This document shows, piece by piece, positions 1 to 64,000 of a DNA stretch of 64,000 bases. Position 1 is the stretch's first letter. Every line of letters begins with the position of its first letter. Source of the DNA: Halobacterium sp. DL1 (GTDB lineage: Archaea; Halobacteriota; Halobacteria; Halobacteriales; Halobacteriaceae). Made by a program: the position numbers and the translations under genes. Below the pieces are notes generated by a model that saw only the letters and a list, made by a program, of their open reading frames with translations, ran no database searches and was not told the DNA's origin. The stretch spans positions 248,001-312,000 of the forward strand of contig CP007060.1 of NCBI GenBank assembly GCA_000230955.3, read 5' to 3'.

Positions 1-636
1 TTCGTGGAGCACTTCTACGAGCAGGACGGCTGGTCGGGCGTCGCGGACCTCTACTCGAACCCCGCGAAGACCTCCGAGCAGGTCGCCCAGCCCGAGAAGT
101 ACGGCACCGACCAGCCCGCGGACGTCAGGCTCCCCGACCGCTCGTCGGCCGGCTGGGAGCGGGTCACCGTCGACGGCCGGGCACCGTACGGCGAAGTCGG
201 CGTCGGCGGCCTCACGGCCATGCTCGCCTACCCGGCCTACCACGAGGGCCGCCAGGGGGTCGTGCTCAACCCCCAGGAGTTCCTGAACATCGAGGACGGT
301 TCGGTCGACCGGAGCGACCCGTTCGACTACACCACCACGCCCGTCGAGGGCTGGGACGGTGAGCGGATGTGGATCTACGAGAGCGACGACGGCGAGACGG
401 CGTACACGTGGCGCATCGCCTGGGACTCCCAGCGCGACGCCAAGCAGTTCGCGGAGACCTACCGCAACCTCCTCCAGTACTGGGGCGCCGAACAGCGCGA
501 CAACGGCGTCTGGCGCATCCCCGAGGGGGAGAGCGAGTTCGCCGACGCGTTCCGCGTCACCGTCTCCGGCGACACGGTGACTATCGTGAACGCGCCGACC
601 GTCGACCAGCTCGGCGACGTCCACGCGAGACAGTAG
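1..636 (+). CDS. Haloarchaeal surface protein, Hvo_1808-like (C-terminal part)
   Basis: The reading frame is open from the window edge and stops at 634-636, so this is the C-terminal portion of a gene that begins outside the window. A GTG at position 4 is probably internal. The fragment is acidic and has an N(L)NPQEF stretch, a GWDGERMWIYES block and a C-terminal IVNAPTVDQL segment, resembling the Hvo_1808 family of exported haloarchaeal surface proteins. No membrane segment or signal peptide is visible in this part. A five-T tract at 644-648 just after the stop could terminate the transcript. Family assignment is from memory of family features; biochemical function is unknown. Confidence 0.55.
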   Translation, partial: FVEHFYEQDGWSGVADLYSNPAKTSEQVAQPEKYGTDQPADVRLPDRSSAGWERVTVDGRAPYGEVGVGGLTAMLAYPAYHEGRQGVVLNPQEFLNIEDGSVDRSDPFDYTTTPVEGWDGERMWIYESDDGETAYTWRIAWDSQRDAKQFAETYRNLLQYWGAEQRDNGVWRIPEGESEFADAFRVTVSGDTVTIVNAPTVDQLGDVHARQ

Positions 637-643
637 GCGAGCC

Positions 644-648
644 TTTTT
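644..648 (+). terminator. T-tract after the surface protein gene
   Basis: Five consecutive T residues in GC-rich DNA, eight bases after the stop codon at 636 and 52 bases before the next start. Oligo-T is the usual archaeal termination signal. No stem-loop precedes it. Confidence 0.3.
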
Positions 649-699
649 CGCCCGTGCCGCAGTAGCCCCAGCTATGCACGCTCACAGGGAGGTCCAGTC

Positions 700-1845
700 G
701 TGACCTTCGACATCGTCGGCCCCGACGCCATCGCCGACGGCCGCGCGACCGACGCCTACTTCCAGCGGACCGAGGCCACGCTCGACCACGCCGGAAAGAA
801 CCCTCACGTAGTCGCGGAGGTGACCGCCGACCAGTTCCCGACCGGCGAGTTCGAACTGTTCGCGGGCGCGAAGGACGCCGCCCACCTCCTCGAGGGACTT
901 CCCCTGGACGCCGACGCGCTCCCCGAGGGGACGCTGTTCGACGGCGGCCCAGTGATGCGAATCGAGGGCCAGTACCGCGACTTCGCGCGCTACGAGACGT
1001 CGCTGCTGGGCTTCCTCTCGCACGCCTCCGGCGTCGCCACCGCCGCTCTCGAAGTCCGGCGCGCCGCTCCCGACTCGCAGGTGTTGAGCTTCGGCGCGCG
1101 CCACGTCCACCCCTCCATCGCCGCGATGGTCGAACGCTCCGCGCTGCTGGCCGGTCTCGACGGCTTCTCGCACGTCGCCGCCGGGGAGATTCTCGGGCGG
1201 GAGGCCGGCGGCACGATGCCACACGCGCTGCTCATCTGTTTCGGGCGCGGCAACCAGGAGGCCGCGTGGCGGGCCTTCCACGAGGCCGTCCCGGCGGACG
1301 TCCCGCGCGTCGCGCTCTGTGACACGTACTCCGACGAGAAGGACGAGGTGCTGCGCGCCGTCGCGGAACTGGGCGACGACCTCGACGCCGTCCGCCTCGA
1401 CACCACCGGGTCGCGGCGCGGCGACTTCCGGCACATCGTCCGGGAGATACAGTGGGAACTCGACGTGCGCGGCCACGGCGACGTCGACGTCTTCCTCAGT
1501 GGCGGCCTCGGCCCCGAGGAGATCCGGCACCTCCGGGACGTCGCGGACGGCTTCGGCGTCGGCAGCCACGTCTCGAACGCCGACCCCGTTGACTTCGCGC
1601 TGGACATCGTCGAGGTGGACGGCGAACCAGCCGCCAAGCGCGGGAAGCTCTCGGGGAAGAAGGACGTCTACCGGACGCGGGACGGCGGCCACCACGTCGC
1701 GCTCGCAGGCCGGCCGGGCCCGACGGACGGCTCGGCGCTCATGGAACCGCTCGTCCGCGACGGCGAGATCGTCCAGGCGTTCGACGTGGACGCCGCTGCG
1801 GCGCGTGCGGTCGACGACGCAGAAACTGTCGGCTTCAGGCAGTGA
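700..1845 (+). CDS. pncB: Nicotinate phosphoribosyltransferase
   Basis: A 381-aa cytosolic enzyme that joins nicotinate to PRPP to give nicotinate mononucleotide, the salvage entry to NAD. Family landmarks are FGARHVHP (about 131-138), GTMPHAL (171-177), the RLDTTGSRRGD phosphate-binding stretch (232-242) and SGGLG (267-271). It is the short archaeal NAPRTase type rather than the long bacterial form. The GTG start at 700 has a purine-rich GGGAGGT Shine-Dalgarno-like sequence at 688-694; the ATG at 674 is out of frame and quickly hits a stop. The last 11 bases overlap the 3' end of the convergent AMMECR1 gene. Confidence 0.9.
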   Translation: MTFDIVGPDAIADGRATDAYFQRTEATLDHAGKNPHVVAEVTADQFPTGEFELFAGAKDAAHLLEGLPLDADALPEGTLFDGGPVMRIEGQYRDFARYETSLLGFLSHASGVATAALEVRRAAPDSQVLSFGARHVHPSIAAMVERSALLAGLDGFSHVAAGEILGREAGGTMPHALLICFGRGNQEAAWRAFHEAVPADVPRVALCDTYSDEKDEVLRAVAELGDDLDAVRLDTTGSRRGDFRHIVREIQWELDVRGHGDVDVFLSGGLGPEEIRHLRDVADGFGVGSHVSNADPVDFALDIVEVDGEPAAKRGKLSGKKDVYRTRDGGHHVALAGRPGPTDGSALMEPLVRDGEIVQAFDVDAAAARAVDDAETVGFRQ

Positions 1846-2467
1846 GCTCTTCGACCGGCTCCTCCTCGGCGTCCGTCTCCCGGAACACCTGCCCCTCGAA
1901 CAGCGTAACCATCACGTCGTCGTCCTCCCACGCGCCGTTCGGCAGGCCGGCCTTCCGGCACGTCCGGTCGAGATACTCGTAGACGCTCCAGTCGTTCTCC
2001 ACGGGGAGTGTGGGATACATCCAGCCGTGCTGGCCGTCGCCGTCGATGGCGACGCCGTGGACACCGAGGTCGATGTCCTCGGCCGGGTTGTCGGTCAGCA
2101 CGAGGTTCGACACCGTGCAGACGGAGACGCGGAGATTCGGCAGTTCGGCGGCCTCCACCTCTGAGCCACACGACGCCTCGCTAGCGGCCTTGATCGACGC
2201 CTCGACGATGGCGTGGCCGAGCTGCTGGGAGCCGTTCCCCAGTTCGCGGGCGGAGTCCTGTGCGCCCGCACAGCCGCGGAGGCGCCCACGACCCTGCGTC
2301 GACTCGAGGCGGACGAACGCGCTCGTGCGGTTGTAGAACGCGTCCCGCATGCTCCCTGGCTGCTCGCGCTGTCCGTTGCGGACGAACGCCTCGACTGATT
2401 CTCTGGCTAGTTCGACTGTCCGAGCGCCGTCCTCGAAGGAGAGTGTTACTGACTGGGCCTCGGCCAT
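1835..2467 (-). CDS. AMMECR1 domain protein
   Basis: A 210-aa protein of the AMMECR1/TIGR00296 family, conserved in archaea and eukaryotes and of unknown biochemical role. Family features include RGRLRGCAG (about 61-69), the LRVSVCTVSNL block and the HGVAIDGDGQHGWMYP segment. No membrane segments are visible. A TTAATC-like box on the minus strand at about 2490-2496 lies 25 bases before the ATG, consistent with a leaderless transcript. The 3' end overlaps pncB by 11 bases in convergent orientation. Confidence 0.85.
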   Translation of the reverse strand: MAEAQSVTLSFEDGARTVELARESVEAFVRNGQREQPGSMRDAFYNRTSAFVRLESTQGRGRLRGCAGAQDSARELGNGSQQLGHAIVEASIKAASEASCGSEVEAAELPNLRVSVCTVSNLVLTDNPAEDIDLGVHGVAIDGDGQHGWMYPTLPVENDWSVYEYLDRTCRKAGLPNGAWEDDDVMVTLFEGQVFRETDAEEEPVEELTA

Positions 2468-2719
2468 TATGCAACGTGTTACGGCAAGGATTAACTTGAA
2501 CTCTTCCCTTGTCAGCAGACCGCCGCTCGCGTTACGTTCCCGTTATCTGACCGCGCCCCACCCCGAGAAGAACGCAGTACGGGGAGACGAAAGACGTGGC
2601 TACCGACTGGCCGGACCAATGATTCCGGGTTAATTGACGTGAACGTTTCTCCGCAGCGTCGAAGAGTGTTTTCGACAGTCCGCGAACCTCGGACGACCGA
2701 ACCGCTTAACGCGGTCCCG

Positions 2720-3145
2720 GGGCTAGAGTGGGTGGGCAGAGGGAGCCCGGCTCCCGTGCCGCGAGGCATGAGGAAAGTCCCCCCACCAGTCGGGCGGGCG
2801 GCCGGACGCAAGTCCGGGACGGGAGACCGTCGGCACTGGAACAGAGACGACACGTCCCTCCCCGACCGATGAGGCGTGCGACCCGACCCGGAAGGGAAGG
2901 AAGCTAACCCGCCGAGGGTCGCGTGGTCGGCTGATGCCGACCACGTTACGAGCGAGCGGCGCCAGCCGCGAGCCACCGTGAACGGCGCAAGCCGTTCACC
3001 AGACGGGAGGGGACCGATGGAACGGCCAATCCCCGCCGGTGCAAGTCCGCGTGCGCAAGGTAGCCCGACGCTATCCGAGAGGATGCCGCGCGGACGCTCA
3101 GCCGAATGCCGGGCCGAACAGAAGGGGGCTTACTCCCCTCAGCTC
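2720..3145 (+). ncRNA. rnpB: RNase P RNA
   Basis: This is the catalytic RNA of RNase P, which trims the 5' leader from tRNA precursors. The 5' universal core GAGGAAAGTCC is at 2769-2779, and the 3' conserved ACAGAAGGGGGCTTAC segment is around 3118-3133, the counterpart of the bacterial ACAGAA..GGCUUA core. The P1 helix can be drawn between GGGCT(A)GAG at 2720 and CTCAGCTC ending at 3145 with one bulge and wobbles. The length of about 425 nt fits an archaeal type A RNA. Exact ends are inferred from P1 pairing and may be off by several bases. A GTACTTTTC stretch follows and may end transcription. Confidence 0.9.
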
Positions 3146-3211
3146 GTACTTTTCACCCGTGAGCGACGCTCACGGACAAAAATATACGCTAAAGAGACCG
3201 CACAGCGACCG

Positions 3212-3466
3212 CTATCGCGCCGTGTTGCCCGCGGTGTCCGCGGTAGCGATGGCCGACAGCGGCGACGCGCCGCCGACGATGGCGCCGGCCGTCAGCACCG
3301 CAGCGGCCAGCGTCACGAAGTCCGGACTCGGGTCGAGGTTCGCGAGTGCCGCGCCCGCGTCCACGATGAAGATGGTGATGAAGAAGCTCACGACTGCGAG
3401 CACGAGCAGGAGTACGACCGCGATGATACTACTGGCGAGTTGACCGAACGAATCGAGAAATCCCAT
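3212..3466 (-). CDS. Small two-helix membrane protein
   Basis: An 84-aa hydrophobic protein with one long transmembrane segment at about residues 10-35 (ASSIIAVVLLLVLAVVSFFITIF) and a second hydrophobic Ala/Gly-rich segment at about 50-72. There are no Cys or other catalytic signatures. It converges on the RNase P RNA gene, with about 66 bases between the two ends. I do not recognise the family; the start gives a natural MGFLDSFGQ amphipathic N-terminus. Confidence 0.6.
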   Translation of the reverse strand: MGFLDSFGQLASSIIAVVLLLVLAVVSFFITIFIVDAGAALANLDPSPDFVTLAAAVLTAGAIVGGASPLSAIATADTAGNTAR

Positions 3467-3582
3467 TGTAACTTACCTCGAACGGTGCAAGCCACGCAAC
3501 CCTGATAAAACGATGTGTAGTCGATACGGGAACAGTGACACGTCGAAGCGTCACTGCTCTCGCCGCAACATCGACGTCAGAA

Positions 3583-4686
3583 CTACGTCTGGAACCCGTC
3601 TTCCCACCGGAACGTTCCGTCGCGCTGCACGACTTCTCCGTCGACCTCGATGTACGAGTCCTCGCTCATGTCCGTGATCATGTCGACGTGGACGGCGGAG
3701 TCGTTGGCCTCGTCCTCGTGGCCCTCCGGGTAGTTCGACTCGTAGGCGCGGCCGAGCGCGAGGTGGATGGTGTCGCCCATCTTCTCGTCGAAGAGGATGG
3801 AGTCGGTGAACTGGTCGATGCCGCGGTTCATCCCGATGCCGAGTTCGCCGAGGCGCCGGGCGCCCGCGTCCGTGTCGAGGATGTCGCCGACCACGCTCTC
3901 GTTCTCGGCCGCCGAGTAGTCGACGACTTCGCCGTCTTCGAAGGTCAGGTGGACGTCCTGGACGCGCTCGCCGCGGATGGTCATCGGCACGTCGAAGAAC
4001 ACCTCGCCCTCCGTGGCGGCGGGCGCGGTGAACACCTCGCCCGAGGGGAGGTTGTGGGAGTCGTAGGCGACGGAGGCCGCGGAGTTCACGGCGACGCGGT
4101 TCTCGATGCTCATCGTGAGGTCGGTGTCCGCCTTGACAACTCTGACCTCGCTGCCCGCGTCGAGGACGTCCTTCATGTTCGCCATCTCGTCGGCGAGGGA
4201 CTCCCAGTCCCGCAGGATGGCGTCGTAGGCGAACGCCTGGTACTCCTCGTAGGACATGTTCGCTTGCTGGGCGAGCGACCGCGTCGGGTGGACGGTGCCC
4301 ACCCAGTCGGTGTCCATGTACGCCTCCCGGATGCCCTGGCGGGCCTTCGACTGGGCTTGCTGGGTCTCCGGGGGGATGTCCGACCCCTCGCTCGCGTTCC
4401 GTCCGCCGCCGATGGAGAGCACGACGTCTGCGTTCTCCATGAGCGCGAGCAGGTGGTCGGGGTCCTCCTCGAAGTCGCCGTCGTGGGCCAGCGCGTACGC
4501 CCGACCCACCTCGCTGGAGGCGTAGGACGTCTGGAGGTTCGCGCCGCGCTCCCCGACCTTCTCGGCGACGGCGACGGCCAGCTCGTGGCTGTCGGGGCCG
4601 ACGTTCAGGACGACGTTGTCGCCCTCCTCGACGCGCGCGCTCCACCCTACCAGTACCTCGGCGTGTTCCTCGACGCGGGGGTCCAT
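3583..4686 (-). CDS. Aminopeptidase, M29 family
   Basis: A metal-dependent aminopeptidase of the thermophilic M29 family (AmpS/AmpT/PepS type), 367 aa from MDPRVEEHAEVLVGWS, the usual N-terminus in this family. The frame extends to an ATG at 4713, but the extra nine residues are Cys-rich and atypical, so the ATG at 4686 is preferred. Family features include the central ADTDLTMS segment, the SGEVFTAP motif and a C-terminal HVDMITDM segment that helps bind the two metals. It lies downstream of valS on the same strand, about 90 bases away. Confidence 0.85.
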   Translation of the reverse strand: MDPRVEEHAEVLVGWSARVEEGDNVVLNVGPDSHELAVAVAEKVGERGANLQTSYASSEVGRAYALAHDGDFEEDPDHLLALMENADVVLSIGGGRNASEGSDIPPETQQAQSKARQGIREAYMDTDWVGTVHPTRSLAQQANMSYEEYQAFAYDAILRDWESLADEMANMKDVLDAGSEVRVVKADTDLTMSIENRVAVNSAASVAYDSHNLPSGEVFTAPAATEGEVFFDVPMTIRGERVQDVHLTFEDGEVVDYSAAENESVVGDILDTDAGARRLGELGIGMNRGIDQFTDSILFDEKMGDTIHLALGRAYESNYPEGHEDEANDSAVHVDMITDMSEDSYIEVDGEVVQRDGTFRWEDGFQT

Positions 4687-4774
4687 ACCGCAACCGTCGC
4701 ACGTGGCGGCCAAAAGCTGTCGGATGTCGGTCGGCTACGGGGGCTACTCGCCGCCGGTCACTCGCCGTCCGGGG

Positions 4775-7411
4775 TCACTCGTAGACGAGGACGGTGCCGA
4801 ACGACGTCTCGACGACGGCGACCTCCTCGCCGGAGGCCGCGCGGTACTCCTCGTCGACAGTGAGCCACTCGCTGTCGAGGTCGAACGCCTGCCCGTCGGA
4901 CTCGACCGTGACGGTGTCCCCGGAGTGGATCTGTGCCTGTATCTCCGCGGGGTCGGCGGCGTCGAGGGCCGCCATCACTGCGCCCGCGTCGCTCCGGAAC
5001 TCGGGGCCGATCTTCGAGTCCTCGCCGTCGACGTCGACGGGGACGAGTTCGATGTCCGGGCGCCCGGAGGCGAGTTTGATGGGCGCGTTGACGGTCTCGC
5101 TGAGGTCGTAGGTGTCGAGGTGGCTGTCGTCGCCGTCGAAGTAGAGTTCGATGCGGTCGAGGTCGGCGTTCAGCGGCATCCCCTGCTCGGACTTCCACGC
5201 GCGGATCTCGCTGGCCGTCTCCGCGATGCGGCGGCCGGCGACCTCCGCGTCCTCGTCGAGCAGGTCGACATCCGGCCACGCGGCGCTGTAGACGCTCCCC
5301 TCGGTGCCGGGGAGGCTCGTCCAGATCTCCTCGGCGGCGTGCGGGCTGAACGGCGAGAGCATCCGCACGACCGCGGTGACGGCGGTGTAGATGGTCTTCT
5401 CGGCGGCGTCGCGTTCGCCCGGCCGGCCGTTGTACAGCCGCCCCTTCACGAGTTCGACGTAGTCGTCGGCGAGGTCCTCCCAGACGAACTCCCGGAGGCG
5501 GCGGAGCGCGGCGTCGAAGCGGTAGTCCGCCATCTCGCTCTCGACGTCCTCGCTCACGCGGGTCAGCTCCGAGAGCAGCCAGCGGTCGGCGTCCCGGTAG
5601 GCGGGGTCCGCGATGTCCGGGGTGTCCTCGTCGAAGTGTCCCTCGGCGAACTTCACGATGTTCCACAGTTTCGTGAGGAACCGGGAGGCGGACTTGACCT
5701 CCTTCCACTGGAACTGGACGTCGCTGCCCGGCTGGCCGCCCAGCGCGAGCGCCTGCCGGAGCGCGTCCGCGGAGTACTCCGCGATGGCCTCGTCGGGGGT
5801 GACGGCGTCCCCGCTGCTCTTGGACATCTTCTTGCCGTCGGGGTCGAGCACCATCCCGTTGATGAGCGCGTCGTCCCAGGGCTTCTCGTCGGTGAGCGCA
5901 CCCGTCCGGAGCAGCGTGTAGAACGCCCACGTCCGGATGATGTCGTGGCCCTGCGGCCGCAGGCCGACCGGTTCGAACTCGTCGAGGTCGATCTCCTCGG
6001 GCCACCCGGAGATGTGCAGTGGCGTGATGGAGGAGTCCATCCACGTGTCCATGACGTCGCGCTCGCCGGTCCACTCGTCGGCACCGCACTCGGGACAGTC
6101 GTCAAGCGCGGGGCCCTCCTCGGTCGGGTCGACGGGGGTCTCCGCTTCGCTCGCGATGTGCCAGTGGCCACAGTCGTTGCACTGCCACGCGGGAATCGGG
6201 GTGGCGAAGACGCGCTGCCGGGAGATGACCCAGTCCCACTCCATGCCCTCCGTCCAGTCGACGAGGCGGTCGTGCATGTGCTCGGGAATCCACTCGACCT
6301 CAGCGCCCTTCTCGAGGACGAGGTCCTGGTCGACCTCCACGAACCACTGTTCCTTCGAGAGAATCTCGATGGGCGTGTCGCAGCGCCAGCAGGCACCGAC
6401 GTTCTGCTCGGTGGATTCGGTGTCGCCGAGGCGGCCCGCGTCGTCCAGGGCGTCCGCTATCTCGTCTTTGGCCTCGTCGATGTCGAGGCCCGCGAACTCG
6501 CCCGCGAGGTCGTTGAGGTGGCCGTCCTCCGTGAACACCGGTCGGAGGTCGAGGTCGTACTCGGCCCACCAGTCGACGTCCTGCTTGTCGCCGAACGTGC
6601 AGATCATCACCGCGCCGGTGCCGAACTCGGGGTCGACGTCGGCGTCGGCGACGAGTTCGACCTCCTGGCCGAACAGCGGCACCTCGAAGGTGTCGCCGAT
6701 GCGGTCCTCGTAGCGCTCGTCGTCCGGGCTGACTGCCATCCCGACGCAGGCCGCGAGCAGTTCCGGGCGCGTGGTGGCGATCTCGATGTCGTCGTTGCCG
6801 ACGCCGTCGAACGTGACGTAGTACAGCGTCCCCTGGCGGTCGACGTTCTCGACCTCCGCGTCGGCGATGGCAGTCTCGCACCGCGGACACCAGTTGACCG
6901 GGTGTTCGTCCCGGTAGACCATGCCGTCGTCGGCCATCCGGACGAACGACTCCTGGGTCTTCCCCCAGTACTCGGGGTCCATCGTGCGGTACTCCGCGTT
7001 CCAGTCCTGGGAGAAGCCGAGTTCCCGCATCGTCTGTTTCATCCCGTCGATGCGCTCCTCGGTGTGCTCGACGCACATCTCGCGGAACTCCTCGCGGGAG
7101 ACGTCCGTGCGGTGGATGTCGTGGTTCTCCTCGACTTTCACTTCCGTCGGGAGGCCGTGGCAGTCCCAGCCCTGCGGGAAGAGGACGGCGTCGCCCTGGA
7201 GGCTGCGGAAGCGGGCGACGAAGTCGATGTACGACCACTGGAGGCCGTGCCCGAGGTGGAGGTTCCCCGTCGGGTACGGCGGCGGCGTGTCCACGATGTA
7301 GCTGGTGTCGGCGTCGCTCGGGTCGTACTCGTAGACGTCGCTGCCCTCCCACTCGTCCTGCCACTTCGGTTCGATACGGTCGGGGTCGTAGCTGTCCGGA
7401 AGTTCTGTCAT
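4775..7411 (-). CDS. valS: Valyl-tRNA synthetase
   Basis: Charges tRNA-Val with valine in the cytoplasm. It is an 878-aa class Ia synthetase: the HIGH-type motif is PTGNLHLGH (about 47-55) and the KMSKS motif is at 528-532, with an editing domain between them. Zinc-knuckle Cys pairs are visible in the catalytic part ([33 protein letters not shown]). The anticodon-binding region follows KMSKS, and the C-terminal coiled-coil tRNA-binding arm of bacterial ValS is absent, as expected in archaea. The large open frame on the opposite strand here is a composition artefact. Confidence 0.97.
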
Positions 7412-7578
7412 GACTGTCTGGGTCGTCGGTCGCCTGGCTCTGTGTGTGAAACGCGTCGTTCGCGAGAAAGGAGCTTACACACGTACTACGGCGATACCGA
7501 CGCTCATACCTTGTGAGAGCGGCGGGTCGCTGATAAATGTTCCCGTCCCGGGTCGAGCGATTCCGTGCCCTAAGGGCC

Positions 7579-7596
7579 CCACACCGAGTGGTGTGG
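7579..7596. repeat. Hairpin between valS and the iron importer
   Basis: A perfect 7-bp inverted repeat, CCACACC / GGTGTGG, with a GAGT loop in the 254-bp divergent gap between valS and the iron-binding lipoprotein gene. It sits about 50 bases before the main iron box. It could be part of a valS leader or an operator; its role is unknown. Confidence 0.4.
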
Positions 7597-7609
7597 AACC
7601 TGCCCGTGG

Positions 7610-7625
7610 TTTAGGCTCGCCAAAA
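7610..7625. promoter_or_regulatory. Imperfect upstream iron box
   Basis: TTTAGGCTCGCCAAAA matches the palindrome TTTAGGnnnnCCTAAA with one mismatch in the right half. It starts 35 bp before the perfect box at 7645, so the two lie about three and a half helical turns apart. This suggests a second, weaker site for a DtxR-type repressor. Inference from pattern only. Confidence 0.45.
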
Positions 7626-7637
7626 AACCGACGGACT

Positions 7638-7664
7638 TTTATTATTTAGGTGAGCCTAAACGAG
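7638..7664 (+). promoter_or_regulatory. Promoter with perfect iron box
   Basis: A TATA-like TTTTATTATTT stretch at 7637-7647 runs into the perfect 16-bp palindrome TTTAGGTGAGCCTAAA at 7645-7660, and the ATG follows at 7666. The palindrome matches the DtxR/IdeR/Idr class of iron box (TTAGGnnnnCCTAA). A repressor bound here would cover the TATA box and start point of what is almost certainly a leaderless transcript, giving repression when iron is plentiful. Confidence 0.8.
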
Positions 7665-7665
7665 T

Positions 7666-8763
7666 ATGCGACGACGTACGTTCATCAAGACTGGCGGTGC
7701 AGCGACCCTCGCGGGACTGCTCGCGGGCTGTGCGAGCCCCGCCGAGGGCGGCGATACCGACTCCGATTCGGGTTCCTACTCCGTCTCCATGACGCCCGTC
7801 GGCGAGGTGACCTTCGACAGCGTCCCCGAGACGGCCGCCGTCTACATGCCCGGCTACGCCGACATGGTCGTCGCGCTCGGTCACAGCGACGCCGTCGCAT
7901 CCGTCGGCCAGAAGGCCCGGTTCAACACCGACTACTACGACGAACTGGACGGCGTAAGCGTCGACGAGTCCGGGATGGTCGACCTCGTCGAGAGCGGCGT
8001 CACCCGCGAGACGCTGCTCGGCCTCGACGCGGACGTCCACCTCGTGGACCCGAACTGGCTGCTCAACGTCTTCGACAGCGTCGACCAGGACGACATCGAC
8101 GTGCTCGAGGAGCGCAACGGCCCGTTCTTCGGCAACACCATCTTCCGGCGCACCGACGCGTGGCACGACTACGACTACTACACCCTCTACGGCGCCTTCG
8201 AGAAGGTCGCCCAGGCCTTCCAGGAGACCGAGCGCTTCGAGTCCTTCCGGTCGCTCCACGACGACTTCGTCGGGGGCATCGAAGCGGACCTTCCCAGCGA
8301 AGGGCCCCGGGCCGCGCTCGTCTGGGGCGGGGAGAACGAGCCGACCTCGTTCTCGCCGTACCACCTCAGCGGCGAGGGGTCGAACAAGAAGCCGTTCCAC
8401 GACCTCCGCGTCCGGGACGCCCTGAAGGAGGCCGGCGTCGGCGCGCTCTCGACGGGCAACCGCTCGAAGGTCGACTACGAGACGTTGCTCGAGGTCGACC
8501 CCGAGGCGCTGTTCGTGCGCGGACACGAGGACAAGAGCCGCGCGGAGTTCGAAGACACCGTTCTCTCGTTCATGCAGAACCACGAGACCGCGAGCCGCAT
8601 CACCGCCGTCGAGAACGGCGACGTGTTCCGTGGCGGCCCCATCTACCTCGGCCCCATCGAACACCTCTTCGTCACCGAACGGTTCGCCACCGCGCTCTAC
8701 CCCGACAGCGTCGAGGGCGACCGCTTCGACCGCGACGAACTCGCCGGCGTGATTTCCCCGTAG
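7666..8763 (+). CDS. Iron/siderophore ABC transporter, substrate-binding lipoprotein
   Basis: A 365-aa extracytoplasmic binding protein of the FecB/BtuF type. The N-terminus is a Tat signal (RRRTFIK at 2-8) with a lipobox LLAGC, so Cys22 would be the lipidated residue. The mature protein starts with a Ser/Asp-rich linker and then the periplasmic-binding fold (the YMPGYADMVVALG region is typical). It heads an importer operon with the permease and ATPase that follow. The iron box over its promoter points to Fe(III)-chelate rather than cobalamin uptake, but the ligand itself cannot be read from the sequence. Confidence 0.88.
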   Translation: MRRRTFIKTGGAATLAGLLAGCASPAEGGDTDSDSGSYSVSMTPVGEVTFDSVPETAAVYMPGYADMVVALGHSDAVASVGQKARFNTDYYDELDGVSVDESGMVDLVESGVTRETLLGLDADVHLVDPNWLLNVFDSVDQDDIDVLEERNGPFFGNTIFRRTDAWHDYDYYTLYGAFEKVAQAFQETERFESFRSLHDDFVGGIEADLPSEGPRAALVWGGENEPTSFSPYHLSGEGSNKKPFHDLRVRDALKEAGVGALSTGNRSKVDYETLLEVDPEALFVRGHEDKSRAEFEDTVLSFMQNHETASRITAVENGDVFRGGPIYLGPIEHLFVTERFATALYPDSVEGDRFDRDELAGVISP

Positions 8764-8781
8764 ACGGAACGCTTTTCAACT

Positions 8782-8797
8782 CTTAGGCCAGCCTAAA
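8782..8797. promoter_or_regulatory. Second iron box, before the permease gene
   Basis: TTAGGCCAGCCTAA at 8783-8796, flanked C and A, is a palindromic DtxR-type iron box. It lies 19 bases after the lipoprotein stop codon and about 90 bases before the permease ATG, inside the importer cluster. It suggests that permease and ATPase also have their own iron-regulated promoter, or that this is a roadblock/operator within the operon. Confidence 0.7.
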
Positions 8798-8887
8798 AGA
8801 CAAGCAACGCTCGCCGGGACCGTCGCCGCGCCAGCCGGTTCTCGTCGACGGAACTCGCCCCCCGCAACACCACGACTCCCACAATCG

Positions 8888-10009
8888 ATGTCACGACGCC
8901 ACCGCCTCCGCGAAACGTTTCTCCCCGAGTTCGACGCCACGCTCGCCTCCATCGTCGTGGGGAGCACCCTGCTCGTCGTGGCCGCAGCCGTCGTCCAGGT
9001 TCGGTACGGCAGCTTCGACATGCCACTCGAGACGGCCGTGCGCGCGCTGTTCGACCAGGCCGTCTGGACGGACCTCCACGTGTTCGCGACGCTGGTGCTC
9101 GGTGAAGACGTCGCGCGGACGGTCGGCCTCTACAGCGACCTCGGCCACCTCACCGACGCCACCATCATCGTCTGGACCGTCCGCCTGCCGCGGGTCGTGG
9201 TCGCCGCGTTCGTCGGCCTCAACCTCGCCGTCTCGGGCGCCGTCTTCCAGGCCATCACGCGCAACGAGCTCGCCAGCCCGTACATCCTCGGCGTCTCCTC
9301 GGGCGCCGGCCTCGCCGTCGTCTTCACGCTCGTCTTCTCCGTCGGCGCCTACCTCCTCCCGCTGGCCGCCGTCGCCGGTGGAACCGCCGCGTTCCTGCTC
9401 GTCTACGCCGTCGCGTGGCGCGGCGGCACCACGCCGGTCCGACTCGTCCTCGCGGGCGTCGTCGTCGGCACCGTCTTCAACAGCCTCCAGACCGGGCTGT
9501 TCTACTTCATCGACAGCAACGGCGTGATGCGCCTCGCCGTCGAGTGGCTCGCGGGGTCGCTGACCGGCGTCGACTGGACCGAGGTCCGAACCGTCGCCGT
9601 CCCGACGCTGTTCGTCGTCCCGGCCGCGCTGGTGAGCGCGCGCCAGCTCGACGTCCTCCTGCTCGGCGAACGCACCGCGCGCTCGCTCGGGATGCCCGTC
9701 GAACGGATGCGCTTCCTGCTGTCGGCGCTCGCCATCGTCGCGGCGTCCGCGGCCGTCTCCGTCGCCGGCCTCGTCGGCTTCGTGGGGCTCGTCGTACCCC
9801 ACGCCGTCCGCACGTTCGTCGGCAGCGACTACCGCCGGCTGATGGTCGGGTCCATCTTCGCCGGCCCGGCGCTCGTCGTCGTCGCCGACGTCGTCGGCCG
9901 CCTCGCGCTCGGCGGCACGCAGGTCCCCGTCGGGGTCGTCACCGGCCTCATCGGTGGCCCGTACTTCCTGCTGTTGCTGCGGCGCACGGATTCGTTCACG
10001 GAGTTCTGA
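8888..10009 (+). CDS. Iron ABC transporter permease, FecCD family
   Basis: A 373-aa integral membrane protein with about ten hydrophobic helices, forming the translocation channel of the importer. FecCD/BtuC features are the RLPRVVVAAFVGLNLAVSGA segment, followed by the NELASPYILGVSSGAGLA stretch, and the ATPase-coupling loop ERARSLG-like (ERTARSLGMP). It starts after a long hydrophilic N-terminus. The ATPase gene begins 3 bases after its stop, so the two are co-transcribed; the gap to the lipoprotein gene carries the second iron box. Confidence 0.9.
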   Translation: MSRRHRLRETFLPEFDATLASIVVGSTLLVVAAAVVQVRYGSFDMPLETAVRALFDQAVWTDLHVFATLVLGEDVARTVGLYSDLGHLTDATIIVWTVRLPRVVVAAFVGLNLAVSGAVFQAITRNELASPYILGVSSGAGLAVVFTLVFSVGAYLLPLAAVAGGTAAFLLVYAVAWRGGTTPVRLVLAGVVVGTVFNSLQTGLFYFIDSNGVMRLAVEWLAGSLTGVDWTEVRTVAVPTLFVVPAALVSARQLDVLLLGERTARSLGMPVERMRFLLSALAIVAASAAVSVAGLVGFVGLVVPHAVRTFVGSDYRRLMVGSIFAGPALVVVADVVGRLALGGTQVPVGVVTGLIGGPYFLLLLRRTDSFTEF

Positions 10010-10012
10010 CCA

Positions 10013-10861
10013 ATGCCAGACATCCCACTCGTCTCGACCGACGCGGAATCGACGACCGAATTCAGCCACGAGGAACCCGTCGACGACGCGGCGCTGCTCG
10101 CCTCCGGAATCGAACTCGGCTACGGCGACGGCACCGTCGTGGACTGTGAGGACCTCGTCGTGCCCTCGGGCGAGGTCACCGCGCTCGTCGGCCCGAACGG
10201 CTCCGGGAAGTCGACGCTGCTCAAGGGGCTCTCGGCGGAACTCGACCCGTCGGCCGGCACCGTCCTCCTCAACGGCCGCGCCGTCCAGGAGCGTTCTCCG
10301 AAGGAGCTCGCCCGCGAACTCGGCCTCCTCGACCAGGAGAACGACGCGCCCGGCGGCCTGACGGTCGCCGACCTCGTCACGCACGGCCGCTACCCCCACC
10401 GGGGCTTCCTCGACCCCATCACTGAGACGGACCGCGAGGCCATCGAGCGCGCCATCGACCTCGCGGGCGTCGACCACCTCCGGGAGACACCCATCTCACA
10501 GCTCTCTGGCGGGCAGAAGCAGCTCGCGTTCGTCGCGATGACGCTCGCCCAGGACACCGACGTCCTCCTGCTGGACGAACCCACGACGTACCTCGACCTC
10601 CACCACCAGCTCCGCGTGATGGAGGTCGTCCGCACGCTCAACGAGGAGCGCGACGTCACGGTCTGTGTCGTCCTCCACGACCTCCAGCAGGCCGCGCGCT
10701 TCGCGGACTACCTCGTCGCGCTCCACGACGGCGCGGTGTACGACTGGGGGCCGCCCGAGGACGTCGTCACCGAGCAACTGCTCGCGGACGTCTTCGACGT
10801 GGACGCCGTCGTCAGCTACGACGACGAGCCACGAATCGTGCCGCGGAAGGCAATCGACTGA
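10013..10861 (+). CDS. Iron ABC transporter ATP-binding protein
   Basis: A 282-aa FepC/FecE-type ATPase that powers the importer at the inner face of the membrane. Walker A is GPNGSGKST (about 60-68), the ABC signature is LSGGQKQ (about 164-170) and Walker B is DVLLLDEPT (about 183-191), followed by the D-loop and an LHDLQQA H-loop. A 25-residue acidic N-terminal extension precedes the domain. It is the last gene of the importer operon; the next gene is convergent. Confidence 0.92.
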   Translation: MPDIPLVSTDAESTTEFSHEEPVDDAALLASGIELGYGDGTVVDCEDLVVPSGEVTALVGPNGSGKSTLLKGLSAELDPSAGTVLLNGRAVQERSPKELARELGLLDQENDAPGGLTVADLVTHGRYPHRGFLDPITETDREAIERAIDLAGVDHLRETPISQLSGGQKQLAFVAMTLAQDTDVLLLDEPTTYLDLHHQLRVMEVVRTLNEERDVTVCVVLHDLQQAARFADYLVALHDGAVYDWGPPEDVVTEQLLADVFDVDAVVSYDDEPRIVPRKAID

Positions 10862-10867
10862 CCGCGA

Positions 10868-11104
10868 CTACTCCTCGAGTTCGGCGACGCGCTCCCGGAG
10901 CGACGCGACCTCCCGCTGCAACTCGCGCCGGGTCAGCAGGTCGTCGTCTTCGACGGTGACCACGACGACGGCGTACACTGCTGCTGTGGCCACGACCGTG
11001 CCGGCGACAACGACCGTCCACGCGGGGACGGCGACGTCGAGCAGGAGGGCGAGGGCAGCGTCGTTCAGCAGGACGACCGCGAGGACCACTGCGAGCGTGC
11101 GCAT
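10868..11104 (-). CDS. Small membrane protein with C-terminal coiled coil
   Basis: A 78-aa protein: two hydrophobic segments (about 3-21 and 28-52) followed by a charged heptad-like tail (LTRRELQREVASLRERVAELEE) likely to form a short coiled coil. The ATG at 11104 is preferred because the upstream in-frame extension is Arg/Ser-rich and antisense-like. It ends 7 bases from the ATPase gene end (convergent) and is divergent from the ABC exporter. No family recognised. Confidence 0.6.
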   Translation of the reverse strand: MRTLAVVLAVVLLNDAALALLLDVAVPAWTVVVAGTVVATAAVYAVVVVTVEDDDLLTRRELQREVASLRERVAELEE

Positions 11105-11219
11105 GGTCGTCGTCTCGAACGAGTCGCCTGAAGCGTTGCGGTTTCTGGCGGCGGTACGTCGCCGTCCTGCCCGCGCTGGACCGTAACGGACTTTGGCGAT
11201 CACCGTATTTCGAAACGTA

Positions 11220-13070
11220 ATGGGAGCGACGGAGGACAGCGTCTTCGACCAGTACCGGGACCGCGTCGAGAAGCCCCTCCAGCGCCTGTTCCGGGAGTAC
11301 GGCGTCCCCGAGTGGGAGTACTTCGCGCTCGGGATGGTGGCGAACGTCGTCGCGCGGGTGGCCAGCCTCCTGCCCCCCGTGGTGCTCGGCGCCGCCATCG
11401 ACAGCGTGTTCACCGGGGACTCCCCCTACGACCTGCCGCTCGCGCCCGCGGGCTGGTTCCCGGCCACGGACGCCGCGCAGTTCGAACTGTCCGCCGTCCT
11501 CATCGGGGCGTCGTTCGTCGTCACCGCCGTCTTCACGTACGCCTACGGCGTCGCCGCCAATCTCTTCGCCCACCGCGTGATGCACGAGGTGCGCACCGAC
11601 TCCTTCGCGAAGATGCAGAACCTCGACATGACGTTCTTCGACGACAAGCAGACCGGCGAGGTCATGTCGGTGCTGAACAACGACGCCTCGAACCTCGAGG
11701 TGTTCCTCGACAACGCGCTGCAGAACTCCGCGCGACTCGTCGTGATGCTCACGGGCATCACCGCCATCCTGCTGTACGAGAACGCCCAGCTGGCGGTCGT
11801 CACGCTCACCGCCATCCCGCTGATGGTCGTGCTCACGTCGTGGTTCATGAAGCGCGCCGAGCCGCGGTACGAGCGCCAGCGCGCCGCCGTCGGCAACCTC
11901 AACACGCGCCTCGAGAACAGCCTCGCGGGCGTCGAACTCGTGAAGACGAGCGCCGCCGAGGAGTACGAGACCGAGCGGGTCTCGGACGCCTCCTATCGGT
12001 TCTTCCAGGACACGATGGACGTCCTCCGCCTCAGCTACGTCTACCGCCCGGGGATGGAACTCCTCGCGGGCATCTCCTTCGCGGTGACGTTCGCCGTCGG
12101 CGGCTTCTGGCTGCTGTACGGTGCCCCCGGCCCACTCACGGGAAGCCTGTCGCCGGGCGCGTTCGTCACGTTCATCTTCCTCACGCAGCGCTTCGTCACG
12201 CCACTCGCGGAGGTGTCGAACATCGTCGACCAGTACGAGAACGCGAAGGCCTCCTCGGCCCGCGTCTTCGGCCTGATGGACGTCCCGGCGAGCGTCACCA
12301 CCGCGCCGGACGCCACCGAACTCACCGACGTCGAGGGCCGCGTCGAGTACGACCACGTCACGTTCGGCTACGATGACGACGAGGACGTGATCCGGGACGT
12401 CTCCTTCGACGCCGACCCCGGCGATACCGTCGCGCTCGTCGGGCCGACTGGTGCCGGGAAGTCCACGCTCTGCAAACTCCTCCTTCGCATGTACGACGCC
12501 GACGACGGTGCCATCCGCGTCGACGGCAACGACGTCCGCGACGTCACCCTCGAGAGCCTCCGCGAGCACATCGGCTACGTCAGCCAGGACACGTTCCTCT
12601 TCGACGGCACCATCGCGGAGAACGTCAAGTACGGCCGCTTCGACGCCGACCGGGACGCGGTGGTCGCGGCCGCGAAGGCCGCCGAGGCCCACGAGTTCAT
12701 CCAGAACCTCTCCGAGGGCTACGACACCGAGGTCGGCGAGCGCGGCGTCAAACTCTCGGGCGGGCAGCGCCAGCGCATCTCCATCGCCCGCGCCGTGCTC
12801 CAGGACCCCGAGATTCTGGTCTTCGACGAGGCCACGAGCGACGTCGACACGGAGACCGAACTCCGAATCCAGGAGAGCCTGGACGAACTCGCCGCCGACC
12901 GCACCGCCGTCGTCATCGCCCACCGCCTCTCGACCGTGCGGGACGCCGACCGCATCCTCGTCGTCGAAGGTGGGGAAATCGTCGAGCGCGGCACTCACGA
13001 CGAACTGCTGGACTCGGGTGGCCGGTACGCGGACCTGTGGGGCGTACAGGCCGGCACACTCGACCGCTGA
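11220..13070 (+). CDS. ABC exporter, fused membrane and ATP-binding domains
   Basis: A 616-aa half-transporter of the MsbA/LmrA type, expected to act as a dimer exporting a lipid or drug-like substrate. The N-terminal half has about six transmembrane helices (residues about 35-330). The ATPase domain has Walker A GPTGAGKST (about 408-416), the Q-loop YVSQDTFLF, signature LSGGQRQR (about 511-518), Walker B ILVFDEATS and the H-loop AHRLST. The ATG at 11220 is chosen over a TTG nine codons upstream because a GTATTTC TATA-like element lies directly before it. Substrate unknown. Confidence 0.9.
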   Translation: MGATEDSVFDQYRDRVEKPLQRLFREYGVPEWEYFALGMVANVVARVASLLPPVVLGAAIDSVFTGDSPYDLPLAPAGWFPATDAAQFELSAVLIGASFVVTAVFTYAYGVAANLFAHRVMHEVRTDSFAKMQNLDMTFFDDKQTGEVMSVLNNDASNLEVFLDNALQNSARLVVMLTGITAILLYENAQLAVVTLTAIPLMVVLTSWFMKRAEPRYERQRAAVGNLNTRLENSLAGVELVKTSAAEEYETERVSDASYRFFQDTMDVLRLSYVYRPGMELLAGISFAVTFAVGGFWLLYGAPGPLTGSLSPGAFVTFIFLTQRFVTPLAEVSNIVDQYENAKASSARVFGLMDVPASVTTAPDATELTDVEGRVEYDHVTFGYDDDEDVIRDVSFDADPGDTVALVGPTGAGKSTLCKLLLRMYDADDGAIRVDGNDVRDVTLESLREHIGYVSQDTFLFDGTIAENVKYGRFDADRDAVVAAAKAAEAHEFIQNLSEGYDTEVGERGVKLSGGQRQRISIARAVLQDPEILVFDEATSDVDTETELRIQESLDELAADRTAVVIAHRLSTVRDADRILVVEGGEIVERGTHDELLDSGGRYADLWGVQAGTLDR

Positions 13071-13162
13071 CGGCGTTTCCGGGTCGAATCGAGTCGACGG
13101 CGGGTCGTGGTACCGCGACTCTCGGAAGCGTTATCCCCGAACCGGCCCTACGGTAGGTTGTA

Positions 13163-13369
13163 ATGGCAGAAGGCAAGGTTGACTTCTTCAACGACACTGG
13201 CGGCTACGGTTTCATTTCGACTGACGACGACGACGTCGACGACGACGAGGACGTGTTCTTCCACATGGAGGACGTCGGCGGCCCGGACCTCGAAGAGGGT
13301 CAGGAAGTCGAGTTCGACATCGAATCGTCCCCCAAGGGACCGCGCGCGACGAACCTCGTTCGTAACTAA
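13163..13369 (+). CDS. cspA: Cold-shock domain protein
   Basis: A 68-aa single cold-shock domain, a beta-barrel that binds single-stranded RNA or DNA. RNP1-like GGYGFIS (about 13-19) and RNP2-like VFFHMED (about 31-37) are present. The loop between them is stretched by a run of Asp (DDDDVDDDED), an acidic insertion in keeping with high-salt cytoplasm. A TTATCC box at 13131-13136 lies about 27 bases before the ATG, so the mRNA is probably leaderless. Confidence 0.93.
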   Translation: MAEGKVDFFNDTGGYGFISTDDDDVDDDEDVFFHMEDVGGPDLEEGQEVEFDIESSPKGPRATNLVRN

Positions 13370-13553
13370 TCGGATTTCCCCCGTCGCCTAGCGACGGACT
13401 GAACTCCGTTCTTTCACAGTAACAGTCTCGTAGCACGTGCTACGGCTGTTCACTGTATCCACGACTACTTCGAGTGGCATCACCGTCGGACTCTTCCCAC
13501 AGTGAGCACTCGCTCGCGGGTCACTCCGCTCACGGCTGGCGCTGTTCGCCTCT

Positions 13554-13578
13554 CGTGGCCTCCCGCCGGTCGGCCACG
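13554..13578. repeat. Hairpin before the 6-phosphogluconate dehydrogenase gene
   Basis: A perfect 7-bp inverted repeat, CGTGGCC / GGCCACG, within the 263-bp gap between cspA and the next gene. The rest of that gap holds GC-rich simple sequence (GAGTG/CACTC motifs) and no open frame I can support. Confidence 0.35.
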
Positions 13579-13632
13579 CGCCCCGAACCACGCAACCGCA
13601 ACCACTACCTACTGCGCCCGGCAGTTCACGGT

Positions 13633-14532
13633 ATGGAACTGGGAGTCGTCGGCCTCGGCCGCATGGGGCGCATCGTCGTCGACCGCTGTCTCGACGCCGG
13701 CCACGACGTGGTCGCCTTCGACATCGACGCGGACGCCCGCGAGGACGCCGCGAGCGCTGGCGCGACCGCCGCCGACTCGCTGGCCGCGCTTGCCGACGAA
13801 TTCGGCGACGAGAAGCGCGTCTGGCTGATGGTGCCCGCGGGCGACCCCGTGGACGCCGCGCTCGAGGAACTCGCGCCCCACCTCGGGAGCGAGGACGTCG
13901 TCGTCGACGGCGGCAACAGCCACTTCGAGGACTCCACGCGCCGCGCGGAATCCCACGAGTTCGCCTACCTCGACTGCGGCACTAGCGGCGGGCCGGCGGG
14001 CGCCGAACTGGGCTTCTCGCTGATGGTCGGCGGCCCGGAGTGGGCCTACGACGAACTGATGCCCGTCTTCGACGCCGTCGCCACGGGGCCCGAGGGCCAC
14101 GACCGCATGGGGCCCGCGGGCAGCGGGCACTACGTGAAGATGGTCCACAACGGCGTCGAGTACGCCCTCATGCAGACGTACGGCGAGGGCTTCGAGTTGC
14201 TCCACGAGGGCCGCTACGACCTCGACCTCGAGGCCGTCGCGCGAACGTGGAACAACGGCGCCGTCATCCGGTCGTGGCTGCTGGAACTCTGCGAGGAGGC
14301 GTTCCGCGAGGAGGGCGGCGACCTCGGCGACGTCGCCGACCACGTCGCCGGCGGCTCCACTGGAACGTGGACGGTCCAGGAAGGCCTCGAACAGGAGGTC
14401 CCGCTGCCGCTCATCTACCAGGCGCTCGCCGAGCGGTTCGGGTCGCGTGCTCCCGAGGAGGGTCGGTTCTCGCGGCGGCTGGCGAACCGGCTGCGGTACG
14501 GATTCGGCAGACACGAAGTGAAACGGGAATAG
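13633..14532 (+). CDS. gnd: 6-phosphogluconate dehydrogenase, decarboxylating, short form
   Basis: A 299-aa cytosolic enzyme that oxidatively decarboxylates 6-phosphogluconate to ribulose 5-phosphate, the haloarchaeal oxidative pentose phosphate step. The nucleotide-binding motif is GLGRMG (7-12), followed by the VDGGNSHF segment (about 96-103), the substrate motif TSGGPAGAELG (about 117-127) and the catalytic HYVKMVHNGVEY (about 166-177). The length of about 300 aa marks the short GndA/YqeC-like class rather than the 470-aa form. The frame continues upstream, but the ATG at 13633 starts directly at the Rossmann fold. Confidence 0.9.
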   Translation: MELGVVGLGRMGRIVVDRCLDAGHDVVAFDIDADAREDAASAGATAADSLAALADEFGDEKRVWLMVPAGDPVDAALEELAPHLGSEDVVVDGGNSHFEDSTRRAESHEFAYLDCGTSGGPAGAELGFSLMVGGPEWAYDELMPVFDAVATGPEGHDRMGPAGSGHYVKMVHNGVEYALMQTYGEGFELLHEGRYDLDLEAVARTWNNGAVIRSWLLELCEEAFREEGGDLGDVADHVAGGSTGTWTVQEGLEQEVPLPLIYQALAERFGSRAPEEGRFSRRLANRLRYGFGRHEVKRE

Positions 14533-14547
14533 GCGTAAGAGGCGCGA

Positions 14548-15123
14548 CTACCAGTCGTACTCGATCTCTGCGGCGACCCGTTCCGCGACCTCCCCGCCAC
14601 ACTCCTGGCCGACGAGGTGGAGCGCGAGGTCGATGCCCGACGTGACCCCGCCCGCGGTGAGCACGTCGCCGTCGTCGACGAACCGCTCGTCGCGGACCTC
14701 GACGTCGTAGTCGGCGAGATCGCCCTTCGCCGACTCGTGGGTGGTCGCGGGCCGGCCGTCCAGCAGGCCCGCTTCTGCGGCGAGCATCGCGCCCGTGCAG
14801 ACGGTGGCGATGCGGGCGCCCGCGTCGTGGAGGGTACCGAGGCGTTCCGGGAGCGTCCCGTCCTGGACCTCTGCCCACGCCCCGCTGTCGCCTCTCTCGT
14901 TCCACCCGCCGCCCGGAACGAGCACGAGGTCCGGCGTGCCCAGAAGCACGTCGTCGGGTTCCACGCGGAGGCCGTGGCTGGCGGTCACGCGCTCGCTCGG
15001 GACGAGCGTCCGCAGCGTCGCGTCGACGTCGCCGCCGAAACTGGCGGCGGCCCGGAACGCCTCGTAGGGAGCGACCGCGTCGAGTTCGTCGAAGCCCTCG
15101 TACAGCAGGATAGCGACGTCCAT
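14548..15123 (-). CDS. DJ-1/PfpI family protein
   Basis: A 191-aa class I glutamine amidotransferase-like protein. The nucleophile elbow is TVCTGAM with Cys109, and a candidate His129 follows in ATTHESAK. The VPGGGW turn is at about 69-74. The group includes ThiJ/PfpI chaperones, glyoxalases and AraC-linked sensors, so the reaction is open. The ATG at 15123 starts the first beta-strand (MDVAILLYEGF); the longer upstream frame is not typical. It is convergent with gnd, 15 bases apart. Confidence 0.82.
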   Translation of the reverse strand: MDVAILLYEGFDELDAVAPYEAFRAAASFGGDVDATLRTLVPSERVTASHGLRVEPDDVLLGTPDLVLVPGGGWNERGDSGAWAEVQDGTLPERLGTLHDAGARIATVCTGAMLAAEAGLLDGRPATTHESAKGDLADYDVEVRDERFVDDGDVLTAGGVTSGIDLALHLVGQECGGEVAERVAAEIEYDW

Positions 15124-15215
15124 ACGAACGCGTTCGGCGCGCGCCCACAAAACTCGCCCGAAGGCGGCGTAGCGCAATCACAATACTGTTAAACACCGCT
15201 TCCGTACCGCCGAAC

Positions 15216-15797
15216 ATGGTTGACACACTCGGGCTGGCGCTCGGGCTCGGGATGGCGCTCACGCTCGTCGGGCTCCACTTCTTCAAGGGCACGTCGAAGC
15301 CCGTCCCGGAGGACATCGCACAGGAGGTCCTCGAGCGGCGCGCCTCCACCGTCCCGGAGACGGACTTCCCGGAACCGTACAACCGCTCCATCGGTGGCGG
15401 CGGTGGTGCGGGCGCGGTCGCCGGCGCCGGCGCGGAGGGCGAACTCGAGGAGAGCGAGGAAGCGGACGAGGGCTTCGACCCCGAATCCATCCCGGAGGAC
15501 GACGTCGAGTACTACGAGATCGAGTTCGTCAAGGAGGGCGAGACGATCGAGGTCGGGAACAACGAGAACCTCCTCGACGCGGGCGAGGAGGAGGGCTGGG
15601 ACCTCCCGTACGCCTGCCGGCAGGGCCAGTGTCTCTCCTGTGGTGGCCGCGTCGCCAGCGGCGACGACGCCAGCGAGTTCATCCGCCACTCCAACAACGA
15701 GACGCTCGGCGACGACGAGATCGAGAAGGGGTACATGCTCACCTGCACCGCCTACCCCACCCAGGCGTTCTCCCTGGAGACCGACGAGACGCCGTAA
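15216..15797 (+). CDS. Membrane-anchored 2Fe-2S ferredoxin
   Basis: A 193-aa electron carrier. An N-terminal hydrophobic helix (about 4-22) would anchor it in the membrane. Then comes a Gly/Ala-rich flexible linker (about 60-75), an acidic stretch, and a plant-type [2Fe-2S] domain with ligands Cys134, Cys139, Cys142 and Cys177 (C-x4-C-x2-C ... C). Soluble haloarchaeal ferredoxins are about 129 aa, so this is the longer anchored type. A five-T tract at 15823-15827 follows. The partner is unknown. Confidence 0.85.
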   Translation: MVDTLGLALGLGMALTLVGLHFFKGTSKPVPEDIAQEVLERRASTVPETDFPEPYNRSIGGGGGAGAVAGAGAEGELEESEEADEGFDPESIPEDDVEYYEIEFVKEGETIEVGNNENLLDAGEEEGWDLPYACRQGQCLSCGGRVASGDDASEFIRHSNNETLGDDEIEKGYMLTCTAYPTQAFSLETDETP

Positions 15798-15822
15798 CCG
15801 GCAACGCGCACCGCTTGCCGCA

Positions 15823-15827
15823 TTTTT
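15823..15827 (+). terminator. T-tract after the ferredoxin gene
   Basis: Five T residues 26 bases after the ferredoxin stop, in otherwise GC-rich DNA, 45 bases before the MATE gene start. No stem-loop precedes it. It could equally belong to the promoter region of the next gene. Confidence 0.3.
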
Positions 15828-15871
15828 CGAAGTCGGAGTTTTCAAATCCTCGCGCATACTGAGCGCCTCTA

Positions 15872-17341
15872 GTGACCGACACCCGCTCTCCAGACTCCAT
15901 CACCGACGGTGCCCTCCTCGGCCCGATGGTCCGGCTCGCGTGGCCGATCGTCGTGATACAGCTCCTCCAGGTCGCCTACAACCTCGCTGACACGTTCTGG
16001 CTCGGCCAGCTCTCGGGCAACGCCGTCGCCGCCATCAGCATCGCGTTCCCGCTCGTGTTCTTCCTCATCTCCGTCGGCGGCGGCTTCACGACCTCTGGGT
16101 CCATCCTCGTCGCGCAGTACACCGGCGCGGACAGCGAGACCTCCGCCGGCAAGGTCGCCGCACAGACGCTCGGCTTCGTCGTCACGATCTCGACGATTCT
16201 CGGCGTCGTCGGCCACTTCGTCACCGGCGACATGCTCGCGCTGCTCCCCGCAGACCCCGAGACCGCCCGGGTCGTCATCCCGATGGCCGCCGACTACATG
16301 CGCGTCTTCTTCCTCGGGATGCCCGCGCTGTTCGGCTTCTTCGTCTTCTCCTCGCTGATGCGCGGCTACGGCAACACGCGCACGCCGATGATCGTGATGC
16401 TCGTCAGCGTCGTCGTGAACGTCGTCCTCGACCCCATCCTCATCTTCGGGTTCGCCGACAACCCGCTGTTCTCGATGCTCGGCGCCGGCGCCTTCCAGTC
16501 CTCGTTGTACGCCACCACCGGCTTCGGCGGCATGGGCATCGAAGGCGCCGCCGTCGCGACAATCTTCTCGCGGTCTGTCGCCGCCGTCCTCGGCATCTAC
16601 GTGCTGTTCTTCACGACCGCCGGCCCCGTCATCGAACTCGGCCACTTCGTCCCCGACTTCTCGATGGTATCGAAGATCGTGCGCGTCGGCACCCCCAGCG
16701 CCGCCGAGCAGTCCACCACGGCGCTCGCGATGATCACGCTCACGGCGATGGTCGCCTCCTTCCCGCCTGCAGTCGTCGGAGCGTTCGGTCTCGGCAACCG
16801 CCTCATATCGCTGGTGTTCCTGCCGGCGATGGGGCTCGGCCGCGCCACCAACACGATGGTCGGTCAGAACCTCGGCGCCGAGCAGTCCGAACGCGCCGAA
16901 CGCGCCGTCTGGCTCGCCGCGAAGTTCGCCGCCGCCGTGCTCCTCGGCATCGCCGTCGTCGCCGCCGTCTTCCCGCGCCCCATCGTCGCGGTGTTCCTCG
17001 GCCCCAACACGGAGCACGCCGCCGCCATCATCGAGTACGGCAGCACCTACGTCCGCATCCGCGCCGTCGAGTTCGTCTTCATCGGCGTCCTCCAGGTGCT
17101 GCTGGGCGCGTTCCGCGGCGCCGGCAACACCAAGACGGCGATGGCCATCTCGATGGTGACGCTGTGGCTCGGCCGCGTCCCCACGGTGTACTTCTTCGCG
17201 TTCGTCCTCGGCTGGGGCGCCACCGGCATCTGGGTGGGGATGGCTCTCGGGAACATCGTCGGCGCGCTCGTCGCCGCGCTCTGGTTCACCCGCGGCACGT
17301 GGAAGGAGTCCATCGTCGACCGCACGCCCGAACCGGTCTGA
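15872..17341 (+). CDS. MATE family efflux transporter
   Basis: A 489-aa membrane protein with about twelve hydrophobic helices, exporting cationic compounds by Na+ or H+ antiport. The first helix region MVRLAWPIVVIQLLQVAYNLADTFWLGQLSG is the classic MatE start, and a second similar half begins about residue 270 (TPSAAEQSTTALA). The start codon is GTG. Substrate unknown. Confidence 0.9.
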   Translation: MTDTRSPDSITDGALLGPMVRLAWPIVVIQLLQVAYNLADTFWLGQLSGNAVAAISIAFPLVFFLISVGGGFTTSGSILVAQYTGADSETSAGKVAAQTLGFVVTISTILGVVGHFVTGDMLALLPADPETARVVIPMAADYMRVFFLGMPALFGFFVFSSLMRGYGNTRTPMIVMLVSVVVNVVLDPILIFGFADNPLFSMLGAGAFQSSLYATTGFGGMGIEGAAVATIFSRSVAAVLGIYVLFFTTAGPVIELGHFVPDFSMVSKIVRVGTPSAAEQSTTALAMITLTAMVASFPPAVVGAFGLGNRLISLVFLPAMGLGRATNTMVGQNLGAEQSERAERAVWLAAKFAAAVLLGIAVVAAVFPRPIVAVFLGPNTEHAAAIIEYGSTYVRIRAVEFVFIGVLQVLLGAFRGAGNTKTAMAISMVTLWLGRVPTVYFFAFVLGWGATGIWVGMALGNIVGALVAALWFTRGTWKESIVDRTPEPV

Positions 17342-17382
17342 CTCACAATCGTTATACGGTCGCTCGCACTACGTGGGCCCGA

Positions 17383-17455
17383 GGGCGCGTAGCTCAGCGG
17401 ACAGAGCACTTGGTTCCGGACCAAGATGCCGAGGGTTCAAATCCCTTCGCGCCCG
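17383..17455 (+). tRNA. tRNA-Arg (anticodon CCG)
   Basis: A 73-nt cloverleaf. The acceptor arms GGGCGCG (17383-17389) and CGCGCCC (17448-17454) pair, with discriminator G at 17455. The D arm is GCTC...GAGC, the anticodon stem CTTGG/CCAAG encloses TTCCGGA with anticodon CCG (reads CGG), and the T arm GAGGG/CCCTT has loop TTCAAAT. CCA is not encoded. No intron. The last 22 bases plus one flanking T recur 113 bp downstream. Confidence 0.95.
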
Positions 17456-17456
17456 T
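17434..17456. repeat. Left copy of tRNA-Arg 3'-end repeat (att-like)
   Basis: This 23-bp stretch, from GGTTCAAATCC of the T arm to the base after the discriminator, is identical to 17547-17569. Such duplication of a tRNA 3' end is the standard mark of integrase-mediated insertion (attL/attR). Confidence 0.6.
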
Positions 17457-17546
17457 GCAGCGAGTTCTCGAACGAAGTGAGAGTACGAGCGAACCGGCAC
17501 GAAGGATTTGAAGTAGAGAACGGCGAGTGTAGCGAGGCGTTCGCGT

Positions 17547-17569
17547 GGTTCAAATCCCTTCGCGCCCGT
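17547..17569. repeat. Right copy of tRNA-Arg 3'-end repeat (att-like)
   Basis: A perfect 23-bp copy of the tRNA-Arg 3' end, offset by 113 bp from the functional gene. The upstream half of the tRNA is missing here, so this is not a second tRNA. The 90-bp spacer is too short to hold an integrase and is consistent with a deleted element or a remnant boundary. Confidence 0.6.
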
Positions 17570-17840
17570 CGTCGATTTTGGGTTGGAACCCGAAAGCAAG
17601 CGACGGGGTTGGGGTGGCGAGACACGCAAGACCTGTCCTTTCGTTCGAGGAGTGTGAGATGAGAATCCGCAGGGAGGTCTCGGAGTGTTCCCGACGTTCG
17701 TTAGTTGGGACGGCCGGTAATTGGGTGTGCGAGCTTAGTATAGGGGCTACCAATACACCGAGGATATTCTAATCCGGTTCAATAGGGGCACATCGAGGGG
17801 CGACCACACCGTTATCCGATTCCATCGCCTACTGAGAGAT
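17570..17840. other. Gene-poor, lower-GC stretch after the att-like repeat
   Basis: About 270 bp with visibly lower GC content than the flanks and several short frames without convincing starts or codon bias. I see no protein family here. It runs into the DUF5789-like gene and looks like eroded foreign DNA. Confidence 0.4.
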
Positions 17841-18143
17841 ATGCCAGATGACGAAGAGCGACGCGAACCAGAGCGGAAGCGCGAGGAAACACGTGACCGC
17901 GACCGTGAAGACGGAGCAATGGACGGCGACCCTGACAAGCGGCTTGGTGAACTTGACAACGCACTCGAAGCCGAACAATATCCGGCCACGACGAACGAAT
18001 TGGTCGAGGCCTACGGCGACTACGATATCGAAACCCAACACGGGACGAAAACCCTCGAAGAAGTACTTGCCTCGACGGACGACCAAACGTTCGACTCTCC
18101 TGATGACGTTCGAAGTCGGATACTGGGATTGATACACCGGTAG
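17841..18143 (+). CDS. DUF5789-like haloarchaeal protein
   Basis: A 100-aa very acidic and basic (charged) protein. The first 30 residues are a Glu/Arg/Asp run; the conserved part is LGELDNALEAEQYPATTNELVEAYGDYDIE...GTKTLEEVL, matching what I recall of the DUF5789 family, whose role is unknown. Third codon positions are less GC-rich than in neighbouring genes, as is the whole stretch between the two tRNAs. No membrane segments. Confidence 0.6.
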   Translation: MPDDEERREPERKREETRDRDREDGAMDGDPDKRLGELDNALEAEQYPATTNELVEAYGDYDIETQHGTKTLEEVLASTDDQTFDSPDDVRSRILGLIHR

Positions 18144-18472
18144 GGAATGCGCCCAATCATCTCCTCCCCCCACTGGTCGCCTCCAAATATGAAGAGATAG
18201 CCGCTACATCCACGGATTGGAGTCGAACTGGAGTTCTTTGATGATGAATACGTCCTCTGTACGTAGCGATTCAGTGTCCGGTCAGACTACTATTCTGAGA
18301 CGGCCGAAATCGGCCGTCTCACGGCTGCAAGGCTGATTCGTTCGCCGTCGGACGAACGTCCTTCACGCCCGTTTCTGTAACGAACGAGCGCACGAACAGA
18401 GACACCCTCAGTACTGCCGGAGAACGGCCGAAACAGAAGCCTGAAGTAGAGCCACCGATTGAAATCGTGTGC
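18144..18472. other. Intergenic stretch before tRNA-Ala
   Basis: About 330 bp without a supportable gene. It contains a perfect 26-bp palindrome (18296-18321) and a second short inverted repeat, CGTTCG / CGAACG, at about 18340-18358. The first half has clearly lower GC than the rest of the window. Confidence 0.4.
18296..18321. repeat. Perfect 26-bp palindrome
   Basis: Arms TGAGACGGCCGA (18296-18307) and TCGGCCGTCTCA (18310-18321) are perfect complements around AA. As RNA it would fold into a very stable hairpin. It lies 150 bases after the DUF5789-like gene and 150 before tRNA-Ala. It may be a terminator-like hairpin (no T-tract follows), an operator or a mobile-element end. Confidence 0.6.
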
Positions 18473-18544
18473 GGGCTCGTAGATCAGCGGTAGATCGCTT
18501 CCTTCGCAAGGAAGAGGCCCTGGGTTCAAATCCCAGCGAGTCCA
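18473..18544 (+). tRNA. tRNA-Ala (anticodon CGC)
   Basis: A 72-nt cloverleaf. The acceptor GGGCTCG pairs with CGAGTCC and includes the G3:U70 wobble that identifies alanine tRNAs; the discriminator is A at 18544. The D arm is GATC...GATC, the anticodon stem CTTCC/GGAAG encloses TTCGCAA with anticodon CGC (reads GCG), and the T arm CTGGG/CCCAG has loop TTCAAAT. CCA is not encoded and there is no intron. Confidence 0.95.
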
Positions 18545-18621
18545 TATTTCTCCCGGGCCGACGCGCCGAGCGACCGCTGTGTCGCTCGGCCGTCGTCGGC
18601 GAGTGTGGCGCGACCAGGCTC

Positions 18622-18683
18622 GGATTTGAAGCCCTGTCAGTCGCGCGCAGCGAAGCGAGCACGTCTGACTCCGGGTTCAAACC
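18622..18683. repeat. T-arm-like inverted repeat after tRNA-Ala
   Basis: GGATTTGAA at 18622-18630 is complementary (with one base missing) to TTCAAACC at 18676-18683. A similar arrangement follows tRNA-Arg: GGATTTGAA at 17504-17512 and TTCAAATCC at 17549-17557. In both cases the spacer is rich in CGAG/CGAAG. No gene is visible in 18545-18775. Confidence 0.45.
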
Positions 18684-18775
18684 TCTGGAGACCTGTGGTC
18701 TCCCGACCTTCGCGGAGTCTCCGGCTTCGCTCACTCCCGACGAGTCCACTCCCGTTCTCGACCGCGTAGCGACCG

Positions 18776-19231
18776 CTACGGCGTCGTGAACGTGAACGTG
18801 TCGCGGGCGCCCGTGGGGTTGACGACGACCCGCGTGTGGGCGCCGTCGGCGAGCGTGACGTTCACGCGGACGCGAAGGAGGCTCCCCGGGCGCCACTGGT
18901 CGTCGTCGAGGACCGTGGTCCGGACGTCGGACTGGTGGTGGCCGTTGACGAGGGCCGTGACGTCGGCGGCACCGCTCGGGAGGGTGCTGGCGCCGACGTT
19001 CTTCACGTAGACGGTGAGCGTCTCCGAGGCGTTGTCGTAGACGGCGTTCGGACTCTCCGGGTCGCTGACGATAGCGATCTCGGCGTCGGTCTGCGCGCTC
19101 TCCGCGCCGCTGCTCTCCTCGATGGCGTTGCCCAGTCGGCTCGCGCTCTGGGTCATAGTGCCGGCGAGCACCGCGGCGACGAGGATGGCAGCGATGAACA
19201 ACACGAGGTGGGCGGAGGACACCGACGCCAT
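18776..19231 (-). CDS. flaG: Archaellum protein FlaG (ArlG)
   Basis: A 151-aa protein with one N-terminal transmembrane helix (SSAHLVLFIAAILVAAVLAG) and an extracellular beta-sandwich with EIAIVSDPESP, a LTVYVKNVGASTLP strand pair and the WRPGSLLRVRVNV segment, all typical of FlaG, which interacts with FlaF and the S-layer to support the archaellar motor. An ATG three codons upstream (19240) is also possible. No other archaellum gene is visible nearby, so this copy lies outside a fla/arl operon within the window. Confidence 0.75.
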   Translation of the reverse strand: MASVSSAHLVLFIAAILVAAVLAGTMTQSASRLGNAIEESSGAESAQTDAEIAIVSDPESPNAVYDNASETLTVYVKNVGASTLPSGAADVTALVNGHHQSDVRTTVLDDDQWRPGSLLRVRVNVTLADGAHTRVVVNPTGARDTFTFTTP

Positions 19232-19382
19232 CAGCGCCACCCCGTGGTCGGACCGCGTGCCATTGTCGTCCCCTCCCGGGCGAGACGTTTCAATGTTCGT
19301 TCCGTGGGCCGAGGCCCGACCGACCCACGCTACTACGTGTCAAGATTTATGTTGGTGGGGGGGAACGTGTTGTCAAGCAGTC

Positions 19383-19916
19383 ATGCGAGGGGAGGGAACC
19401 GAGAACGCTTCGAGGCACGTCCTCGTCGCACGAACGGGGGAGTCGACCGCAACGCCCGGCACGGGGGACGCGTCCAGCGTGCTCGGCGTGACGCACGAGA
19501 CGGACGCGGAGACGTGGCTGGGGCGCTGGAACGGGGACGTCGAGCGTGCGGCCGTCGTCAGCGTCGGGGAGCGCTCGCGGTCCACGGCGAGTACGAGCAC
19601 TTCCGGGAGTCCTATCACCGCGGTGACGGGCATCGTCGAGACGGTGCCAGACGAGTCCGACGTGGGGGCCGTCGGCAGGCTCGTCCACGAACACCTGTCA
19701 GCGTGGGCGGAGGGCGAGGAGACGACAGTGTTCCTCGACGACCTCGAAGCCGTCGTCGACAACACGTCGACGGAGACGGCGTTCCGGTTCGTCCACGCCG
19801 TCCTGTCGTGTGCTGACGAGACCGGTGCGCGTGTGGTCGCGAGGTTCGACCCTGAAGCGTACCCGCCCCACGTCGTCGAGACGTTCGCCGAACTGTTCGA
19901 CGACGTGCGGCGCTAG
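19383..19916 (+). CDS. DUF7504-like haloarchaeal protein (degenerate RecA-like fold)
   Basis: A 177-aa soluble protein. The segment TTVFLDDLEAVVDNTSTETAFRFVHAVLS resembles the Walker-B-like strand and following helix of the haloarchaeal DUF7504 group, which look like RecA/KaiC ATPases that have lost Walker A. No P-loop is visible here either. Divergent from flaG; a GATTTATG TATA-like box lies at about 19344-19352. It overlaps the 3' end of corA by 4 bases. Function unknown, possibly sensory. Confidence 0.55.
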   Translation: MRGEGTENASRHVLVARTGESTATPGTGDASSVLGVTHETDAETWLGRWNGDVERAAVVSVGERSRSTASTSTSGSPITAVTGIVETVPDESDVGAVGRLVHEHLSAWAEGEETTVFLDDLEAVVDNTSTETAFRFVHAVLSCADETGARVVARFDPEAYPPHVVETFAELFDDVRR

Positions 19917-20893
19917 AGCCAGTTCTCCCGACGGAAGTAGCCGACGAGTATCGCGGCCATCAGCGCCATGCCTAGCATAACGGCCGGGTAGCCCATCTGC
20001 CAGCCAAGTTCGGGCATGTTCCACGGACCGCCGTCGAAGTTCATCCCGTAGATGCCGGCGACGAACGTCAGCGGCAGGATGATGGTCGCGACGACGGTGA
20101 GCGTCTTCATCACCTCGTTCGTGGACATCGACAGCGCGTTCAGGTAGATGTCGCGCGCGCCGCTGGTGAGGTCGCGGTACGTCTCCGCGAGGTCCACGAG
20201 CTGGACGAGGTGGTCGTAAACGTCGCGGTAGAACTTCTCGGTGTGCTCCTCGACCTGCTCGGGGTCGCCGCGGGCCAGGGCGCCGACCGCGTCCCGGGTC
20301 GGCCACAGCAGGCGGCGAACGGACAGCAGGTCCCGCCGGAGGCTGTTGATGCGCGCGAGGACGTCCTCGCCCGTGGCGTCCATCACCTCGTCTTCGACGG
20401 CCTCGATGTCGTCCTCTATCTCATCGAGGATGCCGTAGTAGTCGTCGACGATGCGGTCGATGCCGCGGTAGGCGGTGAAGTCCGCGCCGTAGGAGAGTAG
20501 CCGCGGGTCGTCGCGGCCGACGCGCTCCCAGACGGCGTCGAGTGCGGGCAACCGCTCGGGTTCGACGGTCACGAGCCAGCCGTCGCCCAGGAAGAACGCG
20601 ACCTGCTGGTCGCGGAGTTCGTCGGCGAACGCCACGTCGCCCCGGCGGAGCGTCGCGGCCTTCAGGAGGACAAACGTGTGGCCGTCGAACTCCTCGACCT
20701 TCGGCCGGACGTCGCCGAGTACGTCCTCGATCTCGAGGTGGTGGAGGTCGTAGCCGTCGGCGACCTCGTCGAGTTCCGCCTCGGATGGGTCGGTGACCCG
20801 CACCCACGTCGTCCCACCTTCGTCTCGGGCCGCAATCGGGTCCTCGCGCTCGGCGTGGGTCTCGTCCGCGTAGACGACGGTGTCGACGGTCAC
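19913..20893 (-). CDS. corA: CorA-type magnesium/cobalt transporter
   Basis: A 326-aa CorA channel protein. A large cytosolic alpha/beta domain and long stalk helix precede two C-terminal transmembrane helices; the signature YGMNF, whose GMN forms the selectivity filter, is at about 282-286. It forms pentamers and admits Mg2+ when intracellular Mg2+ is low. Its ATG overlaps the stop of the upstream 54-aa gene as ATGA, which indicates translational coupling. Confidence 0.93.
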   Translation of the reverse strand: MTVDTVVYADETHAEREDPIAARDEGGTTWVRVTDPSEAELDEVADGYDLHHLEIEDVLGDVRPKVEEFDGHTFVLLKAATLRRGDVAFADELRDQQVAFFLGDGWLVTVEPERLPALDAVWERVGRDDPRLLSYGADFTAYRGIDRIVDDYYGILDEIEDDIEAVEDEVMDATGEDVLARINSLRRDLLSVRRLLWPTRDAVGALARGDPEQVEEHTEKFYRDVYDHLVQLVDLAETYRDLTSGARDIYLNALSMSTNEVMKTLTVVATIILPLTFVAGIYGMNFDGGPWNMPELGWQMGYPAVMLGMALMAAILVGYFRRENWL

Positions 20894-21054
20894 GCCCCCA
20901 CCTCCACGTTCCCCCCGATGCTCGCGAGCGTGATGCCGACGATGACGGCGGTCACGCTGAACGCCCGCCCCGGGTAGGGGGTCGCGGTTCCCACGGCGTA
21001 GCCCGCGACGCCCACGGCGGTGACCGCCAGGCCGAGCGCTCGCAGTCGGTCCAT
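20890..21054 (-). CDS. 54-aa membrane protein coupled to corA
   Basis: A short gene with two hydrophobic segments: residues about 5-24 (RALGLAVTAVGVAGYAVGTA) and 29-45 (AFSVTAVIVGITLASIGG), with a polar turn TPYPGR between. The stop TGA overlaps the corA start (ATGA), so both are translated from one message. GC-rich third positions support coding. Likely a small haloarchaeal DUF protein; a partner or regulator of CorA is an inference from coupling alone. Confidence 0.65.
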   Translation of the reverse strand: MDRLRALGLAVTAVGVAGYAVGTATPYPGRAFSVTAVIVGITLASIGGNVEVGA

Positions 21055-21097
21055 ACCCCCTCCCTCTCCGTGGACCGTGAAAAAAGGCGACCCTGCG

Positions 21098-21571
21098 CTA
21101 CCCGAGCCGTTCGTCCTGGTAGCTCCCGTCGTACGCCCCCTCGTGGTCCGCCGTCGAGAGCACCAGCTGGGCGACGCGGGCGCCCTGCTCCAGTTCGACG
21201 TCGTGGTGGACCTCCAGCAGTCCCTCGCCCTTCCCGGTGTAGCCGGCGTCCCAGACGGCGGTGTTCAGCATACAGGAGTTCCGCATGAGCGACGACCGCG
21301 GGTAGAGGAAGCCGACGTGCTCCTCGGGGATGGAGATGGTTTCGGCGTACTGGAGGATGTAGCCGCCCGGGGACAGCGCGAAGGTGTCGCCGTCGTCGGC
21401 GTCCGGCTGACACGGTTCCCGCTCGCCGATGGTCTTCCCGTCGCGGCCGACGCGCCCGGGTTCGCGCTGTTCGAGGACGGCCTCGACGGTGAGGTCCACG
21501 CCGTTGGGCTGGACCTGGGCCTCGCTGACAGGTTCGACGTGCTCGGCGACGAACGCTCCGCTCTTGAACAT
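21098..21571 (-). CDS. dUTPase/dCTP deaminase family protein
   Basis: A 157-aa trimeric beta-barrel enzyme controlling dUTP. The family motifs are QPNGVDLTVE (about 21-30), GFLYPRSSLMRNS (about 86-98, containing the Ser/Arg of motif 2) and AVWDAGYTGKGEG (about 104-116). The length is shorter than classical dCTP deaminases (about 190 aa), closer to haloarchaeal enzymes annotated as dUTP nucleotidohydrolase. Which of the two reactions it performs cannot be decided by eye. Confidence 0.8.
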   Translation of the reverse strand: MFKSGAFVAEHVEPVSEAQVQPNGVDLTVEAVLEQREPGRVGRDGKTIGEREPCQPDADDGDTFALSPGGYILQYAETISIPEEHVGFLYPRSSLMRNSCMLNTAVWDAGYTGKGEGLLEVHHDVELEQGARVAQLVLSTADHEGAYDGSYQDERLG

Positions 21572-21652
21572 ACGCCGACTCCGCGTGCTGGCCGGTTAGC
21601 GGTTGTGTTGTGGCCCGAACGTGGGTATCGTCCACACACACACCAATTTAGG

Positions 21653-21707
21653 AATACGGCTCCGTATTAGGCGATTACTGCGGTTCCGAAACACGCGGGA
21701 TTTATAG
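21653..21707 (+). promoter_or_regulatory. Aconitase promoter with 16-bp palindrome
   Basis: TTTATAGG at 21701 is a good archaeal TATA box, 33 bases before the aconitase ATG, so the mRNA leader is only a few bases. Upstream, AATACGG (21653-21659) and CCGTATT (21662-21668) form a perfect 7-bp inverted repeat separated by CT, a plausible operator about 32 bp before the TATA box. Confidence 0.6.
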
Positions 21708-21733
21708 GCACAGAAGGCCCATCTTCGCACGCT

Positions 21734-23719
21734 ATGGGACAGACGCTCACGGAAAAAATTCTCGATGACCACCTCGTCGAGGGCGAACTGACGCCCGGCG
21801 AGGAGATCGGTATCGAGATCGATCAGACGCTCTCCCAGGACACCACTGGGACGATGGTCTGGCTGCAGTTCGAGGCGCTGGAAATGGACGAGGTCCAGAC
21901 GGAGCTCGCGGCGCAGTACTGCGACCACCAGACCTACCAGTTCGACTTCAAGAACACCGACGACCACCGATTCCTGCGGTCTGCGGCCGGCACCTACGGC
22001 GCGTACTTCTCCCGACCGGGCAACGGCATCTGCCACAACGTCCACAAGGAGAACTTCGCGGCGCCCGGCAAGACCCTGCTCGGCTCGGACAGCCACACCC
22101 CGACGCCGGGTGGGCTCGGCCAGCTCGCAATCGGCGCGGGCGGCATCGACATCGCGGTCGCCATGGGTGGCGGCCCCTACTACGTCGAGATGCCCGAGGT
22201 CGTCAACGTCCGACTGGAAGGTGAGCTCCCCGAGTGGGCCACCGCGAAGGACGTCATCCTCGAGATGCTCCGCCGCCTCTCGGTGAAGGGCGGCGTCGGC
22301 AAGGTGCTCGAGTACACGGGTCCGGGCGCGGAGTCGCTCTCGGTTCCCGAGCGCACCACCATCACGAACATGGGGACGGAACTCGGTGCGACCTCCTCCA
22401 TCTTCCCGACCGACGAGACGACGAAGGAGTGGATGGCGAACTTCGACCGCGAGGACGAGTACGTCGAGCTCACGCCGGACGAGGACGCCGAGTACGCCGA
22501 CGAGATCGTCGTCGACCTCTCGGACCTCGAACCGCTCATTTCGGCGCCGTCGATGCCCGACAACGTCGTTCCCGTCCGCGAGGTCGCGGGCGAGAAGGTC
22601 GAGCAGGTCGTCGTCGGCTCCTGTACGAACGGTGGCTACGAGGACATCCTCCCGGCCGCGAAGATGCTCGAGGGCCGGCAGATCAACCCCGGCACCGAGA
22701 TGATCGTCGCGCCCGGTTCGAAGCAGGCCTCCGAGATGCTCGCCCGCCAGAGCTGGACCGCGGAGATGATGGCGGCCGGCGTCAACTTCTCCGAGGCGAC
22801 GTGTGGCGCGTGTATCGGTATCGGTCACGTGCCCGCCTCCGACTCGGTCTCGCTGCGGACGTTCAACCGCAACTTCGAGGGGCGCTCCGGCATCGAGGAC
22901 GACTCCGTCTACCTCTGCTCGCCGGAGGTCGCCGCCGCGGCCGCCCTCAAGGGCGAAATCGTCGACCCCCGCGACCTCGCCGACGAACTCGGCGACCTCG
23001 AGGCCCCCGGCTTCGAGATGGGGACCACGTACACCCCCGGCTACGGCGAGGGTGACGTCGACATCATCACGCCCGACGAGGCCATCGACGACGACCTCAT
23101 CAAGGGCCCGAACATCTCCAGTGTGCCCGTGAAAGAACCCATCGACGCGGACGTCTCCGGCGAGACGCTCCTGAAGATGGGCGACAACATCACCACGGAC
23201 CACATCATCCCGGCCACCTCCGACATCCTCAAGTTCCGCTCGAACATCGAGCGGCTCTCGGAGTTCACGCTCTCGCGCATCGACGACACGTTCGCCGAGC
23301 GCGCGAAGGCCGCCGGCAGCGGCGTCATCGTCGCCGGCGAGAACTACGGCCAGGGCTCCTCCCGCGAACACGCGGCGATGTGTCCGATGTTCCTCGGCGT
23401 CGAGGCGGTGCTCGCACAGAGCTTCGCCCGCATCCACAAGGCCAACCTGTTCAACTTCGGTCTCATCCCCCTCGCTATCGACGAGGAGACCTACGACCGC
23501 ATCGAGCAGGGCGACGACATCGAGATCGTCGACGACGCCCGCGCGGGCGTCGAGTCCGGCCAGGAGGAGTTCACCATCCGCGTGAACGACGACTGGGAGG
23601 CGACCGCACACCTCGACGCCTCCGAGCGCGAGCGCCGCACGCTCGCCGCCGGTGGCAAGCTCTCGCTGACGAAGCAGCGCCACGGCGACGACAGCGGCGC
23701 CGCATCCGCCGACGACTAA
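21734..23719 (+). CDS. acn: Aconitate hydratase
   Basis: A 661-aa [4Fe-4S] enzyme of the citric acid cycle interconverting citrate and isocitrate. Cluster ligands are Cys297 (in SCTNGG), Cys357 and Cys360 (CGACIG). Other motifs are LLGSDSHTPTPGG (about 115-127), DNITTDHI (about 481-488) and the swivel-domain GSSREHAA (about 541-548). It is the shorter archaeal/mitochondrial-like form. It needs Fe-S clusters, a metabolic link to the iron importer in the same window. T-rich sequence (23729-23745) follows the stop. Confidence 0.95.
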   Translation: MGQTLTEKILDDHLVEGELTPGEEIGIEIDQTLSQDTTGTMVWLQFEALEMDEVQTELAAQYCDHQTYQFDFKNTDDHRFLRSAAGTYGAYFSRPGNGICHNVHKENFAAPGKTLLGSDSHTPTPGGLGQLAIGAGGIDIAVAMGGGPYYVEMPEVVNVRLEGELPEWATAKDVILEMLRRLSVKGGVGKVLEYTGPGAESLSVPERTTITNMGTELGATSSIFPTDETTKEWMANFDREDEYVELTPDEDAEYADEIVVDLSDLEPLISAPSMPDNVVPVREVAGEKVEQVVVGSCTNGGYEDILPAAKMLEGRQINPGTEMIVAPGSKQASEMLARQSWTAEMMAAGVNFSEATCGACIGIGHVPASDSVSLRTFNRNFEGRSGIEDDSVYLCSPEVAAAAALKGEIVDPRDLADELGDLEAPGFEMGTTYTPGYGEGDVDIITPDEAIDDDLIKGPNISSVPVKEPIDADVSGETLLKMGDNITTDHIIPATSDILKFRSNIERLSEFTLSRIDDTFAERAKAAGSGVIVAGENYGQGSSREHAAMCPMFLGVEAVLAQSFARIHKANLFNFGLIPLAIDEETYDRIEQGDDIEIVDDARAGVESGQEEFTIRVNDDWEATAHLDASERERRTLAAGGKLSLTKQRHGDDSGAASADD

Positions 23720-23797
23720 CTCTCCCGTTTCTTTCTTTCGCCGCGATCCCCAGCCGCTGCCACAGACACTTTACCCGCGGTCCGCCTAGCGGCGAGC

Positions 23798-24298
23798 GTG
23801 ACGCCAGCCCAGTCCGCGGACGCCGCGTCCTCCATCAGAGAGGCGACCCGCGCGGACCTGCTGGACGTGTTCCGCATCGAGCAGTCCGTCTTCCAGCAGC
23901 CGTGGCCGTACTCCGGCTTCGAGCGCCAGCTCGACACCCCGGGGTTCCTCGTGAGCGAGGCCAGCGGGGACGACGACCCGGCCGCCATCGTGGGCTACGT
24001 GGTCGCCGACACAGTCACGAGCCACGGCCGGCCGCTCGGTCACGTGAAGAACCTCGCCGTCTACCCGGAGCGCCGCGGCGAGGGAATCGGCCAGGCGCTG
24101 CTGGAGCGCGCGCTCGCGGTGCTGTCGAGGACGGGCGTGGTGAGCGTGAAACTCGAGGTCAGGGAGACCAACGAGGCGGCCCGCGGCCTCTACGAGAAGT
24201 TCGGCTTCGAGTACCTGCGGACGCTGTCGGAGTACTACGCCGACGGCGAGGACGCCCACGTGCTGGTGGCGGATGTCCGCGACCGTGACTCGTTTTAG
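23798..24298 (+). CDS. rimI: Ribosomal-protein-alanine N-acetyltransferase RimI
   Basis: A 166-aa GNAT acetyltransferase transferring acetyl from acetyl-CoA to protein N-termini (archaeal ArdA/Nat type). Features are the IREATRADLLDVFRIEQSVF start, the HVKNLAVYPERRGEGIGQALLERAL acetyl-CoA loop (R/Q-x-x-G-x-G/A, about 81-104) and LEVRETNEAARGLYEKFGFEYL. The start codon is GTG; a short polar N-terminal extension precedes the domain. Confidence 0.88.
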   Translation: MTPAQSADAASSIREATRADLLDVFRIEQSVFQQPWPYSGFERQLDTPGFLVSEASGDDDPAAIVGYVVADTVTSHGRPLGHVKNLAVYPERRGEGIGQALLERALAVLSRTGVVSVKLEVRETNEAARGLYEKFGFEYLRTLSEYYADGEDAHVLVADVRDRDSF

Positions 24299-24320
24299 GC
24301 GGTAGCCCCACCCTCCGGGT

Positions 24321-24695
24321 ATGGGCTACGAGTGTCCGGTCTGTGCCTCCGAGGAGGCCGACGGCGAGCACCTGGCGAACCACCTCGCGTTCACGGCGCT
24401 CGTGCGCGGCGGCGACCACGAGGTGTTCCTCGACGACCACGTCCCGGACTGGGCGGACCGCGACCCGGAGTCGCTGGCGCCCGAGGTGACCCCGCACGCG
24501 ACCGAGACGGAGACGGAGCCGTCGAGCGAAGCGCACGGCCACGACCACGAGATGCCGGCCGTCGAACGGACCGGGAGCGCGGACGTCTCGGGGGAGGCCG
24601 CGGAGGTTCTGGAGGAAGCGCAGCGGCTGACCGAGCGGATGCAGGGCGAGGACAGCGAGGACCGCGAGGACGAGCGCAGCGAGTCCTCGGAGTGA
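24321..24695 (+). CDS. DUF5810-like zinc-finger protein
   Basis: A 124-aa acidic protein. The N-terminus MGYECPVCASEEADGEHLANHLAFTAL contains a C-x2-C and two His, a C2H2-type zinc knuckle, as in haloarchaeal DUF5810. The rest is low-complexity Glu/Ser/Asp. The last residues (EDREDERSESSE) are encoded by the first unit of a tandem repeat that continues past the stop. The DUF5809-like gene follows, and the pair is usually adjacent in haloarchaea, suggesting a shared role. Confidence 0.65.
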   Translation: MGYECPVCASEEADGEHLANHLAFTALVRGGDHEVFLDDHVPDWADRDPESLAPEVTPHATETETEPSSEAHGHDHEMPAVERTGSADVSGEAAEVLEEAQRLTERMQGEDSEDREDERSESSE

Positions 24696-24830
24696 GCGAG
24701 GGGGGAGTGAAACAACCCGTGAGCCGCGAAGACGAGGGAAGCGAGCCCTCGGAATGAACGAGCGGTGACCGCAGGGAGCCGCGAAGAGGAGGGAAGCAAC
24801 TCCGACTCCGCAGAGTCCGAAAGGGAGTAG
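24656..24830. repeat. Three degenerate tandem units of about 55-60 bp
   Basis: Units begin near 24659, 24719 and 24774 and share GAGCCGCGAAGA, GAGGGAAGC and (in the first two) TCCTCGGA-TGA-CGAG. The first unit lies inside the preceding coding sequence and supplies its last codons; the other two fill the gap to the next gene. This AGCGAG-rich repeat type is common at haloarchaeal gene ends. Confidence 0.55.
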
Positions 24831-24854
24831 GGCGTGGCGGACGCTCCGGGAACT

Positions 24855-25274
24855 ATGACCGAGACACGCGGCCTGCTCGCCCCCGAGACGGAGGCCGAGG
24901 TGCGCGAGCGCTTCGAGGCGGTGGGGATGCCAGCACAGACAGTCACCCGCGAGATAGCGCGCGCGATGGAGTTCCCCAAGGAGGAGTACGACGAGCGCGT
25001 CACCGGCGACGTGGTGGCGACGGCGCGGGACGCGCTGTTCGCGTCGCTGCTCGAAGTCGAGGTGGGCGACCGTGAGGAGTTCGAGGCCGCGAAGAGCGAC
25101 TACCCGGACGCAGAGGTCGTCGAGAACGGGAGTACGGAGGTCGACGGCGTCGCCTGGCACCACGTGCCGTTCGCCGACACGCTGGTGGCGACGACGTTCC
25201 AGGAGGAACCGGACGCCGCGGTGGCGACGCTGCAGCGCATCGCGTTCGGGAAGTTCTACCGCGACGCGCTGTAG
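24855..25274 (+). CDS. DUF5809-like haloarchaeal protein
   Basis: A 139-aa soluble acidic protein. It opens TRGLLAPETEAEVRERFEAVGMPAQTV and contains an EVDGVAWHHVPFADTLV segment. The ATG at 24855 is preferred over an in-frame GTG at 24834 that lies just after the tandem repeats. Gene order next to the DUF5810-like protein supports the assignment. Function unknown. It overlaps the convergent DtxR-type gene by 19 bases. Confidence 0.6.
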   Translation: MTETRGLLAPETEAEVRERFEAVGMPAQTVTREIARAMEFPKEEYDERVTGDVVATARDALFASLLEVEVGDREEFEAAKSDYPDAEVVENGSTEVDGVAWHHVPFADTLVATTFQEEPDAAVATLQRIAFGKFYRDAL

Positions 25275-25693
25275 TCGGCACAGCACTCCTCGAAGTCGGC
25301 GTCCGGCGCGCGGCACTCGCCCGTGCAGGGGTGGTCGATGTACTGCTTGAGCGCCATCGCCGTCTCCTCGGTGAGCGCCTGGCCGATGTGTTCGGCGTCG
25401 GCCTCGGGGAGCTGGAGGTCGTCGGTCGCGAAGTTCTCCACGAGACAGCGCTTCCACATCAGCTCTCTCGTGACCGACTCGCCTGCCTCGGTGAGCGTGG
25501 CTCCCTGGTAGCGCTCGTAGTCGACGAGGCCGCGGTCGGCGAGCATCCCCATCCGCTCGGTGACGGTCGCGGGGTTGACGTCGAGGCGGTCGGCGACCTC
25601 GCCGGTCTTCGCCGGGCCACCCGACGTCGCGCTGGCGAGCAGGATGGCGCTCAGATACCGTCCCGCGCTCTCCGAGACCTCGACACCACTCAT
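25256..25693 (-). CDS. DtxR-family metal-dependent transcriptional regulator
   Basis: A 145-aa repressor. The winged helix-turn-helix runs from SAGRYLSAILLASA to about residue 65, with recognition helix LDVNPATVTERMGMLADRGLV; the dimerisation/metal-binding part follows with Cys/Glu/His candidates (MWKRCLVENF, ADAEHIGQ). The tail HPCTGECRAPDADFEECCADY is Cys-rich and there is no SH3/FeoA domain, so it is a short SirR-like type. It senses Fe2+ or Mn2+ by family knowledge. The ATG at 25693 is chosen at the domain start. The iron boxes at 7645 and 8782 are plausible targets. Confidence 0.85.
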   Translation of the reverse strand: MSGVEVSESAGRYLSAILLASATSGGPAKTGEVADRLDVNPATVTERMGMLADRGLVDYERYQGATLTEAGESVTRELMWKRCLVENFATDDLQLPEADAEHIGQALTEETAMALKQYIDHPCTGECRAPDADFEECCADYSASR

Positions 25694-25778
25694 CGCGTGA
25701 GTGTCCGCCGCTCGCAGGGATAAGGCTGTTCCCCGCGGAGCCGTACAACGTTTTGCGCGCGGCGCCGAACGGCTACCC

Positions 25779-26351
25779 ATGGACGACCACGAGTGGCCCG
25801 TCGTCGCCTCCGAGACGGAGTACGAGACGGGCTGGTACGACGGCGGCTACGACCGCGTCGAACAGCCCGACGGCACCGAGAAGAGCTACTACTGGGTGTC
25901 GCTCCCACCGGCCGTCGTCGTGGTGGCGGTCCACGACGGCGACGTGCTGTTCGTCGACCAGTACCGGCCGACCATCCGCGAGCAGTGCCTGGAACTGGTC
26001 GCGGGTATCGTAGAAGAATCAGCGGCGGAACCCGAGGGGCAAGCGCCCGACGAGGGCAGGGAGTCCTACGTCGCGGCGGCCGCCCGCGAGCTCCGCGAGG
26101 AGACCGGCTACGAGGCCGAGGAGATCCACTTCCTCCAGGAGTTCTACACGGCGACGGGCGTGCTCCGGCACAAGCGCGGCATCGTCTACGCGGAGGGGTT
26201 GACCGAGGTGGGTCAGGAACTGGGCGACAACGAGTTCCTCACCGTGAAGCGGATTCCCGTCGAGGACGCGGTGCACGCGGCCCGCGAGCTACCGGCTAAC
26301 GACGCGACCATCGAGGGGCTGTTGCTCGCAAAGGCCGACGGCTACCTGTAG
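25779..26351 (+). CDS. Nudix hydrolase
   Basis: A 190-aa Nudix protein, probably ADP-ribose pyrophosphatase-like (NudF type) because of the LVAGIVEE motif before the box. The box reads E-x7-RELREETGY (about 105-121), with the usual Gly replaced because a 12-residue Glu/Pro-rich insertion (EPEGQAPDEG) lengthens the preceding loop. It is divergent from the DtxR-type gene with an 85-bp gap. The ATG at 25779 follows a GTTTTGCG box by about 27 bases. Confidence 0.85.
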   Translation: MDDHEWPVVASETEYETGWYDGGYDRVEQPDGTEKSYYWVSLPPAVVVVAVHDGDVLFVDQYRPTIREQCLELVAGIVEESAAEPEGQAPDEGRESYVAAAARELREETGYEAEEIHFLQEFYTATGVLRHKRGIVYAEGLTEVGQELGDNEFLTVKRIPVEDAVHAARELPANDATIEGLLLAKADGYL

Positions 26352-26452
26352 CCGAGCGCGGCCGCGAGCATCGGGTCGCGGTGGTCCGGGTCGACGTCCT
26401 CCTCGTCCTCTTCGAGCAGGTGGGTCGGAACGTAACGCGTCTCCTGTTCCAT
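26342..26452 (-). CDS. Possible 36-aa acidic peptide gene
   Basis: A short frame from ATG 26452: MEQETRYVPTHLLEEDEED followed by VDPDHRDPMLAAALGYR. It overlaps the Nudix 3' end by 10 bases in convergent orientation and has acidic haloarchaeal composition. No RBS or TATA box is clearly visible, so the call rests on composition and the absence of another explanation for the gap. Confidence 0.4.
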   Translation of the reverse strand: MEQETRYVPTHLLEEDEEDVDPDHRDPMLAAALGYR

Positions 26453-26531
26453 GCTAACGGATAGCACTCGAACGCCCTTCGATGTTTCGGCGACCGAAAG
26501 CCGTAACGCCGCGGGCCACCACACTCCGGCC

Positions 26532-26885
26532 ATGGACGGCGAGCTCTCCGCGGACGACCTCGAGGCGCTGCTCGACGACGGCGACGTACGCGTCGTCGAC
26601 ATCCGCCGTCGCGCGGCGTTCAAGCGCGGACACATCCCCGGCAGCGAGTGCATCCCGTTCCAGGAACTCCCGCAGTCGGTCGACCGCCTCGACGGCGCCG
26701 GGCGCGTCGTCACCGTCTGCCCCCACGGCGAGTCTAGCGTGCAGGCCGCCCGCCTCGTCGCGTCCTACGGGGGGCTGGCCGACGACGCGCGTGTCGAGAG
26801 CCTGGCCGAGGGACTAGTCGGCTGGTCGGGCGAGCTTGAGACGACCGACGTGGACGGCGAATCCACTCCCGACGCACCCTTCTGA
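26532..26885 (+). CDS. Rhodanese-like domain protein
   Basis: A 117-aa single rhodanese domain. The active-site loop is CPHGESS with Cys63 as the persulfide-carrying residue. The VRVVDIRRRAAFKRGHIPGS segment (about 19-38) is the conserved CH2A-like motif. Likely a sulfurtransferase handling sulfane sulfur; partner unknown. The ATG at 26532 is chosen over upstream in-frame starts that add an uncharacteristic segment. Third positions are GC-rich. Confidence 0.85.
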   Translation: MDGELSADDLEALLDDGDVRVVDIRRRAAFKRGHIPGSECIPFQELPQSVDRLDGAGRVVTVCPHGESSVQAARLVASYGGLADDARVESLAEGLVGWSGELETTDVDGESTPDAPF

Positions 26886-26958
26886 GAACGACGGTCCGAC
26901 CGCTCGGCTGCGACGTGCCGACGCGAGTCGAGAGAGAAGTGAGCCGCCGACGTGCGAT

Positions 26959-27276
<318 letters not shown>

Positions 27277-27286
27277 CTATTAAACA

Positions 27287-29482
27287 CTATCGCCAGGGTT
27301 CGGGGAGGCGGCTGTATTCGGCAGCCAGCGACCGCGCGAGGCGTTTCGCCTCGGCAGCGTCCTCCTCGTCGACCCGTCCCGCGTAGCGGGCCCGTTCGCG
27401 CAGGTTCGCGACGCGCTCGGCGCGGTCGCCCGCGCGCACGTCCACGACGTAGTTCCGGACCGTCTCTCCGGCGTTGCGCGGCCGGTAGCGCTTCCCGAGC
27501 ACGTACTCGACGCGCTCGAAGGCGGCCTCGACCTCCTCGACGGGGTCGCCGGTGTCGGGCAGCCACCGCAGCCACAGCGCGCGGTACGCCCGGTCGGCCA
27601 GCCCCGTGAACCGGAGGACGGCGGTCAGGCCGACCAGGAGGACGGCCCAGACGGCCAGCGTCGAAAGTGGCGGCAGCGTGGGGCCGTCGTCGCTCCCACC
27701 ACTGCCGTCCAGCGCCGGCGCCGTCACGTTCACGACGTTCGAGCCGTTCCGCTCGTTGGCACCCGCACCGTCCTGGAACGCCTGCGGGTCGCTGGTCGCG
27801 CGCAGGGGTTCGTCCGCAGCCAGGTCGCTTGCGGTCCCCGTCGGCGTCGTCGTGGTGGCCGGCGCCCACGTGCCGTTCTCGCTCCCGGCCGCGTCGACGC
27901 CTTCGACGCCGTTCTCGCGGGCCGTCTGGACGCGGTCGTCCTCGGCGGACGTGCGCTCGGTGGCCGGCGTCGGGTCGAAGCGTATCCAGCCCCGGTCCGG
28001 GACGTACACCTCGACCCACGCGTGGGAGTCGACACCGCGGACGACCCACTCGTCTTCACCGACGCGCTGCCCCTCGGTGTAGCCGGTGACGAACCGCGCG
28101 GGCACGCCCTGCGAGCGCAACATCACGACCATCGAACTCGCGTAGTACGTGCAGTAGCCGATCTCGCGGTTCAGCACGAAGTCGTTGACGAGGTTCCCCC
28201 TGGAGCCCCGGGCGTCCAGGGAGTACTCCTTGTTCGCCTCCAGCCACTGCTCGATGGCCGTCGCCTGCCGGTAGTTCGAGTCCGCGTCCTCCGTGATGCG
28301 GTCCGCGAGGTCGACGACATTCTCGCTCGTGCTGTCCGGTAACTGGAGGTAGGTGTCCCGGACCGCCTGGGGCGTCTCGCCTCTCGCGTCGGCGAGGTCC
28401 GACTCCGCCGGCGTGGGCGTCCGACTCGACACCGTGTAGCTGTCGCCCGCGCGGAGGGTCGGCCCGGACAGCAGGAGACCGGACTCGGTGATGGTCGCGT
28501 CGACGCCGCTGACCGACTGCGGGACCGGCGCGGACGGCAGCAGGTCGAGGGTCCGCTTGGCCGTGATGCGGTGTTCGATGCGCTCCCCGGTCGGCGGTGG
28601 CGCCCCCTTGTCGGTGCTCACGTCCGCCGTCTGCACCCATCCGTTGCCGGTGAACCTGTCGTAGACGGACGCCCTGTAGTACGACGGCTCGTCGGACTCG
28701 ACGACGAACTGCACCTTCGGGTCGAGGCGGAGGCTCCCACCGACCCCGACGTAGCCGTCGGCGCTCACGAGACTCCCCGCCGACGCCGTCGTCGACGACG
28801 GAACGAGCGGTGACCGGCCGCCGGGGACCGCGGTGACCGTCGCGGAGCCGACGATCATCAACGCGAGCACCGCGGCGAGCACCTGGGTCTGCCGGGCGCT
28901 CGCGCCGTGAGCGGCGAGCGTGCCGAACCCGACGGCGCCCGTCACCGCCAGCACGCCGACGAGCGTGGTCGTCGTGGTGCTGTCGCCGGTCAGCACGAAG
29001 AACCCCAGTGCGAGCGACGCGACGCCGGCCGCCCGGGCGTACTCGGTGCGGGCCGTGAAGTACGCGGCGAGGAACGTCGGCGCGGGCGCGACGGCGACGG
29101 CCCACACGCCTGCGGCGGGCATCCGCATCACGGAGTAGCCGGTGAGCAGCGCGACGGTGTCCTGGAGAACCCGCGACGGGGAGAGCACCGCGAAGTACGC
29201 CGGCGGCACCGCCAGCAGGTAGAACGCGAGGCCGCCGACGAGCAGCGTGGACGCGAGGCCGAAGGCGTACTTCGACGGGAGCGCACGCAGGACGCCGGCG
29301 AGCACCACCGAAGCGACGACCGCGGCGAGGAACGTCGGCGTATCGCCGACCACCGTCACCACGTCGTAGAGCACGGAGAGGTACGCCCCCACGGCGATAG
29401 CGATGCACGCCGTCGCCGCGGCCCTGCGGCCGGAGACGCCCGACAGGTCGAGGTCGACCCGTCCGAGGCGAGCGGTGCTCAC
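27287..29482 (-). CDS. TgpA-like transglutaminase domain membrane protein
   Basis: A 731-aa protein. The first 200 residues hold about six or seven transmembrane helices (DUF3488-like). The large external region contains a transglutaminase core with Cys in GYCTYYASSMV (about 443), His in SHAWVEV (about 487) and Asp in RFDPTPA (about 501). After an Asn/Ser/Thr-rich linker comes another helix and a C-terminal cytosolic domain of the DUF4129 type. It begins with GTG, whose bases overlap the DUF58 stop (GTGA). It is the last gene of the MoxR operon. Likely envelope-related peptide or crosslink processing; substrate unknown. Confidence 0.85.
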   Translation of the reverse strand: MSTARLGRVDLDLSGVSGRRAAATACIAIAVGAYLSVLYDVVTVVGDTPTFLAAVVASVVLAGVLRALPSKYAFGLASTLLVGGLAFYLLAVPPAYFAVLSPSRVLQDTVALLTGYSVMRMPAAGVWAVAVAPAPTFLAAYFTARTEYARAAGVASLALGFFVLTGDSTTTTTLVGVLAVTGAVGFGTLAAHGASARQTQVLAAVLALMIVGSATVTAVPGGRSPLVPSSTTASAGSLVSADGYVGVGGSLRLDPKVQFVVESDEPSYYRASVYDRFTGNGWVQTADVSTDKGAPPPTGERIEHRITAKRTLDLLPSAPVPQSVSGVDATITESGLLLSGPTLRAGDSYTVSSRTPTPAESDLADARGETPQAVRDTYLQLPDSTSENVVDLADRITEDADSNYRQATAIEQWLEANKEYSLDARGSRGNLVNDFVLNREIGYCTYYASSMVVMLRSQGVPARFVTGYTEGQRVGEDEWVVRGVDSHAWVEVYVPDRGWIRFDPTPATERTSAEDDRVQTARENGVEGVDAAGSENGTWAPATTTTPTGTASDLAADEPLRATSDPQAFQDGAGANERNGSNVVNVTAPALDGSGGSDDGPTLPPLSTLAVWAVLLVGLTAVLRFTGLADRAYRALWLRWLPDTGDPVEEVEAAFERVEYVLGKRYRPRNAGETVRNYVVDVRAGDRAERVANLRERARYAGRVDEEDAAEAKRLARSLAAEYSRLPEPWR

Positions 29483-30477
29483 GCGGACACCTCCGCCGCC
29501 GAGGTGCGGCCACCGACGAACTCCTCGTAACGGTGGTCGTCGTCGCCGACGGTGACCGAGACGTGTTCGCCGCTCCGCGGCGCGTGGACGACGATCTCGG
29601 CCTCGGCCTTGTGGCGCTGCCGGAGTTTCCCCCCGTCGAAGTCCGCGAGCACGCCGAGCACGCGTCGGCGGTGCGGGTCGCCGTTCGCCGGGTCGAGGCC
29701 TCCGGACTGCGTGACGATACCGACGCTGATGCCCGCGTCGAGCAGGTGGGTGGCGATGCTCGCGGCGGCCTCAGCGACGGAGTCCTCGCGGGGGCCCAGC
29801 GCCTCCGCGGCGATGGTGACGCGGTCGGTCGCCCCCTCGCCCGCGTACTCGGTGACAGCGAGGCCGTTGGGCTGTTTCGCGCTCACCTTCCAGTTGACGT
29901 CGCGGAGCGGGTCACCGCGCTCGTACTCCCGGACGCCCGCGAACTCCTCGCGCTCGTCGGTGATGCCGACGTAGCCGGTGAGCAGCGTCGCCGTGTCCGA
30001 CAGCGCGTGGACGCGCGGGAACACCGTGACGAGCTGGGCCTCGCCGCCCCTGAACTCCACGGTCCAGAGGCCGAACGGGTCGGTGGCCTCCACGAAGCAC
30101 GGGCCGACGGCGTGGACGCCGCGGGCCGCGAGCGTTATCTCGTAGGTGAGCTGTCGGCCGTCCGTCTCCGTCTCGAGTCGGCTGTCGCCGCGGAGGCCGT
30201 CGCCGAGCGCGTCGGTCACGGTGGCGGGGTACGACCGGTCGGCGTCGACGTACAGTTCGACGCGGCGGCGGTCGCCCTGGTGGCCCTCCCTCGGGGTGAT
30301 TCGCTCGATGTCCGGCTCCGGGAACGACCAGACGTACAGCCGCGTAGCTGCGAGGAGCGCTGCCGCGGGGACGACCACGGCGTTCAGGCTGCGCCCGCCG
30401 AACGCGTAGCCGAAGACGGCGCCGAGCAGGACTGCCGCGAGCACGGCCTGCCCGCGGCGGGTGAGTGTCGTCGCCAT
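29479..30477 (-). CDS. DUF58 domain protein
   Basis: A 332-aa protein with two N-terminal membrane helices (RGQAVLAAVLLGAVFGYAF and SLNAVVVPAAALLAAT) and a soluble part. The DUF58 hallmark is the EYERGDPLRDVNWKVSAKQ segment (about 214-232), part of a von Willebrand A-like fold. In MoxR systems this protein is a partner of the AAA ATPase. The ATG at 30477 is 1 base from the moxR stop and the 3' end overlaps the transglutaminase gene, so the three are co-translated. Confidence 0.85.
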   Translation of the reverse strand: MATTLTRRGQAVLAAVLLGAVFGYAFGGRSLNAVVVPAAALLAATRLYVWSFPEPDIERITPREGHQGDRRRVELYVDADRSYPATVTDALGDGLRGDSRLETETDGRQLTYEITLAARGVHAVGPCFVEATDPFGLWTVEFRGGEAQLVTVFPRVHALSDTATLLTGYVGITDEREEFAGVREYERGDPLRDVNWKVSAKQPNGLAVTEYAGEGATDRVTIAAEALGPREDSVAEAAASIATHLLDAGISVGIVTQSGGLDPANGDPHRRRVLGVLADFDGGKLRQRHKAEAEIVVHAPRSGEHVSVTVGDDDHRYEEFVGGRTSAAEVSA

Positions 30478-30478
30478 C

Positions 30479-31477
30479 TCACTCCGGGTCGATGGTGTCC
30501 AGCGCCCGCTGGACGAGGGTGCGTGCGGGCTCTCCGCCGAGCGTGCCGCCGGATTCCGCGCGGATGCGGTGGGAGAGCACCGACGGGGCCTCGGCCTGCA
30601 CGTCGTCGGGCACCACGTAGTCCCGGTCGTCGAGGATGGCGCGGCCCTGCGCGGCCTGGAGGAGGGCGATGGAGCCACGCGGACTGACGCCGAGGGCGGC
30701 GTGGTCGCGGGTGTAGCGCGCGAGTTCGGTGACGTACTCCTTGACCGGGCGGCTCACCGCCACGCTGGCGGCGACGGCCCGGGCCTGCTGGAGGTCCTCG
30801 ACAGTCGCGACGGCCTCGATGTCGTCGATGGGGTGGCCGCCGACGACCCGGTCGAGCACCTCGACCTCGTTGTCGCGGTCCGGGTAGCCCAGCCGGAGTT
30901 TCTTCATGAACCGGTCGAGTTCGGCGACCGGCAGTTCGTAGGTGCGGTCTCGCTCGACGGAGTTCTGCGTGGCGATGACGAGGAAGGGGTCGGGGAGGGC
31001 GCGCGTGTCGCCGTCGGCGGTCACCTGCTCTTCCTCCATCGCTTCCAGGAGCGCCGACTGGGTCTTCGGCGGCGCGCGGTTGATCTCGTCGGCGAGCAGG
31101 ACGTTCGCGAAGACGGGGCCGGGTTGGAACTCGAACTCCCGGCTCTTCTCGTTGAACACGTTGACGCCGGTGACGTCCGTCGGGAGGAGGTCCGGCGTGA
31201 ACTGGACGCGACGGAACTCGCCGTCGAAGGAGCGAGCCACGGACCGAGCGAGCATCGTCTTCCCGACGCCGGGGACGTCCTCGAGGAGGACGTGACCGCC
31301 GCCGAGAACGGCGGTCAGCACCTGGACGACGGCGTCGTGCTTGTCGACGATGACGGTCTCGATGTTCTCGACGACGCGGTGGGCGAGGTCGCTCGCCTCC
31401 GAGACCGACATCTGGGCGGCCCCCTCGGTCTCGGTCCGCGGGTCCGCGACAGCGTGGGTATCGTGGGCATCTGTCAT
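30479..31477 (-). CDS. MoxR-type AAA+ ATPase
   Basis: A 332-aa AAA+ ATPase. Walker A is DVPGVGKTML (about 68-77), Walker B is VLLADEINRAPPKTQ (about 121-135) with sensor 1 FLVIATQNSVE (about 160-170) and an arginine-finger region in ELDRFMKKLRLG. MoxR proteins act as chaperones that mature metal-containing or surface complexes. First gene of the operon with DUF58 and transglutaminase proteins. The ATG at 31477 follows the last out-of-character codons of a longer frame. Confidence 0.9.
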   Translation of the reverse strand: MTDAHDTHAVADPRTETEGAAQMSVSEASDLAHRVVENIETVIVDKHDAVVQVLTAVLGGGHVLLEDVPGVGKTMLARSVARSFDGEFRRVQFTPDLLPTDVTGVNVFNEKSREFEFQPGPVFANVLLADEINRAPPKTQSALLEAMEEEQVTADGDTRALPDPFLVIATQNSVERDRTYELPVAELDRFMKKLRLGYPDRDNEVEVLDRVVGGHPIDDIEAVATVEDLQQARAVAASVAVSRPVKEYVTELARYTRDHAALGVSPRGSIALLQAAQGRAILDDRDYVVPDDVQAEAPSVLSHRIRAESGGTLGGEPARTLVQRALDTIDPE

Positions 31478-31541
31478 AGTGTGTGGGAACCTACCGCAAC
31501 TGGTCGGCTGTGGAACGGTAGGTGATGAGACACTTGTATGT

Positions 31542-31751
31542 CTATTGGTCGCGCGCGTCACTGCCGGTTGTCCACCGCTTGCAGGCCGTACAGGCGCGCT
31601 CGTCGCCGTCCTGCCAGCGGCGCGTGGCCGACTCGCCACACGCCGTACAGCGGCCGTCGCCTGACCAGGAACTGGTCACCGCGACCGGGTCGACGGCGCC
31701 GGCGCGCTCGTCGGCGAACGAATCGAGGGTCGGTTCCTCGGACACGCCCAT
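31542..31751 (-). CDS. Small zinc-ribbon protein (DUF7573-like)
   Basis: A 69-aa protein. The acidic start MGVSEEPTLDSFADE leads to a short zinc ribbon with C-T-A-C (about 43-46) and C-T-A-C (about 60-63) separated by 13 residues. A second ATG at 31772 would add seven residues. It resembles the haloarchaeal DUF7573 group. Likely a nucleic-acid or protein-binding adapter; function unknown. It precedes the MoxR operon on the same strand. Confidence 0.65.
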   Translation of the reverse strand: MGVSEEPTLDSFADERAGAVDPVAVTSSWSGDGRCTACGESATRRWQDGDERACTACKRWTTGSDARDQ

Positions 31752-31817
31752 GCGTAGGAGCGCCACGGCCATAACGCTCCCGGAGCATCTAAGGCACCGG
31801 CGCGAGGAGTTCGCCGT

Positions 31818-32033
31818 ATGGTCTGGGTCATCGACAACGTCGTCTCGCTCGCCGAGAACTTCGCGACTGCCGCCGGCGTCGACCCGCTGTCGACGGTGCT
31901 CATCCTGGTCGGCGTAGCGCTCATCCTCCTCAGCTCCGCCGTCTTCGGCGGGCTCGCGACCGGCGGTATGCTCGAAGGATTCGTTCCCGACACCGCCTTC
32001 GAGCGCCAGCGCCGCGAGCGCGACCGGACGTAA
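31818..32033 (+). CDS. Small single-pass membrane protein
   Basis: A 71-aa protein with one clear transmembrane helix (about 23-45, LSTVLILVGVALILLSSAVFGGLA) and a basic C-terminus (ERQRRERDRT) that would sit in the cytoplasm. It is divergent from the zinc-ribbon gene and convergent with the F420-dependent reductase. No family recognised. GC-rich codon use supports coding. Confidence 0.6.
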   Translation: MVWVIDNVVSLAENFATAAGVDPLSTVLILVGVALILLSSAVFGGLATGGMLEGFVPDTAFERQRRERDRT

Positions 32034-32043
32034 AACACGCTTC

Positions 32044-33018
32044 TCAGACGCCAGCGTCGTCGAACGCCGCCGCCAGCAACCCGACCGCCGTCTCCCGGTC
32101 GGGGCCGAGCGGCGACCCGGCAACCACGCTGTCCACGTGGTCGGTCACCGCCGACAGCTGCTCGGCGACGTCCTTGGGGTCGCCCGCCAGACAGAACGCC
32201 TCGAGCATCCCGTCGGTCACCAGTTCGAACGCCCGCGAGAACTCGCCGCTCTCTATCTGCTCGCCGATCTCCGAGGCGCGCTCGCGGTCGATCCCGTGGC
32301 GGTCCAGCACGGGTGGCGCGGCGCCAGCCGCGATGAACGCCACGGGCGGCCGTGCCGCAGCAAGCGCCTTCTCGGCGTCCTCGGCTACCGACACCGAGGC
32401 GAACGCCGCCACGTCGACGTCTCCGGGGGCGACGCGGTCCTCGACGCCCTCCGCGACCCGGTCGGCGGACCACGCCAGGTCCCGGGGGTGGCTCGCGTTC
32501 ACCAGCACGCCGTCGGCGTGCTTCCCGGCCATTCGAAGCATGTGCGGTCCCTGCGCGCCGACGTAGACGGGCACCTCGCCGACCTCGTAGTTCAGGCCGG
32601 CGTCCCGCGCGACGAACGTCCCGTCGTGGTCGACGCGCTCCCCGGCCCAGAGGTCCTGGGCGACCTTGAACGTCTCCAGCACTCGGCGGAGCGGCCGGTC
32701 GCGCTCGAATCCGAGGTTCCGCAACGTGGACGCGTCGCCCGCGCCGACGCCCAGCACCGCCCGCCCACCGCTCACCTCGTCGAGGGTCGCCACCTGCGAG
32801 GCGAGTTTCACGGGGTGTGTCTCGTAGGGGTTCGCCACACCGGGCCCAACGAGCACGTCGTCCGTCGCCGCGGCTACGCGGTCCAGCGCGACGAACGGGT
32901 CGCGGTTGTTGTAGTGACACGACGCGAACACCGCGTCGAACCCCGCTCGCTCCGCTCGCTCTCCGAGCGCCGCGACGTCGGTGACAGGAACCTCGGGCGT
33001 GAGCTCAATCCCGCGCAT
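32044..33018 (-). CDS. F420-dependent oxidoreductase, Mer-like (LLM class)
   Basis: A 324-aa luciferase-like TIM-barrel protein. The start MRGIELTPEVPVTDVAALGERAERAGFDAVFASCHYNNRDPF is typical of the methylenetetrahydromethanopterin reductase group, with GPGVANPYETHP (about 58-69) and a conserved GVGAGD segment in the flavin/F420 pocket. Haloarchaea are not methanogens, so the substrate is probably a folate-type C1 carrier or another F420H2-linked compound. The start overlaps the cofE 3' end by 14 bases, so the two are co-transcribed. Confidence 0.82.
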   Translation of the reverse strand: MRGIELTPEVPVTDVAALGERAERAGFDAVFASCHYNNRDPFVALDRVAAATDDVLVGPGVANPYETHPVKLASQVATLDEVSGGRAVLGVGAGDASTLRNLGFERDRPLRRVLETFKVAQDLWAGERVDHDGTFVARDAGLNYEVGEVPVYVGAQGPHMLRMAGKHADGVLVNASHPRDLAWSADRVAEGVEDRVAPGDVDVAAFASVSVAEDAEKALAAARPPVAFIAAGAAPPVLDRHGIDRERASEIGEQIESGEFSRAFELVTDGMLEAFCLAGDPKDVAEQLSAVTDHVDSVVAGSPLGPDRETAVGLLAAAFDDAGV

Positions 33019-33766
33019 ACTCCCACCCCCGGAGCGCCTGCCGCACGAAGTCCCCCTCGACCTCGCGGTACAGTTCGTCGCTGCCAGCGTGGTCGCCGAA
33101 CTCGAACTCCCGCACGACCACCACGGGCGTACCGCCGTCGCCTTCCCCGGAGACGAGGTTCGCCGTCGCCGCAAGTTCGTCCACGACGCTCTCGACGGTC
33201 ACCGCGAGCTCGTGGCCGTCACGGTCGGTCTCCCCCCGCCAGTCCCGGGACGCGGGCATCCCCACCCACCCGAGTGCGACGCCGCGCTGGCCGTGCCGGA
33301 ACGGCCGCCCGGACGTGTCCGTGACGACCACCGCGACGTCCGCGTCGAGCTTCGACTGGATTCGTTCGGCGCTCTCCGACGGCCGCTTCGGCAGGAGCAG
33401 GATGTCCGCATCGCCGGTGTTCGAGCGGTCGATGCCGGCGTTGACGCCGACGTGCCCGAACCGCGTCTCCGTCAGTAGGAACGGTGCCTCCATCAGTACG
33501 TCCGTCGACTCCTCGAGGACGGCCTGCGCGAACCGGGGGTCCTTCTCCTCGCCAGTGACGTCGGCGAGGCGGTTAGCTATCTCCCGGGCGCGCGGCCCCG
33601 CGGGGAACGACGAGAGGCGGGCGGTCTGCCCCTCGGACTTCGAGACGACGGTGCTGGCGACGCAGACGACGTCGCCGTCGGCCAGCTCCGCTCGCTCGGC
33701 GATCAGCGAGGCGAGTTCGTCGCCCGGCCGCACCTCCGGCAGTCCCGGCACCGCGAACGCGTGCAT
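33005..33766 (-). CDS. cofE: Coenzyme F420-0:L-glutamate ligase
   Basis: A 253-aa GTP-dependent ligase that adds the first (and second) glutamate to F420-0. Features are the VVSKSEGQ segment (about 41-48), the NAGIDRSN motif (about 109-116), SGRPFRHGQRGVALGWVG (about 151-168) and DELAATANLV. In many organisms it works with CofC and CofD, not visible here. It sits directly upstream of the F420-dependent reductase, pairing cofactor synthesis with use. Confidence 0.92.
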   Translation of the reverse strand: MHAFAVPGLPEVRPGDELASLIAERAELADGDVVCVASTVVSKSEGQTARLSSFPAGPRAREIANRLADVTGEEKDPRFAQAVLEESTDVLMEAPFLLTETRFGHVGVNAGIDRSNTGDADILLLPKRPSESAERIQSKLDADVAVVVTDTSGRPFRHGQRGVALGWVGMPASRDWRGETDRDGHELAVTVESVVDELAATANLVSGEGDGGTPVVVVREFEFGDHAGSDELYREVEGDFVRQALRGWEYARD

Positions 33767-33817
33767 ACCCCCGACTTCGACGCCCCCGGCAAAAGTCCCG
33801 ACGGTACCGGAGCCCCC

Positions 33818-34315
33818 TCACTCCCAGCGCGGGGTCACGTCGATAGCGTCCTCCTCGACCTCGAGGAGAAGCAGCGACGGTTCTTCGGCGGGGTCCGCGC
33901 CGGTGGCGCTCCCCGGGTTCAGCATCCGGACGTCGTCGGTCGTCCAGTCGCGAAGCCTGTGGGTGTGCCCCGAGATACCGACAGCGTTCGGGTCGTCGCG
34001 CTCCTCGCGCACCGTCTCGCGGACGCGCTCCTCGTAGCCGTCCAGCGGGCCGGTGCCGTGGACGACGACGAACTGGACGTCCTCGACCCACAGCGTCTCC
34101 GTTTTGGGGAGGCCGAGGCTACGTGGGTCCATGTTCCCGCGGACCGCGACGAGGTCGTCCGCGATGTCGCGAATCTCGTCGTAGGCCGCCTCGCTGTCGA
34201 AGTCCCCGGCGTGGACCACGAGGTCCGCGTCCTCCAGTTCGTTGGCGACGAAGTCGGGCAGTTCGTCCGCGCGGGACGGGATGTGGGTGTCGCTGACGAC
34301 GACTACTTGTCTCAT
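33818..34315 (-). CDS. YfcE-type metallophosphoesterase
   Basis: A 165-aa phosphodiesterase. The metal motifs are DTHIP (about 9-13), the HAGD block (about 36-39), GNMD (about 60-63) and a SGHTHR motif (about 114-119) with the final LNPGSAT. Members hydrolyse cyclic or aryl phosphodiesters with Mn2+ or Ni2+. The ATG at 34315 starts at the first beta-strand. It lies downstream (on the minus strand) of the structured 480-bp gap. Confidence 0.85.
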   Translation of the reverse strand: MRQVVVVSDTHIPSRADELPDFVANELEDADLVVHAGDFDSEAAYDEIRDIADDLVAVRGNMDPRSLGLPKTETLWVEDVQFVVVHGTGPLDGYEERVRETVREERDDPNAVGISGHTHRLRDWTTDDVRMLNPGSATGADPAEEPSLLLLEVEEDAIDVTPRWE

Positions 34316-34404
34316 AGTGGACCGTTCGAGGCCCACGGCCAAATAGCTTCGAGCGCTTGACGGGGCGGCCCGGGAGTGAAAGCCTCTTTTCCCAGGGCTT
34401 CCTA

Positions 34405-34600
34405 CGGACTCGCGGGCGACGGTGACGAGGAGTTACCCCCTCCGAGCCCCTTGTGACGAGGCCTTTCTCCCGAGTCGCCCGCCTCCGGACGACGCGTAGC
34501 CATTGCTCCGGGTTGGCGAACAGGTGGCGTCACTGCGCGCGGACCGGTCCACCGCCGCTTCGCTGCCCGGCCCACGTCGGCTGTCAGGTCACGGGGCGGG
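34405..34600 (-). ncRNA. Candidate structured RNA upstream of yfcE
   Basis: A minus-strand TTTTAAG box at 34618-34624 could start a transcript near 34594. Pairings seen: GCGGGCGAC (34412-34420) with GTCGCCCGC (34474-34482), extended by CGGA (34405-34408) with TCCG (34484-34487); and hairpin GGTGAC/GTTACC with loop GAGGA at 34421-34437. GTGACGAGG occurs twice (34422, 34453). It lacks the signatures of RNase P and SRP RNAs. Strand and ends are inferred. Confidence 0.3.
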
Positions 34601-34658
34601 TTGGTCCCGGCTTCACACTTAAAACGCCGCACCAGCGTCCGGCGACCGAGCGGAGTCG

Positions 34659-34714
34659 TTCGAGAGAGCGAAGCTCTCTCGTGATGACGAGAGACGCTTA
34701 CGGCGTCTCTCGAA
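34659..34714. repeat. Four-segment inverted-repeat block
   Basis: Segment 1 CGAGAGAGC (34661-34669) pairs with segment 2 GCTCTCTCG (34673-34681); segment 3 CGAGAGACGC (34688-34697) pairs with segment 4 GCGTCTCTCG (34703-34712). Alternatively 1 pairs with 4 (TTCGAGAGA/TCTCTCGAA) and 2 with 3 (CTCTCG/CGAGAG). The two folds exclude each other. Confidence 0.5.
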
Positions 34715-34725
34715 CCACGTAGCGG

Positions 34726-34798
34726 AGTGAGGGAGGAGTGCTTTTGGTGGAGCTTTTGCCGAGGGCTGGCTTCGCCAGCCCACAGCGCAAAAGGTCCG
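34726..34798 (-). repeat. Stop-abutting repeat, copy A (after engB)
   Basis: Read along the minus strand, the repeat begins CGGACCTTTTGCGCTG at the first base after the engB TAG stop, then has an 8-bp hairpin GGGCTGGC/GCCAGCCC with loop GAAG, GGCAAAAG pairing back to CTTTTGC, and CCACCAAAAGCACTCCTC. Nearly identical to copy B at 46759-46831. Confidence 0.75.
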
Positions 34799-35416
34799 CT
34801 AGAAGAACTGCTTCAGGTCGTCGCGCTTCGCGGCCTCGAGGTGGGTGCGGACGGCCTCGTTGAGTGCCTGGATGTTGCCGGTCTTGGCGGTGATGGGGGC
34901 GATGGTGTCCTGCCACTGTTTCCACGGCGGGAGCAGGCCGAGGCGGTCTGCGATGTCGTCCAGCCGTTCGTCGCGGTCGTCGACCTTGTCCATCTTGTTG
35001 ACGGCGACGACGGGCGCGATGCCGAGGTCCTCGAGCAGGTAGAACAGTTCGACGACGTGTGGAATCTCGTCGTCGCCGGAGTGGCGGTCGATGATGTCGA
35101 CGGCGGCCTTCCCGTCGAGGACGAGCACGCCGACCAGGATGTCGTCGGCGTTGGCCTCGAGGTAGTGGACGATGTCTGTCTTGATCTGCTCGCGGTGGTC
35201 GTCCTCGACGCCGGACATGAACCCGAAGCCGGGCAGGTCGGTGACCATGAAGTCCTCGCTCGCCCAGTCGAAGTGGTTGGGCTGGCGGGTGACGCCGGGT
35301 TTCTGTCCCGTCGGTACCTTGTGCCCCGTAATCTCGCGCATCAGCGTCGACTTCCCGACGTTCGACCGGCCGACGAGCACGACCTCGTCGCTCCGGTCCG
35401 GTCGGTTCTCGAACAT
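34799..35416 (-). CDS. engB: Ribosome-biogenesis GTPase EngB
   Basis: A 205-aa TRAFAC-class GTPase. G1 is GRSNVGKST (about 16-24), G3 DLPGFGF (about 60-66), G4 NKMD (about 140-143) and G5 ITAKTG. EngB/YihA acts late in large ribosomal subunit assembly. The stop is followed immediately by the 73-bp repeat. No other gene is within an operon distance on this strand. Confidence 0.92.
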
Positions 35417-35591
35417 ACCCAGGGTAGCCAGCGGTCGGGGTTAAACCTCGCGTCCGAGCCCGAGACGTTTCACTCCACTCCCCGTTCGCTCAGCCCGAGA
35501 CGCTTCGCTTCGCTCACCGTCTCGCGGACGCTCAAACGCTGCTTTGAGTCCTGGGGAGGTTAAAGCAGTAGGCCGCCGAAGGGGTTCATGT

Positions 35592-36338
35592 ATGCGACAG
35601 AAAACACTCCTGCTAGCCGTCCTCGGCTCCGCGCTGCTCGTCAGCGCCGGCGTCAGGGGCGCGCTCATGCTCGGCAGTGGCCCCGCTTCCGCCAGCCAGC
35701 CCGACCAGTCCCAGAAGTCCATCACCGTCTCCGCGAACGGCGAGATCGAGGCGACGCCCGACCAGGCCATCGTGCAAGTTGCCATCGTCGCGACCGGCAA
35801 CGACTCCACGGCCGTGCGCGAGGAACTCGCCTCCGACGCGCAGTCGATGCGGACGGCCCTCGAGGAGTACGGCCTCGACAGCGACGCAATCCGCACCGCG
35901 CACTACGACATCCGCCAGGAACGCGAGCGGACGCCCGAAGGCGTCGAGGAGGGTGACTACCGCGGCATCCACGCCTTCGAGGTCACGCTCGACGACACCG
36001 ACGCCGCCGGCGAGGTCATCGACGTCGCGGTCGACAACGGCGCCGACCAGGTCAACGGCGTCTCCTTCACGCTCTCCGAGGACAAGCGCGAGGAACTCCA
36101 CAACGAGGCGCTCACCGAGGCGATGAGCAACGCCCGCGACCGCGCCGACACGCTCGCGGCCGCCGGCGACCTCTCCGTGACCGAGGTCCACACCATCGTC
36201 TCCACCGAGACCCGGTACCACGACTACCGCGTCGAGACGGCGTACGCGAGCGCTGCCGGCGACAGCACCTCCATCGAGGCGGGCGCGGTGACCGTCACCG
36301 CGAACGTCCACGTGACGTACAACGCCACCGCCGCGTAA
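35592..36338 (+). CDS. SIMPL (DUF541) domain protein, exported
   Basis: A 248-aa protein. An N-terminal signal peptide or anchor (MRQKTLLLAVLGSALLVSAGV) with a Gln/Ser-rich linker precedes the SIMPL domain (from ITVSANGEIEATPDQAIVQVAIV, about 44). Periplasmic SIMPL proteins such as YggE counter oxidative stress, though the mechanism is unclear. The ATG at 35592 follows a GGTTAAAGC TATA-like box by about 22 bases. Upstream extension is atypical for a signal peptide. Confidence 0.85.
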   Translation: MRQKTLLLAVLGSALLVSAGVRGALMLGSGPASASQPDQSQKSITVSANGEIEATPDQAIVQVAIVATGNDSTAVREELASDAQSMRTALEEYGLDSDAIRTAHYDIRQERERTPEGVEEGDYRGIHAFEVTLDDTDAAGEVIDVAVDNGADQVNGVSFTLSEDKREELHNEALTEAMSNARDRADTLAAAGDLSVTEVHTIVSTETRYHDYRVETAYASAAGDSTSIEAGAVTVTANVHVTYNATAA

Positions 36339-36419
36339 CGAACTGCGAGCGACCCCGGGACGAACCGGGGTCGGCAACGCTCATGAACGTTTTTCCCCCG
36401 TCCCGCTCAATCGACTGTC

Positions 36420-37715
36420 GTGCGACTCGTACAGGTGACGATTCCGACGGGCAAACGGGGCGCGGTCCTGGATACGCTCGACGACGAGGGTATCGACTAC
36501 GTGGTTACCGAGGAGACCAGCGGCCGCGAGTACACCGCAGTAGTCCACTTTCCGCTCCCGACCGAAGCCGTCGAGGATATCCTCGAATCCCTCCACGACG
36601 TGGGGCTCGCCGAGGACGCCTACACGATCGTCCTGAACGCCGAAACCGTCGTCTCCCGGCAGTTCGACGCGCTCTCCAAGCGCTACGAGGAGGAGTCCGA
36701 GAAAGGGGGGCACATCGCCAGACAGGAACTGGTCGCCCGCGCCGACGAACTCGCGCCAAAGTGGCGGACGTACTTCGTGTTGACGCTGGTCAGCACCATC
36801 ATCGCGACGGCCGGTCTCCTCCTCGACTCTCCGGCGACCGTCGTCGGGTCGATGGTCATCGCGCCGCTGCTGGGTCCCGCGATGTCCGCGAGCGTCGGCA
36901 CCGTCGTCGGAGACAACGACCTGTTCCGGCGCGGCGTCCGCCTCCAGTTGCTCGGCGTCCTGCTGTCGGTCGTCGGCGCCGCGGTGTTCGCCTTCCTCGT
37001 GAAGGAGGCCCACGTCGTGCCGCCCGGCCTCGACGTCGTCGAACTGTCGGAGGTCCGGGAGCGCCTCCGGCCGGACTTCCTCTCGCTCGTGGTGGCCCTC
37101 GGCGCGGGGGTCGCGGGCGTGTTCAGCCTGATGACCGGCGTCTCCGCCGCGCTCGTCGGCGTCGCCATCGCCGTGGCACTCATCCCGCCAGCCGCCACCG
37201 TCGGCATCGGCATCGCCTGGGGGATTCCGACGCTCGCCATCGGGTCCGGCATCCTCGTGCTGGTGAACGTGCTCTCCATCAACCTTGCCGCGCTCGTGGT
37301 GCTGTGGTACTCCGGCTACCGACCCGAGCGGTTCTTCCGGGTGGGACAGGCCCGCGCCGCGCTGGTCAAGCGCGCGGCGGTCCTGGTGTTCGCCATCGCC
37401 GTCCTGTCGGCGTTCCTCGGCGGTGTCACGTACGCCTCCTTCCAGTCCGCCTCGACGGAGCAAGCGGTCAAAGCCGGCGTCGAGGACCTGACCGGCGCGC
37501 CACAGTACGAGGGCGTCACGCTGCTGGACATGCGCTACGAGTACGAGTCCGGCCTCGTCGTCCAGCACCCCACGGAGGTGGTGGTGACCCTCGGGGTGCC
37601 CCCCGGTAGCGACTACCCCGGGCTCCCGGCCACGCTGAACGAGCGCATCGACGCACGCGCCGGCCGCAACATCACCGTCGAGGTCCGCTACGTCCAGGTC
37701 GCGCGCGTCGAGTGA
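36420..37715 (+). CDS. DUF389 (TIGR00341) membrane protein
   Basis: A 431-aa protein: an N-terminal ACT-like cytosolic domain (about 1-100) followed by about five or six transmembrane helices (about 118-330) and a C-terminal extracytoplasmic domain. The DUF389 core includes TVVGSMVIAPLLGPAMSASVG (about 140-160) and ALVGVAIAVALIPPAATVGIG. Function is unknown across the family. Start codon is GTG. Confidence 0.88.
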   Translation: MRLVQVTIPTGKRGAVLDTLDDEGIDYVVTEETSGREYTAVVHFPLPTEAVEDILESLHDVGLAEDAYTIVLNAETVVSRQFDALSKRYEEESEKGGHIARQELVARADELAPKWRTYFVLTLVSTIIATAGLLLDSPATVVGSMVIAPLLGPAMSASVGTVVGDNDLFRRGVRLQLLGVLLSVVGAAVFAFLVKEAHVVPPGLDVVELSEVRERLRPDFLSLVVALGAGVAGVFSLMTGVSAALVGVAIAVALIPPAATVGIGIAWGIPTLAIGSGILVLVNVLSINLAALVVLWYSGYRPERFFRVGQARAALVKRAAVLVFAIAVLSAFLGGVTYASFQSASTEQAVKAGVEDLTGAPQYEGVTLLDMRYEYESGLVVQHPTEVVVTLGVPPGSDYPGLPATLNERIDARAGRNITVEVRYVQVARVE

Positions 37716-37739
37716 CGGACGCTCCGCGGCAGTGACGCG

Positions 37740-38723
37740 CTACTCCTCGAACGGCAGTTTGGGTTCGAAGCCGACAGCCTCGATTGCGGCTTCGAGCGCT
37801 TCTTCGACGCCCTCGCCGGTCTCCACGCTCATGTAGCAGTCCGCCTCCACCTCGTCGGAGAGGTCGGTCTTGTTGCAGACCGTCACGAGTGGGACGTCCG
37901 GGAACTGCGCGGCGACCTCCGCGCGGAGCGCGCGCTGGTCCTCGAGGGGGTAGCCACACGTCCCGCTCGGGTCGAGGAAGAAGAGGATGACGTCACCAGC
38001 GTGCGCGAGCGCGGAGACGGCCTGGTTCTCGATCTGGTTGCGCTCGTCGGCCGGGCGGTCGAGCAGCCCCGGCGTGTCGACGATCTGCCAGCGCACGCGC
38101 TCGTGCTCGAAGTGCCCGACGCGGATGCCCTTCGTCGTGAACGGGTACTCCGCGGTCTCGATCTTCGCACTCGACACCGCGTTGACGAACGACGACTTCC
38201 CGACGTTCGGGTAGCCCGCGACGACGACGGTCGGGTCGTCGGGTTCGATGGTGGGCAGGTTCTTCAGCGCGTCCCGCGCCTGCCCGACCGCCTCGAGGTC
38301 GTCGGCAACCTGGTTCATCACCGACCCCATCCGCGCGAACGCCTGCTTGCGAATCTTCCGGGCGCCGTCCGTGTCGTGGGGGAGTTTCCCCATGTACTCC
38401 CGGCCGAGGTCGTGGGTCTTCGAGGCCGCCCACGATATCTCCGAGAGGTGCTGTCGGAGCGCGTCGATACCCTCGTCGCTGTCGTACTCCTTGCGCAGGA
38501 TGGCGTCGGCGAGTTCGTAGTAGAACGGGTCCACCTGGTCGAAGTCCGGCCACTCCGTCACCACGTTGTGGAGGTTGTCCCCGAGGATGTTCGAGGACGT
38601 CTGCAGCATCGACTCCTGGGCCTCCCGGCCCCCCTTCGCCCGCCCCGAGCGCGCCGCCCGCGAGAACGCCTTGTCGAGGAGTTCCTCCGACGTGGGCGTC
38701 GTCGGCAGGTTCTCGAAAATCAT
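37740..38723 (-). CDS. NOG1-family GTPase
   Basis: A 327-aa GTPase. A helical N-terminal domain (about 1-160) precedes the G domain: G1 GYPNVGKSS (about 169-177), G2 TTKGI, G3 DTPGLLD (about 215-221), G4 NKTD (about 284-287). Archaeal NOG1 proteins are linked to large-subunit ribosome assembly. The minus strand before the ATG contains CCTTTTACG, a plausible TATA region. It sits beside engB-type functions, but about 2.5 kb away. Confidence 0.9.
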   Translation of the reverse strand: MIFENLPTTPTSEELLDKAFSRAARSGRAKGGREAQESMLQTSSNILGDNLHNVVTEWPDFDQVDPFYYELADAILRKEYDSDEGIDALRQHLSEISWAASKTHDLGREYMGKLPHDTDGARKIRKQAFARMGSVMNQVADDLEAVGQARDALKNLPTIEPDDPTVVVAGYPNVGKSSFVNAVSSAKIETAEYPFTTKGIRVGHFEHERVRWQIVDTPGLLDRPADERNQIENQAVSALAHAGDVILFFLDPSGTCGYPLEDQRALRAEVAAQFPDVPLVTVCNKTDLSDEVEADCYMSVETGEGVEEALEAAIEAVGFEPKLPFEE

Positions 38724-38821
38724 GCTCGCGAGTAGGCAGGCGACACGTAAAAGGCCACGTATCGGCGGCTGTGGGGCTTCTTCAGGTTCACTCGAGGATG
38801 TGGTTCTGGAGAGCGCTCTTC

Positions 38822-38918
38822 GAAAGCCCCGAGGCTACGAACTCGGGGGACTCGCTGTGCTCCTCGCTCCGCTGCGGTGCTTGCGTCGTCCGCCGTCGTT
38901 CGTAGCCTCGCCCCTTTC
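38822..38918. repeat. Variable-stem, conserved-loop element, copy 1
   Basis: Outer arms GAAAG (38822-38826) and CTTTC (38914-38918) enclose a perfect 12-bp stem GAGGCTACGAAC (38831-38842) / GTTCGTAGCCTC (38898-38909) with a 55-nt loop containing GACTCGCT (38849-38856) and GTGCTTGCGTCGTC (38877-38890). Copy 2 at 56128-56227 has the same arms and loop but an unrelated stem. It occupies the divergent gap between NOG1 and the DUF5518 protein. Confidence 0.75.
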
Positions 38919-39015
38919 AGTCCACCCGCTACCGGGTGTCGAACAGGGACTGACGGACTGAACGCCCAGTCGGTCGTACACGACGCTTTTGGCCATAGAG
39001 TCCCTCTACTCGGAT

Positions 39016-39378
39016 ATGACAAACTGGCGCGCGGTGCTGGTCGGGTTCGCCGTCGAGTTCGTGTTCGGCGTGTTCGCGTTCGCGCTGCCCGGCATCGGCC
39101 ACGCGGCGGCGGGGCTCGCGGGCGGCTTCGTCGCGGGCTGGATGGCTGGCGGCGGCCTCTGGCGCGGCGCCTGGCACGGCCTGCTCGCGGGCGCGATCGG
39201 CGGTATCATCGTCGCCATCATCATCGTGCTGTTCGGCCTCGTGCTGGGGGCGACTGGGCTCGTGCCCGCGGGCTTCCTCGGCCTCGGTATCGGTCTCATC
39301 GCACTCGTCGTGTTCCTCCTGCTCGCTATCGACAGCGCCATCGCGGGCGCGGTCGGTGGCTGGCTCGTGGAGCGCTAG
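39016..39378 (+). CDS. DUF5518 membrane protein
   Basis: A 120-aa membrane protein with about four hydrophobic helices and a strongly Gly/Ala-rich composition (GHAAAGLAGGFVAGWMAGGG), as in DUF5518, a haloarchaeal family of unknown role. The ATG at 39016 is preferred over one nine codons upstream because it starts MTNWRAVLVGF at the first helix. It overlaps the convergent alpha/beta-hydrolase 3' end by 4 bases. Confidence 0.7.
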   Translation: MTNWRAVLVGFAVEFVFGVFAFALPGIGHAAAGLAGGFVAGWMAGGGLWRGAWHGLLAGAIGGIIVAIIIVLFGLVLGATGLVPAGFLGLGIGLIALVVFLLLAIDSAIAGAVGGWLVER

Positions 39379-40121
39379 GCCAGGAACGAACGCAGTTCCT
39401 CGGCGAACTGTTCGGGCGCGGTCTGGACGCCGAGGTGGCCGACGCCCGATAGCTCCGCGACCGTCGCCGTTTCGACGCGGTCGGCGAGTTCGAAGACGGC
39501 GTCCCGGAGGTGGTCGGGGCTGTGCTCCCCCGCCAGGAGCAGCGTCGAATCCGGAACGTCGGGGTCGCCGAGTTCGTAGCCTTCGACCACGCGGGTCTCC
39601 CGGACGACCGTCTCGGCGAGTGGCGTGGCGCGCGCGACCAGTCCCGGGTCGAACTCGTGGATGTCGCCGGCCTCCCGGAAGAACAGCTCGATGGCGCCCT
39701 CGCGGTCGCCGTCGTCGAGGCGGGCCTGCAGTCGGTCGGCGAGGTCGTCGCCGCGGTGGTCGCCGACGAGGACCGCCGGCTCGTAGAGAACGAGGTCGTC
39801 GATGTCCAGGTCGCCGGCAGCGGCCAGCGAGACGAGACCACCGTAGGAGTGCCCGACGACGACGGGGTCGCCGTCGACCGCGTCCACGACGGCCCGCAGG
39901 TCTGCGACCTCGCGGCCGAGGTCGTACTCGTCGGCGTCGGCGCTCGCGCCGCGGCCGCGGCGGTCGTAGGTCACCACGCGGAACTGGTCGGTGAGGTGCG
40001 GCCGGAGCGCGCGCCAGCTCCCCTTCGTGGTGCTCCCGCCGTGGACCAGGACGAGTGGGCGACCGTCGCCGTACGTCCTGTAGCCGATTTCGGTATCGTC
40101 GGCGGAGACCACTGAGTCCAT
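39375..40121 (-). CDS. Alpha/beta hydrolase
   Basis: A 248-aa soluble hydrolase. The nucleophile elbow is GHSYGG with Ser about 90, the oxyanion-hole HGGST follows strand 3 (about 39-43), and catalytic His is in GVGHLG (about 224-229). Closest by general form to haloperoxidase-like or 3-oxoadipate enol-lactonase-like hydrolases; substrate unknown. The ATG at 40121 starts the domain; a longer frame adds an odd N-terminus. Confidence 0.85.
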   Translation of the reverse strand: MDSVVSADDTEIGYRTYGDGRPLVLVHGGSTTKGSWRALRPHLTDQFRVVTYDRRGRGASADADEYDLGREVADLRAVVDAVDGDPVVVGHSYGGLVSLAAAGDLDIDDLVLYEPAVLVGDHRGDDLADRLQARLDDGDREGAIELFFREAGDIHEFDPGLVARATPLAETVVRETRVVEGYELGDPDVPDSTLLLAGEHSPDHLRDAVFELADRVETATVAELSGVGHLGVQTAPEQFAEELRSFLA

Positions 40122-40182
40122 GGGTGCGTCACTCCCGTCGCTCACCGTGAAAATCAATCGGTTCCCCCGCAGTCGCGGCCCG

Positions 40183-40482
40183 TCAGCGACGCGCCCGGAG
40201 TTCGTCCAGCAGGTCCTCGACGTCCATGTCGTGTTCGGCGAGCACGACGAGCATGTGGTAGACGACGTCGGCGCCTTCGTGGGCGAGTTCGTCGGTGTCG
40301 CCGTCCTTCGCGGCGAGCAGGAACTCCGTGGTCTCCTCGCCGAGTTTCTCGAGGGCGGCGTTCTCGCCCTTCTCGTGGGTGAACAGACTCGCCGTGTAGG
40401 AGTCCTCCGGGAGCGTCTCCTTGCGGTCCTCGACGACCGCGAACAGTTCGCGGAGTACGTCGTCAGCGTCCCCGTCGCTCAC
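40183..40482 (-). CDS. hisE: Phosphoribosyl-ATP diphosphatase
   Basis: A 99-aa MazG-like enzyme for the second step of histidine biosynthesis, releasing pyrophosphate from PR-ATP. The metal-binding helices are visible: EKLGEETTEFLLAAK (about 45-59) and ELAHEGADVVYHMLVVL (about 66-82). The start is GTG and overlaps the stop of the upstream DUF151 gene (GTGA), so translation is probably coupled. Other his genes are not in the window. Confidence 0.92.
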   Translation of the reverse strand: MSDGDADDVLRELFAVVEDRKETLPEDSYTASLFTHEKGENAALEKLGEETTEFLLAAKDGDTDELAHEGADVVYHMLVVLAEHDMDVEDLLDELRARR

Positions 40483-40925
40483 CGCTCTAGCACCTCGCGG
40501 ATGTCGTCGAGGTCACCGAACGCCTCGGGGTCGCGGCGCCCCTCCTCGAAGACGTCCTCGGCGACCTCGATGGGGGCGTCGGTGCGCGCGACCAGCGCCA
40601 GCGAGTCGCTCGGGCGGGCGTCCACGACCGCGTCGCCGCGGGGGGTCTGGACGTGTAGGTCGGCGTAGTAGGTGCCCTCCTCGACGCGCGCGACGACCAC
40701 GCGGTCGATGCGGCCGCCGAGTTCCTCGACGAGGTCGAGCGTGAGGTCGTGCGTGAGCGGCCGCCCGATGTCCCTCGCGTCGAGACCGCGGGCGATGCTC
40801 GTCGCCTCGTCGAAGCCGATGAAGATGGGGAGGACGTCCTCTTCGTCCTCGACGCCGACGAGCACGACCGGCAGCGCGCCGTCGGGCGTGCCGGCGACGC
40901 GGACGCCCTCGATGTGTGCGTTCAT
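40479..40925 (-). CDS. DUF151 bifunctional nuclease-like protein
   Basis: A 148-aa protein of the BFN/DUF151 family, with DEEDVLPIFIGFDEATSIARGL (about 27-48), the PLTHDL motif (about 56-61) and DARPSDSLALVART (about 102-115). Members include plant nucleases and the bacterial proteins acting in nucleotide metabolism; the in vivo reaction here is not known. Translationally coupled upstream of hisE. Confidence 0.85.
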   Translation of the reverse strand: MNAHIEGVRVAGTPDGALPVVLVGVEDEEDVLPIFIGFDEATSIARGLDARDIGRPLTHDLTLDLVEELGGRIDRVVVARVEEGTYYADLHVQTPRGDAVVDARPSDSLALVARTDAPIEVAEDVFEEGRRDPEAFGDLDDIREVLER

Positions 40926-40947
40926 GACGGGACCACCACGAGGAGCG

Positions 40948-41547
40948 TCAAAAGACTGCCTCCTCCCTGGGGAAGAACGCCAGGTCGTGGATTCGCGAGT
41001 CGTCGGTCAACTCGGGGTGGAAGGAGGTGCCGACGACGGGGCCGTCCCGCACCGCGACCGGGTCGCCCTCCCAGGTCGCGAGCACCTCGACGTCGTCGCC
41101 GACCTCGGCGATGAGCGGCGCGCGGATGAACACGGCGGGGAACGGGTCGTCGAGGCCGTCGACGTCGAGTGGCGCCTCGAAGGAGTCGACCTGCCGGCCG
41201 AACGCGTTCCGGTCGACCGTGGCGTCGATGAGGTCGAGGGTGTCCACGCGCTCGTCGTTCGCGTCCGCGGAGGCGACGATGAGGCCCGCACAGGTCGCGA
41301 GCACTGGTTTCCCGGCGGCGACGTGGTCTCGTATCTCCTCGTCGATGCCCTCGCGGGCGAGCAGCCGCGAGATGGCGGTCGACTCGCCGCCCGGCAGCAG
41401 GAGGATGTCGCAGTCGGGCACCACGCCGCTCGTCCGTATCTCCACGACCTCGGCGTCCTCGCCGTGGGCGTCGGCCGCGCGGCGGATGGCGTCGGCGTGC
41501 TCGGAGACGTCGCCCTGTACCGCGACGACCCCAGCGCTGACAGTCAT
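40948..41547 (-). CDS. pdxT: Pyridoxal 5'-phosphate synthase glutaminase subunit
   Basis: A 199-aa glutaminase that supplies ammonia to PdxS for PLP synthesis. The catalytic triad is Cys86 in ATCAGLIV, with His and Glu in SFHPELTDD (about 181-189). The LLPGGEST glutamine-binding motif is at 50-57. The ATG at 41547 starts the first strand, and the frame above it is antisense-like. PdxS is not in the window. Confidence 0.93.
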   Translation of the reverse strand: MTVSAGVVAVQGDVSEHADAIRRAADAHGEDAEVVEIRTSGVVPDCDILLLPGGESTAISRLLAREGIDEEIRDHVAAGKPVLATCAGLIVASADANDERVDTLDLIDATVDRNAFGRQVDSFEAPLDVDGLDDPFPAVFIRAPLIAEVGDDVEVLATWEGDPVAVRDGPVVGTSFHPELTDDSRIHDLAFFPREEAVF

Positions 41548-41584
41548 GGCTACCGGTAGGTGTCTGCGGGGAAAAAGCCTCTCG

Positions 41585-41740
41585 CTACACGAAGAACTGC
41601 AGGAGCAACACGACGACGCCGAAGAACGCGCCCGTGGCGACGACGGAGCGCGGGTCGATCTGGATTGCGTTGGGGTCTTCCGAGTCGAAGTACCGGACGA
41701 GGCCCGCACTGGACATCAGTCCGCCGGAGTCACTACTCAT
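41585..41740 (-). CDS. Preprotein translocase subunit Sec61beta
   Basis: A 51-aa single-helix subunit of the SecYE-beta channel. The N-terminus is [19 protein letters not shown], followed by [13 protein letters not shown] and a C-terminal helix [17 protein letters not shown], the archaeal SecG/Sec61beta pattern. It lies between pdxT and trxA, 38 bases from the pdxT start. Confidence 0.88.
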
Positions 41741-41852
41741 GTTCGTCCATCCTCGCCGCGGTGGCCTAAACCTTTCGTGTGGCCGCACTCCCGGCAATCA
41801 CCGAGCCGTGAGAAACCCTTATGCGCCGGGCGCGGCAATCCCCAGTAGACCG

Positions 41853-42119
41853 ATGACAGTCACACTCAAGGACTTCTACGCGGACTGGTGTGGGCCCTGC
41901 AAGACCCAGGACCCGATCCTGGACGACCTCGAGGAGGACTACGACAGCGTCACCTTCGAGAAGATCGACGTCGACGAGGCCGAGGACGTCGCCAACGAGT
42001 ACCAGGTTCGGTCGATTCCCACCATCGTCGTGGAGAACGACGACGGCATCGTCGAGCGGTTCGTCGGCGTCACGCAGCGCGAACAGCTCGAGGACGCCCT
42101 CGACGACGCGGGCGCCTGA
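41853..42119 (+). CDS. Short thioredoxin
   Basis: An 88-aa thioredoxin with the WCGPC active site (Cys13, Cys16) and the cis-Pro motif IPT (about 56-58). It lacks the usual N-terminal beta-alpha segment of about 105-aa thioredoxins. Divergent from Sec61beta. The stop codon falls within a 13-bp tandem duplication, GCCTGAGCCGGCC x2 at 42114-42139. The reductase partner is not in the window. Confidence 0.88.
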   Translation: MTVTLKDFYADWCGPCKTQDPILDDLEEDYDSVTFEKIDVDEAEDVANEYQVRSIPTIVVENDDGIVERFVGVTQREQLEDALDDAGA

Positions 42120-42276
42120 GCCGGCCGCCTGAGCCGGCCGCCGTTCTTCCCCGCAGCCGCGACCACCGCCCAGCGGCCGCACTCTCTCAGCCGACGCTGG
42201 CCGAGCAGTGACCCTGGCCGTGTGACGGCCGTGGGGTTCCGGTAGGCTATTGTACGCGACGCGTCTCCCCGTGGAT

Positions 42277-44136
42277 ATGTTCTGGCTGCCGCTCGTGGCC
42301 GCGAGCGGGACGCCGGCGGTGACGCCCCAGATGCTGGTCGTCTTCGCCGTCGTGCTCGGGGCCCTCGTGCTGTTCGTCACGGAGTGGCTCCCCATCGACG
42401 TCACCGCCATCCTCGTGATGGTGGTGCTCATCGTGCTCGGCGACTGGACGCAGGTGTCGACCCAGGAGGGCATCTCCGGCTTCTCGAACAAGGCGACGGT
42501 CGCCGTGCTCGCGATGCTCATCCTCAGTTCGGGGGTGAGCCGGACCGGCCTCGTCCAGATTATCGGCCGGAAGATGGCCGCGTTCGCGGGCACCAGCAAG
42601 CGCCGCCAGCTACTCGCGACCATCGGCGCCGGCGGCCCCGTTTCCGGGTTCATCAACAACACGCCGGTCGTCGCCATCCTCGTCCCGGTCGTCTCGGACC
42701 TCGCGCACAAGGGGAAGACGAGCCCGTCGAAGCTGCTCATCCCGCTGTCGTTCGCCTCGATGCTCGGTGGGATGTTGACGCTCATCGGGACGTCGACGAA
42801 CCTGCTCGCCAGCGAGACGGCCGCCCGCCTCGGCGAGTCACAGGGCATCGAGAGCCTCCACGCGTTCTCGATGTTCGAGTTCACGCAGCTCGGCGTCCTC
42901 GTCCTCGTCGTGGGGTCGCTCTACCTGTTCACGGTCGGCTACCGGCTGCTCCCCGAGCGCGTCCCGCCCGAGGACGACTACCTCACGGAGTACGAGATGA
43001 GCGACTACCTCGCTGAGGTGGTCGTCGGGGAGTCCTCGCCGCTCGTCGGGAAGACCGTCAGCGAGGCCATCGACGTGGACCGCTTCGACGCCGACGTCCT
43101 GCAGCTCGTCCGCGGCGACGAGCGGTTCATCAGGCCCATCGGCCAGAAGGTCATCCGACCGGGGGACGTCCTCGCCATCCGCACCGACCGGGACACTCTC
43201 GGCGGCATCTCGTCGGTCGACGACCTCTCGCTGGTCGGGACCCCGGAGACGGAGGACGAACTCGAACCGACGACCCAGGAGGAGCAGGCGCTCGTCGAGG
43301 TCGTCATCCAGTCGGGGTCGTCGCTCGTCGGGGAGACCCTGGCCTCGGCGTCGTTCCGCAACCGCTACGACGCGAACGTGCTGGCGTTCCGCTCGCGCGG
43401 CGAGACGCTCCACGAGCGCATGGACCGCGTCGAGATGCGCGTCGGGGACACGCTGCTCGTCCAGGCGCCTCGGGACAGCATCGACCGCCTCTCGACGAGC
43501 CAGGACTTCATCGTCGCCCACGAACCCGACGAACCCGACTACCGCAGCGAGAAGATTCCCCACGCAATCGCCGTCATCGTCGGCGTCGTCGTCGCGGCGA
43601 CGGTGACGCCGCTGCACATCGTTACCACCGCGCTCGGCGGCGTCGTGGCGATGGTCGCCCTCGGCGTTCTCCGCCCCGCGGAGGTGTACGACTCCGTCGA
43701 CTGGAACGTCATCTTCCTGCTCGCCGGTGTCATCCCGCTGGGCATCGCGCTCGAGCAGACCGGCGCCGCCGCGCTGCTCGGGTCGCTGGTCGCGTCGACG
43801 GGCACCGTCCTCCCCGCGGTCGGCGTGCTGTGGGTGTTCTACGTCTTCACAGGACTAATCACAGGCGTCATCAGCAACAACGCGAGCGTCGTGTTGATGA
43901 TTCCGGTGGCCGTCGAGGCGGCCGTCGACATCGGCGCGAACCCGTTCGCGTTCGTCCTCGCGGTGACGTTCGCCGCCTCGACGTCGTTCATGACGCCCGT
44001 CGGCTACCAGACGAACCTCTTCGTCTACGGCCCCGGCGACTACCGCTTCGGGGACTTCTTCCGGGTCGGCTTCCCGCTCCAGATGCTGCTCTCCGTGGTC
44101 ACCGTCGCGGGCATCGTCGCCTTCTGGGGGCTCTGA
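42277..44136 (+). CDS. SLC13-type permease with two RCK_C (TrkA-C) domains
   Basis: A 619-aa transporter of the CitT/ArsB (ion transporter) superfamily: N-terminal helices (about 12-190), two central TrkA-C regulatory domains (about 235-410) and C-terminal helices (about 430-619). SLC13 motifs FINNTPVVAIL (about 126-136) and ISNNASVVLM (about 530-539) mark the two hairpins. Substrates could be Na+-coupled dicarboxylates, sulfate or similar anions; the TrkA-C domains imply ligand control. The ATG at 42277 is preferred over an upstream TTG. Confidence 0.87.
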   Translation: MFWLPLVAASGTPAVTPQMLVVFAVVLGALVLFVTEWLPIDVTAILVMVVLIVLGDWTQVSTQEGISGFSNKATVAVLAMLILSSGVSRTGLVQIIGRKMAAFAGTSKRRQLLATIGAGGPVSGFINNTPVVAILVPVVSDLAHKGKTSPSKLLIPLSFASMLGGMLTLIGTSTNLLASETAARLGESQGIESLHAFSMFEFTQLGVLVLVVGSLYLFTVGYRLLPERVPPEDDYLTEYEMSDYLAEVVVGESSPLVGKTVSEAIDVDRFDADVLQLVRGDERFIRPIGQKVIRPGDVLAIRTDRDTLGGISSVDDLSLVGTPETEDELEPTTQEEQALVEVVIQSGSSLVGETLASASFRNRYDANVLAFRSRGETLHERMDRVEMRVGDTLLVQAPRDSIDRLSTSQDFIVAHEPDEPDYRSEKIPHAIAVIVGVVVAATVTPLHIVTTALGGVVAMVALGVLRPAEVYDSVDWNVIFLLAGVIPLGIALEQTGAAALLGSLVASTGTVLPAVGVLWVFYVFTGLITGVISNNASVVLMIPVAVEAAVDIGANPFAFVLAVTFAASTSFMTPVGYQTNLFVYGPGDYRFGDFFRVGFPLQMLLSVVTVAGIVAFWGL

Positions 44137-44165
44137 CGCGGGCGCCCGCCGTCAGAACGACCGGG

Positions 44166-44834
44166 TCACTCGAATTTGACGCCCACGTCGTGGAGCCCCT
44201 CGTTGTTGATGGCGAGGTTGATGAGCAGCGGCGTCAGCGACTCGACCTCGGCGGCGTTCGCCAGCGGTCCGGCGTCGAGCGCCCGGAGCCCCTCGATGCC
44301 CGACGCGAGGTCCGCGACGTTCCGCTTCGCGTCGCCGTCGTCCCCGACCACGAGCGTGTCCAGGTCGAGTTCCACGTCGAGGTTCGCGACGCGGTCCGCC
44401 GAGAGGTTGTGGAACGCGCCGACGACGGCCACCTCGTCGGGCGCGGCGTCCACGACCAGCCTGGTGACGCTGCCCGCCTCTGGCGGGTTGTAGCCGAAGC
44501 CGCCCTCTCGCTTCTTCATCCCGACCGCGGGCGAGACCAGCAGCGTGTCGTCGTCGAGTCGGTCCGCGATCTCGTGGACGAGGTCCGCGACGTGGTAGGC
44601 CGGCACCGCCAGCACGACGACGTCCGCGCGGTCGGCCGCCATCGCGTTCTCGAACCCCGTGATCTTCTTCTCGACGCCGCGGCTGTCGAGTTCGGTCTCG
44701 TACCCCTCGGCCTTCGCCCGCGCCTTCTCCGGGTCCCGCGAGCCGATGACGACCTCGTGGTCGGTGTGGTAGGCCCACCGGAGCGCGAGCGCTTCGCCGA
44801 TGTCGCCGGTTCCGCCGAGTAACGCGATTCGCAT
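44166..44834 (-). CDS. npdG: F420H2:NADP oxidoreductase NpdG
   Basis: A 222-aa enzyme that moves hydride between F420H2 and NADP. The NADP motif LLGGTGDIGEALALRW begins at residue 5; IGSRDPEKARAKA follows as the 2'-phosphate-binding strand, then LVSPAVGMKKREGGFGYNPPEAGS and GAFHNLSA. The ATG at 44834 matches the Rossmann start. It converges on the SLC13 gene 30 bases away. Together with cofE and the Mer-like reductase it makes a F420 theme in the window. Confidence 0.92.
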   Translation of the reverse strand: MRIALLGGTGDIGEALALRWAYHTDHEVVIGSRDPEKARAKAEGYETELDSRGVEKKITGFENAMAADRADVVVLAVPAYHVADLVHEIADRLDDDTLLVSPAVGMKKREGGFGYNPPEAGSVTRLVVDAAPDEVAVVGAFHNLSADRVANLDVELDLDTLVVGDDGDAKRNVADLASGIEGLRALDAGPLANAAEVESLTPLLINLAINNEGLHDVGVKFE

Positions 44835-44906
44835 ACTCGTGAGTCGCCGCGCACGCGAATAAGGATTGGTGGTACCGGCGGCTACCGACAAGGGGCGGCG
44901 CGCTGG

Positions 44907-45779
44907 TCAGTCCGAGTCGAGAATCGCGGGCAGGTCGTTCACGGAGTCCAGCACGCGGTCGGCGTCCGCGTCGTCGTACTTCCGCCGCCCCGAGTCGCCC
45001 GTGAGCCCGCCGGTCAGCACGCCCACGCCGTAGTAGGTCCGCTCGGCGTCGGCCTCCCGGGCGTTCACCGCCGTCTGCACGTCGTCGAGCGTGTCCCCGA
45101 CGAACACCACGCTGTCGGCGTCCGTGCGCTCGGCCAGTTCCACGAGCGCCCGGGGGTCGGGTTTCCCCTCGTCCCAGTCGTCCATCGTGAACCGGCGGTT
45201 CTCGGGGACGTCAAGGCCGGCGCGGTCGAGCGCGATGGTCGCCTCGTCGGCCGGCCGACCGGTCAGCACGCAGACCGGGTAGCGCTCGGTCAGCCACTCG
45301 ACCGTCTCTGGAGTGACCAGCACGGATTCGTCGTTGATGTAGCCCGGGGTGTCCAGTTCAGCCTCGCCACCCTCGAGCTCCTCGTACAGCGCCGACCCGA
45401 GGTAGAGCTGCTGGAACACCTCGCGCAGGCGGTCCGGGTCCCACTCGTCGAAGACGCGTTCCGCGGTGTCCGAATCGAGGCGCGCGCGTACGACCTCCTC
45501 CGCGCCGGCGAGGCCGCCGCCGCGCTCGGCAATCTCGTCGGTGAACGCGACCACGTCGCCGTCGTACCCCTCTCGCTTACTGAGCACGAACAGCGCCGCG
45601 GCGTCGGTGAGCGTCCAGTCGTTGTTGAACCCGCCCGCGTCCTTGAACTGCTGGACCGCGGCCTTCTCGATGGTGTCCCCGTAGACGTGCTCGACGGACT
45701 CGACGATGGCGCGCCGGTAGGAATCGGCCACGTCGACGAGCACCCCGTCGATGTCGAGCACGACTGCCTCGACTTGCAT
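44907..45779 (-). CDS. HAD-superfamily phosphatase (TIGR01548-like)
   Basis: A 290-aa HAD hydrolase. Motif I is [10 protein letters not shown] (about 7-16), motif II TGRP (about 171-174) and motif III-IV KPDPRAL...[11 protein letters not shown] (about 204-232). A larger cap domain lies between. It resembles TIGR01548, sometimes seen near histidine biosynthesis genes in haloarchaea. It is upstream of the npdG gene on the same strand, 72 bases apart. Substrate unknown. Confidence 0.85.
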
Positions 45780-45807
45780 GCCCCCACCGAGGCCGCCCGG
45801 CGAGAAG

Positions 45808-46197
45808 TCAGTTACGCGTCCGCGCGACGAACAGCGTCCCCGTCTCGACGGTGCGCCGGTCGACGGGCACCGCCGGCTGGTCGCCGCCCAGGGTCGTGAA
45901 CAGGCACGCCGCGTCCGCCCGCTCGGCCACGTCGAGGAGCGCGCGGTGGAGCTCCGGCGGGCAGTTCAGCGCGTACACCGCGTCGGCGTTCGCGTACACC
46001 GCCGGGTCTGGGTCGGTCACGTCGTCGACGACGAACCGGACTCCGTCGGGGACCTCACGCTCGTGGACGTCCGTCGCCGTCACCGCGTGCCCGCTCGCCG
46101 CGAGCGTCGCCGCCACGTTCGGGCGCCGACCGATTCCGACCTCGACCAGGCGGTCGAACTCCGCGAGCACGTCGGCGACGTTGGGTGGTTTCCCCAC
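45808..46197 (-). CDS. UPF0146 family protein
   Basis: A 129-aa Rossmann-like protein. [30 protein letters not shown] (about 19-48) resembles a methyltransferase SAM site but the rest is short, as in UPF0146. The start is a GTG at 46197, set by a GTTAAAC box at 46222-46228 that would put transcription at the codon. It is divergent from amzA, with only 39 bp between the two start codons. Confidence 0.78.
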
Positions 46198-46236
46198 GCC
46201 GGGATGTTTATGTCTCGCGGCGTTTAACGTCACCTC
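46198..46236. promoter_or_regulatory. Divergent leaderless promoters of UPF0146 and amzA
   Basis: In 39 bp between opposite start codons, TTTATG (46207-46212) is the right distance to drive amzA on the plus strand, and GTTAAAC (46222-46228, minus strand) is the right distance to drive UPF0146. Each TATA box lies inside the initiation zone of the other, so occupancy should be mutually exclusive. Confidence 0.65.
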
Positions 46237-46758
46237 ATGCGCGTAGACATCGTCCCCGTCGGCGACGTGCCCGCGCAGGTCAAGCGCGAGGCCTCCTCGA
46301 GCCTCCGCTCGGTCTACGACTGCGACGTGGTCGTCGCCAGCGAACAAGAGGTTCCCCAGGGGGCGTACGACGACGCGCGAAGCCAGTACCGCGCCGCGGA
46401 ACTCATCGACCTCGCGACCCGCGTCAGCGACGGCGACAAGACCCTCGCCATCACCCCCGAGGACCTCTTCTACCGCCGCCGCAACTACGTCTTCGGCCTC
46501 GCGTACCTCGACGGCCGGGGCTGCGTCGTCTCCACCTACCGGCTCCAGACGTCGAGTGACGGCGGCTTCTCCGAGCGCCCCGCTGCCGACGTCTTCGACG
46601 ACCGCGTCCGCAAGGAGGTCGTCCACGAACTCGGCCACACGCTCGGCCTCGAACACTGCGACAACAACCGCTGCGCGATGAACTTCTCCCCCACCGTCCG
46701 GGAGGTCGACCGCAAGGAGGAGAACCTCTGCGGGAGCTGCCAAAGAACCGTTTTCTGA
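46237..46758 (+). CDS. amzA: Archaemetzincin
   Basis: A 173-aa zinc protease. The core motif HELGHTLGLEHC (His130, Glu131, His134, His140) is followed by a second metal site with Cys141, Cys146, Cys165 and Cys168 (CDNNRCAM...CGSC), the hallmark of archaemetzincins. Substrates are unknown. The mRNA is probably leaderless. The 73-bp repeat starts at the base after the stop codon. Confidence 0.92.
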   Translation: MRVDIVPVGDVPAQVKREASSSLRSVYDCDVVVASEQEVPQGAYDDARSQYRAAELIDLATRVSDGDKTLAITPEDLFYRRRNYVFGLAYLDGRGCVVSTYRLQTSSDGGFSERPAADVFDDRVRKEVVHELGHTLGLEHCDNNRCAMNFSPTVREVDRKEENLCGSCQRTVF

Positions 46759-46831
46759 CGGACCTTTTGCGCTGCGGGCTGGCTTCGCCAGCCCTCGGCA
46801 AAACCTCCACCAAAAGCACTCCTCGCTCACT
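46759..46831 (+). repeat. Stop-abutting repeat, copy B (after amzA)
   Basis: Begins CGGACCTTTTGCGCTG immediately after the amzA TGA stop, then hairpin GGGCTGGC/GCCAGCCC with loop TTCG, GGCAAAA, CCACCAAAAGCACTCCTC. It matches copy A (34798 down to 34726) with about eight differences in roughly 80 bases; four of these are the loop, which is the reverse complement of the other. The remainder of the 265-bp gap to the next gene shows only AGCG/CGCT-rich sequence. Confidence 0.75.
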
Positions 46832-47023
46832 TCGCTAGCGCTCCGTTCGCTCGTCGGCCTCCGCTCGTTCGCGTCGCTCACTCGCGGAGTGAATCGCGGC
46901 ACTCGGGTTCTTCGAACCGCTCGCGCCGCGAATGCTACAGTTTGCTGGTTAGTTCTGCTGTAGCTTCTCGGCGCACCCATCCGAGAACGGCCGGAATCGC
47001 CGGCCAGCCGGGCGTCCGCCCGG

Positions 47024-47917
47024 CTAGTAGTCGAGAAGTGACGCCGAAACGTTCGGAGAAAACGCTACTGGGGGTGTTTCAATCGCCCACAGGGAGGGGT
47101 CAGCGAGGGGCGAGAGACCGACTCCGAGCGGTCCGATACCGGGAACGTCAGTGCCGTTGACCGGTGGCGTCACCGTGGGGCCGGCTCCGGCCCCCTCACT
47201 CGCGTTTCCCGCTGCCACCGTCGTATTCACAACCGTCGTGGTGGCTGGCCCGTCAGTGGACGGGCCGTTTCCCGCTCCCGGCCCACCGGTAGCGGGTTTG
47301 CGGGACTCGTTGACCGGCGGTCCCGCGATGTCGCGGGCTATCGCCGCCATCTCCGTACCGGTGAGCTTGTCGGCGTCCGCCTGGATGCGGCCGAGAGCCG
47401 CGGTGTCGACTCCCCTCGACGCCAGCACGTCGGCGGGCAGGCCGCGCGCCGTCTCAGTGGTCCGGTTCGAGAGCCGGCGCACGGTCCTGATCTCGGTGGC
47501 TAGCTGCGCCATCTCCCCCCGGAACTGCCCGAGGGAGATGTCACCGTTCTGCCTGGCGTCGAGGAGCTCCTGCTTGCGCTCCCGGAGTTCGGCGAGCCGT
47601 GTCGTCAGGTCCTCGCTCTGCTCGGCGACGACCGCCGCCTTCGAGGCGTTCGAGTTCGCCGCGGCGACGCGGTGGCCGAACGTCCGCTCGGCCACCTCGC
47701 CGGCGACTTCCGCACCCTGAACGTTGACGACGCCGGCCAGCCGAGCGCCGGGCGCCGTCTCGTTCTCGCTCTCGTTGGTCTCGGTATCGTTCTCCTGCAC
47801 GTCGAACGTCGCTGCCGTGGTCGACGTCACCGACGTCTCGGCCACCGACCCGGCGGCCAGCGGCGCGCCGGTCGCCACGACGACGAGTGCAGTCACCAGC
47901 AGTACGGTCGCTCTCAT
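47024..47917 (-). CDS. Exported haloarchaeal protein with helical core (DUF7096-like)
   Basis: A 297-aa secreted protein. A signal peptide (MRATVLLVTALVVVATGAPLAAG) leads to an acidic Asn/Thr-rich stretch, a charged helical region (about 95-150, DLTTRLAELRERKQELLDARQNGD) that may form coiled coils, and a low-complexity Gly/Thr/Asn tail with many N-x-S/T sites. No catalytic motif is visible. The assignment to DUF7096 is tentative; it may be an envelope or S-layer-associated protein. Confidence 0.55.
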   Translation of the reverse strand: MRATVLLVTALVVVATGAPLAAGSVAETSVTSTTAATFDVQENDTETNESENETAPGARLAGVVNVQGAEVAGEVAERTFGHRVAAANSNASKAAVVAEQSEDLTTRLAELRERKQELLDARQNGDISLGQFRGEMAQLATEIRTVRRLSNRTTETARGLPADVLASRGVDTAALGRIQADADKLTGTEMAAIARDIAGPPVNESRKPATGGPGAGNGPSTDGPATTTVVNTTVAAGNASEGAGAGPTVTPPVNGTDVPGIGPLGVGLSPLADPSLWAIETPPVAFSPNVSASLLDY

Positions 47918-48061
47918 CTCGACCAGTCCTTGTGGCCTCCCGCCCTTATACCCGGGCGACCGTGCGGGCGACTTGTGTGGGATTAACGCCGATTAACTCG
48001 GGTTAAGAGATCGGGTTACAGGAGCTCAGTCGCCGTCTAACGGCAGAATAGGGATCGGGTG

Positions 48062-49894
48062 TCAGTTCGTGTAATAGTACTCGCCGTCGCGCTTCTGTTG
48101 TTTGTCCAGCTGGCTGCCGGGTTTGTTGATGCGCGGGCGGCCGAGGTTCTCGTCGCGGCGGAACGTCACGTCGAGGTTCGCGAGGAACTCGTTCATCCCC
48201 GAGCGCATCGCCTGCGGGGTCGAGGCGCGGCCGTGTTGAGCGGGCTCGCCGTCGAACACCATCAGGCGGTCGGCAGCCAGGTCGACCATGTAGATGTCGT
48301 GGTCGATGACCATCACGGTGGTCTCGCGGTTCTCCGCGAACCGCCGGATGGCGCGCGTGGCGAGCACGCGCTGCTCGACGTCGAGGTGCGCCGAGGGCTC
48401 GTCGAGGAGGTAGAGGTCGGCGTCCTTCGACAGCGTCGCGGCGATGGCGACGCGCTGGCGCTCCCCGCCCGAGAGGTCCGTGAGGTTCTGCTCGAGGATG
48501 CGCTCGAGCTGGAGCGGGTCGCCGATTTCGGTGTTCCAGTACGACGTGCCGAAGTCGTCCGTGATGGAGGAGAGGAACGCGTCGACACGCATGTGCTGGT
48601 CGGCCTCCACGTACTGCGGCTTGTACGCGATGTCGAGGCCGACGTCGAGGTCGTCGTCGGCCTCCCCGCCGACGGTGGTGGGTTCGAGGTCGCCCGCGAG
48701 CAGTTTCGCGAACGTCGACTTCCCGATACCGTTCGGCCCGACGACGCCCAGCACCTCGTTGCGGTGGATGTCGCCGCCGTCGACGGTGAGCGTGAACTCG
48801 CCCTCGCCGTAGGACTTCGCCATGTCCGGGTAGGAGATGAGCGTCTCCTGGCGGGAGGCGGGCCGCGGCGCGTGCTCCTCGAACGTGATGGCCTCCGGCC
48901 GGATGCGCATGTTCTCGTTGTCGAGGTAGCCCCGGAGGTACTCGTTGATGCCGTTGCGCACGCTCTTCGGCGTCGTGACGACGCCGTAGACCGAGGGTTC
49001 ACCGTACGCGACGTGGATGGAGTCCGCGAGCATGTCGAGGACGGCGAGGTCGTGTTCGACCACGAGCACGGCGCGGTCCTCCTCCTCGGCGAGTTCGCGG
49101 ACGATGCGCGCCGCGGTGACGCGCTGGCCGATGTCGAGGTACGGCGTGAGTTCGTCGACGAAGTAGAAGTCCGCGTCGCGAGCGAGCGTCGCCGCGAGCG
49201 CGACCCGCTGGAGTTCACCGCCGGACAGCGAGTCGATGGACTGGTCCATCACGGGGCGGATGGAGAGCCGGTCGACGAGGTCGTCGAGGACGTCTCGCTC
49301 GTCCGTACGTTCGAGGAGTTCGCGGGTCGTGCCGCCGAACTGCTCGGGAATCTGGTCGACGTACTGGGGCTTCTTCGCGACGCTGATATCGCCGTCGCGG
49401 ACCGCCGCGAGGTAGTCCTGGAGCTCGGTGCCGCGGTAGGCGTCGATGACCTCCTCCCAGTCGGGTTCGTCCTCGTGACGCCCGAGGTTGGGGGTGATCT
49501 CGCCCGCGAGCACGTTCACGGCGGTCGACTTCCCGATGCCGTTCGGCCCGAGTAGTCCCGTGACTTTCCCGGGTTCGGGGACCGGGAGGCCGTACAGCGA
49601 GAAGGCGTTCTCGCCGTAGCGGTGGGTCGGGTTGTCCTCGAGTTCCTGCGGGAGGTTGATGATCTCGATGGCGTCGAACGGGCACTTCTCGACGCAGATG
49701 CCGCAGGTCTCCCCGAGACAGATCTCCTCGGAGATGCGGACCTGGTCGGGGTCGCCGTCCTCGGCGTCGTCGCCGCGGAGCGTGATGCACTCCTTGCCCG
49801 TCCGGTTGGGCGGGCAGTAGTTCGCGCACTCGTAGTTGCAGCGGTCGGGCTGACACCTGTCCAGGTCGACGACCGCGATGCTGTCCTCCGCCAT
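48062..49894 (-). CDS. Ribosome recycling ATPase ABCE1 (Rli1)
   Basis: A 610-aa cytosolic protein that splits 70S ribosomes after termination. The N-terminus has two [4Fe-4S] clusters (CQPDRCNYECANYC and CLGETCGICVEKC). Two ABC domains follow, each with GPNGIGKST Walker A, and a LSGGE signature with hinge segments between. Conserved ABCE1 order and length. The start at ATG 49894 is after a GTTA; it is 2 bases downstream of the EMC6-like gene on the same strand. Confidence 0.95.
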   Translation of the reverse strand: MAEDSIAVVDLDRCQPDRCNYECANYCPPNRTGKECITLRGDDAEDGDPDQVRISEEICLGETCGICVEKCPFDAIEIINLPQELEDNPTHRYGENAFSLYGLPVPEPGKVTGLLGPNGIGKSTAVNVLAGEITPNLGRHEDEPDWEEVIDAYRGTELQDYLAAVRDGDISVAKKPQYVDQIPEQFGGTTRELLERTDERDVLDDLVDRLSIRPVMDQSIDSLSGGELQRVALAATLARDADFYFVDELTPYLDIGQRVTAARIVRELAEEEDRAVLVVEHDLAVLDMLADSIHVAYGEPSVYGVVTTPKSVRNGINEYLRGYLDNENMRIRPEAITFEEHAPRPASRQETLISYPDMAKSYGEGEFTLTVDGGDIHRNEVLGVVGPNGIGKSTFAKLLAGDLEPTTVGGEADDDLDVGLDIAYKPQYVEADQHMRVDAFLSSITDDFGTSYWNTEIGDPLQLERILEQNLTDLSGGERQRVAIAATLSKDADLYLLDEPSAHLDVEQRVLATRAIRRFAENRETTVMVIDHDIYMVDLAADRLMVFDGEPAQHGRASTPQAMRSGMNEFLANLDVTFRRDENLGRPRINKPGSQLDKQQKRDGEYYYTN

Positions 49895-49896
49895 CG

Positions 49897-50196
49897 TTAC
49901 AGGCTGACGCCCTCGGAGAGGAGCACGCCCCACGTGATGAACCAGAGCGCGAAGGTCATGAAGAGGACGTAGACGTGGTCTTTCGCCGAGAAGTCCGAGA
50001 TGTCGACGCCGAACAGCCGCATCAGGCCGAGTTCGACGGCGACCACGCCGAACATGACGAGCAGCCCCGTCCTGCTCGAGGGGTCGGTGACGACGGCCTC
50101 GGAGAGGAAGGCCGCCGCGACACCGCCCAGCGTGGCGATGGTGGTCACCTTCAGGCTCCGCTGGTGGGAAGCCTTCGGGTCCACAGTCTCTGTCAT
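49897..50196 (-). CDS. EMC6-like membrane protein
   Basis: A 99-aa protein with two or three helices: TTIATLGGVAAAFLSEAVV (about 20-38), LLVMFGVVAVELGLMRLFG (about 45-63) and YVLFMTFALWFITWGVLL (about 75-93). The pattern is that of haloarchaeal proteins annotated as EMC6-like, related to a subunit of the eukaryotic ER membrane insertase. Its stop is 2 bases before the ABCE1 ATG, so the two are one operon; a link to ribosome-associated membrane insertion is inference. Confidence 0.7.
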   Translation of the reverse strand: MTETVDPKASHQRSLKVTTIATLGGVAAAFLSEAVVTDPSSRTGLLVMFGVVAVELGLMRLFGVDISDFSAKDHVYVLFMTFALWFITWGVLLSEGVSL

Positions 50197-50320
50197 ACCA
50201 GTTCCTCCGGGAGCCTCTGTCAAAAGGCGTTCGCTTGCCGTACGCGAGCGTCCCGGCGAGGGGAGCCAGTCGTGGCAGACCCTCCCGCAGTTTTAAGCGC
50301 CTGGGGTGTTTCGATTCGTA

Positions 50321-50593
50321 ATGATGGCTGAAGACGACAGTGTGCTGGAGGACCTCCCACCGAGCGCGAAGCTCGTGTTCAAGGTACTCGAGTACGACGG
50401 CCCCCTCACGCAGAAACGAATCGTCGAAGAGACCATGCTCTCCGCGCGTACCGTCCGCTACGCGCTCGAGCGACTGGAGGACCGCGGCGTCGTCGACGAG
50501 GACATCTACTTCGCCGACGCCCGCCAGAGCCTCTACCAGCTCACCTGCGAGACCGACGACGCCAACGCCGAAGCCGACGCGGAAGCCGCCTAA
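50321..50593 (+). CDS. Winged-helix transcriptional regulator
   Basis: A 90-aa MarR/ArsR-like winged helix. The helix-turn-helix is GPLTQKRIVEETMLSARTVRYALERLEDRGVV (about 28-59), followed by a wing and a short acidic tail. A TTTTAAG box at 50292-50298 places the transcription start at the ATG, so the mRNA is leaderless; a second ATG follows at once (MMAED). The 3' end overlaps the convergent lipoprotein gene by 4 bases. Target unknown. Confidence 0.82.
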   Translation: MMAEDDSVLEDLPPSAKLVFKVLEYDGPLTQKRIVEETMLSARTVRYALERLEDRGVVDEDIYFADARQSLYQLTCETDDANAEADAEAA

Positions 50594-51375
50594 CTCTCTA
50601 CGCCGACAGCCAGTTCTTCGCTACCGCTCCCCCAGTCGGCAGTGACTCGCTCCTCGTTCTCGCCGTAGATGGGCACCCGAACCTCGACAGTACCCCGCTC
50701 TCCGGGCGCGACGTCCACCGCTCCGACGTCGTAGCCGCTGGTCGACTGTGACGTCGCCGCTGCGCGGAACGTTCCGGTGGTGCCGCCGCTGTTCTCCGCG
50801 GTCACGGTGACAGCCGCTTCGCTCCCCTTCTGGACTGTGTCGGGCACCGATGCGTCGGTCACCGCGAACTCTGCGGGGTCCGCCAGGAAGTCGAGTTGGG
50901 ACGCGTCGAGTTCGACGTCCCCGACGGCGCCACTCGCCGCGTTCACGGGGTCGGGAAGCGCGTACGTGACGATGGAGCGTTCGTCCGTATCACGCTGGGA
51001 GAAGACGGCGTCCGCACCGACGCTGCCGGCGACATCGCTGGCTGGGTAGTGTGACTGGCCGTCCAGCGCGAGTCCCTGGTGGTGTTCGTCGGCGACGAGC
51101 GCGAAGACGAACAGGGGGCCGCTCCCCGTCACCGTGTACGCGTTGAAGTGCGACCCGGCGTAGAGGTACGTGAACGACCGGCCGACCCAGACGTCGCCGA
51201 CGGCTGGAACCGACGTGGTCGTCGTCGTTTGCGTGGTCGATTCGTCCGTCGTCGTGGACGGCTCTGTCGTCGAGCGCTCCGTCGTCGGTGTAGCAGAGTT
51301 GCCCGCACTGGTACACCCGGCGAGCGCCGCAGAGGAGAGTCCTGCAGCGGACGCGAGGAACTGTCGTCGTCGCAT
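50590..51375 (-). CDS. Tat-exported lipoprotein, unknown function
   Basis: A 261-aa lipoprotein. The Tat motif RRRQFLAS leads to a lipobox ALAGC with Cys21. Then comes a Thr-rich (TTTTT) linker, probably O-glycosylated, and a soluble domain with beta-rich GVDV/AVTVTAENSGGTTG segments near the C-terminus typical of CARDB-like Ig folds. No catalytic motif recognised. Confidence 0.72.
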   Translation of the reverse strand: MRRRQFLASAAGLSSAALAGCTSAGNSATPTTERSTTEPSTTTDESTTQTTTTTSVPAVGDVWVGRSFTYLYAGSHFNAYTVTGSGPLFVFALVADEHHQGLALDGQSHYPASDVAGSVGADAVFSQRDTDERSIVTYALPDPVNAASGAVGDVELDASQLDFLADPAEFAVTDASVPDTVQKGSEAAVTVTAENSGGTTGTFRAAATSQSTSGYDVGAVDVAPGERGTVEVRVPIYGENEERVTADWGSGSEELAVGVES

Positions 51376-51440
51376 TGCCCGAGTCGACTCGGCCGTCCGA
51401 CAAGTGCTTTCGGGCCTGCCGGACCGTCTCGCGGCCGTTC

Positions 51441-53318
51441 CTACTCGTTGGGGACGACGGAGACCATCTCCTCGCGGTCGATGGCGCGCTCGAGTTCCTC
51501 CGCGATGGCCGACCCGCGGGAGACCTTGATGTCGCCGCCGCGGCCGACCGTCGCCGTGAACAGATAGTCGCCGTCGGCCTGCACTTCCACCGTCTCGCCG
51601 GAGCGCTCGCCCTGCAGCGGGAGGATGATGTGACGCGAGGTGATTTCGGGCGTGACGATCTTGCCGGCGGGTTCGGCGCCGCCGCCTCCCCCACCGCCAC
51701 CGCCGCTGTTACTGCCCCCGCCCGCCACCTGGCCGGGGCGCTCGTCGAGGGTCCGCACGTCGATGCTGATGCCGAGGCGGTTCTCGATGTCCGAGATGCG
51801 GCCGCCGCCCTTCCCGATGACGTGGCTGATCTCGTCGTCGGAGACGTACACCACGGCGTCGTTCGGGCCGCGGATGTCCACCTCGACGGGGCCGCGGGTG
51901 GCGGCCTGGATCTCCCGTTCGACCTCCTGTTTCGCGAGGCGGTCGACGCCGGAGTCGGAGCTCCCGCTTTCGCCGTCCAGGGGCACCGTGACGACCTGGC
52001 GGTTGAACGTGTAGATCTCGTAGGCTGGAGTCTGGGTGGCGAAGTCCCGGACCTGGATGACCGGGCGCGCGAGGTCCTCCTCCATCAGGCCCTCGGGCAC
52101 CTTCACCTCCGTCGTCACGTCGTAGACGGTCTCCACGTCACCCTCCTCGATGTAGACGACGGTGTCGACGATCTGGGGGATCATGCCGAGTTCGACGCGG
52201 CCGACGAGGCGCTGGAGCGCGTCGATGGGGCGGGTGGCGTGGACGACGCCGACCATCCCGACGCCCGCGAGGCGCATGTCCGCGAACACCTCGAAGTCGT
52301 CGGTCTTCCGCACCTCGTCGTAGATGGTGTAGTCGGGGCGCACCATCAGCAGCGAGTCCGCGGTCTTCGCCATGTCGCCGCCGAGTTCCGTGTACTGCGT
52401 GACGTCCTCGCCGACCTGGAGGTCCCGCGGCTTCTCCATGGTCTTCACGACGTTGCCGGCGTCGGAGAGGAACTCCGCGACGGCCGTCGCGAACGTCGAC
52501 TTCCCGGCACCCGGTGCGCCCGCGATGAGCACGCCGCGGTCCCGCTCGAGCAGGCGCTCGCGGAGGTCGTCTGCGTGCTCGTAGTCGTCCATCGTCGTCT
52601 TCACGATGGGGCGAACGGCCGTAATCTCGATGCGCTCGGAGAACGGCGGTTCGGAGACGGCGATGCGCATGTCCCGCACCTGCGCGATGGTCATCCCCTC
52701 CTCGGAGAGTTCGACGAACCCGTCGTCGGCGCGCTTGGCGGTGCTGATGATCTCGTTGGCGTGCTCCTTCAGCGCGTCAGTGTCGAGCACTTCGTCGCCG
52801 ACGTCCTGGTAGGTGATGTCGCCGACCTCGCCGCGCTTGGCCTTCGGCACCAGGCCGTCCTTCAGGTGGACGCTCATCGTCAGGTCGTCGAAGTACTTCT
52901 CGACGGCGAGCTCCCCGAGGTCGTACTCGAGGGGTTCGAGGTACTCCACCTCGATGCCCTTGCCCTTCGCGACCTCCGCCTGCACGATGTCGCTCGTGAC
53001 GAAGACGGCGTCGTACTCCGCGGCGACGTCCCGGATGATGGCGTCGATGGCGCCCGCGGAGGCCCGCTTGATGTCGTCCTCGCCGGCGCGCTCGCCGACG
53101 TACTCCACCTCGATGTCGCCGTCGTCGGCCAGCTCGACGAGGCGCTGGAGCTCTTCGAGTCCGTCCCAGCCGGTCTGCCGGCCGCTGTTCGCCTGCGCTT
53201 CGATCTCGCCGACGACCGCCTCGGGTACGTACACCGTGGCGCCCGCGTAGTCGCCGTCGGCGACCCGCTGAGAGATGCGGCCGTCGACGACGACGCTCGT
53301 GTCGGGAACGACGTTCAT
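51441..53318 (-). CDS. PIN-ATPase-KH fusion protein (PINc/VapC ATPase)
   Basis: A 625-aa protein in three parts. The N-terminal PIN nuclease domain has acidic residues in MNVVPDTSVVVDG (Asp6) and in SAGAIDAIIRD. The middle is a RecA-like/secretion-type ATPase with Walker A GAPGAGKST (about 267-275). The C-terminus has KH-type RNA-binding sequence with GKGGGRISDIE (about 514-524), then a nine-Gly linker and a second OB/KH-like part. Likely an RNA-processing factor; conserved in archaea. Confidence 0.88.
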   Translation of the reverse strand: MNVVPDTSVVVDGRISQRVADGDYAGATVYVPEAVVGEIEAQANSGRQTGWDGLEELQRLVELADDGDIEVEYVGERAGEDDIKRASAGAIDAIIRDVAAEYDAVFVTSDIVQAEVAKGKGIEVEYLEPLEYDLGELAVEKYFDDLTMSVHLKDGLVPKAKRGEVGDITYQDVGDEVLDTDALKEHANEIISTAKRADDGFVELSEEGMTIAQVRDMRIAVSEPPFSERIEITAVRPIVKTTMDDYEHADDLRERLLERDRGVLIAGAPGAGKSTFATAVAEFLSDAGNVVKTMEKPRDLQVGEDVTQYTELGGDMAKTADSLLMVRPDYTIYDEVRKTDDFEVFADMRLAGVGMVGVVHATRPIDALQRLVGRVELGMIPQIVDTVVYIEEGDVETVYDVTTEVKVPEGLMEEDLARPVIQVRDFATQTPAYEIYTFNRQVVTVPLDGESGSSDSGVDRLAKQEVEREIQAATRGPVEVDIRGPNDAVVYVSDDEISHVIGKGGGRISDIENRLGISIDVRTLDERPGQVAGGGSNSGGGGGGGGGAEPAGKIVTPEITSRHIILPLQGERSGETVEVQADGDYLFTATVGRGGDIKVSRGSAIAEELERAIDREEMVSVVPNE

Positions 53319-53420
53319 TGGCTGGTGGTAGTCCCGGCGCACGGATAAGGGTGTATAGACGGGGGCGCACCCCCAGCGGACGACGCCGGGGGCTAAGTTC
53401 CCTCGTCCCCTCGTTCCGGT

Positions 53421-54491
53421 GTGAACGTTCGAACGCTGGCCGAGCGACTCGTCTCCATCCCGAGCCACGAGGACGAGGCGGCCGCCGGCGACGCCATCGA
53501 GTCGTGGCTCCGCGAGCAGACGGACGCCGACGTGACCCGCGACGACGCGGGCAACGTCCTGGCGTGGCGCGAGCGGGACGCCGACGGCCCGTCGCTCGCG
53601 CTCGTGGGCCACCACGACGTCGTGCCGCCGGATGAGCGCCAGACGACCGACGATGGCTACGTGGTCGAGGAGCGCGAGGACCGCCTCTACGGCCGCGGCA
53701 CCGCGGACATGAAGGGCGCCGTCGCCGCGATGCTGCTCGCCTTCGGGGACGCCGACCCCGACCGCCCGCTCGCGTTCGCCTCGTTCGTCGGCGAGGAGAC
53801 CGGCGGCGAGGGCGCCCGCTCCGCCATCGACGACGGCTTCGCGCCCGACCGGGCGCTCGTCGCCGAGGGCTCGACGGGCTACTCCGCTCCGGGGGTGCTC
53901 GACGTCGCCGTCGCGCACAAGGGTCGCCGCGCGAGTACCGTGAGGGCGACCGGCGAGGCCGCCCACGCCAGCCAGCCCGAAGCGGGCGAGAACGCCATCT
54001 ACCGCGCCTGTGACGCCGTCGACCTGATTCGAAATCTCGACGCGCCGAGCGCCGAGGTGTTCGGGGAGACGCTGTCGGGGAGCGTCGCCGTCACCGAAAT
54101 CGAGGGCGGAACGGCGTGGAACGTGCTGCCCGAGGGCTGCGAGGTGACCGTCGACGAGCGCACGGTCCCCGGCGAGCGCGCGGCGGTCGAGGAGGTGGAA
54201 GCCATCGAGGGCGTGACGTGGACGGTGGACCAGGACCTCCCGCCGATGGCCTGCGACGACGAATCGTTCGCGGACGACGCGCTCGAGGCTGTCCGCGCGG
54301 TGCAGGACGGCGACGGCGAGCGCGTGAGCAAGCCCCACGCGACGGACGCCGGGTGGCTCGCCGACGCCGGCGTGTCGTGTCTCGTCTGTGGCCCCGCCGA
54401 ACCCGGCGAGGCCCACACCGCCACGGAGAGCGTCTCACTCGACGTGCTCGAGCGCTGCCGGCGCGTCTACGAGCGCCTCGCGAGCGCGTAG
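53421..54491 (+). CDS. M20 family metallopeptidase
   Basis: A 356-aa dizinc peptidase of the DapE/ArgE/CPG2 group. Metal and catalytic motifs are ALVGHHDVVPP (about 60-70), GRGTADMKGAVAAML (about 92-106) and FVGEETGGEGA (about 121-131); a dimerisation domain interrupts the fold. Substrate may be N-acyl-amino acid or a peptide. Start codon is GTG. It lies between the PIN-ATPase and the first M32 gene. Confidence 0.88.
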   Translation: MNVRTLAERLVSIPSHEDEAAAGDAIESWLREQTDADVTRDDAGNVLAWRERDADGPSLALVGHHDVVPPDERQTTDDGYVVEEREDRLYGRGTADMKGAVAAMLLAFGDADPDRPLAFASFVGEETGGEGARSAIDDGFAPDRALVAEGSTGYSAPGVLDVAVAHKGRRASTVRATGEAAHASQPEAGENAIYRACDAVDLIRNLDAPSAEVFGETLSGSVAVTEIEGGTAWNVLPEGCEVTVDERTVPGERAAVEEVEAIEGVTWTVDQDLPPMACDDESFADDALEAVRAVQDGDGERVSKPHATDAGWLADAGVSCLVCGPAEPGEAHTATESVSLDVLERCRRVYERLASA

Positions 54492-54554
54492 GCCGAACGG
54501 TGGCGCCCGATTGCGGACGGCAACCCTCTTGGGCCCACAGGGAGACGTGGGCGT

Positions 54555-56066
54555 ATGGCGACAGAGGCTACGACGGAAGCCCCGGAAGCGTACGACGCCC
54601 TCCTCGACCACTACGAGCAGCTGTCGAACGTCAACAGCGCGAACATGCTGCTCTCCTGGGACCAGGAGGTCATGATGCCCGAGGGCGGGACGCCCGCCCG
54701 CTCCCAGCAGAAGTCCGCGCTCTCCTCGCTCTCCCACGACCTGCTCACCGAGGACAAGGTCGGCGATTGGCTCGACGAACTCGCCGAGGCCGACCTGACG
54801 GACGAGCAGGATGCCGTGGTGCGCGAGATTCGACGCGAGTACGAGCGCGCCGACCGCGTCCCGAACGACCTGGTGGCCGAGATATCCGAGAAGACCTCCG
54901 AGGCGCTCCCGAAGTGGAAGGAAGCGAAAGAGGAAGACGACTTCTCCATCTTCGCGCCCATCCTCGAGGAACTCATCGAGTTGAAGAAGGAGTACGCGGC
55001 GCACATCGACGACGAGGCCGACCCCTACGAGGTGCTGTTCGCGGACTACGAGCCGTACCTCGACCTCGAGACCGCCGAACGGGTACTCGAACGTCTCCGC
55101 GAGGAACTCGTCCCGCTAATCGCGGACATCCGCGAGAGCGACGTCGAACTCGCCGACCCCTTCGAGGGCGACTTCGACGTGGACACCCAGGAGGAACTCG
55201 CCCGGGACACCCTCGACACGCTCGGATACGACTGGGAGCACGGCCGCCTCGACACCGCCCCGCACCCGTTCTCGACGGGGAACCAGTTCGACGCCCGGGT
55301 CACCACGCGGTTCGCCGAAGACGACCCGCTCGGCGCGCTCACCTCGACCATCCACGAGTTCGGCCACGCGCGCTACACGCTCGGCCTCCCCCGTGAGCAG
55401 TACGGCAACCCGCTCGGCGAGTCCCGAGACCTCACCGTCCACGAGTCCCAGAGCCGCCTCTGGGAGAACCACGTCGGGCGCTCCCGCGTCTTCTGGGAGA
55501 AGTTCCTCCCCGCGATGAAGGAGCGATTCCCGCAGGTCGAGGACGCTACCCCCGAGGACGCCTACGAGGCCGCCAACGAGGTGTACGAGGACAACCTCAT
55601 CCGGGTCGAGGCGGACGAACTCACCTACCACATGCACATCATCGTCCGCTTCGAGATCGAGCGCGAACTCATCGAGGGCGACCTCGACGTCGCGGACGTC
55701 CCCGAGCGCTGGAACGACAAGTACGAGGAGTACCTCGGCATCCGACCCGAGACCGACGCGGAGGGCTGCCTCCAGGACATCCACTGGAGCCACGGCTCCT
55801 TCGGTTACTTCCCGACGTACTCGCTGGGCAGCGTGCTCGCCGCCCAGATTTACGACGCTCTCGAAGCCGACGTGGGCGACGTCGAGGCGAAGGTCCGCGA
55901 AGGCAACTTCGACGTCATCGCGGAGTGGCTCGAAGAGAACGTCCACCAGCACGGCGCCCGCTACACCACGCCCGAACTCGTCGAGGAAGCCACCGGCGAG
56001 GAGTACAACGCCGACCACTTCGTCGACTACGTCACCGAGAAGTACGCGGAACTGTACGACCTGTAA
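54555..56066 (+). CDS. M32 carboxypeptidase, copy 1
   Basis: A 503-aa metallocarboxypeptidase of the Taq/Pfu type. The metal site is HEFGHARY (His267, Glu268, His271) and the HESQSRLWENHVGRS motif (about 296-310) provides the third ligand, with [10 protein letters not shown]-like [18 protein letters not shown] in the C-terminal part. It removes C-terminal residues broadly. Paralogous to the gene at 58069, sharing most of its length. The start is ATG 54555. Confidence 0.95.
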   Translation: MATEATTEAPEAYDALLDHYEQLSNVNSANMLLSWDQEVMMPEGGTPARSQQKSALSSLSHDLLTEDKVGDWLDELAEADLTDEQDAVVREIRREYERADRVPNDLVAEISEKTSEALPKWKEAKEEDDFSIFAPILEELIELKKEYAAHIDDEADPYEVLFADYEPYLDLETAERVLERLREELVPLIADIRESDVELADPFEGDFDVDTQEELARDTLDTLGYDWEHGRLDTAPHPFSTGNQFDARVTTRFAEDDPLGALTSTIHEFGHARYTLGLPREQYGNPLGESRDLTVHESQSRLWENHVGRSRVFWEKFLPAMKERFPQVEDATPEDAYEAANEVYEDNLIRVEADELTYHMHIIVRFEIERELIEGDLDVADVPERWNDKYEEYLGIRPETDAEGCLQDIHWSHGSFGYFPTYSLGSVLAAQIYDALEADVGDVEAKVREGNFDVIAEWLEENVHQHGARYTTPELVEEATGEEYNADHFVDYVTEKYAELYDL

Positions 56067-56127
56067 GTCGGCTCGTTCGCGTTCGTCTTTCTGACTGCTG
56101 ATTCGACGGTAGTGTTCGACGACAGCA

Positions 56128-56227
56128 GAAAGCCCTCGCGCAGTTGCGGTCCCGCGACTCGCTTTGCGCGCTCACTCCGTTCGCGTGCTTGCGTCGTCGG
56201 GGTTCCCGCAACTGCGCTCGCCCTTTC
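56128..56227. repeat. Variable-stem, conserved-loop element, copy 2
   Basis: Outer arms GAAAG (56128-56132) / CTTTC (56223-56227); perfect 12-bp stem GCGCAGTTGCGG (56138-56149) / CCGCAACTGCGC (56206-56217); 56-nt loop with GACTCGCT (56156-56163) and GTGCTTGCGTCGTC (56185-56198), both identical to copy 1 at 38822-38918 while the stem is unrelated. In the gap between M32 copy 1 and the GNAT gene. Confidence 0.75.
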
Positions 56228-56318
56228 GATCCGCCAGGGGACTGACTGTGTCACCGGCTGAGCCACTTCCTCGCACGGTCACCGAAAACTTATGCCCGAA
56301 CCCGCGGGGAGTTCTCGT

Positions 56319-56870
56319 ATGCCCGGTCCAGTGTTTCTCTCCGGCGACAGCGTGACCCTCCGACCGCCCGAGTACGAGGACCTCGACGCGATTCGCGAGT
56401 GGATGAACGACCCGGCCGTGTGGCGGCCCGCCCTCGACGCGAAGCCGATGAACGCCGACCTCGCCGAGGACTACTTCGAGCGCGTGCTCGTCACCGAGGA
56501 CGACGTCCACGTCACCGTCTGTGCGGACGACGAGCCGGTCGGTCACGCCAGCCTGACGACGAGCCAGTACGGGCCGACAGCGACCGAGCGCGCCCGCAGC
56601 GTCGAACTCGCGTACCACCTGGGCGCCGACCACCACGGACAGGGGTACGGCAGCGAGGCCGCGAGCCTGCTCGTGCAGTACGCCTTCGAGGACTGGAACA
56701 TGCGCCGGGTGTTCGCCCGGGCCGGCGCGTTCAACGACGCCTCCATCGGCCTCCTCGAATCGCTCGGCTTCGAGAAGGAGGGTGCGCGCCGCGAGGCCGC
56801 CTACTACCGCGGCGACTACTACGACATGCTCACGTACGGCCTGCTCCGCGAGGAGTGGGAGAGCCGGTAG
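56319..56870 (+). CDS. GNAT acetyltransferase, RimJ/RimL-like
   Basis: A 183-aa acetyltransferase. The start GDSVTLRPPEYEDLDAIREWMND is typical of RimJ/RimL group proteins, with HHGQGYGSEAASLLVQYAFE (about 108-127) as the acetyl-CoA loop and LLESLGFEKEGARREAAYYRGDY at the end. A TTATG box at 56290 places the transcription start close to the ATG at 56319, supporting this over an upstream in-frame ATG. Substrate unknown. Confidence 0.85.
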   Translation: MPGPVFLSGDSVTLRPPEYEDLDAIREWMNDPAVWRPALDAKPMNADLAEDYFERVLVTEDDVHVTVCADDEPVGHASLTTSQYGPTATERARSVELAYHLGADHHGQGYGSEAASLLVQYAFEDWNMRRVFARAGAFNDASIGLLESLGFEKEGARREAAYYRGDYYDMLTYGLLREEWESR

Positions 56871-56947
56871 TCGTCGAAGTACCCCGTCGCTCTTCCGACG
56901 AACCCCGTGTCGGGCTGTTTTTCCTCCTCCCGGCCCCATTGTCGGGT

Positions 56948-57991
56948 ATGCGCGCAGCCATCTACCAGGGACCCGGCGACATCACCGTCGAGGAGGTACC
57001 GAAACCCGAAATCGAGGCGCCGACGGACGCCGTCGTGCGCGTCACGCACACCGCCGTCTGCGGGTCGGACCTCTGGTTCTACCGCGGCGACAGCGACCGG
57101 GAGGTGGGGTCGCCCGTCGGCCACGAACCGATGGGCATCGTCGAAGACGTCGGCGAGGACGTCACGTCGGTCGAACCCGGCGACCGCGTGCTCGCGCCGT
57201 TCTCCATCAGTTGTGGGGAGTGCGAGTTCTGCCGGAAGGGGCTGTACACCTCCTGCGTAGAGGACGAGTCTTGGGGCGGAGACAACGGCGGCGCGCAGGG
57301 CGAGTACGTGAAGTGCCCGTTTGCGGACGGCACGCTCGTCCGGGTGCCCGACCGGCACGCCGACGACGAGGACACGCTCGAATCGCTCCTGCCGCTGACG
57401 GACGTGATGGCGACCGGCCACCACGCTGCCGTGAGCGCGGGCGTCGGCGAGGGCGACACTGCGGTCGTCATCGGCGACGGTGCGGTGGGACTCTGTGGCG
57501 TGATCGCGGCCCAGCGCCTCGGTGCGGAGCGAATCGTCGCGATGGGCCACCACGAGGACCGCCTCGAACTCGCCGAGGCGTTCGGCGCGACAGAGACCGT
57601 CGCCGCCCGGGGCGAGGACGCGGTCGAGCGCGCACTGGAACTCACCTACGGCGGCGCGAACCACGTGATGGAGTGCGTCGGCGCGGCCGCCGCGATGGAC
57701 ACCGCCATCTCGGTCGCGCGGCCGGGCGGAACGGTCGGCTACGTCGGCGTCCCCCACGGCGTCCAGGCGGGCGGCGGACTCGACGTCTTCTCGTTGTTCA
57801 CGGACAACATCACGCTGAACGGCGGCGTCGCACCTGTCCGGGCGTACGTCGAGGACCTGATGGCCGACGTGCTACAGGGTACGCTCGACCCATCGCCCAT
57901 CTTCACGAAGACGGTGGGCCTCGAGGGCGTCCCGGAGGGCTACCGCGCGATGGACGAGCGCGACGCCGTCAAGGTCATGGTGAAGCTCTGA
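56948..57991 (+). CDS. Zinc-dependent alcohol dehydrogenase (MDR)
   Basis: A 347-aa medium-chain dehydrogenase. Catalytic zinc ligands are Cys38 (HTAVCGSD) and the GHEPMG motif (about 58-63); structural zinc ligands are in CGECEFCRKGLYTSC (about 90-104). The nucleotide motif is GDGAVGLCG (about 174-182). It follows the GNAT gene on the same strand with a 77-bp gap. Substrate not evident; the absence of a strong specificity loop leaves it open. Confidence 0.88.
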   Translation: MRAAIYQGPGDITVEEVPKPEIEAPTDAVVRVTHTAVCGSDLWFYRGDSDREVGSPVGHEPMGIVEDVGEDVTSVEPGDRVLAPFSISCGECEFCRKGLYTSCVEDESWGGDNGGAQGEYVKCPFADGTLVRVPDRHADDEDTLESLLPLTDVMATGHHAAVSAGVGEGDTAVVIGDGAVGLCGVIAAQRLGAERIVAMGHHEDRLELAEAFGATETVAARGEDAVERALELTYGGANHVMECVGAAAAMDTAISVARPGGTVGYVGVPHGVQAGGGLDVFSLFTDNITLNGGVAPVRAYVEDLMADVLQGTLDPSPIFTKTVGLEGVPEGYRAMDERDAVKVMVKL

Positions 57992-58068
57992 CCGGCCGGT
58001 CGGCGCCGCTGCGTTCCAGTTTTCCGGTGGGCGAGGTTTGACGTACTGACAGGATGCAGTGGGGGTGT

Positions 58069-59577
58069 ATGGCGACGAACACCCCCGAATCGGCGGCGTC
58101 CGAACCGGACGCCTACGAGGCCCTCGAAGAGCGGACGAAGCGACTCTCCTACCTCGGCGACGCCCGCGGCGTCCTCGGCTGGGACCAGCGCGTGATGATG
58201 CCCGAGGGCGGCGCGCCAGCCCGCGGCAAACAGCTCTCGGCGCTGATGACGGTGAGCCACGACCTGCTCACCGACGACGAGGTGGGCGAGTGGCTCGACG
58301 AACTCGACGGCCGCGACCTCGACGACGACCAGCAGGTGCTCGTCCGGGAACTCCGCCGGCGCTACGAGCGCTCGGACAGCGTCACCAGCGACCTCGTCGC
58401 CGAGCTGACGGAGACGCAGTCCGACGCACAGCAGGTGTGGGAGGACGCCAAGGCCGCCGCCGACTTCTCGCAGTTCGCGCCCACCCTCGCGGACCTCCGG
58501 GACCTCCACGTCGAGCGCGCCGAACAGATCGACCCCGGGACGGACCCCTACGAGGTGATGTTCGAGGACGGCGAGCCGTACCTCCCGCTGGACCGCGTCG
58601 AGGAGATATTCGACACGCTCCGCGAGGAACTCGTCCCGCTCGTCGCGGACATCAAGGACAGCGACGCGGAGTTCACGTCGCCGTTCGCCGGGGAGTACGA
58701 CGACGACACCCAGATGGGGCTCTGCCGCGAGATCGTCGACCGACTGGGCTACGACTGGAATCGGGGTCGCCTCGACACCGCGCCCCACCCGTTCATGGTC
58801 GGCCCGCAGTTCGACGCCCGCATCACGACCCGGTTCACGTCCGACGACCCCGTGGACGCGATGCTGTCGACCATCCACGAGTTCGGTCACGCGAGCTACC
58901 AGCACGGCCTCCGCGACGACGCCTACGGCCTGCCGCTCGGCCAGTCCCGCTCGTCGGGCGTCCACGAGTCCCAGTCGCGGTTCTGGGAGAACCACATCGG
59001 GCGCACGGAGGCGTTCTGGGAGTACGCCGTGCCGTTCGTCAACGAACGCCTCGGGACCGACGCCGACCCCCGGGCGGCCTACGAGGCGGTCAACCGCATC
59101 TACCCGGACAACTGCATCCGCGTGGAGGCGGACGAACTCACCTACCACATGCACATCATCCTCCGCTCGGACGTCGAGAAGGCGTTCGTCTCCGGCGACC
59201 TGGCGGTCGAAGACGTCCCGGAGCGGTGGAACGACCTGATGGAGGAGTACCTGGGCATCCGTCCCGAGACCGACGCGGAGGGCTGTCTGCAGGACATCCA
59301 CTGGACGGGGGGCTTCGGGTCCTTCCAGAACTACACTGTGGGGAGCGTGCTCGCCGCCCAACTCGACGCGACGATGCGCGAGGACCTCGACGTCGACGGC
59401 CTGGTCCGCGAGGGCGAGTTCGAACCCATCCGCGAGTGGCTCACCGAGCACGTCCATCGGCACGGCCAGCGGTACACGACCGACGAACTCGTCGAAGTCG
59501 CCACCGGCGAACCGCTGACCGCGGACTACTTCGTCGACTACGCCCGCGAGAAGTTCGGCGACCTCTACGACCTGTAG
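58069..59577 (+). CDS. M32 carboxypeptidase, copy 2
   Basis: A 502-aa paralogue of the gene at 54555. It retains [22 protein letters not shown] and [17 protein letters not shown], so it should be active. It is more diverged at the N-terminus ([19 protein letters not shown]). The ATG at 58069, after a GGGGGTG stretch, matches copy 1 better than an ATG five codons upstream. The two copies flank the GNAT and dehydrogenase genes. Confidence 0.95.
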
Positions 59578-59651
59578 CGGTCGGCGGCCGGAGACAGCCG
59601 GACCTGTCTCCCCGATAGCTTGAAGTAGTGGTGTGTCAAAGCATACCATGT

Positions 59652-59825
59652 ATGTCGAGCGCATCGACTCCGGACGACGACTCCCTTCTGGACGACTTCC
59701 TCGAACAGCGCGGTCACGAGACGGCGACCTGGGAGCGAAGCTACAACAAGAAGCAGTGTCCGGAGTGCAGTGGACTCCACGACGTAGACGCCACCGACTG
59801 TAGCGTCTGCGGGTGGGCGCCGTAA
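59652..59825 (+). CDS. HVO_0416-like small zinc-finger protein
   Basis: A 57-aa protein: acidic N-terminus, the conserved RGHETATWERSYNKKQCPECSGLHD segment and C-S-V-C-G-W ending. C-P-E-C (about 36-39) and C-S-V-C (about 51-54) would bind one zinc. It matches the haloarchaeal HVO_0416 group, whose targets are unknown. A frame extending upstream is weak. Confidence 0.72.
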   Translation: MSSASTPDDDSLLDDFLEQRGHETATWERSYNKKQCPECSGLHDVDATDCSVCGWAP

Positions 59826-59890
59826 CCCGGCGGTCCGTCGAACTCGCGTCAGCACCACATTTTCCGCCGACTCCGTCCCACTAGCCCCGG

Positions 59891-60799
59891 CTATGCGGCG
59901 CTCGCGCCGCTGCCGAGCACGACGATAGCGGCGCCGACGACGACCAGCACGGCGCCCGCGACGACGCCCCGCGTGACGCGCTCGAGGTCCCTGAGGAGCA
60001 CCGCCGCGAACACCGTCGTGAACAGGGGTGCCGTCGCGGCCAGCGGGTCCACGACGGCGACGCGACCGAGTTCCAGCGCCCCGAACAGCGCCAGCAGGGC
60101 GACGGCGGTCAACGTCCCGCTCCCCGCGAAGTAGGCGTACGTCCGCCGTGGCGCCGAGAAGATGTCGCCCCTGGCCGCGTACGCGCCGTAGCCGGCGAGC
60201 GCCACGAGCGCACCCGCCTCGTTGAGCGCGACGGCCTCCAGCAGCGTCACGTCGCCGAACGTCCGGAGGCCGTAGGCGCGGGCGACGTTCCCCACGCCGA
60301 AGAAGAACGCCGCGGCGAGCGGGAAGACGAGGTCCCGAGGGTCCCACCCGGCGAGGTCCCCACCTTTCGACAGCGCGAGCACGACCAGTCCCGCGACCAG
60401 CACGAGGATACCGGCGCCGACAACGGGTTCGACGGCCTGCCCGAGGAACCCCGCGGCGAGGACGCTGGCGAACAGGGGCCGGGCACTGATGCCGGCGGAG
60501 TTGATGCTGGCGCCCACGCGGTCGACGCCCGTGAACGTCGCGAGGCGACCCAGGGCGGTGCCGACGAGCCCCGCGCCGAGGAAGACGGCGGCGGCCGCGG
60601 GCGTGACACTGGAGAACGCGTTCGTCCCCTGCAGGACGAGGAGGGCGCTGGCGAAGAGGGTCGTGTCCACGACGACCACCGTCAGCGACGCCTGCAGGCT
60701 CGACCCGCCGCCCGCCATCCCCCGCTTCGAGAGGACGGGACTGAACCCCCAGAGCACCGCCGGGACGAGTGCGAGTGCGACCACTGCCGTATCTACCAT
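59891..60799 (-). CDS. DMT/EamA family transporter
   Basis: A 302-aa membrane protein with ten hydrophobic helices in two repeated EamA halves (PAVLWGFSPVLSKRGMAGGG at the start, FPLAAAFFFGVGNVARAYGLRT near residue 165). Members export amino acids, sugars or nucleotides; here the substrate is open. The ATG at 60799 is chosen at the first helix. Divergent from the 52-aa zinc-finger gene. Confidence 0.85.
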   Translation of the reverse strand: MVDTAVVALALVPAVLWGFSPVLSKRGMAGGGSSLQASLTVVVVDTTLFASALLVLQGTNAFSSVTPAAAAVFLGAGLVGTALGRLATFTGVDRVGASINSAGISARPLFASVLAAGFLGQAVEPVVGAGILVLVAGLVVLALSKGGDLAGWDPRDLVFPLAAAFFFGVGNVARAYGLRTFGDVTLLEAVALNEAGALVALAGYGAYAARGDIFSAPRRTYAYFAGSGTLTAVALLALFGALELGRVAVVDPLAATAPLFTTVFAAVLLRDLERVTRGVVAGAVLVVVGAAIVVLGSGASAA

Positions 60800-60914
60800 C
60801 TGTCTCGGACCACGTGACTGTCGCCAAGAACCCTTGTGGTCGCGGTAGGGGCCCGCAGACCGCTGCCGCGGCCAGCACACATAAGACGCGCGACGAGTAA
60901 TGTGGGACGAATCC

Positions 60915-61073
60915 ATGCCGGAGTGCCAGAACTGCGGTTCTTTCGTGACAGACGCCTACGCGCGAGTGTTCACGCCAACCGACCAGGGCGAGCCCCGCGT
61001 CTGCCCGAACTGCGAGGACAAGATCCGGGACGGTGCAGACGTCCGGGAGGCGCGTTCGACGCGCCGGACCTGA
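60915..61073 (+). CDS. 52-aa small zinc-finger protein (DUF7563-like)
   Basis: Sequence begins MPECQNCGSFVTDAYARVF and ends DVREARSTRRT, with C-Q-N-C (4-7) and C-P-N-C (30-33) as a four-Cys zinc site. This matches a conserved haloarchaeal small-protein pattern (DUF7563-like). It is divergent from the DMT transporter. An ATAAG-like box at about 60880 precedes the ATG by about 35 bases. Function unknown. Confidence 0.7.
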   Translation: MPECQNCGSFVTDAYARVFTPTDQGEPRVCPNCEDKIRDGADVREARSTRRT

Positions 61074-61377
61074 CAACCGCGTGGAGCCGGGGCCAACGAG
61101 CGATTTTTCGGCATTGTCTCCGCCGATACTGCCGGATAGTCGGTGGCTACGCCGGGTTCTGGCCGCGGATGCTGCGTCGCTGATTCGGAGCCTGGTTCCG
61201 ACAGAACCGCGGTCGTCGGCCGCCGTCGTCGCGTAAGGTCGGCCTGTCCGGATGGTGCGCAGCGCCGTCCACGCTCGCGCAACCGCCGACCTGTTGTCCG
61301 GTTTTCATTAGGCCGGGCAGCATCTGGCCAGTAGAATTTCAAGCGGTTTATACAGGTTCGGCTCCTTTAGTACTACA
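61074..61377. other. 304-bp gap before the helicase gene
   Basis: No supportable gene. The last 80 bases have lower GC content and contain GTTTATAC at 61345-61352, a good TATA box about 28 bases before the helicase ATG. The rest is GC-rich, without a clear repeat or hairpin that I can demonstrate. Confidence 0.45.
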
Positions 61378-63207
61378 ATGACGGACTCGGAGCCGGAAGT
61401 CACGCGGCTGTTCGGTGGTCCGGGGAGCGGCAAGACGACCGCGCTCCTGGACCACGTCGAGGAACTTCTCGAGGACGACGATGTATCAGTTCGGGACATC
61501 CTCGTCGTGTCGTACACACGCGCCGCCGCGGCCGAGGTTCGCGACCGGGGCGCGGAGCGACTCGACGTGAACCCGCGGTCGCTGCGGGGGAACGTCGCCA
61601 CGATGCACGCCAAGGCCTACGAACTGCTCGGGCTCTCGCGGGGCGACGTCGTCGGCGAAGACGACAAGGAGGACTTCTGCGAGGAGTACGGGATTCCCTT
61701 CGAGGACGAGTACTCCTCGGGTTCGCGGCGGACTGCCCGCTCCACCACGCTCGGCAACAAGGTCATCGCCACCTCCCAGTGGCTCCAGCGAACCGGCCGC
61801 GACGTCTCGGACTGGTACGACGTCCCGTTCCGCTGGAACGACGAGGAGGTGCGCCTCCCGCCGGAGATCGACGACAACGCCCAGACGGGCAACAAGTACA
61901 CGCCGACGTGGCCCTCGACGGACGAGCGCTACGACATCCCGGAGGCCATCCGGGCGTGGCGCGCGTACAAGGGCGAGAACGAACTCGTCGGCTTCGCGGA
62001 CATGCTCGAACGCGTGAAGCAGCGCTCGCTGCTCCCCGACGTCGACTACCTCGTCATCGACGAGTTCCAGGACATCACGAGCCTGCAGTACGAGGTGTAC
62101 GAGGAGTGGCGCCCGCACATGGAGCGCGTGCTCATCGCGGGCGACGACGACCAGGTCGTCTACGCGTGGCAGGGCGCGGACCCCGAACTCCTCCTCAACA
62201 CCCACGTCACCGACGACGTGGTGCTGCCGAACTCCTACCGGCTCCCCTCGCAGGTGCTCAAGGTCGTCCAGCAGGAGATCAGCCACATCGAGACGCGCCA
62301 GGAGAAGGACCTCAAACCCCGCAAGGAGGGCGGGAGCGTCGAGGCCATCGACAGCCCGTCGATGCTCGACCTGGTGCGGAACGTCCGCTCGACCGTCCAG
62401 CAGTCCGACGACGAGACGGTGATGGTGCTGTTCCGCGCCCGCTACCAGCTGTTCGACTTCGTCGACGAGTTCATCGGCGAGGGCATCCCGTTCAAGGCGC
62501 TCACCGACCAGCGCATGTGGACCGACCGACTCCAGCAGTACATCTCCGCCGTCGAGGCCCTGGAGAACGACAACCCCATCGACGGGCTGCAGGCCCGCCG
62601 CCTGATGGACATGCTCCAGGACTCGGCGTTCGGCACCCGCGAGCGCAACGACCTCCGGGAGGCCATCGACGAGGCCCAGGGCGAGGACACGGACCTCACG
62701 GACCTCACGTTCACCGCGGAGTTCATCCGCGACTACGTCCCGTTCGTCCCCGGCCCGACAGCCGCCGCGGACATGCTCCGGAAGGTCACGCGCTACCAGC
62801 GCAAGAGCATCGACGCGTACTTCCAGGGCGACTACCGCGGCATGGACCCCGAGCGCGTTCGCGTCGGCACCATCCACTCCGCGAAGGGCCGCGAGGCCGA
62901 CCACATCTTCCTCTCGACGGACCTCACCGAGAAGGTCGTCGAGCAGATGGCGGCCACCGCCGACCCCGAGGACGTCCCGGAGGGCATCGAGTTCACGAGC
63001 AAGACCAGCCCCGTCCCGATTCTGACGGACAACGAGCGCCGCGTCTTCTACGTCGGCATGAGCCGTGCCCGCGAGCGCCTCGTCATCCTCCAGAACCTCA
63101 TCGGCGGCGCCCCGACGCTGCCCATCGACGTGCTCCTCTACGGGGAGCAGACCGGTCAGACCCTCGAGGACGCCCTCGAAGCCGACACCCCGGTCCAGCT
63201 CCCGTGA
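61378..63207 (+). CDS. UvrD/Rep-type superfamily 1 helicase
   Basis: A 609-aa DNA helicase. Motif I is GGPGSGKTT (about 13-21), Ia SYTRAAAAEV (about 45-54), II DEFQDIT (about 226-232), III GDDDQVVYAWQGADP (about 256-270), V TIHSAKGREADHIFL (about 499-513) and VI VGMSRARERLVI (about 560-571). It is shorter than UvrD/PcrA (about 720 aa) because the 1B/2B subdomains are reduced. Its stop is directly followed by the next gene's ATG. Probably DNA repair or replication restart. Confidence 0.92.
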   Translation: MTDSEPEVTRLFGGPGSGKTTALLDHVEELLEDDDVSVRDILVVSYTRAAAAEVRDRGAERLDVNPRSLRGNVATMHAKAYELLGLSRGDVVGEDDKEDFCEEYGIPFEDEYSSGSRRTARSTTLGNKVIATSQWLQRTGRDVSDWYDVPFRWNDEEVRLPPEIDDNAQTGNKYTPTWPSTDERYDIPEAIRAWRAYKGENELVGFADMLERVKQRSLLPDVDYLVIDEFQDITSLQYEVYEEWRPHMERVLIAGDDDQVVYAWQGADPELLLNTHVTDDVVLPNSYRLPSQVLKVVQQEISHIETRQEKDLKPRKEGGSVEAIDSPSMLDLVRNVRSTVQQSDDETVMVLFRARYQLFDFVDEFIGEGIPFKALTDQRMWTDRLQQYISAVEALENDNPIDGLQARRLMDMLQDSAFGTRERNDLREAIDEAQGEDTDLTDLTFTAEFIRDYVPFVPGPTAAADMLRKVTRYQRKSIDAYFQGDYRGMDPERVRVGTIHSAKGREADHIFLSTDLTEKVVEQMAATADPEDVPEGIEFTSKTSPVPILTDNERRVFYVGMSRARERLVILQNLIGGAPTLPIDVLLYGEQTGQTLEDALEADTPVQLP

Positions 63208-64000
63208 ATGCGGACGGCGGCACTCGACTCCGCGCTCGCCGACGCGGGCGCTGACGCCTTCGTTTTCGTCGGTCCACCCGGCGACCCGCTCGTCCACTAC
63301 CTGAGCGGCGCTTCGCTCCCCTATCGCGCGGCAGTCGTCTACGCCGGCCGCGTCGCCGTCGTCCCCGAGCGACCGCTCCCCGGCCGCGTCTCCGTCCGCG
63401 AGGACGTGACTGTTCTCGACGCCGAACCGACGCCCGCCGAGCGCCTGCCCGGACTCGTCGGCGACTCGGTGCTCGCGCCGCGGACGCTCCCCCACGACGC
63501 CGCGCTCTACCTCGAAGGAGAGGGCGTCGACGTGACCTCCACAACCGCCCACCAGCGCGCGAGAGCCCGGAAAACGGACGCCGAACTTGCGGTCGTTCGC
63601 GACGCACAGGCCGCCGCCGAGGCGGGGATGGCCGCCGCCGCGGCACTCCTCGCTGGCGCGGACGGCGACCCGCTGGCGGACGACGAGGGTGAGGTGACCG
63701 CCGAGCGGGTGCGCCGCAGCGCGAACACAGCGATGGCCCGCCAGGGCGCGACCCCCGAAACCGCCATCGACGCCGACGGCGCGCTCGCCGCGGCGGACCC
63801 GGTCCCGGTTCGCGTCACCCCGCGTGTCGGTGGCTACCACGGCCTGCTCGCGCGGACGTTCGTCGCGGACAGCGACGGCGGGTGGGAGCGCCGCGCCACG
63901 CTCGCCTGTGAGTACGCCGTCGACGCGGGGATGGACATCGTGGACGCGGGTGAGACGACCGTCGCCGCCACGGAGAGCGAGGTGCTCGCGGAACTCGGGT
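63208..64000 (+). CDS. M24-type peptidase (Xaa-Pro family), start only
   Basis: The window ends inside this gene. The visible 264 residues begin MRTAALDSALADAGADAFVF, a creatinase-like N-terminal domain (VHYLSG, about 30-35), then the linker RARARKTDAELAVVRDAQAAAEAGM that leads into the pita-bread catalytic domain. Metal ligands would lie partly beyond the end. The ATG is adjacent to the helicase stop, so the pair is co-transcribed. Xaa-Pro aminopeptidase or a related non-peptidase is possible. Confidence 0.8.
   Translation, partial: MRTAALDSALADAGADAFVFVGPPGDPLVHYLSGASLPYRAAVVYAGRVAVVPERPLPGRVSVREDVTVLDAEPTPAERLPGLVGDSVLAPRTLPHDAALYLEGEGVDVTSTTAHQRARARKTDAELAVVRDAQAAAEAGMAAAAALLAGADGDPLADDEGEVTAERVRRSANTAMARQGATPETAIDADGALAAADPVPVRVTPRVGGYHGLLARTFVADSDGGWERRATLACEYAVDAGMDIVDAGETTVAATESEVLAELG

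Follow-up and report, generated by a model that had tools for sequence, protein, structure and literature searches.

Transposase-free repeats have been described in the haloarchaeon Haloquadratum walsbyi, where, in the passages of that description covered here (PMC3119063), SMR-A and SMR-B are units of 80–110 bp with inverted terminal repeats, no transposase and no target duplication, whose mobilisation is called enigmatic. According to the same passages, the insertion targets of SMR-A are palindromes close to the ends of PATEs and IS605-type transposons. For Escherichia coli, the available part of the RepRanger report (PMC12306157) places 446 of the 4072 predicted REPs no more than 15 nt from a stop codon. 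As to transcript ends, T stretches are an intergenic termination motif in Haloferax volcanii; in a reporter, one T stretch terminated 95% of transcripts and one hairpin 59%, and the sections of that paper covered here make no mention of these terminators as a repeat family (PMC7237163). 

Here we analyse a repeat present twice in the window, a 64-kb stretch of the genome G000 (C1:248001–312000). Like the SMRs, as far as the passages of PMC3119063 describe them, the element is short, transposase-free and dispersed in a haloarchaeon, and a near-identical pair in genome G225 fits this likeness. Unlike them, by description only, it is found at the 3' ends of chromosomal genes and is kept at orthologous positions, and the SMR target preference is not seen, the element heads adjoining stops, tRNA ends and promoters. 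With REP and BIME sequences it shares the dispersal of extragenic palindromes near gene 3' ends, in many copies per genome, but it is about 180 bp long, has several hairpins and one orientation, lies at −3 to +4 of a stop in 115 of 155 copies, and is not tracked by a Y1/RAYT-type transposase. It resembles archaeal T-stretch terminators in having a T tract just 3' of genes, with hairpins near some sites, whereas its tract, unlike those in the covered sections on Haloferax (PMC7237163), belongs to a repeated, covarying unit. Subterminal palindromes and, by eye in the G225 pair, no target duplication would recall PATEs and IS200/IS605 ends, from which the element differs in placement, in internal anatomy and in that no correlating transposase partner was found. 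No paper matching the element was found among the titles, abstracts and passages searched, a scope with subscription journals mostly outside it, the Haloquadratum SMRs being nearest; the family seems previously undescribed.

Results

Both copies in the window begin directly behind a stop codon with no base between, one behind engB and one behind amzA (Table 1), as the original prediction had stated, and the identities of the upstream genes (EngB GTPase and archaemetzincin) were confirmed. Together they form the longest inverted repeat of the window, an 85-nt pair that is 89% complementary. The predicted length of 73 bp was too short: alignment with other copies revealed that homologous, more divergent sequence continues to 34634 (engB) and 46936 (amzA), and the copies each span 165–178 bp. 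The hairpin loop, initially read as 4 nt (GAAG/TTCG), is 3 nt long (TTC or GAA) on an 8-bp stem, the fourth nucleotide being a stem base. The flip of this hairpin between the two copies is real, but nothing special within the family, where 81 of 128 hairpins have TNC loops and 20 have GNA loops.

Table 1. Coordinates of the element copies, their parts and the adjoining genes in the window.
Feature	Position	Strand	Remarks
Element copy 3' of engB	34634–34798	−	head/core 34798–34733, then divergent second half
Second half of engB copy		−	own inserted hairpin module; end GGACGCT (reverse complement) 34640–34634
T4 tract, engB copy	34789–34792	−	starts 6 nt past engB stop
Variable hairpin P1, engB copy	34763–34781	−	GGGCTGGC-GAA-GCCAGCCC
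engB reading frame (GTP-binding protein EngB)	34799–35440	−	stop TAG 34801–34799
Full-length element copy 3' of amzA	46759–46936	+	end GAATGCT
X, amzA copy	46760–46762	+	GGA; partner X' TCC at 46806–46808
TTTTGC, amzA copy	46765–46770	+	partner GCAAAA at 46798–46803
Variable hairpin P1, amzA copy	46776–46794	+	GGGCTGGC-TTC-GCCAGCCC
Conserved second A tract and box, amzA copy	46812–46824	+	box AAAAGCACTCCTC
Hairpin H3, amzA copy	46860–46888	+	TCCGC...GCGGA, between GTCGTCGGCC and GTGAA
Hairpin H4, amzA copy	46894–46936	+	TCGCGGC/GCCGCGA around GGTTC-TTC-GAACC; end GAATGCT
amzA reading frame (archaemetzincin)	46228–46758	+	stop TGA 46756–46758

The window copies are members of a dispersed, palindrome-rich element family, roughly 180 bp in length. 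By blastn, 18 places in G000 matched the amzA copy, and a covariance model gave 43 matches at E≤1, palindromic mirror matches included. Thirty loci were fetched, two of which (L056 and L058) were set aside as mirror hits of palindromes, leaving 28 non-artefact loci. An alignment of 17 copies revealed the order of the head: X (3 nt), CC or C, T4–5, GC, the perfect but variable hairpin P1, GC, A4–5, a linker with X', A4–5 and GCACTCCTC. In the window copies the head closes with GCAAAA, X' and AAAAGCACTCCTC. Further hairpins follow, and the second half reads, in the same alignment, as a variable low-complexity stretch, GTCGTCGGCC, H3, GTGAACCGC, H4 (enclosing an inner hairpin of the GGGTTC-TTC-GAACC type) and the terminal GRAYGCT.

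Distinct copies, 155 in number, were pooled over families f1, f5, f6, f7 and f8. The A-tract core was present in 148 and a GTCGG-type box in 149; 122 also had a GTGAA-type box and 70 also, in order, GRAYGCT, with a median length to GRAYGCT of 181 nt in those 70. A T tract of at least 4 was at the expected place in 150, and in 123 of these 150 a stop triplet, in any frame, ended 3–10 nt earlier. Lengths of the T, first A and second A tracts, read in a set of 111 copies (5 unparsed), were 4/4/4 in 65, 5/5/5 in 31 and mixed in 10 of the 106 parsed copies. Five copies (L078, L069, L072, L131 and L141) contain extra nested hairpin modules in P1, for instance CTGCTCACGG...CCGTTCGCAC, so that palindromes seem to have been inserted into palindromes.

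Distance and strand of the elements relative to stop codons were not random, and this test did not refute the stop-linked role proposed originally. In G000, a same-strand coding ORF had its stop at −2 to +4 nt in 22 of 28 loci (two of them after realignment). For the pooled copies, the head was found at −3 to +4 nt in 115 of 155, and in 100 of 140 when the 15 copies collected via the engB and amzA searches were removed. Shifted positions gave 13 of 8624, and the opposite strand 0 of 155. Among relatives, 71 copies from 60 loci chosen among the best model matches were inspected; a coding ORF was upstream for 62, with 53 of them within −3 to +3, and for families f5, f6 and f8 the corresponding numbers were 32 of 44 copies and 24. 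A stop-linked 3' element is supported by these counts.

The six remaining G000 loci were at +19 (one), at a tRNA-Ser end (one), after a duplicated tRNA 3' end, Leu or Arg (two), or facing away from a divergent start (two; L036, by eye, and L038 at rps12). About 25 genes of G000 thus have an element exactly at their end. The 40 exceptions in the pooled set include tRNA neighbours, real exceptions, and heads at which another ORF, low-scoring or second-best, ends as well (e.g. L120, L115 on the minus strand, L208). Heads were found directly at the 3' ends of tRNA-Ser, -Leu and -Ala (gap of −1, 0 and 1). The element is not stop-specific, since tRNA 3' ends also have heads next to them and a minority of heads adjoin the promoter side of a divergently transcribed gene, for instance rps12. 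The interpretation made originally is supported in part.

In the convergent pair surE/ycaO, each gene has its own copy. T4 within 12 nt of the gene end was found at 2 of 27 gene ends in the window, both element-bearing, and TTTT in 1.2% of noncoding 16-mers. Upstream genes in G000 encode NusA, SurE, a YcaO protein, a KaiC-like protein, prephenate dehydratase, a CDP-archaeol synthase-type protein, methionine adenosyltransferase, aRF1, PCNA, EF-1beta, DnaJ, SufS, a TatC protein, a 2-oxoacid:ferredoxin oxidoreductase subunit and PEP synthase. No functional class is prominent among them, and 4 of the 20 upstream proteins scanned had no protein family match.

Several loci have an arrangement of their own. 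The nusA–rps12 gap holds two tail-to-tail elements (L033/L038 in G000; L115 in G010 and L117 in G009, by eye), with one head at the nusA stop and the other at a TATA-like box of rps12. At five loci (L032, L128, L060, L092 and L201; Leu, Leu, Arg, Lys and Leu) a unit of about 100 nt (99–116 nt) separates the tRNA from the element head. It consists of a T-rich start, a stretch rich in purines and similar to GAGCGAACGCGAGGAGCG, part of the T arm of that tRNA copied in inverted form, a small hairpin, and the 3' end of the same tRNA repeated directly (an exact match of 22–24 nt at three loci, judged by eye at the other two), after which comes the element. At L089 and L114, elements follow a common sequence of about 25 nt that ends in GGGCGTACA and is not an ORF end; L089 has it twice, 1.5 kb apart, with an element after each. 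This sequence matched no Rfam family and is possibly an RNA gene of a new type. At L135 (1935) and L142 (1874) the head adjoins an antisense stretch that resembles, by eye, the C-terminus of an Elp3-type acetyltransferase; its 26-residue piece had no NCBIfam match.

The fold was evaluated on 47 ungapped cores of 66 nt, picked for equal length among the copies in hand. In the proposed fold, 97.4% of 846 cells were paired, and the covariation score was 0.441, versus 0.099 for shuffles, none of 500 reaching the observed value; slid controls gave at most 0.071. Covariation resides in X:X', the T/A tracts and the P1 hairpin. One X:X' pair was CG in 30 cores and GC in 17, the next had four pair types, and a wider set of copies revealed GTA/TAC, GGA/TCC, CGA/TCG, GCA/TGC, CCA/TGG, GAA/TTC and CTAAA/TTTAG. 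In some copies this pairing is broken, several having GGA with TAC, not TCC (e.g. L032, L039, L050). The T tract matches the second A tract in length, which might allow the two to pair, but the flanking bases follow the first A tract.

Wobble pairs were rare: G.U and A.C were each counted 6 times among the 846 cells of the 47-row set, and in the folded hairpins of 100 copies G.U accounted for 15 of the 1101 pairs read in sense and for 8 of the 1089 read in antisense. As G.U is no commoner than A.C, the palindrome seems to be maintained at the DNA level, or through copying of one arm from the other. Near-pure Watson-Crick pairing points to DNA palindromes, not RNA structure, and RNA structure as the main selected object was downgraded after this count. 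GNA loops are very stable in DNA. A C.C mismatch recurs, by eye, within otherwise perfect helices. In 15 element loci and 16 further loci, no Rfam family other than tRNAs scored above the gathering score; membership in an Rfam family was discarded, a permissive search having given a chance match only.

With stricter filters and E≤1e-6, the element was detected in 129 of 293 genomes, and in 44 of 87 genera of the order; at E≤0.01 it was found in 27 of 40 genomes, its own included. Within the genus, 11 of the 12 other genomes had 13–47 model matches each (mirror hits included, E≤0.01), and G006 had none. An intact element was present at the amzA site in 11 of 13 same-genus genomes, decayed in G004 and missing in G006. 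At the engB site it was present in 7 and absent in 5 of them, with G005 excluded and G008 counted from model matches. For a set of 14 genes, the close relative G010 shared 11 sites, some shortened or decayed, and was without the element at 3. Eleven sites were readable in G006, of which none was intact and two, nusA and korB, had decayed remnants; this genome is a natural, exploitable case of element loss within the genus. Between relatives, the position directly behind the sufS stop either has the element or is cleanly without it, and at nusA the T4 and T5 classes are switched and the P1 palindrome differs, though the gene ends are 92% identical. Sites are retained across species and hairpins turn over.

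A megaplasmid of Natrinema thermotolerans carries one copy, between gyrB and gyrA. A scan of contigs with a pattern one N too long for the T4 class gave a single match, in Halobacterium sp. CBA1126, and is thus of little value for the distribution among named species. A recent burst in the G000 lineage had been considered on account of one hairpin sequence common to both window copies and the ycaO copy. It was rejected as unproven, because the engB site and, by eye, the ycaO site bear the element in other species as well.

In G225, two copies share 99% identity over 163 bp and have flanks that are unrelated; a diverged third is present. The two are bounded by TCACTACA(G/C)G and CCTGTACT; their ends, near TCACTACAGG at the start and CCTGTACT at the end, form an imperfect inverted pair of 8–10 bp, and no target duplication was seen by eye. 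Such an end pair was found only in the G225 group, other copies ending at gene boundaries. A phage or virus origin was rejected, no copy having been found in phage and viral collections (the two viral scans used exact patterns). Y1_Tnp was absent from seven element-bearing genomes (G002, G004, G005, G007, G008, G012 and G017), and G006 had two Y1 matches and no element match. Mobilisation of the REP/RAYT kind was rejected as well, since the presence of the Y1 (IS200-type) transposase does not track the element.

Discussion

Our preferred reading, held tentatively, is that the element marks and terminates gene 3' ends and is dispersed like the Haloquadratum small mobile repeats. Transcription would end at the gene boundary, on the T4/T5 tract a few nucleotides past the gene end and the strong hairpins that immediately follow, and the A tracts, which are T tracts on the other strand, may block transcription from the opposite side. 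Spreading would be rare, through recombination between copies and by a route that needs no transposase. Support comes from the placement at stops and tRNA 3' ends, the separate copies of the convergent surE and ycaO, the scarcity of T tracts at the other gene ends of the window, T-stretch termination in Haloferax volcanii (PMC7237163), the covariation, the spread through the order and the retention of sites whose hairpins change. Against a terminator speak the empty orthologous sites of G010 and G006, which have no T tract near the stop, so that those genes do without it; the lack of any model match in G006, with decayed remnants at 2 of 11 sites, makes the element dispensable. Termination at the Natrinema copy would cut off gyrA unless this gene has its own promoter, and a T tract alone does not account for the boxes and hairpins conserved over another 100 bp and more. 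Some heads, though a minority, point away from a divergent promoter, and two nearly identical copies are not at gene ends.

The element could instead be a selfish, transposase-free mobile repeat of the SMR kind, without host function, with a preference for insertion at the 3' boundaries of genes and with T and A tracts that belong to its own folded recognition structure. We consider this unlikely, though a real contender. The G225 pair with its unrelated flanks and imperfect inverted ends, the clean presence or absence at sufS between close relatives, the copy number varying among genomes and the decay in G006 all argue for it, and the recurrent C.C mismatch, seen by eye, would be in keeping with a protein that recognises the folded strand. 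However, sites are mostly common to species (11 of 14 in G010; 11 intact and 1 decayed of 13 at amzA), unlike the scatter of active insertion, phage and viral collections held no copy, and no partner enzyme was found, the IS200-type transposase not tracking the element. Rather improbable, in our estimate, is a self-rewriting DNA foldback, that is, a 3'-boundary element which diversifies its sequence with no transposase. Replication or repair synthesis on a strand snapped back at the gene end would copy the boundary bases (X) into X', and at tRNA loci would make the whole inverted and direct copy of the tRNA 3' end. Such copying would keep palindromes perfect, flip loops and let them turn over between sister species, while the gene-end position is kept.

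A structured RNA in the 3' UTR, acting on mRNA stability or on the termination of translation, would account for the constant sense orientation right after stops, the strong covariation and the conserved unpaired boxes. We find it quite improbable, given that G.U and A.C are equally frequent (6 of 846 each), unlike typical RNA under selection, that the same element is found 3' of tRNA genes and at divergent promoters, and that Rfam gave no match. Watson-Crick pairing without wobble bias, GNA as the main loop type of the template strand (81 of 128 hairpins), and placement at 3' ends and tail to tail would all suit a haloarchaeal analogue of BIMEs, in which cruciforms or putative sites for gyrase or an architectural protein absorb positive supercoils at gene ends; yet DNA topology, which we likewise judge quite improbable, explains neither the exact junction with the stop nor the constant orientation (the opposite strand having 0 of 155). 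Haloarchaeal intergenic DNA is rich in low-complexity CGCTC/TTCG sequence, from which a chance resemblance, or an artefact of gene calling, might arise. With control rates of 0.15% and 0% against 74%, and a covariation above all 500 shuffles, this reading is hardly credible, and was refuted by the placement controls and the covariation test.

Because the family has dozens of copies, is placed at gene ends with a precision of a few nucleotides, is naturally present or absent between close relatives and has a strongly covarying fold, it makes both the ending of haloarchaeal transcripts and the role of intergenic repeated palindromes directly testable. The element could also serve as a portable boundary part in haloarchaeal genetics, and its lack of wobble, flipping loops and tRNA-specific copies offer a handle on how perfect DNA palindromes are made and kept.

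Apart from this family, the window contains two long direct repeats (54651–56065 and 58174–59576), 3.5 kb apart, with segments that are 69–79% identical; these are probably paralogous genes.

Follow-up and report, generated by a model that had tools for sequence, protein, structure and literature searches.

The window, the whole stretch of 64,000 nucleotides from Halobacterium sp. DL1 analysed here, contains two copies of a hairpin repeat and none further. The GAAAG box of copy 1 starts 99 nt from the start codon of a divergent gene for a GTP-binding protein (37740-38723, minus strand), and that of copy 2 lies 62 nt past the stop codon of a carboxypeptidase-like gene (54555-56066). The parts of the two copies are as follows.

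38724-38821, no strand: left spacer of copy 1; its spacing is conserved across the family, its sequence is not
38822-38918, plus strand: hairpin repeat copy 1, a single copy (covariance model E 1e-20, copy 1 being in the model's seed); a second, degraded half may adjoin it on the right side
38822-38826, plus strand: copy 1 outer box GAAAG, partner of CTTTC at 38914-38918
38830-38842, plus strand: copy 1 left stem arm CGAGGCTACGAAC
38849-38856, plus strand: copy 1 conserved box GACTCGCT, 5′ side of the inner helix
38877-38890, plus strand: copy 1 conserved box GTGCTTGCGTCGTC, 3′ side of the inner helix
38898-38910, plus strand: copy 1 right stem arm GTTCGTAGCCTCG, fully complementary to the left arm
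38914-38927, plus strand: copy 1 outer box CTTTC with conserved 3′ extension AGTCCACCC
56067-56127, no strand: left spacer of copy 2
56128-56227, plus strand: hairpin repeat copy 2, a single copy (covariance model E 3e-11, copy 2 being outside the seed)
56128-56132 and 56223-56227, plus strand: copy 2 outer boxes GAAAG and CTTTC
56138-56149, plus strand: copy 2 left stem arm GCGCAGTTGCGG
56156-56163, plus strand: copy 2 conserved box GACTCGCT
56185-56198, plus strand: copy 2 conserved box GTGCTTGCGTCGTC
56206-56217, plus strand: copy 2 right stem arm CCGCAACTGCGC

An earlier note on this DNA had described two hairpins with common outer and loop boxes, each with a stem perfectly complementary to its own partner. 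Both points were borne out, the arms measuring 13 bp in copy 1 (including a closing C-G pair) and 12 bp in copy 2, all perfectly paired. An extra helix inside the stem also covaries (GGGGAC/GTCCGCC versus CCCGCGAC/GTCGGGG). Against dinucleotide shuffles, the folding z-scores were -5.4 (plus strand) and -4.7 (minus strand) for copy 1 and -3.8 on both strands for copy 2; on either strand both copies folded better than 200 of 200 shuffles. Elsewhere in the window, chance ORFs at 34727-34800 and 46750-46980 translate to a common phrase, EECFWWRFCRGLA..SAKGP, suggesting another dispersed repeat.

A hairpin repeat family of haloarchaea

Searching the window's genome with GTGCTTGCGTCGTC and reading the loci yielded about 20 clear copies. 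A covariance model seeded with nine copies from this genome, copy 2 not among them, recovered copy 2 at E = 3e-11 genome-wide and gave 42 matches at E<=1. Of these, 40 reached E<=1.4e-4, which puts the genome at around 40 copies. Their layout is GAAAG-CCC-[12-13 bp variable stem]-inner helix-loop-[stem′]-CCC-CTTTC-AGTCC, where the inner helix consists of GAC..CGC / GCG..GTC plus a variable 2-3 bp, and the mean column identity of the copies is 75%. The outer pair covaries across the family (GAAAG/CTTTC, CAAAG/CTTTG, GGAAG/CTTCC).

In a sample of relatives, matches were found in 39 of 59 genomes. Congeners carry anything from 0 to 47 copies, and 29-63 are present in some genomes of other families (up to 91 in one genome with laxer filters). 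A scan of named genomes returned, among the matches listed, Halorubrum, Halonotius, Haloarcula, Halorussus, Halosimplex, Natrinema, Haloferax, Halobacterium and others. The possibility raised in the earlier note, that just two copies exist or that further ones have decayed stems, is thus contradicted by the copy number, the spread and the retained pairing described below. Its statement that no named haloarchaeal family fits agrees with our searches: no Rfam family matched the hairpin repeat, and an exact-sequence search for the conserved box found no match in the open papers searched. The hairpins are a real, widespread, non-coding repeat family of haloarchaea with maintained pairing, and one that is apparently unnamed so far, as judged from open papers.

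Placement and turnover

No copy overlapped a gene predicted by our home-made codon-usage gene caller. Twenty of the 39 chromosomal copies form 10 doublets, all ten convergent (E> <E) with a linker of 22-85 bp; 0.004 convergent doublets are expected by chance. The unit is a hairpin of around 100 bp, often present as an inverted pair with a linker of about 25 bp, and some 55 bp flank each hairpin on the outer side. Measured from the left end, 48 of 55 copies have a divergent start codon at 80-119 nt, where random placement would give 7.5, and 21 of 26 follow a stop codon by 41-62 nt, against 2.6 expected; both ranges were chosen after inspection of the data. Typical distances are ~99 nt and ~54 nt, respectively. 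Conserved sequence in the left spacer is limited to roughly ACACC(T/C)(C/A) beside the hairpin. In one genus, in genome G056, the copies of a dispersed unit of ~340 bp share 84-91% identity; this unit includes the spacer, has the hairpin ~75 bp in from its left end and carries a second conserved block downstream of the hairpin. The spacer being part of this dispersed unit, there is a simple reason for the constant distance.

Other features recur near the hairpins. A loop-less mini-palindrome, C(G/A)AAGCCCCAGCCGCTCGGCTGTACG, is found ~55 nt upstream of many copies in G029 and G056 (L376-L415), at a near-constant distance. In many haloarchaeal genera, plasmids and secondary replicons have a copy upstream of a gene for an RPA/OB-fold DNA-binding protein (L023 1448-1551; L163, L165-L167, L175-L177, L180), and there one subfamily's stem, GGCCGCTCGAC, is well conserved. 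Over 3014 bases, the L023 stretch (G000:C2:110207-113220) is identical to plasmid CP002989.1 of halophilic archaeon DL31, which suggests that genera exchanged DNA recently.

Comparison with a congener, G010, revealed about 20 shared sites, identified by flanks at ~90% identity. Both window sites are occupied in G010 with different stems, and no element is present there in the other congeners examined. Other sites are occupied in the window's genome and empty in G010 (L048, L060 and L056 versus L314, L315 and L321), and at a further G010 site (L320) the outer boxes alone remain, stem and loop having gone. Moreover, doublets have been flipped in place (L045/L319, L043/L138, L050/L140), one loop is inverted together with its stem relative to the outer boxes (L147) and two hybrids have non-complementary arms (L155, L323). 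No clean target-site duplication or exact end could be discerned, as the available species are so divergent that their intergenic DNA is saturated. A second small repeat, a double hairpin of ~58-80 bp (GGTTCGAAAG..CTTTCGTGATGACGAGAGAGC..GCTCTCTCGAACCA), has repeatedly inserted inside the loop or arms (L014 1380-1551, L019 1378-1550, L022 1578-1749, L316), resembling the reported entry of SMR-A repeats into PATE palindromes.

The fixed spacing, with its post hoc ranges, the many orthologous sites kept between two species and the copy kept upstream of the RPA-like gene on plasmids of many genera would all suit a host-functional DNA element, in which a cruciform or hairpin at a fixed distance serves as an insulator, supercoil sink, terminator or protein-binding boundary. 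However, copy number falls to zero in some congeners and reaches 47 in others, neither window site is occupied in the remaining congeners examined, and the spacer carried within the G056 unit could alone account for the constant distance. We hold such a host function to be unlikely.

Pairing of the stems

In alignments fitted to the model's structure, in which related copies are not independent, 94.5% of cells were paired among 82 distinct copies (mostly Halobacteriaceae), with double changes in 23 of 29 pairs and a covariation of 0.554 versus 0.139 in shuffles. The corresponding values for 97 copies from across the order were 93.8%, 27 of 29 pairs and 0.482 versus 0.121. None of 500 shuffles matched the observed value in either set. 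Owing to the fitting and the non-independence of copies, comparison of orthologous loci is the cleaner test of pairing. At 12 loci shared with G010, whose arms were extracted by hand, 105 of 155 stem pairs were unchanged, 36 had changed on both sides and were still Watson-Crick, 11 had changed on one side and 3 had changed on both without pairing. Each left arm was complementary to the orthologous right arm at 70% of positions, as against 96% for its own partner in G010. Pairing rather than sequence is thus retained at orthologous sites. Compensated changes account for 10 of 13 pairs in copy 1 and 7 of 12 in copy 2. The inner-helix type of copy 1 also differs from that of its G010 counterpart, so that the change at this site may reflect a swap for another copy and not a series of single substitutions.

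The earlier note had proposed that stem identity is free while pairing is maintained. The second half stands, since pairing was kept while stem letters changed, both in the two alignments and at the orthologous loci. The first half does not hold fully: discrete stem subfamilies and inner-helix types recur across copies, the inner half of the stem shows a bias towards certain sequences (TCGAC, GAAC, TACGG), and some genera come close to having a single stem, as in Halorubrum records (AGCCGCGAGGAC) and in Halonotius. Decayed copies (L055, L158) retain mismatches. As for the note's other suggestion, an element that would copy local sequence into both arms, the comparisons made here gave no sign of it.

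The kinds of pair bear on whether the fold is one of DNA or RNA. Stem cells comprised 2065 Watson-Crick pairs, 24 G.T, 67 A.C and 118 other mismatches, several of the mismatches being inherited within subfamilies. G.T thus makes up ~1% of stem pairs on the plus strand, compared with 6% G.U in tRNAs of the same DNA, for which the tRNA finder itself disallows A.C. This low frequency argues against an RNA read from the plus strand, and selection on an RNA, as a form of the selected structure envisaged earlier, is unsupported. Read from the minus strand, the mismatch ratio reverses to 67 G.U to 24 A.C, and the pattern is therefore still compatible with a minus-strand RNA or single-stranded DNA. 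A TATA-like box ~28-40 nt before the hairpin is present in 12 of 79 copies in A4 and 3 of 16 in G029, and a motif at that distance was found in 1 of 74 Halobacteriaceae copies. The left spacer was accordingly rejected as a promoter of the hairpin's own, the motif characterising subsets alone and not Halobacteriaceae.

A transcribed hairpin whose RNA fold is selected, be it a cis leader or trailer or a small RNA, would explain the strong covariation in both sets; the TATA-like boxes of some copies would put the transcription start at the hairpin, and the minus-strand mismatch bias would suit RNA better. Set against this are the plus-strand rarity of G.T relative to A.C and to tRNAs at the same loci, the want of a TATA-like motif at the required distance in Halobacteriaceae, the absence of an Rfam match and the fact that copies change orientation in place. 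A structured RNA is, in our judgement, likewise unlikely.

Arm-to-arm identity could also be kept by mutation alone, through template switching or quasipalindrome correction, with no selection for pairing. The nearly exclusive Watson-Crick pairs, with G.T no commoner than A.C, suit such DNA-level conversion between arms, and the loop inversion and hybrids reveal hairpin-related rearrangement. However, the outer and inner boxes are conserved although the flanking intergenic DNA is unalignable between species, and the boxes must therefore be selected or re-copied; the mismatches kept in L055 and L158 also count against it. We regard mutation alone as very unlikely. Still more improbable is that the loop alone is mobile, as a small repeat that entered palindromes already present as targets, with their arms as the variable stems: SMR-A repeats of Haloquadratum (~110 bp) do insert inside near-terminal palindromes (PMC3119063), L320 retains outer boxes alone and the mini-palindromes upstream of some G029 and G056 copies lack a loop, but stems change at orthologous sites while boxes stay, so that the stem is not a fixed prior target, and the outer boxes are conserved jointly with the loop in nearly all copies.

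Relation to known mobile repeats

REPINs are inverted doublets of REP sequences moved by RAYT transposases; Bertels and Rainey described conserved ends, the importance of spacer length and pairing, and common compensatory changes (PMC3116915). The haloarchaeal repeat likewise consists of short non-coding intergenic sequences in inverted doublets, with singlets that look like remnants, and shares the variable spacer with compensatory changes. It differs in that each doublet half is a hairpin of ~100 bp with outer and inner boxes and not a REP of 20-40 bp. Y1 (RAYT) transposases were rejected as the mobiliser: matches to Y1_Tnp (PF01797) showed no association with copy number (Spearman -0.07), and 8 of the 16 genomes with >=20 copies had no PF01797 match.

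PATEs, the palindrome-associated transposable elements of Haloquadratum, are also haloarchaeal, too short to code and equipped with near-terminal palindromes and a variable segment outside the palindrome (PMC3119063). Here too, near-terminal palindromes (in the G056 unit) and a lack of coding capacity were found, no copy lying over a predicted gene, and other small repeats insert inside the palindromes of both. A further PATE trait is the lack of a target duplication; at the hairpin sites, sequence divergence blurs the boundaries. The two are set apart by the published description of PATEs rather than by PATE sequences: PATE palindromes are akin to IS605-type ends, whereas the hairpin repeat is absent from 10 IS605/TnpB loci of two genomes, where the model gave a single match at E 0.23. 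Several TnpB-locus ends read GGAAGCCCC..GGGGAGG, not the hairpin repeat, and as a source these ends were rejected, having the GAAGCCCC start alone in common and a different structure. In this genome, TnpB-type IS ends at L419 1851 and L423 1900 form a palindrome, GGAAGCCCCGGCGTTCACGCCGGGGAGGATGTCACC, which begins much like the element's GAAAGCCCC. SMR-A repeats resemble the family in their size of ~110 bp, inverted ends and tens of copies per genome (PMC3119063). However, identity among SMR-A copies is commonly >95%, and their targets are PATE/IS605 palindromes, whereas the copies described here have the lower column identity given above and varying stems, and are intergenic with no IS605 link at the 10 loci.

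A further parallel lies outside these groups. The attC sites of integrons consist of a single strand that folds, in which boxes are conserved, some positions stay unpaired and certain segments are free in sequence provided they pair. The hairpin repeat also has conserved boxes and stretches that need pairing alone, but its copies are dispersed and no cassette array was seen.

From these comparisons, the hairpin repeat looks like an archaeal counterpart of bacterial REPIN-type mobile hairpin repeats. We think it is probably a non-autonomous hairpin DNA repeat of REPIN- or PATE-like design, partly recognised by its folded shape and moved by a putative enzyme in trans. Such a protein would recognise the folded strand, as a single-stranded hairpin or an extruded cruciform, via the GAAAG/CTTTC ends and the inner boxes, in which case the stem need only pair. 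One-sided mutations may be lost because mispaired copies propagate less well, because the hairpin templates their repair, or for both reasons; recombination or hairpin processing at the inverted repeats could account for flipped pairs, inverted loops and hybrids. For mobility speak the sites occupied in one species and empty in relatives, which could in part be losses, and the dispersal of the ~340-bp unit within G056; the nearly complete restriction of stem pairs to Watson-Crick, unlike tRNA, speaks for a DNA repeat. Against mobility, no mobilising enzyme was found, Y1 transposases not tracking copy number, and the ~20 sites common to two species show Halobacterium copies behaving largely as long-resident elements, which a host function would explain too. 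The tight spacing to start and stop codons is likewise not required of a plain selfish repeat. More speculatively, and with low probability in our view, haloarchaea might carry an undescribed non-Y1 system of recombination or transposition. It would recognise folded hairpin DNA from its shape and end boxes, would move or invert these units at a defined spacing from the starts and stops of genes, and would thereby rewire promoter-upstream regions.

Taken together, these hairpins would constitute an order-wide, apparently unnamed archaeal repeat family with direct evidence of pairing retention at orthologous sites. The family offers a ready test for structure-based DNA recognition and points toward a putative mobilising enzyme. 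Moreover, since the distances to start and stop codons are fixed, a role at gene boundaries could be tested in genetic hosts.
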